This document shows, piece by piece, positions 1-24,188 of a stretch of DNA of 24,188 bases (its first letter is position 1; the number at the start of each line of letters is the position of its first letter). A model generated the notes under the pieces. The model made no database searches, was not told where the DNA came from, and saw only the letters and a list, made by a program, of their open reading frames with translations. Position numbers and translations under genes: made by a program. This DNA comes from a virus, in the IMG/VR virus record IMGVR_UViG_3300024335_000049, positions 1 through 24,188 of that record, one strand, 5' to 3'.

Positions 1-187
1 TGCACAACAAGCAATGCTAGATGCTGGGCGTCAGCAGACACTAGGCAACTTAGGTTATCCCGGTCAGGCTTTGCAAACTGGCACTGGTACGCTGGGGGCT
101 CTTCCGGGAGCCAAAGTAACGCAACCGGGGCAACCCGGCTTGCTTGGAACTCTAGCAGCTTTCAGCGGCCTTCCGGGTTTTGGTTAA
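1..187 (+). CDS. 3' end of an unknown virion-region protein (partial)
   Basis: This is the tail end of a gene that starts before the window. Reading in the frame that begins at base 2 gives 61 codons and a TAA at 185-187. The visible peptide is rich in Gly, Gln, Leu and Pro and ends LAAFSGLPGFG. It lies 4 bases upstream of the next rightward gene and so belongs to the same late operon. No domain can be recognised in so short a piece. Its place directly before ejection-protein genes suggests a tail or internal virion protein, but that is inference only. Confidence 0.7.
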   Translation, partial: AQQAMLDAGRQQTLGNLGYPGQALQTGTGTLGALPGAKVTQPGQPGLLGTLAAFSGLPGFG

Positions 188-191
188 ATAA

Positions 192-1634
192 ATGGAACTA
201 ACGCAACGAGACCTACTGGCAAAGACACTGCAAGCCGAGGCTGGAAACCAAGGCTATAATGGCATGGTGGCTGTTGGTTCAGTAATTATGAACCGTCTTG
301 CTGGTGGCAGTGATCTTGGCAAAGTCATTTTGCAGCCGGGTCATTTCTCTGCGTGGAATAGCACCACTGGTTATGCTGGCGGAGAACAAGGCCAAAACAT
401 GGACTTCACGCCAAGTTCCAAAGCGTATGAAGTTGCTGATGCTTTGCTTGCTGGTGAATATGAAGACCCGACAGGCGGTGCAACTCATTATTACAACCCG
501 CAGCTTGCTGATCCTATTTGGGGCGCATCAGGTGGTGGTGATTGGCAAACCATCGGGTCGCACATTTTTGGAAAAGCAAACAAAGCTGGCCCGAAACCAA
601 TACCGAATAATGGGCAGATGAAGAAATCTTTAGAAGCCGAAATCTTTGGAGGAGCTTCAGCAATGGACGGACAACCTACGGGCCGAAATATGAGCCAGCC
701 TAGTGCTATTCAGATGCAGAAAATGCAGCAGCAGCAAGGATCGGGCGGTCTTATGGGCTTCCTGCGCGATCCGCGAACCCGCGAGACATTTGCCTCATTA
801 GACAGGTCTGGAATGTTGGGCGGCGTCCAGCAACGGGCTGCGGCTGATGTAGAGCGACAACAGCAAGGCGAAGATCGAAATCGAACAGCGGATTGGTTGG
901 CTTCTCAGCCTAATGGTGGATTGTTTGCCGAAGCTATAAGAGCCGGGATGCCAGCAGCGCAAGCATATGACGCTTATAGAAAATCATTAACTGGTGATTA
1001 CGTTGTTGTCGGCAAAACATTAGTTGATCGCAAAACAGGTAAGGTTGTTTTCCAAGCCCCAAGTACGGCAACAATTACTCGAAGAAATCCAGTAACAGGT
1101 GAACTTGAATATATATCAGGAATTGATCCGTCGCAGCTCAACTTAAAGGAAAGTGAATCTGGTGCAGTGATTTATTCTGGCAGGATGCGACAGGCCGAAA
1201 ATGATTTACGCTTGGTTGAAAGGGAAGGGACTGATTTTATGCAGAAAATCTATTCTAATGCGCCTTTTAACCTCGGCAACTATATGACATCAACTGAGTT
1301 TAAATCTTACGATCAAGCGCGAAAGAATTTTGTTAACGCTGTTCTCCGCAGGGAGTCGGGTGCTGCGATTGCTGAGTCCGAATTTGAAAATGCGAACTCG
1401 CAATATTTCCCGCAGCCGGGAGACCCACAAGAAATTATAGACCAAAAAAGAAGAAACAGAGAATTAGCAATTACGTTAATGGAAGCTGGTGCTGGTGAGG
1501 GTGCTGCATATGCTCAACAAGAAGTTCTTAAAATGCAAAGACAAATTAACCCACTTTTCGGAACGGATGAGTATGTAGCTCCAGAAGCACCAGCGCAAAG
1601 TGAAGGCGGCAATACGGAGGTTACATTTCCATAA
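192..1634 (+). CDS. SleB-type cell-wall hydrolase fused to ejection/internal virion protein
   Basis: 480 aa. Residues 1-130 look like the SleB/CwlJ cell-wall hydrolase fold (Hydrolase_2): Glu16 in QAEAGNQG fits the catalytic Glu, followed by AVGSVIMNR and GATHYYNP, then a W/G-rich end near IGSHIFGK. A Gln/Met-rich linker follows (about 165-185). The C-terminal part (about 310-440) carries NAVLRRESGAAIAESEF and YFPQPGDP, a pattern I know from phage internal/ejection proteins. Inference: a virion-carried enzyme that opens peptidoglycan during DNA entry, with its structural part in the particle. It is not the lysis endolysin, which is a separate gene downstream. Its TAA overlaps the next ATG by one base (ATAATG), so translation is probably coupled. 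Confidence 0.8.
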   Translation: MELTQRDLLAKTLQAEAGNQGYNGMVAVGSVIMNRLAGGSDLGKVILQPGHFSAWNSTTGYAGGEQGQNMDFTPSSKAYEVADALLAGEYEDPTGGATHYYNPQLADPIWGASGGGDWQTIGSHIFGKANKAGPKPIPNNGQMKKSLEAEIFGGASAMDGQPTGRNMSQPSAIQMQKMQQQQGSGGLMGFLRDPRTRETFASLDRSGMLGGVQQRAAADVERQQQGEDRNRTADWLASQPNGGLFAEAIRAGMPAAQAYDAYRKSLTGDYVVVGKTLVDRKTGKVVFQAPSTATITRRNPVTGELEYISGIDPSQLNLKESESGAVIYSGRMRQAENDLRLVEREGTDFMQKIYSNAPFNLGNYMTSTEFKSYDQARKNFVNAVLRRESGAAIAESEFENANSQYFPQPGDPQEIIDQKRRNRELAITLMEAGAGEGAAYAQQEVLKMQRQINPLFGTDEYVAPEAPAQSEGGNTEVTFP

Positions 1635-3937
1635 TGGCTAAAAAACCTACAAAAAAAATCTTTTACATTAAGAGTAAAGAGACGGGTGATATAATGCGTA
1701 TCGCCGCGAAAACTCGTGATGAAGCGTTCGCAATATCTGACACAATGGACCCTTATAAAGCTCCAATTGTTGTTCCTAGACCGGGTGGCTCAGGTTATTT
1801 TGTCAATCCAGACGATGGGAGCGCCCTAGTCATGCAGCCTGATGGCAGAGAGTTGATTATGGGCAGTGGCTTTAGTACGTCTGACCCTGAGCGTGTTGCT
1901 GCTTACAAAGAAGGTCAAACCGCTGGATCAATGGCTACCTCAGATTGGCAAAAAAACATTTTGTCGGCGGCTGAAGAACAATCTCCGCTGGGCAGAGCTA
2001 CTGGCCCGGTAGTAGCGGCATCACAAGCAATGGGTTTTGGCTCTGGTGCTTGGTTGGATGAACTCGTTGAGAAATATTTTGGTGGAAAATCTGGGGACGC
2101 TCTCCGCGCAATTAAGCAAGCGCAACAAAGCGAACGCCCGGTTGAAACTTTAATTGCACAATTAGGAGTTGGTTTAACTGAAGGCTATGCCTTGTTAAAA
2201 AGACTTCCTCAACTTGCAAACATTATAAGTGGGACGCGTCAACGAGGGGTTCTTGCATCGAGTGCTGTAAGTGGAGCGGCTGGATTATCCGCTGGAGGTA
2301 CTACTGGATTTATTTCTGGTGCTGGTGAGGCTGATCCAAGTGAAAATAGAATTCGAGCAGGAGGTGAGGGTGCAACTTTTGGTGCCATTACTGGCGGCTC
2401 ACTTGGCGCTGTCACTCCTTTGGTTGCTGCTGGTGGCAGAAACATATTAAATCTTTTGAGAAAATCAGATGTTCCAATGATTGCGGGTGCGTTGCGCATT
2501 AGTAAGCAAGCGGCAGAAGTTATTAAAAGTGCTTTTGATGCTGGTGGTGATGTTGACCAAGCGTTGTTAAATTTGGAACGTGCTGGTGAAACCGGGATGT
2601 TGGCTGATGCTGGTCCTGCCGCTCAAGCATTGCTTGATGCAAGCGTTTCTGTTGGCGGTCAAGGTCAAGTTGTAACACGGGCATTGGGGCAACGTGCCGA
2701 TGATGTTACGGCAGGGCTTTCGCAAACGCTAGATAAAACTTTAGGTGATGCAGATTTAACTCCGATTCAAGCGGCAGAAATGATTTCTGCAAAAACAGCT
2801 AAAGGTCGGAAATCAGCGTATGAAGCTGCTTATGGTCAACCTATAGATTACAGCTCTCAAACTGGTATGAATATAGAGAGTACTTTAGATAGAATTGACC
2901 CTTCTATTTTAGACCAAGCAATTAAAAAAGCTAATGTGATGATGAGAGCCGCTGGCAAAAAAAATCAACAAATATTAGCATCGTTAGGGGAAGATGGGGA
3001 AATATCCTACACTGAAATGCCCAATGTGATGCAGCTTGATTATATAAAACGTGCTCTTGGAAATTTGGCAGAAGCCGCAAGAAACCCTCTTGGGCAAGCA
3101 ACTGATGATACTTTGCTTTATGGCGGATTGGCTAGAGATTTAAAGAAATCTATAGGTGATGCGGTAATCGAACCTGAAACTGGTGCGCGGTTATATGATG
3201 ATGCTGTAAAGCTAGGAGGCGAAAAAATTGACGAGCAAAACGCCTTTAAGTTAGGGCGTGAGGCTTTAAAGCCGCAAACTGAAATTGGCGATATTCTTGA
3301 CGAGTTAGGGCCAGAGCCTTCTCAAGCACAAATAGAAGCATCAAAATTAGGGATGCGTCAGTATATACGCACAATATTAGAAAACGTCAAAGGTGTTCCG
3401 TCCGACCAAGAATTGGCTGCGCGGCAACTAGATGCGTTCTATCGTCTTACAAGTTCTGATGCTGCACGAAAGAAAATTCAACGCATTATGGGTAATGAAG
3501 CAGCCGATCTATTGGCCGAAATAGATAAGGTCGCGCAAACTTCAAAAGTTCGGTCGGCTGTTGCAATAAACTCTAAAACAGCGCAACGCCAAGCCATAGA
3601 ACGCGATATAAAAGATGTAACAGATGAAGGATTTTTTGGCCAATTGCTTCGTGGAGAGCCAATTGGGTCTGCAAAAGAAATCGTAAAAGCTATCACTGGC
3701 AGAACCGATCAATATGATTTTGAGCAGCGCAGAAAAATATTTGCAGACGTTGCGAGGGCGCTTACTGAAGCTAAAGGGCCAGAAACTCGTAAGGTTTTAG
3801 ATATTATGGAGAGGGCGCAAACTGGACAGATCATAACTCAGGCTGAAAATGATTTGTTAGTCAACCAAATCGCTGGTGTTCTTTCATTAACCGCGCGTGG
3901 GGCTTTGCAACCTAAACTGCAAGAAATGGCACAGTAA
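1634..3937 (+). CDS. Large internal virion / DNA ejection protein
   Basis: 767 aa. No enzymatic motif is visible. Residues about 200-270 are very rich in Gly, Ala and Ser with glycine-zipper spacing (SSAVSGAAGLSAGG, FGAITGGSLGAV), the kind of stretch that can insert into a membrane. The rest is largely helical and rich in Ala, Gln and Lys. Size, this segment and a position between a SleB-ejection fusion and the portal match the ejection proteins of podoviruses, which leave the capsid to form a conduit across the envelope. Expression is probably coupled to the upstream gene through the 1-base stop/start overlap. The family is inferred from context and composition, not from a specific motif. 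Confidence 0.65.
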   Translation: MAKKPTKKIFYIKSKETGDIMRIAAKTRDEAFAISDTMDPYKAPIVVPRPGGSGYFVNPDDGSALVMQPDGRELIMGSGFSTSDPERVAAYKEGQTAGSMATSDWQKNILSAAEEQSPLGRATGPVVAASQAMGFGSGAWLDELVEKYFGGKSGDALRAIKQAQQSERPVETLIAQLGVGLTEGYALLKRLPQLANIISGTRQRGVLASSAVSGAAGLSAGGTTGFISGAGEADPSENRIRAGGEGATFGAITGGSLGAVTPLVAAGGRNILNLLRKSDVPMIAGALRISKQAAEVIKSAFDAGGDVDQALLNLERAGETGMLADAGPAAQALLDASVSVGGQGQVVTRALGQRADDVTAGLSQTLDKTLGDADLTPIQAAEMISAKTAKGRKSAYEAAYGQPIDYSSQTGMNIESTLDRIDPSILDQAIKKANVMMRAAGKKNQQILASLGEDGEISYTEMPNVMQLDYIKRALGNLAEAARNPLGQATDDTLLYGGLARDLKKSIGDAVIEPETGARLYDDAVKLGGEKIDEQNAFKLGREALKPQTEIGDILDELGPEPSQAQIEASKLGMRQYIRTILENVKGVPSDQELAARQLDAFYRLTSSDAARKKIQRIMGNEAADLLAEIDKVAQTSKVRSAVAINSKTAQRQAIERDIKDVTDEGFFGQLLRGEPIGSAKEIVKAITGRTDQYDFEQRRKIFADVARALTEAKGPETRKVLDIMERAQTGQIITQAENDLLVNQIAGVLSLTARGALQPKLQEMAQ

Positions 3938-3949
3938 GGAACAATAAAT

Positions 3950-6094
3950 ATGCGTATCGAACCAATGGATAAAGACACGGTTGAAGGCATCGTCCAAAAG
4001 GCGGTGCAAGATGCTGTTGATTTTATTGAGAGCGAAATCTCTGAGCCAAGGGTCAGGGCGCAGCGTTACTTTGATGGCAAGGTAGATATTGGTCATGAGC
4101 AGGGCCGATCAAAGGTCGTTGCCACAAAATGCCGTGATGTTGTTCGTGCAATAAAGCCATCTATTCAGCGCGTCTTTCTTAGCACAGAAAACCCGGTTGA
4201 GTTTGTGCCTCGTATGCCAGAGGACGTTGCTATTGCGGAGCAAATGACGAAATACGCTAACTATAAGTTTCAGCAGAACAACGGCTATCGTATGCTCAAC
4301 GATGTGTTCCAAGACGCTATGGTTAAGAACTGCGGCATTGCCAAGGTAATGTATGAGGACAAAACCGAAAGCGAGACATTCACATATACTGGCTTGAACG
4401 AAGATGAATTTATGTTCTTGGCAGAAGATGATGACGTTGAAGTTTTAGAGCAAACCATCACGCAAGAAATCGAAATTGACGAAATGGGCGTTGAGATTGA
4501 ACGTCCTGTTTATGACGTTAAAATTAGCCGCACAACTTACGATGGCGATATTCTTATAACATCCGTTCCACCGGAAGAGTTTTTTGTGGATCGGAATGCT
4601 CGAAGCATAGACGATTTTTTCGTGGCGGGGCATCGCACCGACATGACCATTGGCGACTTGCTTGCTATGGGTTACGAGGAAGATGAAATCCAAGGTTTAA
4701 CTGGCACTATTTCAACTATGGAGTCTGAAGCTGAGTATGAGCGCCGTGGTTATACCGTTGATGAAGATGATGACGAAAGTGCCGACCCAACTTCTAAAAA
4801 AGTAGTTGTTACAGAAGCCTATATGAAGATTGACGCAGATGGTGTCGGCGTTCCGCAACTTTATCGTTTTGTATTGGCTGGCGCTGGTTACAAAATGCTT
4901 TCATATGATAAGGCAGATGAAGTTCCGTTTGCTGTGTTTGAAGTAGACCCAGAACCACACGCATTTTTTGGTAGATCGCTGGTTCAGTTGGTTCAGGACG
5001 ATCAGGATGCGGCAACGGCAATGCTTCGCGGCGTTTTGGATAACGTAGCACTGACAAACAATCCGGGCCTTGAAGTTGTCGACGGCCAAGTTTCAATAGA
5101 CGATCTTTTAAATAACGAGATCGGTCGAATTGTTAGGGTAAAGTCACCCGGCGCTATTCGTGAGCAAGTTGTTCCATTTACTGCGGGCTCTACTCTGCCC
5201 GCGCTGCAATATTTTGATATGCTGGTTGATAACAAGACAGGCGTTTCTAAGGCCGCACAGGGGCTTGATCCAGATGTATTGCAGTCAGCCACCGCGACAG
5301 CTGTTGCAGCCACCATGGAGGGCGCTGCGGGGCAGTCAGAGGTTATGGCGCGTAACTTAGCTGAAGGCGGTATGCGTCAACTGTTTAGATTGATTGCTTC
5401 GGCAATAATTAAAAACTCAGACAAAGAAGAAATTATCCGTCTGAATAATCAGTTCGTCGCCGTCGATCCGCGCGTATGGAACGCCGACATGGATATTGTA
5501 GTTAATGTCGGGTTGGGTACTGGCCGCGAAAATGAAAAAGCTGCGGTGCTGCGCGAGACCGTTCAGATGCAGATGAGCATTTGGCAGCAATACGGTCCGA
5601 ATAATGGCATGGTCACGATGACTAATATTCGCAACACTCTTGGCGATATGTTGTCTGCGGTTGGTCTTAAAAATTCAGACCGTTACTACCAGCCAGTTAC
5701 GCCAGAAAGCGAACAGCAGCTAATTGCTCAAAAGCAGCAAGAGGCAATGATGGCGCAACAACAACAGCAGCAAGGTGGCGCTCCAGCATCTGATCCAAAC
5801 CAAGCGTTTTTAATGGCAGAGCAAATGAAAGCGCAAAGCAAAGTTCAAGTCGATATGGCGAAGTTGCAATTGGATGCACAAAAAGCATCTGCCGATCAGC
5901 AATTTAAAATGCACGAACTTGCTATGAAGGACGATTTGAAGCGTGATGAGATGGTTCAAGACCTTGCCGTTGAAGTCGCGAAGATTTTGGGCCAGTATAA
6001 CGCAACTGTGAATGTTGCTTCTGTCAAAGCAGAACAGGACGCGACACGCGCACACAACGAACAAATGATGGGCGGTTATGGATTACAAGGTTAG
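3950..6094 (+). CDS. Portal protein, P22-like
   Basis: 714 aa, a typical length for P22-group portals. The N-terminus (ARVRAQRYFDGKVD-like region near residues 30-50, then VVATKCRDVVRAIKPSIQRVF) and the FQDAMVKNCGIAKVMYE segment are characteristic of this family; a long acidic insertion near 130-165 follows. Residues about 400-470 (LDPDVLQSATATAVAATMEGAAGQSE) match the helical core. The C-terminus (from about 600) is Gln-rich and probably coiled coil, as in the P22 portal barrel. The portal forms the dodecameric ring through which DNA is packaged and ejected. An AAGGAA Shine-Dalgarno sits 10 bases before the ATG. The 3' end overlaps the next ORF by 17 bases. Confidence 0.93.
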   Translation: MRIEPMDKDTVEGIVQKAVQDAVDFIESEISEPRVRAQRYFDGKVDIGHEQGRSKVVATKCRDVVRAIKPSIQRVFLSTENPVEFVPRMPEDVAIAEQMTKYANYKFQQNNGYRMLNDVFQDAMVKNCGIAKVMYEDKTESETFTYTGLNEDEFMFLAEDDDVEVLEQTITQEIEIDEMGVEIERPVYDVKISRTTYDGDILITSVPPEEFFVDRNARSIDDFFVAGHRTDMTIGDLLAMGYEEDEIQGLTGTISTMESEAEYERRGYTVDEDDDESADPTSKKVVVTEAYMKIDADGVGVPQLYRFVLAGAGYKMLSYDKADEVPFAVFEVDPEPHAFFGRSLVQLVQDDQDAATAMLRGVLDNVALTNNPGLEVVDGQVSIDDLLNNEIGRIVRVKSPGAIREQVVPFTAGSTLPALQYFDMLVDNKTGVSKAAQGLDPDVLQSATATAVAATMEGAAGQSEVMARNLAEGGMRQLFRLIASAIIKNSDKEEIIRLNNQFVAVDPRVWNADMDIVVNVGLGTGRENEKAAVLRETVQMQMSIWQQYGPNNGMVTMTNIRNTLGDMLSAVGLKNSDRYYQPVTPESEQQLIAQKQQEAMMAQQQQQQGGAPASDPNQAFLMAEQMKAQSKVQVDMAKLQLDAQKASADQQFKMHELAMKDDLKRDEMVQDLAVEVAKILGQYNATVNVASVKAEQDATRAHNEQMMGGYGLQG

Positions 6095-6326
6095 GGCAGC
6101 ACGATCTCGGTCGTTAATGCAAAACGAACATTTCCAGCTAATCATGAAGGATTTGCGAGACCAGCAACTTGAGGGTTTTGCGAATAGTAGCGCCGACGAA
6201 GTGGAAAAACGTGAAGACGCTCACGCCATTTTGAGAGCATTAAACCAGATTGAGTATATTCTCCAAGCGGACGTAAACGCTGAGATGCTCATAGAAAAGA
6301 AGGGTAAGCACCGCAATGCCGACTGA
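6078..6326 (+). CDS. Small conserved-looking protein between portal and scaffold
   Basis: 82 aa, basic N-terminus (MDYKVRAARSRSL) and an otherwise charged, helical sequence with no Cys and no membrane segment. It overlaps the portal by 17 bases and the scaffold by 11 bases, so it sits inside a translationally coupled head-gene chain. The ribosome binding site is weak, which fits reinitiation after the portal stop. I do not recognise the family. A minor head-assembly factor is possible from position alone. Confidence 0.7.
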   Translation: MDYKVRAARSRSLMQNEHFQLIMKDLRDQQLEGFANSSADEVEKREDAHAILRALNQIEYILQADVNAEMLIEKKGKHRNAD

Positions 6327-7323
6327 TCCTAACGATGGAAGCATAGCTTCTGTAACTGAAATGCTGATGGAAACCCCGCAGCAAGATAATTCAAGCGAGG
6401 CTGTTGAGGCTTCCGAGGAGGTAACTGAGGGCGCTCAGACTGAACCGGAAGAGGTAATGGCTGAGAGCGAGGATGACACTAGCTACGATAGTGATGATGA
6501 GGTTGTAGAGCCTGATTATGAAAATGTAGATGAGGATGAATACACCGACGAGCCAGCCGCTCCTGTGGAGCTTTCTGACGATCTTGAACTTGAAATAAAG
6601 TCAGATGGTCAACTAAAGAAAGTGACCCTGCAAGAGCTAAAGCGTGGCTACGCTGGGCAAGATTACGTCCAAAAGGGTATGGAACAGAATGCTAATTCTC
6701 GTAAAGAGTTGGAGCAACTGAACCAAACCATGCAACAAGAACGTGAACAGTTTTTGCAACGCATTAACCAACTCGAAAATGGTGAACTTTCACAAATGCC
6801 TCAGAAGCCACCAAAGGAGCTGCAAAACAGCGACCCTTTAGGCTATTTGGAGCAAATGGAAGAATACCGCGAAAATGCTGCAAAATTTGAAAGCCTTAAA
6901 CAAGAGGCTGAACAAGTTAGGCAGCAGCAACAGGCACAACAGGCGCAAGCCAATAATGCCTATATTGCTCAACAAGCTGAAATTCTGAAACAAGAAATTC
7001 CAGAGCTGCGCGATCCAGAAAAGGGCAAAAAACTCTTATCTGATATTCACGCAACGGCCACTGGTTATTATGGCGTTCCAGAAGAAATCGTTAGCTCGTT
7101 GACACACGGATGGGAATTCAAAATCATGCGTGACGCGGTAGCTTATCAGAAGCTCAAGGGAACAAAGGACAAGGTCGCAGAAAAGTCAAAAACTGCGCGT
7201 CCTATGGTTAAACCGGGGGCAAAGCGAACAGAGGATGGTCAAGCGAAACGGCGACAACAAGTGCGTTCTCGGATGAAGAAAAGCGGTGACATAAAAAGTG
7301 TCACTTCGTTCTTATTGTCATAG
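6316..7323 (+). CDS. Scaffolding protein
   Basis: 335 aa. Residues 20-95 are extremely acidic (TEGAQTEPEEVMAESEDD, then repeated Asp/Glu), and about 115-225 is a Gln/Glu-rich coiled coil. The C-terminus is basic (KPGAKRTEDGQAKRRQQVRS), like the capsid-binding helix-turn-helix end of P22-type scaffolds. It lies directly before the major capsid gene, where scaffolds are usually found, and would be lost from the mature particle. No protease motif is visible. The call rests on composition and synteny. Confidence 0.8.
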   Translation: MPTDPNDGSIASVTEMLMETPQQDNSSEAVEASEEVTEGAQTEPEEVMAESEDDTSYDSDDEVVEPDYENVDEDEYTDEPAAPVELSDDLELEIKSDGQLKKVTLQELKRGYAGQDYVQKGMEQNANSRKELEQLNQTMQQEREQFLQRINQLENGELSQMPQKPPKELQNSDPLGYLEQMEEYRENAAKFESLKQEAEQVRQQQQAQQAQANNAYIAQQAEILKQEIPELRDPEKGKKLLSDIHATATGYYGVPEEIVSSLTHGWEFKIMRDAVAYQKLKGTKDKVAEKSKTARPMVKPGAKRTEDGQAKRRQQVRSRMKKSGDIKSVTSFLLS

Positions 7324-7338
7324 CGAAAGGAAAACACA

Positions 7339-8307
7339 ATGGGTGTTCTAGCTAATACAAACGAAACATATGACGTCACAACTATCCGCGAGGATATTCA
7401 AGATGCTTTGATTTCGATCACGCCAACTGAGACAATTTTCATGTCTACAATTGGCACACGCAACGTCGAAAACACTTACTATGAGTGGGGCGAAGTTGAT
7501 CTTGCGGCAGTCGCAACTGACAACCGCGTAATTGAAGGCGAGTCTGCTCCCGGTAACGACTCACCAACCAATGCGGTTCGCAAAGGGAACTACACACAGA
7601 TTTCAGATAAAGTTGTCGATGTGTCTTCTACTGCAAACCAAGTCAACGGTGTTGGCGATGCGCAAACAGTTGCAGAGCAAGTTGCTTACAAACTGAAGGA
7701 ACTGAAACGCGATATGGAAGCCATGTTGCTTTCTAATACTGCCGCGTCTGCTGGTTCTTCTGGTACAGCCCGTGCAACCGCTGGTTTGCCAGCCTTTATC
7801 ACCACAAACACTGCGTTTGGTACTGGTGGTTCTGCTGGTACAACATCCGGTACAGGTGAAGCTGGCTTCCCTAACGCCGCTGCAACAGATGGCACAAAGC
7901 GCGATCTGACAGAGGATATTCTGAAAACTGTTATCGCATCTTGCTGGGATAATGGTGCAGAACCTTCTGTTGTTCTGTGTGGTTCTTTCAACAAGCAAAA
8001 AATGTCTGCCTTTACAGGTAACGCTACGCGCTACAAAGAAGCGGAAGACAGCAAGTTGAACGCTGCAATCGACGTTTATGTGTCCGATTTTGGTGAATTG
8101 CAAATTGTACCATCGCGTCACATTCGTCCTCGTGATGTGTTCGTACTTGACCCAAGCTATGCTTCGGTTGCTTACTTGCAGACTGCAAAGCAAGAGCCAT
8201 TAGCGAAAACAGGCCACTCTGAGCGTCGACTTATCTCGGTCGAATATGGCCTTCAGGTTGGTTCGCAAAAAGCTCACGGCTTTATTGCTGACTGCTCCAC
8301 TTCTTAA
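7339..8307 (+). CDS. Major capsid protein, SU10/DUF5309-like
   Basis: 322 aa. The N-terminal segment (TTIREDIQDALISITPTETIFMS) and the QISDKVVDVSSTANQVNG region match the SU10-type major capsid family (DUF5309), a HK97-fold shell protein. A flexible Gly/Ala/Thr-rich loop runs from about 130 to 175. A good AAAGGA Shine-Dalgarno lies 7 bases before the ATG. The gene directly follows the scaffold and is followed at once by an intrinsic terminator, a common way to limit late readthrough after the most highly expressed gene. Confidence 0.92.
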   Translation: MGVLANTNETYDVTTIREDIQDALISITPTETIFMSTIGTRNVENTYYEWGEVDLAAVATDNRVIEGESAPGNDSPTNAVRKGNYTQISDKVVDVSSTANQVNGVGDAQTVAEQVAYKLKELKRDMEAMLLSNTAASAGSSGTARATAGLPAFITTNTAFGTGGSAGTTSGTGEAGFPNAAATDGTKRDLTEDILKTVIASCWDNGAEPSVVLCGSFNKQKMSAFTGNATRYKEAEDSKLNAAIDVYVSDFGELQIVPSRHIRPRDVFVLDPSYASVAYLQTAKQEPLAKTGHSERRLISVEYGLQVGSQKAHGFIADCSTS

Positions 8308-8314
8308 TTCGATT

Positions 8315-8336
8315 GGGGGCTGTAATGGCCCCCTTT
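8315..8336 (+). terminator. Intrinsic terminator after the capsid gene
   Basis: A perfect 6-bp stem GGGGGC (8315-8320) / GCCCCC (8328-8333) with a 7-base loop, followed by TTTCCCCTTTT. It begins 8 bases after the capsid stop. The T tract is broken by four C, so termination is likely partial and lets lower levels of the downstream genes through. Confidence 0.75.
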
Positions 8337-8355
8337 CCCCTTTTGGAGTTTTAAA

Positions 8356-8595
8356 ATGCCTAAAGTAAAAATCACGACAGATAAAACATGGGTTGGTGGC
8401 TCTCGCGCGATAGAAAGTCAAACTTATGAAGTCACCTCAGAAGAGGCGAAAGTTTTAATTGCAAACGGCTTTGCAGAAGCTGTGGAAGTTAAGCGCGCAC
8501 GGAATAAAAAAGGTCAGTTGAAGTCGGATGATCCCAGCACTCCTGATGTAAATGAAGCATGGGTTGGCGGTAAAAAGCCAAAAAAGAAAAAATGA
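8356..8595 (+). CDS. Small head/neck-region protein with Lys-rich tail
   Basis: 79 aa. It starts with a short beta-rich segment (PKVKITTDKTWVGGSRAIESQTYEV), then SEEAKVLIANGFAE, a pattern seen in small phage head-region proteins where an ageing/valency-like domain is followed by EEA..LI..G.AE. The tail ends in KKPKKKK. GGAG precedes the ATG by 8 bases. Its stop overlaps the next start in ATGA. Role unknown; placement after the capsid gene suggests a head or neck component. Confidence 0.75.
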   Translation: MPKVKITTDKTWVGGSRAIESQTYEVTSEEAKVLIANGFAEAVEVKRARNKKGQLKSDDPSTPDVNEAWVGGKKPKKKK

Positions 8596-8873
8596 TAGAA
8601 CAATTGCAAACAAAAATTAAGGAAGAGGATAACAAGGTTGTTATCTCACGCACACAAGATGTGCAGTCGATCCTTGATTATAACAAAGAAAAACAAATTG
8701 CTGGAACGGTTGCGCGTAGTGATATGCGCCATGTGGGCCAAATCCCGTTTGTTGTTGTCGAAACATGGATGTCCGAGTCTGGTTTAAAACTAGGGTCGAA
8801 AGAGTTTGCAGAATATGTTAAGAAGAAACTGTTGAGCGGTGATTACGCGAAACTACTGGTTCACGGCTACTGA
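8592..8873 (+). CDS. Conserved phage protein of unknown function
   Basis: 93 aa. The pattern DVQSILDYNKEKQ, then SDMRHVGQIPFVVVETW and a final LLSGDYAKLLV resembles a small family I have met repeatedly in marine phages near head genes, without known function. The start overlaps the stop of the previous gene (ATGA). No membrane segment or signal peptide. Possible head-completion role by position only. Confidence 0.75.
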   Translation: MIEQLQTKIKEEDNKVVISRTQDVQSILDYNKEKQIAGTVARSDMRHVGQIPFVVVETWMSESGLKLGSKEFAEYVKKKLLSGDYAKLLVHGY

Positions 8874-8883
8874 GGGCGTAAAT

Positions 8884-9081
8884 ATGAATACTAGAAACAC
8901 AGTTGCATCTGCGCATGACCGGATTGATGTCATTGAGCCGCGTATCACAAAGCTAGAAACCACTGTTCATTTGCAGTTCAAAGAGGTGTTTGCTCGAGTA
9001 AAGCGCCTAGAAGCAATTTTAATTGCTACTGCCGGAACTACCATCGCAATGCTTTTTGCAGTGCTTACCAAGATGGGCTGA
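8884..9081 (+). CDS. XhlA-like coiled-coil membrane protein (putative holin accessory)
   Basis: 66 aa. I chose the ATG at 8884 over an in-frame ATG at 8839 because the latter lies inside the previous gene, while 8884 follows that gene's stop at a short GAGG-like site. Residues 1-42 form a coiled coil with heptad pattern (DRIDVIEPRITKLETTV, VFARVKRLEAIL), and 43-63 is one membrane segment (ATAGTTIAMLFAVL). That layout matches XhlA/haemolysin-type phage proteins that work with holins. It opens the lysis cassette and its TGA overlaps the next ATG by one base. Confidence 0.65.
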   Translation: MNTRNTVASAHDRIDVIEPRITKLETTVHLQFKEVFARVKRLEAILIATAGTTIAMLFAVLTKMG

Positions 9082-9254
9082 TGATCTGTGTTCTTGCCTT
9101 TGTGTCATTCAACCATGCTTGGACGCAGGGCGGGAACCAGCTGTTTCAATACTGCTACTATGATTGTGGTCTTCAAAAGAATGGCTTGTGGTACGATAAG
9201 GTTTACCGTGTCAGCTATCTCTTCGTTTGCCCATCGAGGTTCGTTGAAACATGA
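9081..9254 (+). CDS. 57-aa Cys-containing small protein in the lysis cassette
   Basis: A short ORF packed exactly between its neighbours: its ATG shares one base with the upstream TGA (TGATG) and its own stop overlaps the next ATG (ATGA). The N-terminus (MICVLAFVSFNHAW) is hydrophobic and could be a signal or anchor. The rest is aromatic with the motif YCYYDCG and a later VCPSRF, giving Cys residues at 25, 29 and 50 that could form disulfides outside the cytoplasm. No lipobox is seen. Function unknown; a periplasmic lysis accessory is an inference from position. Confidence 0.65.
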   Translation: MICVLAFVSFNHAWTQGGNQLFQYCYYDCGLQKNGLWYDKVYRVSYLFVCPSRFVET

Positions 9255-9724
9255 TTGAAGTTTTAGCTCTCGCGAGTGCGGTTAGCACAATATCTGGAAG
9301 CATTAGCTCTGCGGTGCAGGCTGGGAAAGACGTTGGTTCAATACTCCCTCAGTTTGGCAAACTGGCAAAGCTGGAAGCTGATATAAACTTAGCAGAAAAG
9401 GGCCGACATAAAGGCCCGCTGGGTAGGCTTACCTCTACGGAGGAAGAGGGCTTTGCAATTGCAAACGCAAAAATGAAGCATAAAGAGGCTATGGATACTC
9501 TGCGATCTCATTGCCGCTTGTATGGGCCTCCCGGCATGTGGGAGTCAGTTCAACGCGAAATGGGCGCAGCCAGAGCGAGACAAAAGAAAGCTCTTGAGGA
9601 GCAGGCGGCAAAACGCGACCGCATATTTTACTTTATTACTGTTGCTGTTGCATTCGCCGTGTTCGCTATTGGTAGCGGCGGGTTGTTATGGTTCGCAGCG
9701 TTTCTAGCGGATGAGGCTCGGTGA
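9251..9724 (+). CDS. Lysis-region protein with C-terminal membrane segment
   Basis: 157 aa. The N-terminus is hydrophobic/Ala-Ser rich (VLALASAVSTISGSISSAVQAGKDVGSIL). A charged helical middle (AIANAKMKHKEAMDTL, then GPPGMWESVQREMGAARARQKKALEEQAAKRDR) follows, with one clear membrane segment at about 126-150. The pattern 'AGKD..S......KLA..EADIN.AEK' followed by GPPGMW and a basic stretch before the membrane is one I know from marine phage hypothetical proteins next to lysis genes. It could act as a spanin-like or structural membrane protein, but no experiment known to me shows this. Coupled to both neighbours by ATGA/TGATG overlaps. Confidence 0.75.
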   Translation: MIEVLALASAVSTISGSISSAVQAGKDVGSILPQFGKLAKLEADINLAEKGRHKGPLGRLTSTEEEGFAIANAKMKHKEAMDTLRSHCRLYGPPGMWESVQREMGAARARQKKALEEQAAKRDRIFYFITVAVAFAVFAIGSGGLLWFAAFLADEAR

Positions 9725-9882
9725 TGTGGCTGTTGCTCTGGTTCCAGCTTGAAACTAACGTCAACCACTTTGAGGTGGGCCAGTACAGCAGCGAAAAGGA
9801 TTGTACTGATGAGCTGCGCCGAGCATCTATTTTGGTAACAAAGAACAACGAATATCTACAATGCTTCAAGGTAAATCTATGA
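9724..9882 (+). CDS. 52-aa small protein with N-terminal anchor and two Cys
   Basis: A short ORF starting in the overlap GTGATG with the previous stop and ending in CTATGA, which contains the next start. MWLLLWFQLE is hydrophobic; the rest (HFEVGQYSSEKDCTDEL, then EYLQCFKVNL) has Cys at 27 and 47, which could pair. The layout 'MWxLxxFQL..., G.Y.....C......., ...C' occurs in small proteins near phage lysis genes. Exact packing on both sides is the main evidence that it is translated. Function not known. Confidence 0.65.
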   Translation: MWLLLWFQLETNVNHFEVGQYSSEKDCTDELRRASILVTKNNEYLQCFKVNL

Positions 9883-10016
9883 AAGACGCAGAGATCATAC
9901 GTCTGTTCGATCAGAATGTTGAGCTTGTAATTCAAGGCTTGGCTGCGCGGTCGGGTCGAGATTTTTCTGAAGTTTTAGCACTTTTGCGAGATAGAGGAAT
10001 AAAATATGCCAAATGA
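9879..10016 (+). CDS. 45-aa small helical protein
   Basis: Starts in an ATGA overlap with the previous gene and overlaps the next gene by 11 bases. The peptide MKDAEIIRLFDQNVELVIQG followed by LAARSGRDFSEVLALLRDRG is soluble and helical, and resembles a small DNA-binding or regulatory helix pair, but no fold can be assigned. Its support is the tight packing: without it there would be an unusual untranslated gap inside the cassette. Confidence 0.55.
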   Translation: MKDAEIIRLFDQNVELVIQGLAARSGRDFSEVLALLRDRGIKYAK

Positions 10017-10335
10017 ATTTGATCTAAACGGTAATGGAGAGATTGATCCGATAGAGCATGAGATCATGTTGGAAGACCGCCGCCGCCGCATGGAGGACTC
10101 AGACGCTAAGAGAGACGCACAGAGGCGCATGACATGGTTTTCCTTATCAGGGATGGTTTTATACCCTTTCGTCATTCTAGCGGCCTCTCTGTGGGGCTTA
10201 GAGACCGCTGCAAGTTTATTGGCTGACATAGCGGCGGTTTATGTTATCGGGGCGTCTGGTATCGCTGCTGCTTATTTTGGTTTTAACGCAATGGAGAGTA
10301 AAAATGCTTCAAGCACTGATAGGGCCAGTAGCTGA
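10006..10335 (+). CDS. EF-hand membrane protein of the lysis cassette
   Basis: 109 aa. Residues 5-17 (EFDLNGNGEIDPIE) form a canonical EF-hand calcium loop: Asp, Asn, Asn, Glu and a closing Glu in the right spacing. A very charged stretch (EDRRRRMEDSDAKRDAQRRM) follows, then two membrane segments at about 44-66 and 70-93. The combination of a soluble calcium-binding head and two membrane helices next to a holin suggests a holin partner or antiholin whose state could follow calcium. That function is inference. AGAGGAAT precedes the ATG. It overlaps the holin gene by 32 bases. Confidence 0.75.
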   Translation: MPNEFDLNGNGEIDPIEHEIMLEDRRRRMEDSDAKRDAQRRMTWFSLSGMVLYPFVILAASLWGLETAASLLADIAAVYVIGASGIAAAYFGFNAMESKNASSTDRASS

Positions 10336-10699
10336 GTTAGCTGGCGGCTGGCTTAAAGGTAAAGCAAGCGCACAGGCTGCGTCAGCAAATCTAAAGTTGG
10401 TTGAGGCGGAAGCCAAGGCAACCATAATGAAGTCGGCTGCTACCTCTGAAGCGGATTGGGAAAAGATTATGGCCCAAGGTACGCAAAACAGCTGGAAGGA
10501 CGAGTATTTAGTTCTGCTTTTCTCCATTCCCTTGATACTGAGCTTCCTGCCTTTTGATTGGGCCAAGCAAGCGGTCACGGACGGTTTCGCTGCATTGGAT
10601 ACAATGCCTGATTGGTACAGCTACACTTTAGGGGTAATCGTTGCGAGTAGCTTCGCCGTGCGATCAGCAACTAAATTTTTCGGAGGAAAAAAATCATGA
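10304..10699 (+). CDS. Holin, GTA 3TM-like
   Basis: 131 aa from the ATG at 10304, which has GGAG 8 bases upstream; an in-frame ATG at 10241 lies deep in the previous gene and is less likely. An amphipathic N-terminus (MLQALIGPVAELAGGWLKGK) and an Ala-rich helix are followed by NSWKDEYLVLLFSIPLILSF and a last hydrophobic segment (YTLGVIVASSFAV). This layout matches the 'holin of 3TMs for gene-transfer release' family (GTA_holin_3TM), common in alphaproteobacterial phages and gene transfer agents. It would form the inner-membrane holes that release the endolysin encoded next, with which it overlaps in ATGA. Confidence 0.8.
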   Translation: MLQALIGPVAELAGGWLKGKASAQAASANLKLVEAEAKATIMKSAATSEADWEKIMAQGTQNSWKDEYLVLLFSIPLILSFLPFDWAKQAVTDGFAALDTMPDWYSYTLGVIVASSFAVRSATKFFGGKKS

Positions 10700-11331
10700 G
10701 CGATGCAATGCGTGAACTGCAATCCAAATGCGGCGTTGCGGCCGATGGTCAATTTGGCCCGAATACTGCCAGAGCGATTGCTAAGTTTTATCAACTATCG
10801 CCTGAAGCCGCGTCACATTTTTTGGGACAGTGCCACCATGAGAGCGGTGGGTTTAGACGTAAGCCAGAAGAAAACCTAAACTATTCCGCAAAAGGTTTGC
10901 GATCAACCTTTGGACGTTATTTCAAAACCGACGAACAGGCGGAAGAATATGCCCGTAATCCTCAAAAAATTGCGAATTATGTATATATGGACGAGAACCG
11001 AAAATACCCGCTTGGCAATACGAAAGACAATGACGGGTGGTTATTTCGCGGGCGAGGGTTCATCCAATGCACCGGGCGCTTTAATTACAGAGCATTTGCA
11101 AGCGAAATGCGTTTGCCAGATGTGATGGACAATCCAGATTTAGTTGCAACCGAATACGCTATGGAGAGTGCTATTTGGTATTTCGACAAAAACAACATTT
11201 GGGTTCATTGTAAACACGTTACCGATGACACTATTAAAACCGTGACGAAGGCTGTAAATGGCGGAACGCACGGTTTGGAAGATCGTATGAAACAGACTTA
11301 CAAAATTCACAAATGGCTTGTGTCAGATTAA
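10696..11331 (+). CDS. Endolysin, glycoside hydrolase family 19
   Basis: 211 aa. CHHESGGF places the catalytic Glu at 49 of the GH19 chitinase-like fold; a second acidic site lies at EENLNYSAKGL (about 58). LFRGRGFIQCTGRFNY (about 115-130) corresponds to the family's GRGPIQLTGR.NY substrate-groove motif, and TVTKAVNGG is also typical. Residues 1-30 (CGVAADGQFGPNTARAIA) look like a short peptidoglycan-binding start. It would cut cell-wall glycan at lysis. No signal peptide, so release depends on the holin upstream. CGGAGG lies 10 bases before the ATG. It is the last gene of the rightward late block. Confidence 0.92.
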   Translation: MSDAMRELQSKCGVAADGQFGPNTARAIAKFYQLSPEAASHFLGQCHHESGGFRRKPEENLNYSAKGLRSTFGRYFKTDEQAEEYARNPQKIANYVYMDENRKYPLGNTKDNDGWLFRGRGFIQCTGRFNYRAFASEMRLPDVMDNPDLVATEYAMESAIWYFDKNNIWVHCKHVTDDTIKTVTKAVNGGTHGLEDRMKQTYKIHKWLVSD

Positions 11332-11352
11332 CTTGGATTGTATAAATCTCTA

Positions 11353-11464
11353 GTGGGTGGCTATCATCACAACATAAATTGCCCTTTTCCAATCGGGGCG
11401 GTTGTTTACCTCGGTGACGTTGCTACCAAAAAGCGCCAACTTTTAAATATCAACGGCCACCCAC
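11353..11464. ncRNA. Candidate structured RNA (three-way junction) in the gap after the endolysin
   Basis: The gap 11332-11470 between two converging gene blocks holds a nested set of complementary arms. The outer 9-bp helix is GTGGGTGGC (11353-11361) with GCCACCCAC (11456-11464). Inside are ACAAC (11369-11373)/GTTGT (11401-11405) enclosing GCCC (11381-11384)/GGGC (11396-11399), and CGTTG (11418-11422)/CAACG (11451-11455) enclosing AAAAG (11429-11433)/CTTTT (11440-11444). CAACG abuts the outer arm, allowing stacking. All helices are compatible. The strand is unknown: it could be a 3' end of the late transcript or of the leftward early one. No tRNA T-loop is present. Confidence 0.4.
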
Positions 11465-11470
11465 ACGACT

Positions 11471-11581
11471 TCAAAATATTATAGCGACTAGCGCCATTAG
11501 GCTAACGCCGCTGATGAAGCCAATAATAGCTCCGATCAGGCCGGCTGCGTTAATCATGCGTTCCATTTCCTTTTCATCCAT
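11471..11581 (-). CDS. 36-aa single-pass membrane microprotein
   Basis: Leftward ORF MDEKEMERMI followed by a membrane segment (AAGLIGAIIGFISGVSLMAL). GGAG lies 10 bases before the ATG, and the start shares one base with the upstream stop (TAATG), so it is coupled to the 22-codon ORF before it. It is the last gene of the leftward early block. Small one-helix proteins in early phage regions often act on host membranes or interfere with other phages, but nothing here shows which. Confidence 0.6.
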   Translation of the reverse strand: MDEKEMERMINAAGLIGAIIGFISGVSLMALVAIIF

Positions 11582-11649
11582 TACGTTTTATCTCCAAACA
11601 CTTTGCGAAACGCATCGTCCAAAATCTTTTCAATATCTCCTTTAGTCAT
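11581..11649 (-). CDS. 22-aa micro-ORF
   Basis: Peptide MTKGDIEKILDDAFRKVFGD plus KT, an amphipathic helix. Its ATG overlaps the end of the large regulator gene by 8 bases and its stop overlaps the next start (TAATG). GGAG is placed 10 bases before the ATG. The ORF is so short that only the ribosome site and the exact chaining on both sides support it. It could instead be a leader that couples translation of the following membrane protein. Confidence 0.4.
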   Translation of the reverse strand: MTKGDIEKILDDAFRKVFGDKT

Positions 11650-12400
11650 GAGTGCGCTCCTTCGGTGTTTGATTGGGCAAGTAATACAACCAGTAATCTG
11701 GTTTGTTTTTTTGATATTCCAATCGGTATTTTTTCAACCTACCCATTTGCACAAGGCCATTCATCAATCCGCTAATAACAGAAGCATTCATGCCCATGTT
11801 ATCGTCGCCCATCATGTTTTTAAGTTCTGGCACCGTGTAGTCTTTGCCGATTTCAAAGAAGCTAATAATGTGGTGCCTGCGATCTTCGGATATTTTAAGC
11901 AATCGAGCTTTTTCTTTTTGCATTTGCTGTTTGTTGGGTGTTTTTATTTGCATCGGAAGCTCTGGGCGCTTTCCCATCTTTGCCATTTCAATCTCAAACT
12001 CTAAAACATTCCAAGCATAAGCAATTTCTTTAATTACCTCTGGTCGCGTTTCTTTTTGAATTGCGGCTATTGCGAGTTCTTTTCGATGTTTCTTTTTATC
12101 AACTGCCCAAGCGCGAGGATTTCTTCTAATTGCTGCGTCAAGTTTTGTCTGCTTTGTTTTTTGGACTTCTCTATCATCAACTTTAGCAGTCTCTGCTGTC
12201 TTGCACACGCAACCGTCAACTCCGCATTTGTCACAAGTCTTATCCTTTACAGTTTTAAATTTTATTCCAAACCGCCTTGCGTTGCGGCTGATTGTTGCTG
12301 GGGAAACATTTAATACATCTGCCGTTTGGTTTTGATCTAAACCATTTTCGGCGCATCTTATCATGATCCCAATATCGCTTTCTTTGAGCTTTACGTTCAT
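11642..12400 (-). CDS. Putative regulator with two helix-turn-helix domains and a Cys cluster
   Basis: 252 aa from the ATG at 12400, one base after the upstream stop; an in-frame ATG at 12430 lies inside the upstream gene. Residues about 5-45 form a homeodomain-like HTH (QNQTADVLNVSPATISRNAR). A compact CDKCGVDGCVC cluster (near 57-67) could bind zinc. The C-terminal 80 residues (TVPELKNMMG, ASVISGLMNGLVQMGRLKKY, KNKPDYWLYYL) look like a winged helix. Two DNA-binding modules suggest a phage transcription regulator; the target is unknown. It lies near the end of the leftward early operon. Confidence 0.65.
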   Translation of the reverse strand: MNVKLKESDIGIMIRCAENGLDQNQTADVLNVSPATISRNARRFGIKFKTVKDKTCDKCGVDGCVCKTAETAKVDDREVQKTKQTKLDAAIRRNPRAWAVDKKKHRKELAIAAIQKETRPEVIKEIAYAWNVLEFEIEMAKMGKRPELPMQIKTPNKQQMQKEKARLLKISEDRRHHIISFFEIGKDYTVPELKNMMGDDNMGMNASVISGLMNGLVQMGRLKKYRLEYQKNKPDYWLYYLPNQTPKERTHD

Positions 12401-12401
12401 T

Positions 12402-12653
12402 TTAATAACCCCGCTCGGCAAAGTCTTCATCTATGTATTCGATCAGGTTGCAGTTATATAGCTCAAGGATTTTATCACTAAGGCGTTTAGAAACTGGCTT
12501 GGTTTTGCCGGGTTTGCAAATGCTTGTGATTTCTATTTCTACCTCGCCGGGATCATCTGCCCAGCGTATGCCTTTTTCGGCTTCGTAATAAACTTCAATG
12601 TCTAACTCGATGCCCTTAACTTCTACTGCGGTTTTTATTGAGTAATAATTCAT
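12402..12653 (-). CDS. Small acidic protein of unknown function
   Basis: 83 aa, acidic, beta-rich start (VEVKGIELDIEVYYEAEKG) and a helical end (RLSDKILELYNCNLIEYIDE). Resembles small conserved early proteins of phages with an 'EVEI.SI' core, but no function is known to me. AGGAG precedes the ATG by 9 bases. The stop is separated from the next start by one base. A candidate promoter lies about 30 bases upstream. Confidence 0.7.
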   Translation of the reverse strand: MNYYSIKTAVEVKGIELDIEVYYEAEKGIRWADDPGEVEIEITSICKPGKTKPVSKRLSDKILELYNCNLIEYIDEDFAERGY

Positions 12654-12681
12654 GATCTGCTCCTGTTATCTTATACGCACT

Positions 12682-12723
12682 TTTGTATTGCGCTATTTAC
12701 AATGTTGCAAGCGTTTATTTACA
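12682..12723 (-). promoter_or_regulatory. Candidate leftward promoter and operator A
   Basis: On the minus strand TTGCAA (12710-12705), a 17-base spacer and TACAAA (12687-12682) form a plausible promoter for the gene starting at 12653. It overlaps a composite motif that on the plus strand reads TTTACA (12696-12701), N3, TTGCAA (12705-12710), N7, TTTACA (12718-12723). The same motif with nearly equal spacing appears at 13393-13419, and part of it at 16430-16448. A bound regulator would cover the promoter. Confidence 0.45.
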
Positions 12724-12793
12724 GAAACAGAACCAATGCAAATAAACCCGTGATGAATAAAACTTCTCCAACAATTTCCCAATCCATAACCAT
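12719..12793 (-). CDS. 24-aa hydrophobic micro-ORF
   Basis: Peptide MVMDWEIVGEVLFITGLFAL plus VLFL, a single membrane helix. The ATG overlaps the stop of the upstream HTH gene (TAATG) and has AAGGAG just upstream, with a second in-frame ATG two codons later. Its stop lies within the candidate operator A. Chaining and ribosome site are the only support; conservation in relatives would settle it. Confidence 0.45.
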   Translation of the reverse strand: MVMDWEIVGEVLFITGLFALVLFL

Positions 12794-12999
12794 TACTCCT
12801 TTTCTTTGATTAAGCTGTAGCTGGCAATTTTAGCGCCGCTGTTAGTTGTGATAATTTCAGTGTGAATATCGTGGCCTTCATCCCGCAGGTTTTTAATGCG
12901 CGCCGCGAGTCTAAACGATCCGATATATTGCAGGGCGTCGATTGCGGTTATTGGCTGCGTTCTCATGTATTGCAGAATTTGTTTTGTCTGGGTTTCCAT
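12793..12999 (-). CDS. Small helix-turn-helix protein (HTH_39-like)
   Basis: 68 aa. The sequence QILQYMRTQPITAIDALQYI followed by GSFRLAARIKNLRDEGHDI closely fits the small phage helix-turn-helix family in which 'I....AL...G..RLAARI..LR..G..I' is conserved (HTH_39-type winged helix). It probably binds DNA and regulates early genes. A good AAGGAAAG site precedes the ATG. It is followed without gap by a membrane micro-ORF. Confidence 0.8.
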   Translation of the reverse strand: METQTKQILQYMRTQPITAIDALQYIGSFRLAARIKNLRDEGHDIHTEIITTNSGAKIASYSLIKEKE

Positions 13000-13019
13000 T
13001 TTACTTTCCTTTTACAACT

Positions 13020-13037
13020 GGATTTTTTTCAAGTTTG
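13020..13037. repeat. 18-bp direct repeat, copy 1
   Basis: GGATTTTTTTCAAGTTTG occurs here and again, identical, at 14223-14240. Both copies lie in the gap after the stop of one leftward gene and before the start of the next. In leftward reading it gives CAAACTTGAAAAAAATCC, with a TTGAAA that could act as a -35 box, though no good -10 lies at the right distance. Confidence 0.8.
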
Positions 13038-13039
13038 GT

Positions 13040-13057
13040 GGGGAGCCGGAGCTCCCC
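13040..13057 (-). other. Very stable hairpin with C(UCCG)G loop after an orphan gene
   Basis: In the leftward RNA GGGGAGC pairs with GCUCCCC (7 bp) and the loop is UCCG closed by C-G, a UNCG-type tetraloop that is unusually stable. It sits 8 bases after the stop of the GC-rich gene at 13066-13326. No U tract follows, so it is not a standard intrinsic terminator. It may protect the 3' end of that mRNA or set off the gene as a separate unit. Confidence 0.7.
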
Positions 13058-13065
13058 GTGTTGCG

Positions 13066-13326
13066 TTAAACAATGGCGCACGGCTTGTGCAGCTCACCAT
13101 TGTGCATCACGCGGCGGATCGCGGCGGAGGCGTTACCCATTGACTTCACCCATGCGTGGGCAAGGTCGCCAGCGTGACCGAGGTCGTCAGCGTCAAGCTC
13201 AACGAAACGATCAGCAACATTCATGTCGCTGGATGTTTCAACATGGACAACAAACGCTGGCTTGCGTTCGGCCATGCGACCTTGAGCGGCCTCTAATGAA
13301 AGCAAGAAAGAAAGAGAATGTGCCAT
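13066..13326 (-). CDS. GC-rich orphan gene, unknown function
   Basis: 86 aa from the ATG at 13326, chosen because GGAGG lies 6 bases upstream; the in-frame ATG at 13338 contains this site. Sequence features: MAHSLSFLLSLEAAQGRM, then FVVHVETSSDMNVADRFVEL and a helical, Ala/His-rich end. I do not recognise it. By hand count 13081-13320 is about 56% GC, clearly above the roughly 40-45% of nearby genes. It has its own upstream promoter region and a stable hairpin behind it, which suggests a separately acquired cassette. Confidence 0.6.
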   Translation of the reverse strand: MAHSLSFLLSLEAAQGRMAERKPAFVVHVETSSDMNVADRFVELDADDLGHAGDLAHAWVKSMGNASAAIRRVMHNGELHKPCAIV

Positions 13327-13338
13327 GGGAACCTCCAT

Positions 13339-13448
13339 ATCGGCGTGCGTTGGCGGAATTGCCTCGGCTATATCATTATATGTATATTACGTTTTACACT
13401 ATTGCAAGAGGGATTTACAACTTTTTTTAAAAAAACTATCAATGCGCC
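13339..13448. promoter_or_regulatory. Divergent promoter/operator region B
   Basis: This AT-rich gap separates the leftward orphan gene from the rightward RusA gene. On the minus strand TTGCAA (13407-13402), 17 bases and TACATA (13384-13379) form a candidate promoter. On the plus strand TTTACA (13393-13398), 17 bases and TACAAC (13416-13421) could serve RusA. Both overlap TTTACA-N3-TTGCAA-N6-TTTACA (13393-13419), the same composite motif as at 12696-12723. Confidence 0.45.
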
Positions 13449-13880
13449 ATGTATCGTGTTGAAATTGAGGTAGAGGGACAACCCCAAGGCAAGGCCAGAC
13501 CGCGCATGAGCCGATTTGGTCACGTTTACACGCCTCAGAAGACTAGAGAGTATGAAAAGCGCATAAAGGCCGCTGCGTGGGCCGCTATGCAACGAGAACG
13601 GCTAGAAGCAACCAACAGGCCAGTTCATATAGATATGGTTGCTTTTATGGACATTCCGAAAAGCTGGTCGAATACTAAAAAGATCGCCGCTGAGTTTGAC
13701 GCATTTCGGCACACCACAAAGCCAGACTTAGACAACATATTGAAAGCCGCTTTAGACGGCATATCAGGGCCGCATGGCGTTATATTGGATGATAAGCAAG
13801 TTCACAGCGTAAAAGCTAAAAAGGTGTTCTGTCACCCCGACAGAGGCCCGGTGCTTTATATATCTATCTCTTGGGAATAG
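13449..13880 (+). CDS. rusA: RusA-like Holliday junction resolvase
   Basis: 143 aa, the usual RusA length (about 120-145). QPQGKARPR at 11-19 and TTKPDLDNILKAALDGI with a following ILDDKQV show the conserved acidic residues (Asp93, Asp95, Asp103, Asp114/115) that bind metal in RusA. It would cut four-way junctions made during phage recombination or replication, together with the ERF-like protein and SSB of the leftward operon. It runs against its neighbours and has no clear Shine-Dalgarno. Its 3' end overlaps the converging HNH gene by 25 bases. Confidence 0.9.
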   Translation: MYRVEIEVEGQPQGKARPRMSRFGHVYTPQKTREYEKRIKAAAWAAMQRERLEATNRPVHIDMVAFMDIPKSWSNTKKIAAEFDAFRHTTKPDLDNILKAALDGISGPHGVILDDKQVHSVKAKKVFCHPDRGPVLYISISWE

Positions 13881-14170
13881 GAGTAATCTGGCCCATAAAG
13901 ATCGCGCCATTCTTTCGGGCTTTGGTGGATGGCAATTTTACTGTTGTCCCATAATCCCTGATGGTGTCCCTCACATAGTGGGATCGCCATTCGATCAGCG
14001 GTTTTCGATCTACTAAACCTATCGTGAATAACGTGGTGCGCTTGAGTCGGTGACATTTGCGGCAAGTTAAACGCCGTGCAAATACAGCAATCCTTTTCCC
14101 GAAGCATCTGCAAAAACTTCGGGTCTTTCTTGGCCTTGGTGGGCTTTGGGTTAGACCAAACTAATTCCAT
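13856..14170 (-). CDS. HNH-type / Ref-DUF968-like nuclease
   Basis: 104 aa. Residues 28-31 (CCIC), AHHVIHDRF at 44-52 and PLCEGHH at 64-70 give the Cys and His pairs of a zinc-bound HNH fold. The layout 'C.IC, AHH, D.M.iPLC..HH' is that of DUF968/Ref-type recombination nucleases in phages. It could work with RusA and the annealing protein in recombination. The ribosome binding site is poor. Its end overlaps RusA tail to tail over 25 bases, so antisense effects between the two mRNAs are possible. Confidence 0.8.
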   Translation of the reverse strand: MELVWSNPKPTKAKKDPKFLQMLREKDCCICTAFNLPQMSPTQAHHVIHDRFSRSKTADRMAIPLCEGHHQGLWDNSKIAIHQSPKEWRDLYGPDYSYSQEIDI

Positions 14171-14222
14171 TGATTAAAATCATTATCAGATTTTTGATCT
14201 TCTGAAAACCTTGTTTTAGATA

Positions 14223-14240
14223 GGATTTTTTTCAAGTTTG
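14223..14240. repeat. 18-bp direct repeat, copy 2
   Basis: Identical to 13020-13037 (GGATTTTTTTCAAGTTTG). It starts 4 bases before the end of the leftward gene at 14245-14646 on the plus-strand map, i.e. in its 3' untranslated side, ahead of the HNH gene. The surrounding 14171-14244 gap is AT-rich with no clear promoter. Confidence 0.8.
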
Positions 14241-14244
14241 TTAT

Positions 14245-14646
14245 TTACCTACCGTGCAGTGGGTCATAGCCAATTGCCTCCGCTAATTTGCTCATAGCAA
14301 GTTCAAAATATGTCATAAATTCTGCCTGTGTCATGGCACTAAACTCTGTGCTGTCCACATGGCGCACGATGCTGGACGTAAGCGGCGATATGGTGGTCTT
14401 GTAATAGCCGCAAACCAATTTCAGTTCATGGTGTAAGTGTTGGGCTGTCGGCCACATACCAGTGCTTTCACACGCGGTTTTCAAGGTTGACCAATACAGG
14501 TTGTGGTGCGGGTTTGATCTTGTCCCGGTCACTGACAGGTTAAAAAGCTGTCCCGATTTGCACTCGCCTAAACGCTCGGAGTCATGTTGAGAAACAGGCA
14601 GTAACTGCCCATCCCTCAACTCAACTTGAATTTTAGGCACTTTCAT
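14245..14646 (-). CDS. DUF1367/NinB-like recombination-region protein
   Basis: 133 aa. The core HHNLYWSTLKTACESTGMWP followed by AQHLHHELKLVCGYYKT and a C-terminal SIVRHVDSTEFSAMTQAEF..YFELAM resembles phage proteins of the DUF1367 kind, which lie in recombination clusters, or NinB-like proteins. The assignment is by pattern only. The start overlaps the upstream stop in ATGA. It sits in an operon with SSB and the annealing protein. Confidence 0.6.
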   Translation of the reverse strand: MKVPKIQVELRDGQLLPVSQHDSERLGECKSGQLFNLSVTGTRSNPHHNLYWSTLKTACESTGMWPTAQHLHHELKLVCGYYKTTISPLTSSIVRHVDSTEFSAMTQAEFMTYFELAMSKLAEAIGYDPLHGR

Positions 14647-15191
14647 ATACCACCGGAAAAATAAAGATATTTATCATTGAACGGGTTAAGATATTGCTGA
14701 CCGTACTTGTTTCCTTTCCAAACAATTATTCGCGCGGCTTCCATGCTTAAATTGTACTTTTCACCAATTTCCTTATAGGTGCTGCCTAACGATCTTTCGT
14801 GATATATGTTATAATTCCTCTGCACATTTTCTCTTTTAATTCTTTTAAATCTGTCATCGTTCAGTTTGTTAATATATCTGTCATAACCAGAATGATCTCC
14901 GTAACATTTTTGCCAAGGCCAATGTTTTGTGATGTAGTCTATTAGCTCATCGCGTGAGTTACGACCAAGATTTGGCACTATTAAAATGTTCTGTCTTGCA
15001 ACTCGATCCCGATCACTTGGATCATTTAAATCAACAGACTTGCCAAAATAATATTTAATACCATTCACAAGTCGCTGCGATAGATCGGTTTCCCAACTTA
15101 CTGGTTGTTGCTGTTTTTCATAATCTTCAATCGACATTTTTGTGCCATCGTCCAGAACTATGATATGATGCACCTCGTACTTCATTGCCAT
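14643..15191 (-). CDS. Protein with C-terminal sigma-like helix-turn-helix
   Basis: 182 aa. The start could be 15191 or the ATG two codons later at 15185; AAGGAG lies only 3 bases before the first and 9 before the second, which favours 15185. Residues about 125-165 (HERSLGSTYKEIGEKYNLSM followed by EAARIIVWKGNKY) look like a sigma-70 region-4 type helix-turn-helix. The N-terminal 110 residues are basic and unfamiliar. It may bind DNA in replication or transcription control. It lies between SSB and the DUF1367-like gene. Confidence 0.7.
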   Translation of the reverse strand: MAMKYEVHHIIVLDDGTKMSIEDYEKQQQPVSWETDLSQRLVNGIKYYFGKSVDLNDPSDRDRVARQNILIVPNLGRNSRDELIDYITKHWPWQKCYGDHSGYDRYINKLNDDRFKRIKRENVQRNYNIYHERSLGSTYKEIGEKYNLSMEAARIIVWKGNKYGQQYLNPFNDKYLYFSGGI

Positions 15192-15197
15192 TACTCC

Positions 15198-15581
15198 TTA
15201 AAACGGAATTTCATCGTCCATATCGGAAGATGTGTCATTGGGTGAGTTAACAGGGTTCACATGGTTAACAGGGTCACTAGAGGCGCTCTTAGAACTTTGA
15301 AGCGTCAAATCGTTAACCGTTACGCCCAGATATGTTTTGCCGTTATATTCGCGCCGTGTTAGCTCTCCGCTTACAGTAACTTTGGAACCTTTGCTCACAT
15401 AAGGAACAACGGCTATGCCGCGCTTGCCCCAAAACGTGCAGTCGAAATACATGGTTGATTTGTTTGCACCATAACCATCGTCTACAGCTAACGAGAACGA
15501 ACCGAGTCCAGCTTTGTCCATTCCCCCCTCTTTAACTTCACCATCTTTGGTTGCAGTCCCTGCGATTGTAATGACTTTCAT
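15198..15581 (-). CDS. ssb: Single-stranded DNA-binding protein
   Basis: 127 aa. Residues 1-95 fit an OB fold (MKVITIAGTATKDGEVK, FSLAVDDGYG, FDCTFWGKRGIAVVPYVSKG, VTVSGELTRREYNGKTYLGV). A short Ser/Asn/Pro linker leads to the acidic tip DMDDEIPF, the SSB interaction peptide. It covers single strands during phage replication and recombination. The ATG overlaps the annealing-protein stop (ATGA) and AAGGAG lies upstream, so the two are made together. Confidence 0.9.
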   Translation of the reverse strand: MKVITIAGTATKDGEVKEGGMDKAGLGSFSLAVDDGYGANKSTMYFDCTFWGKRGIAVVPYVSKGSKVTVSGELTRREYNGKTYLGVTVNDLTLQSSKSASSDPVNHVNPVNSPNDTSSDMDDEIPF

Positions 15582-16189
15582 AATTTTAGCTCCTTTTTGC
15601 GATCATCATGTGCTTCAACCATGCGGTTAAAATCTTCCTCTGAAAGACCGACTTGGTTTATTGTTTTGACGTATTTTGGTTCAAACTTTTCAAAAGCAGC
15701 CGCGCTGCAACCGTTACTGTAGAAATCAACAACCGCCTGCACCCGGTCTTCTGGCGCTATGCTCATTGGCGTGTGCTTTGGTGCTATTGTTTCGTTCTTG
15801 CGTTCAACACCCACCATTTCATTAGCAGACGCATATGTGCCGCCATGCAGTCCCAGCGAAGCCAATGCGCGTCCAATTGCAGATGTTTCGCAAACTTCCA
15901 AGGCTGATGTTTTGGTTATGTAGGATGATCCGCGTATTTCTTCCGCAAGGCCCGATCCAACAATAAAACCATCTTTGTCTTTAATGATGGCTCGAACAAC
16001 AACTGTTTGCTGGTCGTTATATACAAGCTCTGTTTCGATCCCGTAATTGCCGCCAAACGTAATGCGGAAGGCTTCCATGCGTGTGGAAACCTCTGTGTAT
16101 GACTTGCCGCCCTTTTGCATCACACCGTGAGATTTATTTAACTCACTAACAAGCTCCATAGCATCGTGGAATTTTTTGGTCTCGGTCAT
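15578..16189 (-). CDS. ERF/RAD52-like single-strand annealing protein
   Basis: 203 aa. The core YTEVSTRMEAFRITFGGNYG, IETELVYNDQQTVVVRAIIK and CETSAIGRALASLGL (about 30-125) matches phage single-strand annealing proteins of the ERF/Sak (RAD52-like) superfamily, in which 'ETSAIGRALA.LG' is a hallmark. The C-terminus is a charged helix. It would anneal complementary strands during phage recombination, helped by SSB downstream. GGAG precedes the ATG, which overlaps the upstream stop in TAATG. The choice between ERF and Sak cannot be made by eye. Confidence 0.82.
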   Translation of the reverse strand: MTETKKFHDAMELVSELNKSHGVMQKGGKSYTEVSTRMEAFRITFGGNYGIETELVYNDQQTVVVRAIIKDKDGFIVGSGLAEEIRGSSYITKTSALEVCETSAIGRALASLGLHGGTYASANEMVGVERKNETIAPKHTPMSIAPEDRVQAVVDFYSNGCSAAAFEKFEPKYVKTINQVGLSEEDFNRMVEAHDDRKKELKL

Positions 16190-16377
16190 TATTGGTCTCC
16201 CTCAAAGTCTCTTATTGTTTTGCTAATCTTTTCAATTGCACCGACAGGAAAGTTTAGCTTGTTATACTCTTCAAAGCTAATTTCTTTCTGTTCAAATTTT
16301 TTGGAAACGTCCATCCAGTGTTCGGTTAGCAATGTGTACATCTTGCTAATTAACAACTCTTTATCGTTTACGGTCAT
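16189..16377 (-). CDS. Small first gene of the leftward early operon
   Basis: 62 aa from the ATG at 16377, which has GGGAGA 9 bases upstream; an in-frame ATG at 16401 would include this site. Charged helical peptide (MTVNDKELLISKMYTLL, HWMDVSKKFEQKEISFEEYN). No family recognised. As first gene before the annealing protein and with a TAATG overlap, it is likely made early and in step with it. Confidence 0.7.
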   Translation of the reverse strand: MTVNDKELLISKMYTLLTEHWMDVSKKFEQKEISFEEYNKLNFPVGAIEKISKTIRDFEGDQ

Positions 16378-16467
16378 TGTTATTTCTCCCATTGTCTGCA
16401 TCTTGGGGTTTACAATAGATATTTGCGGGTGTAAAGCATAAATTGCAAATAATTGATGGAGACTTAA
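16378..16467. promoter_or_regulatory. Divergent early control region C
   Basis: The only region from which the leftward recombination operon and the rightward replication operon both start. It holds an inverted pair TTTACA (16409-16414) and TGTAAA (16430-16435) 15 bases apart, and TTGCAA (16443-16448) 7 bases further. On the minus strand TTGCAA-N7-TTTACA matches the elements at 12705-12723 and 13402-13419. TTTACA could serve as -35 box in either direction. It is a good site for an early genetic switch controlled by the small HTH protein encoded next. Confidence 0.5.
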
Positions 16468-16638
16468 ATGCTAACGCCAGACGAAATTCGTGAAAAGTTA
16501 ACTGACGTAAACATGAGCAAGATTGCTAGGGAGACAGGTTTAACGCGCCCGACGATATATAAATTTCTGACCGGGGCTGAAAATATGCAGTATGATACTG
16601 TCAAAAGGGTTTCGGAATACTTTGAAAGGGAAGTCTAA
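16468..16638 (+). CDS. 56-aa helix-turn-helix protein (Cro/repressor-like)
   Basis: Short ORF MLTPDEIREKLTDVNMSKIA followed by RETGLTRPTIYKFLTGAENM, a clear helix-turn-helix of the Cro/CI or LacI-headpiece type, ending in YDTVKRVSEYFEREV. GGAGA lies 8 bases before the ATG. Its stop overlaps the start of the initiator gene (TAATG). Being the first rightward gene next to the divergent control region, it is a candidate for binding the TTTACA/TTGCAA elements and setting the balance between the two early operons. Confidence 0.8.
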   Translation: MLTPDEIREKLTDVNMSKIARETGLTRPTIYKFLTGAENMQYDTVKRVSEYFEREV

Positions 16639-17330
16639 TGTCTCACCAAATGACAGCACTTGCTATGGAACAGGACTTAGCTCCTGCCCCAAAGATTGTT
16701 CTGTATTGGATTGCTAACCACCATAACGGTGAAACTGGATTGTGCTTTCCGAGTATCAACAGGCTGGCTAAGGTGTGCAGAATGTCCCGGCGATCTGTGG
16801 AGAAGCATATAGCCGATTTGGCAGGGCTTGGTCTTATACAAGTGACTCAAAGGTTTCGTGCTGAAGGTGGTAAGACTTCCAATAGTTACCAGTTGTTTCT
16901 CAAGAGTTCCCAAGAGTTCCAGACCGATGCGCAAAATCTGCGTATGGGTAGCGCAAAATCTGCGCATGGGGATACGCAAAATCTGCGCATGAATAACCTT
17001 GGAAGAAAGAACCTTGGAATAGAAGATAATATATTGGTCGAAAAGTTTGACGATTTTTATAAATGCTTTCCAAGAAAGACGGCGAAGGGTTTAGCGAGAA
17101 AGGCTTGGGAACTTGCAGTTGCAAAGACCAACCCTGATGTTATTATTTCAAAGGCTGCTTTGTATGCGGCCAGTGTAGAGGGCAAAGACAAAAAGTTTAT
17201 CCCGCATCCCGCTACATGGTTAAATCAAGAACGATGGGATGATGAAGTATTCGCTCAAGCAGACAGCGAACAAGATCAACAAAACTTAGTGCATAAGATT
17301 TTTGCAGAAATGGTGAAACCAAATGCGTGA
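16638..17330 (+). CDS. Replication initiator, lambda O-like, with origin repeats inside the gene
   Basis: 230 aa. Residues 1-85 form a winged helix (APKIVLYWIANHH, CFPSINRLAKVCRMSRRSVE, DLAGLGLIQVTQRF), the DNA-binding part of phage initiators. Residues about 88-130 are a low-complexity linker encoded by tandem DNA repeats, among them three 18-bp iterons. The C-terminus (FDDFYKCFPRKTAKGLARKAWEL, KFIPHPATWLNQERWDDE) is the domain commonly joined to such initiators. As in lambda O, the protein probably binds repeats within its own gene to open the origin. The TAATG start couples it to the HTH gene; it overlaps the following gene by 8 bases. Confidence 0.82.
   Translation: MSHQMTALAMEQDLAPAPKIVLYWIANHHNGETGLCFPSINRLAKVCRMSRRSVEKHIADLAGLGLIQVTQRFRAEGGKTSNSYQLFLKSSQEFQTDAQNLRMGSAKSAHGDTQNLRMNNLGRKNLGIEDNILVEKFDDFYKCFPRKTAKGLARKAWELAVAKTNPDVIISKAALYAASVEGKDKKFIPHPATWLNQERWDDEVFAQADSEQDQQNLVHKIFAEMVKPNA
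16901..16920 (+). repeat. Tandem 10-bp repeat before the iterons
   Basis: CAAGAGTTCC is repeated exactly at 16901-16910 and 16911-16920. The 10-base spacing shifts the reading frame, so the two copies encode different residues. It lies 8 bases before the first iteron and may be part of the origin. Confidence 0.8.
16929..16991 (+). repeat. Three 18-bp iterons: candidate replication origin
   Basis: RCGCAAAATCTGCGYATG occurs at 16929-16946, 16951-16968 and 16974-16991, starts 22 and 23 bases apart (about two DNA turns). Copy 2 is the consensus; copy 1 differs at one base and copy 3 at one base. The palindrome-like GCGCA/TGCGC halves flank AAAATC. Copies 1 and 3 are read as QNLRM, copy 2 in another frame as AKSAHG, so the DNA is kept and not the protein. 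An AT-rich stretch follows at about 17015-17065 and could be the unwinding site. This mirrors the lambda origin inside gene O. Confidence 0.8.
16995..17019 (+). repeat. Direct 10-bp repeat after the iterons
   Basis: AACCTTGGAA occurs at 16995-17004 and 17010-17019, 15 bases apart, immediately after the third iteron and before the AT-rich stretch. Together with the CAAGAGTTCC pair it makes the initiator linker a nest of three kinds of direct repeat. Confidence 0.8.
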
Positions 17331-17796
17331 TGAACAGATACAAGAATTAACACTTAAACTTCTAAGCCGATTGAACCCACCAAGGGCGCTGACCGGGCAA
17401 GCACAAGCCATAAAGGATGAAGCCACATTCCTTGCCAAGTGCATAAACAAGGTAGCACCGAGCCAAGGTTTGACAGATTGGTTTAATGATTTTGAAGAGG
17501 CTGTGCTGGGTAACTTAGAAACCCGCACATGGCCTACAGCCAAAGAGCTTTCCAAAGCGGCGCAGCAAATACGAAAGGCCAAGCCAGTTTTTGCAGATCA
17601 TAGCGTTGAAGCTGAATGGCTATTAAACCCGGTAACAATAAACGCAAAGCGCATCCAAGGTGGCCATCCAGTGTGTGAAACATGGTTAAGCGGTAAGAAG
17701 GCGCAGTCGTTGATGGCAACGGGAATGATTAGTGAAAGCGACTTGGCTAAGTACAAAAGAACAGCATCATTGCAAAAAGCAGAGGTTTATGGTTAA
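17323..17796 (+). CDS. Unknown protein in the helicase-loader (lambda P) position
   Basis: 157 aa. Helical start (QIQELTLKLLSRLNPPRALT), FLAKCINKVAPSQGLTDWFN in the middle, then TWPTAKELSKAAQQIRK and a positively charged C-terminus. I recognise no motif for ATP binding or nuclease activity. It overlaps the initiator by 8 bases, and in lambdoid phages the gene in this position recruits the host helicase; 'TWPT..EL..AA' patterns appear in replication-region proteins of alphaproteobacterial phages. A loader or partner of the initiator is thus the best guess. Confidence 0.65.
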   Translation: MRDEQIQELTLKLLSRLNPPRALTGQAQAIKDEATFLAKCINKVAPSQGLTDWFNDFEEAVLGNLETRTWPTAKELSKAAQQIRKAKPVFADHSVEAEWLLNPVTINAKRIQGGHPVCETWLSGKKAQSLMATGMISESDLAKYKRTASLQKAEVYG

Positions 17797-17798
17797 AT

Positions 17799-17852
17799 GC
17801 AGATACTGTTCTCACAGACAGTCTGCTCGGTTAGTTTTCTCCCAGAACTAAC
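17799..17852 (+). other. Two consecutive hairpins upstream of the terminator
   Basis: Hairpin 1: GCAGA (17799-17803) and CTGT (17806-17809) pair with ACAG (17818-17821) and TCTGC (17822-17826), with a two-base bulge. Hairpin 2: GTTAGTT (17830-17836) pairs with AACTAAC (17846-17852). They fill most of the untranslated gap 17797-17860 and could be part of a small structured RNA or 3' processing signals. Confidence 0.5.
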
Positions 17853-17860
17853 TCCCCTTT

Positions 17861-17908
17861 CTGGCAGAGAAGCAAGTTTCCCAATTCCTTGCTTTTCTGT
17901 CAGTTTTT
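17861..17908 (+). terminator. Strong intrinsic terminator after the replication operon
   Basis: A 16-bp stem, 17861-17876 with 17888-17903, includes two G-U pairs and no mismatch, has an 11-base loop and is followed by TTTTTAAATTTA. It ends the rightward replication operon. The next gene starts 33 bases later with its own AAGGA site, so it probably has its own promoter or is read by a late polymerase that ignores this signal. Confidence 0.9.
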
Positions 17909-17941
17909 AAATTTATACGCACCCTGAGAAGGACGTAACAA

Positions 17942-19174
17942 ATGAACGAACAAAACTGGCCAGCGGACAAAGTAGAACGCAGAAGCATAAGCAGCATCAT
18001 CCCTTATGCCCGAAACAGTCGAACCCACAGCGATGAACAGGTGGCGCAGATAGCCGCCAGCATTAAAGAGTGGGGATTTACGAACCCGATATTGATCGAC
18101 ATCGATGGCGAAATAATAGCGGGTCATGGCAGACTTCTCGCCGCGCAAAAGCTCGGTTTAAAAGAGGTTCCCTGTATTACCGCTGTTGGGTGGTCGGATG
18201 CTCAAAAGAAAGCCTATGTCATTGCCGACAACAAGCTGGCGCTAAATGCTGGATGGGACAACGATATGCTGGCCATTGAGTTTGGCGAGCTTAAAGATTT
18301 AGATTTTAACTTAGATTTAATCGGTTTTGACTCCGATGAACTTGCCAACATCCTGAAGGAGCCTGAAACTGAAGGTTTGACAGACGAGGACGCCGTGCCA
18401 GAAGCGCCGGAGGTTCCTGTTACAGTTGAAGGCGATGTTTGGTTGCTTGGGTGCCATAGGCTTATGTGTGGAGACAGCACAAGCATTGATGCAGTTGAGA
18501 AGCTGATGGATGAGCAAAAAGCTGACGTCCTTTTTACCGACCCTCCTTATGGAATTGATTTCTCACCACAGCGGGGAACGCATGGCAAAATATTGAATGA
18601 TGCACTTGAGGGGGAAGAATTTGACGAGTTTTTAAATGATACCTTCGCCACCGCTATGTCTGCAATGAAACCTGACACATATGCGTTTATTTGGACGGGT
18701 TGGAGTAAGATTGGCGCATTTGAAAAGGCCATAAAAAAGTTTTTTAAAATTCAAGCGATGCACATTTGGGTAAAAAACAATTTTGGTATTGGTTATTATT
18801 CAAGGCCAAAACATGAGCCGTTCTATTTGTGCCTTAATGGTAAGCCCGTTTATCCATCGACTGCCCCTGCTGATGTTTGGGAAGAAAAGAGGGTTCACAA
18901 GACCATCCACAGTTGCGAAAAGCCAGTGGATTTGATTACAGATATTCTTGACACATATCACAAAAACAGCACGGTGCTTGATTTATTTGGTGGCAGCGGT
19001 TCCACTCTAATTTCTTGCGAAAAGACAGCCCGAGATTGCCGCATGATGGAGTTAGACCCGAAATACTGCGATGTTATCATAAAGCGCTGGCAGAACTTTT
19101 CAGGACAGAAAGCAAAGCTGGAGGCAACTGCGCAAACCTATGATGAATTGAAGCAAGAACGGGTATCGGCATGA
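17942..19174 (+). CDS. ParB-domain / DNA methyltransferase fusion
   Basis: 410 aa. Residues about 12-100 are a ParB-like N-terminal domain (IIPYARNSRTHS, EIIAGHGRLLAAQKLG). The rest is an amino-methyltransferase of the DPPY-first type: the target motif DPPY at 200-203 and the S-adenosylmethionine motif DLFGGSGST at about 347-355. Such fusions modify adenine N6 or cytosine N4 and are frequent in phages, where they are thought to protect DNA from host restriction. No cognate restriction gene is nearby. Placement directly before the terminase genes, with an ATGA overlap, means the DNA would be modified just as it is packaged. Confidence 0.9.
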   Translation: MNEQNWPADKVERRSISSIIPYARNSRTHSDEQVAQIAASIKEWGFTNPILIDIDGEIIAGHGRLLAAQKLGLKEVPCITAVGWSDAQKKAYVIADNKLALNAGWDNDMLAIEFGELKDLDFNLDLIGFDSDELANILKEPETEGLTDEDAVPEAPEVPVTVEGDVWLLGCHRLMCGDSTSIDAVEKLMDEQKADVLFTDPPYGIDFSPQRGTHGKILNDALEGEEFDEFLNDTFATAMSAMKPDTYAFIWTGWSKIGAFEKAIKKFFKIQAMHIWVKNNFGIGYYSRPKHEPFYLCLNGKPVYPSTAPADVWEEKRVHKTIHSCEKPVDLITDILDTYHKNSTVLDLFGGSGSTLISCEKTARDCRMMELDPKYCDVIIKRWQNFSGQKAKLEATAQTYDELKQERVSA

Positions 19175-19551
19175 CTGATGAAAAGAACAAAGGCGGTAGG
19201 CCGCGCAAAGAGCTTACAAAAGATCAAAAGTCAGAAGTTAAAACTTTGGCTGCGGTTTTAAGCACTGACCAAATAGCTGATTATTTTGGTATAGGTCGGC
19301 GCACTTTTTATGACATAATGGAGCGCGATGAAGAAGTTTCCGCACAATATAAAAAGGGAAAAGCGGAGGCTGTTGGCTTCGTTGCGCAAAATCTAATTCA
19401 AAAAGCCCGGTCTGGTGATTTAGGCGCACAAATATTTTATTTAAAAACTCAAGCTGGTTGGAAAGAAACCCAAAGGCTAGAGGGCGCTGGTAATGATGGC
19501 GAGCACGTTCATGCGTACAAATGGTTAAGCGATGAAGACCAAGACGATTAA
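19171..19551 (+). CDS. terS: Terminase small subunit
   Basis: 126 aa, normal for the family. A basic start (NKGGRPRKELTKDQ) is followed by a helix-turn-helix (LSTDQIADYFGIGRRTFYDI) that binds the packaging site, and by an oligomerisation helix (AEAVGFVAQNLIQKARSGDL, FYLKTQAGWKET). The acidic tail ends in LSDEDQDD. It recognises phage DNA and delivers it to the large subunit encoded next. It overlaps the methyltransferase stop by 4 bases and the large terminase by 20. Confidence 0.88.
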   Translation: MTDEKNKGGRPRKELTKDQKSEVKTLAAVLSTDQIADYFGIGRRTFYDIMERDEEVSAQYKKGKAEAVGFVAQNLIQKARSGDLGAQIFYLKTQAGWKETQRLEGAGNDGEHVHAYKWLSDEDQDD

Positions 19552-20791
19552 CTATCGCCCCAGAACGCATCTAAGGCCGTATCATGCGCGAAAGCAACGC
19601 TGGGCGGTAATCGTAGCCCACAGGCGCTTTGGTAAGACGGTTGCGGCTATCAACGACCTAATACGAGATGCCCTAACGATACCGCGTAAAAAAGTGCGGG
19701 TTGCTTACATTGCTCCGTACTACCGACAGGCAAAGGCTATCGCTTGGGATTACTTGCTGGAATATACCAAAGACATTGAAGGCGCTGTTGCCAATGCAAG
19801 CGAATTGCGTGTCGATTTCCCGAATGGTTCCCGCATCCGTTTATTCGGCGCTGATAACTACGATGCTATGCGTGGTTTGTATTTTGACAGCGTTGTGCTT
19901 GATGAACCCGCTGACTTCCCGGCTAATGCTTGGCCTGTTGTTATTCGCCCCAGCCTTGCCGACCGTAAGGGCCGCGCCACGTTTATTGGAACGCCAAAGG
20001 GCAAAAACGATTTCTGGGACATTTACCACCACGCGCAAAGTGACCCTGATTGGTTCTGTGCGATGTATAAAGCTGATGAAACAGGCGTCCTAGACGATGA
20101 GGAATTAGCGGAAGCAGAGCGCACAATGGGCGAGGATCGTTATGCTCAAGAGTTTCTTTGCTCTTTCGAGGCTGCGATCCAAGGCGCATATTATGCCACA
20201 GAAATGAAAAAGGCCAAAGAAGAAAAGCGCATTTCAAACGTGCCATACGATCCCGGCGTGGGTGTTGTTACCGCATGGGACTTGGGTATTGGCGACAGCA
20301 CGGCTATCTGGTTTGCGCAGTATGTCGGCAAAGAAATCCGCTTAATAGATTACTATGAGAGCAGCGGCGTAGGTTTAGACCATTACGCAAAGGCTCTAAG
20401 TGAGCGTGGCTATCATTACGAGCAGCATATTTTGCCGCACGATGTCAGAGTTAAGGAGCTTGGCACGGGCAAGAGCAGATTGGAAACGCTGGACGCGCTG
20501 GGCATTAAAGACATAGAAATAGCTCCCCGGCTTGGAATAGAAGATGGCATACAAGCTGCGCGTTCTATGCTTAACCGTTGTTGGTTTGACGAAAGCAGGT
20601 GTGAGCGTGGCGTGGAAGCAATGTTGCAATATCGGCGTGAATTTGACGAGCGGATGAAGTCTTGGCGCGGCAGACCCTTGCACGATTGGACTTCTCACGG
20701 TGCAGATGCGTTTAGATATTTGGCTGTTGGTTATAAGCCAGAGGCCGATTGGGGCGCACCAATCAAGCGCGGATTGCGTGGAATAGCATAA
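19532..20791 (+). CDS. terL: Terminase large subunit
   Basis: 419 aa, short but in range. ATPase: AHRRFGKT (29-36) as Walker A, VVLDEP with Asp124/Glu125 as Walker B, and GTPKG (153-157) as coupling motif. Nuclease of RNase H fold: Asp250 (AWDLGIGDSTAIW), Asp304 (PHDV) and Asp392 (HGADAFRY). It pumps DNA into the prohead through the portal and cuts concatemers. No programmed signals were seen around it. The 20-base overlap with the small subunit suggests coupled translation. Confidence 0.95.
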   Translation: MKTKTINYRPRTHLRPYHARKQRWAVIVAHRRFGKTVAAINDLIRDALTIPRKKVRVAYIAPYYRQAKAIAWDYLLEYTKDIEGAVANASELRVDFPNGSRIRLFGADNYDAMRGLYFDSVVLDEPADFPANAWPVVIRPSLADRKGRATFIGTPKGKNDFWDIYHHAQSDPDWFCAMYKADETGVLDDEELAEAERTMGEDRYAQEFLCSFEAAIQGAYYATEMKKAKEEKRISNVPYDPGVGVVTAWDLGIGDSTAIWFAQYVGKEIRLIDYYESSGVGLDHYAKALSERGYHYEQHILPHDVRVKELGTGKSRLETLDALGIKDIEIAPRLGIEDGIQAARSMLNRCWFDESRCERGVEAMLQYRREFDERMKSWRGRPLHDWTSHGADAFRYLAVGYKPEADWGAPIKRGLRGIA

Positions 20792-20826
20792 TGTGATACT
20801 GTGTGATTGAAAAACACAGGTGCATC

Positions 20827-20976
20827 ATGGCGAAAATGACTAAAGCACAAATTGCGAGAGCTAAGGCTATGTCTAAGCGCAAGGGTTCTGCGTATCCTAA
20901 TGCTTGGTCAAATTTAAAAGTTGTCAGGGCCGATGCAAAGAAATCCAACAAAAAACCAGTAAAAAGGAAAGCATGA
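20827..20976 (+). CDS. 49-aa Lys-rich small protein
   Basis: MAKMTKAQIARAKAMSKRKG followed by SAYPNAWSNLKVVRADAKK and a basic tail. 'SAYPNAWSN' strongly resembles a short motif seen in small phage proteins (the 'AYPNAWAN' type, DUF-class) found near structural genes. The gap before it (20792-20826) holds a 6-bp hairpin, CTGTGT (20799-20804)/ACACAG (20814-20819), and an AGG site. Its stop overlaps the next ORF in ATGATG. Very basic, so nucleic-acid binding is likely; function unknown. Confidence 0.7.
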   Translation: MAKMTKAQIARAKAMSKRKGSAYPNAWSNLKVVRADAKKSNKKPVKRKA

Positions 20977-21029
20977 TGGGTTATGGCAAAAAAGGCATGG
21001 GTAAGAAAAAGGGCGGCAAAAAGAAATGA
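20973..21029 (+). CDS. 18-aa Gly/Lys micro-ORF
   Basis: MMGYGKKGMGKKKGGKKK, made almost wholly of Gly and Lys. It starts in the overlap with the previous stop and ends in the overlap with the next start (ATGA on both sides). Short 'M.YGKG...KK' peptides next to terminase and neck genes are frequent in podovirus-like phages. It may be translated in its own right or act as a coupling stepping-stone. Confidence 0.5.
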   Translation: MMGYGKKGMGKKKGGKKK

Positions 21030-21130
21030 AAACTGGTAAGTATTCTACAGCAGCATCCTTCAAACCATGCAAGGGTTGCCCAACACCAAGCAAATGCGCA
21101 ATGGCTGGCAAATGTTTAGCAAAAGCGTGA
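21026..21130 (+). CDS. 34-aa Cys-rich small protein
   Basis: MKTGKYSTAASFKPCKGCPT followed by PSKCAMAGKCLAKA. Four Cys in the order C-x2-C-x5-C-x5-C could bind one zinc ion. 'KGCP.P.KC..AGKCL' resembles a small motif I have seen in phage genomes. Coupled to the previous ORF by ATGA. Function unknown. Confidence 0.65.
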   Translation: MKTGKYSTAASFKPCKGCPTPSKCAMAGKCLAKA

Positions 21131-21146
21131 GGCTTATTGATTTCTA

Positions 21147-21419
21147 ATGCGTACAAAAGCTGAAAAGATAGCGGCTGCAAAAAAGCGGCACGGTTTCACG
21201 GCGGTAAATAAACCTCGCCGGGGTGGGCCTAAGAAGTTTGAAGTCTTGGCGGTTGAAGGCAACCAAGTTAAAAAGGTTAACTTTGGCGATCCGAATATGA
21301 CCATCAAGAAAAGCACCCCAAGTCGAAAAGCATCGTATTGTGCGCGTTCTGGTGGTATTAAGGGTAAGAATAGCAAATTGTCGGCTAACTATTGGTCGCG
21401 TAAAGCATGGGACTGTTAA
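21147..21419 (+). CDS. Small basic protein with Cys-Trp tail
   Basis: 90 aa. A basic N-terminus (RTKAEKIAAAKKRHGFTAV) is followed by a Lys-rich middle and the C-terminal pattern SYCARSGGIKGKNSKLSANY with SRKAWDC at the end. 'FCAR..G..... .A...W.C' patterns belong to small phage proteins of unknown role near terminase or portal genes. The stop directly precedes the adaptor start (TAAATG). Possibly a head-associated DNA-binding protein, not proven. Confidence 0.75.
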   Translation: MRTKAEKIAAAKKRHGFTAVNKPRRGGPKKFEVLAVEGNQVKKVNFGDPNMTIKKSTPSRKASYCARSGGIKGKNSKLSANYWSRKAWDC

Positions 21420-22049
21420 ATGGCAATCACAACTTATTCAGAGCTTCAATCTTCCATTGCCAATTGGCTTAATCGTAATGGTGATACATCGTTACTTTCG
21501 GTTATTCCTGATTTCATTGCGCTGGCAGAGGCCGATATAAATCGCAAACTGCGTCATTATAAAATGATTGAGCGTGTTGATGCAGTGCTTGATAGCCGAT
21601 ATGTGCAAGTGCCTAACAATTGGTTGGAGACGGTTCGGTTTAATATCACCGCATCAACTACGGTCAAATTAGATTTTATTGGCCCAGAAGATATGCTGGA
21701 AAAACGGCAGAACAACAGCGACACTGCTGGCATTTCTCGTTATTATACGCAAATGGGGGAAGCTATAGAGGTGTTCCCAACTCCCGCTGCGGAATATCCT
21801 ATGCAGCTTGCTTATTATGCGCAAATCCCAAGTTTGAGCGATAGCGTTACTTTTAATTGGTTGCTGCAAGATCAGCCTGATGTTTACCTGTATGGCGCAC
21901 TAATGCAATCGGCTCCATACTTGCTAGATGATGCGCGAACCCAGACTTGGGCTGGCTTGTATCAAAACGGTTTGGCTTCACTGCAAAAGTCATCTGATGA
22001 CACTAGGTTTGGTGGTTCTGGTCGCAGAATTATTATAACTAGTTATTAA
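21420..22049 (+). CDS. Head-to-tail adaptor (SU10/P22 gp4-like)
   Basis: 209 aa. The helical N-terminus (YSELQSSIANWLNRNGDTSL, IPDFIALAEADINRKLRHYK) and the beta-rich middle (DAVLDSRYVQVPNNWLETVR) match phage neck adaptors of the SU10/P22 gp4 kind. 'FIALAEADINRKLR' is a hallmark in this family. Twelve copies bind under the portal and connect it to the tail. It sits between small basic ORFs and the fibre genes instead of beside the portal, typical for phages with split structural blocks. No Shine-Dalgarno is evident beyond the coupling to the previous stop. Confidence 0.85.
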   Translation: MAITTYSELQSSIANWLNRNGDTSLLSVIPDFIALAEADINRKLRHYKMIERVDAVLDSRYVQVPNNWLETVRFNITASTTVKLDFIGPEDMLEKRQNNSDTAGISRYYTQMGEAIEVFPTPAAEYPMQLAYYAQIPSLSDSVTFNWLLQDQPDVYLYGALMQSAPYLLDDARTQTWAGLYQNGLASLQKSSDDTRFGGSGRRIIITSY

Positions 22050-22097
22050 CTGAAAATTGGTGTATGATAGCGCCAGATATATCTAACGGAGCATAAC

Positions 22098-22478
22098 ATG
22101 AGCTTTTCAAATTACCTAGAAACCGAGGTCTTAGACTTTGCGTTCACAACTGGCACAGCAACCCGCCCAACCGCATGGTATGTTGCCCTCTACACAGCAG
22201 CCCCCGGCGAAGGTGGCGGCGGAACCGAGGTGTCTACAGGCGGCTACGCCCGTCAGTCAGTAACATTTTCCGTTTCTGGAAATACTGCCTCTAATACTGC
22301 CGCTGTTGAGTATCCTACGGCTACGGCGTCTTATGGAACCGTTACTCATGTTGGCATTTTTGATGCGTCTTCTGGTGGTAATTTGTTGGCATATTCGGCA
22401 CTAAACGTGTCCAAGTTGATCGACACTGGCGATGTTTTCCGCATTCCAACTGGCGACCTTGATATTACACTAGACTAA
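22098..22478 (+). CDS. Tail fibre-like protein (Gp80-type)
   Basis: 126 aa. MSFSNYLETEVLDFAFTTGT, PTAWYVALYTAAPGEGG, STGGYARQSVTF and VFRIPTGDLDITLD are all hallmarks of a widespread phage tail-fibre-like beta domain. CGGAG precedes the ATG. The gap 22050-22097 contains the palindrome AGATATATCT (22075-22084) and a possible promoter TTGGTG-17-TATCTA. It starts a series of fibre-type genes. Confidence 0.85.
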   Translation: MSFSNYLETEVLDFAFTTGTATRPTAWYVALYTAAPGEGGGGTEVSTGGYARQSVTFSVSGNTASNTAAVEYPTATASYGTVTHVGIFDASSGGNLLAYSALNVSKLIDTGDVFRIPTGDLDITLD

Positions 22479-22482
22479 ACTG

Positions 22483-23598
22483 ATGGCTGGATACGGCTCA
22501 GGAAACTATGGCGCTCGTTTATTTGGGCTTGATGGCACTGTAAAAGATGCTTCAGCCCAAATAAGCGTGAGCGGTGCGTTTACTTCTGCCGCCTTCAAAA
22601 CGGCAGCAGGCTCTTTAAGTGCGCCTGCTGTTTCTAGTGTTTTAGCGTCTGCGGAGCGTATAAAGCAATCAAGCGCTCAAATTTCTGCAACTGGTCAGAT
22701 GGCCACTGTTGGCGTAAAAAACGCTTCGGCCACAATATCAGTATCATGCCAGTTAGCCGTTATAACTAGCGGTCAACGTGTCAGGGAAACCTCCGCAAAT
22801 GTTTCTGCCGCATCGTCGGCAACTGCCAACGCTGAAAAAGAATTCCAGTTCCAAGCTCAAATCTCAGCTTCAAGCCAACTTGCAGCAAGCGGATTTAAAA
22901 CTTCTTTAGTCGGCTCAACTATCTCAGCAACGTCAAGCGCCGCTGCATCTGGGTTTAGAAAAAGAGTTTCTTCCGCCTCGGTAAGCGTTGTATCATCTGC
23001 GACCGCATCAATGGTGCTTGTTAAAGACGCCGAGGCTCTAATTTCTGGGTCTTCGGCTTCGTCTGCGTCTGCTGATATTATTGTTGACGGCGCTTCTTTG
23101 ATCGCGTCCAACTCTGCATCCAATGTGAATTATGAGCGCAAGCGTGAAAATGGCGCAGTGTCTCTTGGTTCGTCTGGCGTATTTACGGTAGCTGTTAAAA
23201 CGGCGTCTGCTGTAATTGTCAGCAGCCCGCAGCTAACAGTAGATACAAACAGCACCCGCGTCCGCGAGGCTTCATCTGCGTCAACGTCTGTTTCAGATGG
23301 CGCTTCATCCGGAGTGCTTATCGCCTCTGGTGCAGCGTCTATACCGGCGACTTCATCTATTGCCACTGTTGCCGTGGCTTCCCTTGTGGGCGCTTCCTCC
23401 GGGTTAGTTGCGTCAACTACGTCTGCTAACGGTCAAATAATTGCGGGCGGTAGCGCACTTGCAGCAAGTCGTGCTATAGTAAGCGCAAGCGCACGTTATA
23501 AGTGGCTCGAAGCGGACGATCCGACGACATCATGGACAGAAGCACCAAATCCAAGTAATACTTGGACAGATGCAGATTATTTAGAAAGGGCCGCGTAA
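22483..23598 (+). CDS. Repetitive Ser/Ala-rich fibre-like protein
   Basis: 371 aa. After a glycine-rich start (MAGYGSGNYGARLFGLDGT) about 14 degenerate repeats of 18-22 residues follow, each with the sense 'SA.IS.SS.L.A.G.K.A' (for example SSAQISATGQMATVGVK and SANVSAASSATANAEK). The end is a Trp-rich tail with two near-copies (TTSWTEAPNPS, NTWTDAD). Alternating small and branched residues fit a beta-solenoid or fibrous shaft. It is likely a tail-fibre or tailspike component. It overlaps the next gene in TAATG. Confidence 0.7.
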   Translation: MAGYGSGNYGARLFGLDGTVKDASAQISVSGAFTSAAFKTAAGSLSAPAVSSVLASAERIKQSSAQISATGQMATVGVKNASATISVSCQLAVITSGQRVRETSANVSAASSATANAEKEFQFQAQISASSQLAASGFKTSLVGSTISATSSAAASGFRKRVSSASVSVVSSATASMVLVKDAEALISGSSASSASADIIVDGASLIASNSASNVNYERKRENGAVSLGSSGVFTVAVKTASAVIVSSPQLTVDTNSTRVREASSASTSVSDGASSGVLIASGAASIPATSSIATVAVASLVGASSGLVASTTSANGQIIAGGSALAASRAIVSASARYKWLEADDPTTSWTEAPNPSNTWTDADYLERAA

Positions 23599-23867
23599 TG
23601 CCTACGACAACGACAAACTATTCTTGGAATAAGCCAACCGTAGGCGGCGATGAAGACGCTTGGGGTGGTTATCTGAATGGCAACTGGGACAGCGTTGACA
23701 CATTGCTTGGCGGCGTAACAAATTCTGAGTTTTCCGTTTTGAGCGGTCTTACAGCGTCCACAACAGAATTAAACTATGTCGATGGTGTTACCTCGGCTAT
23801 TCAACCGCAGCTCGATGCAGCTGCAACAACAGGTAAGGCAATCGCAATGGCGATTGTTTTCGGTTAA
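23598..23867 (+). CDS. Tail fibre protein, short
   Basis: 89 aa from the ATG at 23598, which overlaps the previous stop; an in-frame ATG at 23562 lies inside the previous gene. MPTTTTNYSWNKPTVGGDED and WGGYLNGNWDSVDTLLGGV form a common phage fibre attachment domain, and LTASTTELNYVDGVTSAIQ with QLDA is a trimeric fibre-stalk repeat. The protein stops where related fibres usually continue, so it may be a shortened base to which other fibres dock. Confidence 0.85.
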   Translation: MPTTTTNYSWNKPTVGGDEDAWGGYLNGNWDSVDTLLGGVTNSEFSVLSGLTASTTELNYVDGVTSAIQPQLDAAATTGKAIAMAIVFG

Positions 23868-23878
23868 GGAGAAGCCAC

Positions 23879-24188
23879 ATGGCCGCACCAAACGTAGTAA
23901 ATGTAGCCACTATCACTGCCAAATCGGCAATGGTGGCTTTATCTTCAACATCTGCGACTTCGGTCGTTAGCAACGCTGCGTCCAGCGGCAAGGTATTTAA
24001 GATCAACATGATCCAGATTGCCAATGTCGATGGCACAAATGCCTGCGACGTGACTGTGGATATGCACAGCGCCGCTGCTGGCGGTGGCACAGCTTACTCT
24101 CTGGTTGCGACTGCATCTGTCCCTGCTGACTCGTCGCTTATTGCTGTTGATAAGAACACAGCCCTTTACCTTGAGGAAGATCGCTCCA
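23879..24188 (+). CDS. Virion-associated beta protein (partial, 5' end)
   Basis: 103 complete codons are visible and the gene runs off the window. MAAPNVVNVATITAKSAMVA followed by SSGKVFKINMIQIANVDG and CDVTVDMHSAAAGGG is a pattern seen in marine phage structural genes near fibres, with no known function to me. AAGGAG lies 8 bases before the ATG, right after the fibre stop, so it belongs to the same operon. Confidence 0.75.
   Translation, partial: MAAPNVVNVATITAKSAMVALSSTSATSVVSNAASSGKVFKINMIQIANVDGTNACDVTVDMHSAAAGGGTAYSLVATASVPADSSLIAVDKNTALYLEEDRS

Follow-up and report, generated by a model that had tools for sequence, protein, structure and literature searches.

A predicted lambda-like replication origin inside the coding sequence of an HTH_36-type phage initiator

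The initiator gene and its neighbourhood

The window, i.e. the whole stretch of DNA analysed here, is a virus record of 24,188 bases, in which the plus strand at 16638..17330 holds the coding sequence of a replication initiator of 230 amino acids with a winged helix, a disordered linker and a helical C-terminal domain. Its N-terminal part (residues 14-67) matched the profile HTH_36 (PF13730) at 2.1e-13, with 50.3 bits against a curated cut-off of 25, and residues 2-215, covering both domains, matched the replication initiation protein family PHROG 270 at 2.5e-37. In the AlphaFold model (AF2, mean pLDDT 77.7) the winged-helix DNA-binding domain extends over residues 16-86 (16683..16895, plus strand) and is composed of helices 16-27, 40-47 and 51-64 and strands 67-73 and 79-86, with a pLDDT of about 85-95. 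The third of these helices (residues 51-64, 16788..16829, plus strand), which reads RRSVEKHI in the window protein, is regarded as the recognition helix. The presumption in the initial annotation of an initiator whose N-terminal part forms a winged helix was thereby corroborated by both profiles and the model. Between the two domains lies a linker (residues 94-130) predicted to be disordered, residues 94-125 and 127-130 having pLDDT values under 50; it is followed by the helical C-terminal domain (residues 132-204, 17031..17249, plus strand) with the motif ATWLNQERWDDE, which is common to many other phage initiators. A fold search with the initiator retrieved generic winged helices and DnaD only, none of them below E 0.001. 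The N-terminal domain of DnaD of Bacillus subtilis (2v79) displays a weak winged-helix likeness to the window protein without a significant sequence match. DnaD is a helicase-loading factor and works without iterons.

Upstream, at 16468-16638 on the plus strand, a helix-turn-helix protein of 56 amino acids is encoded, which resembles the dnstrm_HI1420-like antidote (PF21716, 1.9e-7), occupies a Cro-like gene position and shares one base with the start of the initiator gene (TAATG). The end of the initiator gene is overlapped by an open reading frame for 157 amino acids (17323-17796, plus strand) without any match in Pfam, PHROG or NCBIfam; by its position, where P is located in lambda, it could encode a helicase loader. 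At 17942-19174 (plus strand) a ParB-like N-terminal domain and an N6/N4 DNA methylase domain (PHROG 498) are joined in one protein. A gene on the minus strand at 15578-16189, which adjoins the SSB gene, encodes a protein of 203 amino acids belonging to PHROG 11717, a family of unknown function, and its product looks like a putative single-strand annealing recombinase. The earlier assignment to a marine podovirus-like phage was checked in part only, the portal protein being of the SU10 type.

Iterons and downstream repeats in the linker-coding DNA

The DNA encoding the linker (16917..17027, plus strand) contains three exact matches of the 18-bp sequence RCGCAAAATCTGCGYATG, spaced 22 and then 23 bp apart on the plus strand: iteron 1 (GCGCAAAATCTGCGTATG, 16929-16946), iteron 2 (GCGCAAAATCTGCGCATG, 16951-16968) and iteron 3 (ACGCAAAATCTGCGCATG, 16974-16991). 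Their offsets in the gene are 291, 313 and 336, so that copies 1 and 3 lie in frame 0 and encode AQNLRM and TQNLRM, whereas a shift of one base puts copy 2 into frame +1, where it encodes AKSAHG. Number, spacing and frames of the copies had already been recognised in the initial annotation and were confirmed in every point. When the 24-kb window was shuffled 100 times with dinucleotides preserved, three matches never occurred, even with three mismatches allowed, and no further copy of RCGCAAAATCTGCGYATG was found elsewhere in it. In addition, every copy is an inverted repeat, GCGCA-AAATC-TGCGC, a feature missed at first reading.

The 28 bp after iteron 3 are taken up by two 13-bp direct repeats on the plus strand, AATAACCTTGGAA (16992..17004) and AAGAACCTTGGAA (17007..17019), 15 bp apart, of which the first presents its AACC 14 nt behind the centre of iteron 3. 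The AT-rich stretch that had been noted here was found at 17020-17069, where 76% of the bases are A or T, and ranks among the least stable 0.3% of all 50-mers of the window. Together, the AACC repeats and this stretch of low stability (16992..17069) represent a candidate DNA unwinding element. As the linker is disordered in the AlphaFold model, the peptide encoded by iterons and AACC repeats thus forms part of a disordered tether.

Relatives were collected in five scans of viral collections and one scan of a genome collection, which yielded 127 distinct genes that share the N-terminal motif, 68 of them remaining after removal of near copies; a viral scan with the SfV type gave only near-identical copies (97-100%) and was left out of the analysis. 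A search for triple repeats over the whole gene and all 100 pairs of spacings (18-27 bp each) placed the best triple repeat in the linker in all 68 relatives, starting at nt 263-307 of the gene. The spacing was 22,23 in 57 of the 68 and differed by one or two bases in the others. In nearly all 68 genes the repeat score was higher than in any of 40 shuffles preserving protein and codon usage, while in three (L034, L040 and L118) the repeat was no better than the best of the 40. With registers fitted by dyad and repeat scores, dyads were detected in most registered iteron copies, their arms being short and often imperfect. The downstream part was similarly retained: each of the 68 relatives has at least two AACC no more than 75 nt from iteron 3, the distance from iteron 3 to the first AACC is exactly 14 nt in 52 of them, and the least stable 50-mer of the gene begins 0-60 nt past iteron 3 in 59. 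Spacing of the AACC is mostly 15 bp, with 35 instances of 13 or 14 bp, which are out of frame.

Among 17 close relatives, synonymous variation was seen in four of the 37 codons that allow it in iterons and downstream element vs 80 of 183 elsewhere in the gene (Fisher p 7e-5), and with respect to synonymous variation the least variable windows of 38 codons begin at codons 100-106. The assumption that the repeat is selected as DNA is thus supported by out-of-frame copies, by scores beyond those of protein-fixed shuffles and by frozen synonymous sites. An alignment of relatives had been proposed as a check, and in these genes the iterons keep their place, their spacing and their dyad form while the linker protein varies freely. 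The close relatives L007-L024, which form one group, have a degenerate middle iteron that lacks its left arm (CGGCAAAAnCTGCGC), with copies 1 and 3 intact; hence the need for the three sites differs, which suggests iterons of unequal importance.

Correspondence between recognition helix and iteron

The iteron half-sites vary by subfamily, and each variant is paired with a particular helix: GCGCA with SRRSVE, TGGCA with SKRAVQ, GTTGCA or GTCGCA with D/N-R/K-S-T, AGGAA with TDRSVR and GTCAAA with S/T-RQSIIN. This correspondence is one of two less expected results of the present study, the other being the GAACC-type repeat found downstream, in differing frames, in many distant initiators. Distances between half-sites correlated with distances in residues 48-62 (r 0.68), and the partial correlation given all other segments was 0.62 (permutation p 0.001, where permutation on distance matrices corrects only in part for shared ancestry); the strictest version of this test excludes five members with doubtful register. 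Two loci agree with this pattern from opposite sides. At the Donghicola locus (L162) the C-terminal domain is only 28% identical to that of the window, yet the helix SRRSVENH and the same iteron are present, whereas L025 has a C-terminal domain 73% identical to that of the window, a helix only 40% identical and a different iteron. Because half-sites follow residues 48-62 and both loci are in accordance, the repeats are most likely recognised by the winged helix of the very initiator whose gene contains them, as far as can be judged from sequence comparison. Since the iterons change in step with the DNA-reading helix, the repeats appear to be kept for the DNA and not for the encoded peptide.

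Donghicola and Thalassobacter belong to the Roseobacter group. Their genomes (L162 and L163, respectively) hold the closest cellular relatives of the initiator gene, and iteron classes are shared as well, the window having its class in common with Donghicola and the viral contig L137 the class GTTGCAAAACGC with Thalassobacter; both observations hint at a host from the Roseobacter group.

It has to be considered whether the coupling of helix and iteron arose merely from block exchange of adjacent DNA between phages, without the helix reading the iteron, given their distance of about 100 bp and the modular recombination of phages. However, segments between them or nearer to the iterons show little or no coupling, since the partial correlations were -0.03 for residues 63-74, 0.18 for 75-90, 0.01 for 120-135 and about zero for the C-terminal domain, vs 0.62 for the helix. 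As segments 63-74 and 120-135, nearer to the repeats, show no correlation, simple linkage fails to explain the coupling, and block exchange as its sole cause is considered unlikely.

A role of the repeats as operators, through which the initiator would repress a gene, be it its own or a neighbour, without any part in an origin, would fit the coupling equally well, and dyads bound by winged helices are typical of repressors. However, the sites are situated about 290 bp into the gene instead of at its start, three phased sites and an AACC/AT-rich element at fixed distance would be needless for a repressor, and the protein encoded by this gene belongs to a family of replication initiators, which renders this explanation quite improbable. 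Each copy could also form a short stem with a loop of 5 nt, and the inverted repeats might then act as RNA hairpins in termination, antitermination or translation control; but the arms are short and often imperfect, and their sequence tracks the recognition helix of the protein, which an RNA role does not predict, so that such hairpins are very improbable as the reason for the repeats. Finally, conservation for the sake of the linker peptide (QNLRM/NNLG) with the DNA repeat as a by-product, to which the same peptide in the in-frame copies 1 and 3 might point, is hardly credible and was rejected, because most relatives have copy 2 in another frame (those 57 with 22,23 spacing), repeats exceed protein-fixed shuffles, synonymous sites are frozen, Asn-Leu is encoded by AAT-CTG inside the iterons vs AAC-CTT inside the downstream repeats, and the linker is predicted to be disordered.

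A lambda-like predicted origin and its possible distribution

Taken as a site of replication initiation, the iteron segment resembles the origin of lambda. In the lambda record, gene O is annotated with four iterons, which have offsets of 20, 24 and 23 and lie in mixed frames, so this kind of origin is already known. Lambda iterons are inverted repeats which bind O dimers, and O also binds the opened strand (PMC5043065, PMC7466680). As in the window, the origins of lambda and of the Stx phages 933W and P27 comprise dyadic iterons about 20-24 bp apart within the initiator gene, which likewise lie in mixed reading frames and are followed by an AT-rich stretch (PMC7466680). What characterises the lambda type, namely several in-gene iterons selected as DNA, inverted repeats of a form that suits a dimer and an adjoining AT-rich region, was all found in the window. 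Differences concern the number of iterons, four of the TCCCTCAAAACGAGGGA type in lambda vs three with near-constant 22/23 spacing in the window, the AACC direct repeats, which are present in the window and absent beside the lambda iterons, and above all the protein. The window initiator matched neither PF04492 nor TIGR01610, the lambda O family, with HTH_36 as its sole hit, while lambda O itself, used as a control, matched PF04492 at 5.7e-36; membership in the lambda O family was therefore rejected. Of the lambda-O arrangement with a different iteron suggested in the initial annotation, the iteron layout consequently stands, whereas the protein belongs to HTH_36/PHROG 270, and the locus is therefore addressed as a lambda-like predicted origin in a different initiator family.

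A comparison with iteron plasmids is also obvious, since in plasmids such as RK2 (TrfA) and F (RepE), too, iterons specific to the replicon adjoin an AT-rich element that contains short direct repeats; the AT-rich region of RK2 carries 13-mers, of which the Rep protein binds one strand (PMC4081077). However, plasmid iterons are mostly direct, non-dyadic and bound by monomers (PMC5043065), whereas those of the window are dyads inside a gene; an origin of the iteron-plasmid kind, with asymmetric direct-repeat iterons and a monomeric initiator, was accordingly discarded. In mycobacterial prophages with RepA-like initiators the origin was suspected in or next to repA, and no repeats were found (PMC7157519). 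The open literature yielded no description of an origin for an HTH_36/PHROG 270 initiator, which is weak evidence as subscription papers were outside its coverage.

Altogether, a replication origin located inside the coding sequence of its own initiator and working like lambda ori in gene O is predicted here with high confidence. Such DNA can host an origin because the encoded linker is disordered and its peptide hardly matters. Dimers of the initiator would bind the three dyadic iterons via their winged helices, and the near-constant spacing of 22/23 bp, about two helical turns, would allow the bound proteins to stack as one complex. The stacked complex would strain the neighbouring AT-rich DNA and lead to its opening, and at the AACC direct repeats the initiator or a partner probably holds one exposed strand during loading of the host helicase. 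Origin function of the segment and the proposed steps, from dimer binding through melting and strand capture to helicase loading, are what we infer by analogy to the known systems. GC skew, which had been suggested as a further indication, changes sign near 16.0-16.5 kb; this turn is uninformative, because divergent genes switch strand at the same place, and was set aside as origin evidence.

With regard to more distant initiators, members of PHROG 270 and PHROG 391 (SfV orf39, Vibrio phage D59, Pseudomonas phages) share with the window the winged helix, the linker and often the same C-terminal domain, and they also display repeat arrays in the linker with AACC repeats afterwards, while each subfamily differs in having its own iteron sequence and copy number. 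In SfV, Vibrio phage D59, Pseudomonas phages, Arthrobacter phage Marchesin and prophage genes, linker arrays tend to be followed by GAACC-type repeats in differing frames. Among the initiator linkers of L423-L441 and L522-L570, many from unrelated phages contain direct repeats of GAACC/TAGAACC 10-16 bp apart, located after the linker repeats and occurring in all three frames.

In an unbiased count over 62 diverse genes, a set that mixes initiators with different N-terminal domains, pairs of AACC 10-16 bp apart ranked second of 256 four-letter words, being present in 26 of the 62 vs a mean of 13.7 and a maximum of 22 in 200 protein-preserving shuffles. In a second set of 29 genes, taken later from other genomes, the top three words were GAAC, ACCA and AACC. 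GAAC occurred in 13 of these genes (mean of 300 shuffles 4.9, maximum 11) and AACC in 12 vs 5.5, a level just reached by shuffles; in 16 of the 29 the repeats went beyond shuffling at p 0.05. The GAACC-type element is missing from many distant initiator genes. These counts are suggestive of a GAACC-type repeat 3' of the arrays in many distant initiators. It is conceivable, though somewhat less likely than not, that HTH_36 phage initiators share an in-gene origin of two parts, i.e. an iteron half-site dictated by the helix in a readable code and a sequence-specific unwinding element of the GAACC type, retained at DNA level across frames in phages of Alpha- and Gammaproteobacteria and of Actinobacteria.

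For a large class of phages with unmapped origins, these would become locatable by sequence analysis, and the readable match of helix and half-site that is suggested here may allow compatible and incompatible replicons to be predicted. The GAACC-type repeat provides a concrete candidate for the unwinding element. Moreover, the gene would be a clean example of a linker whose sequence is set by the task of the DNA.
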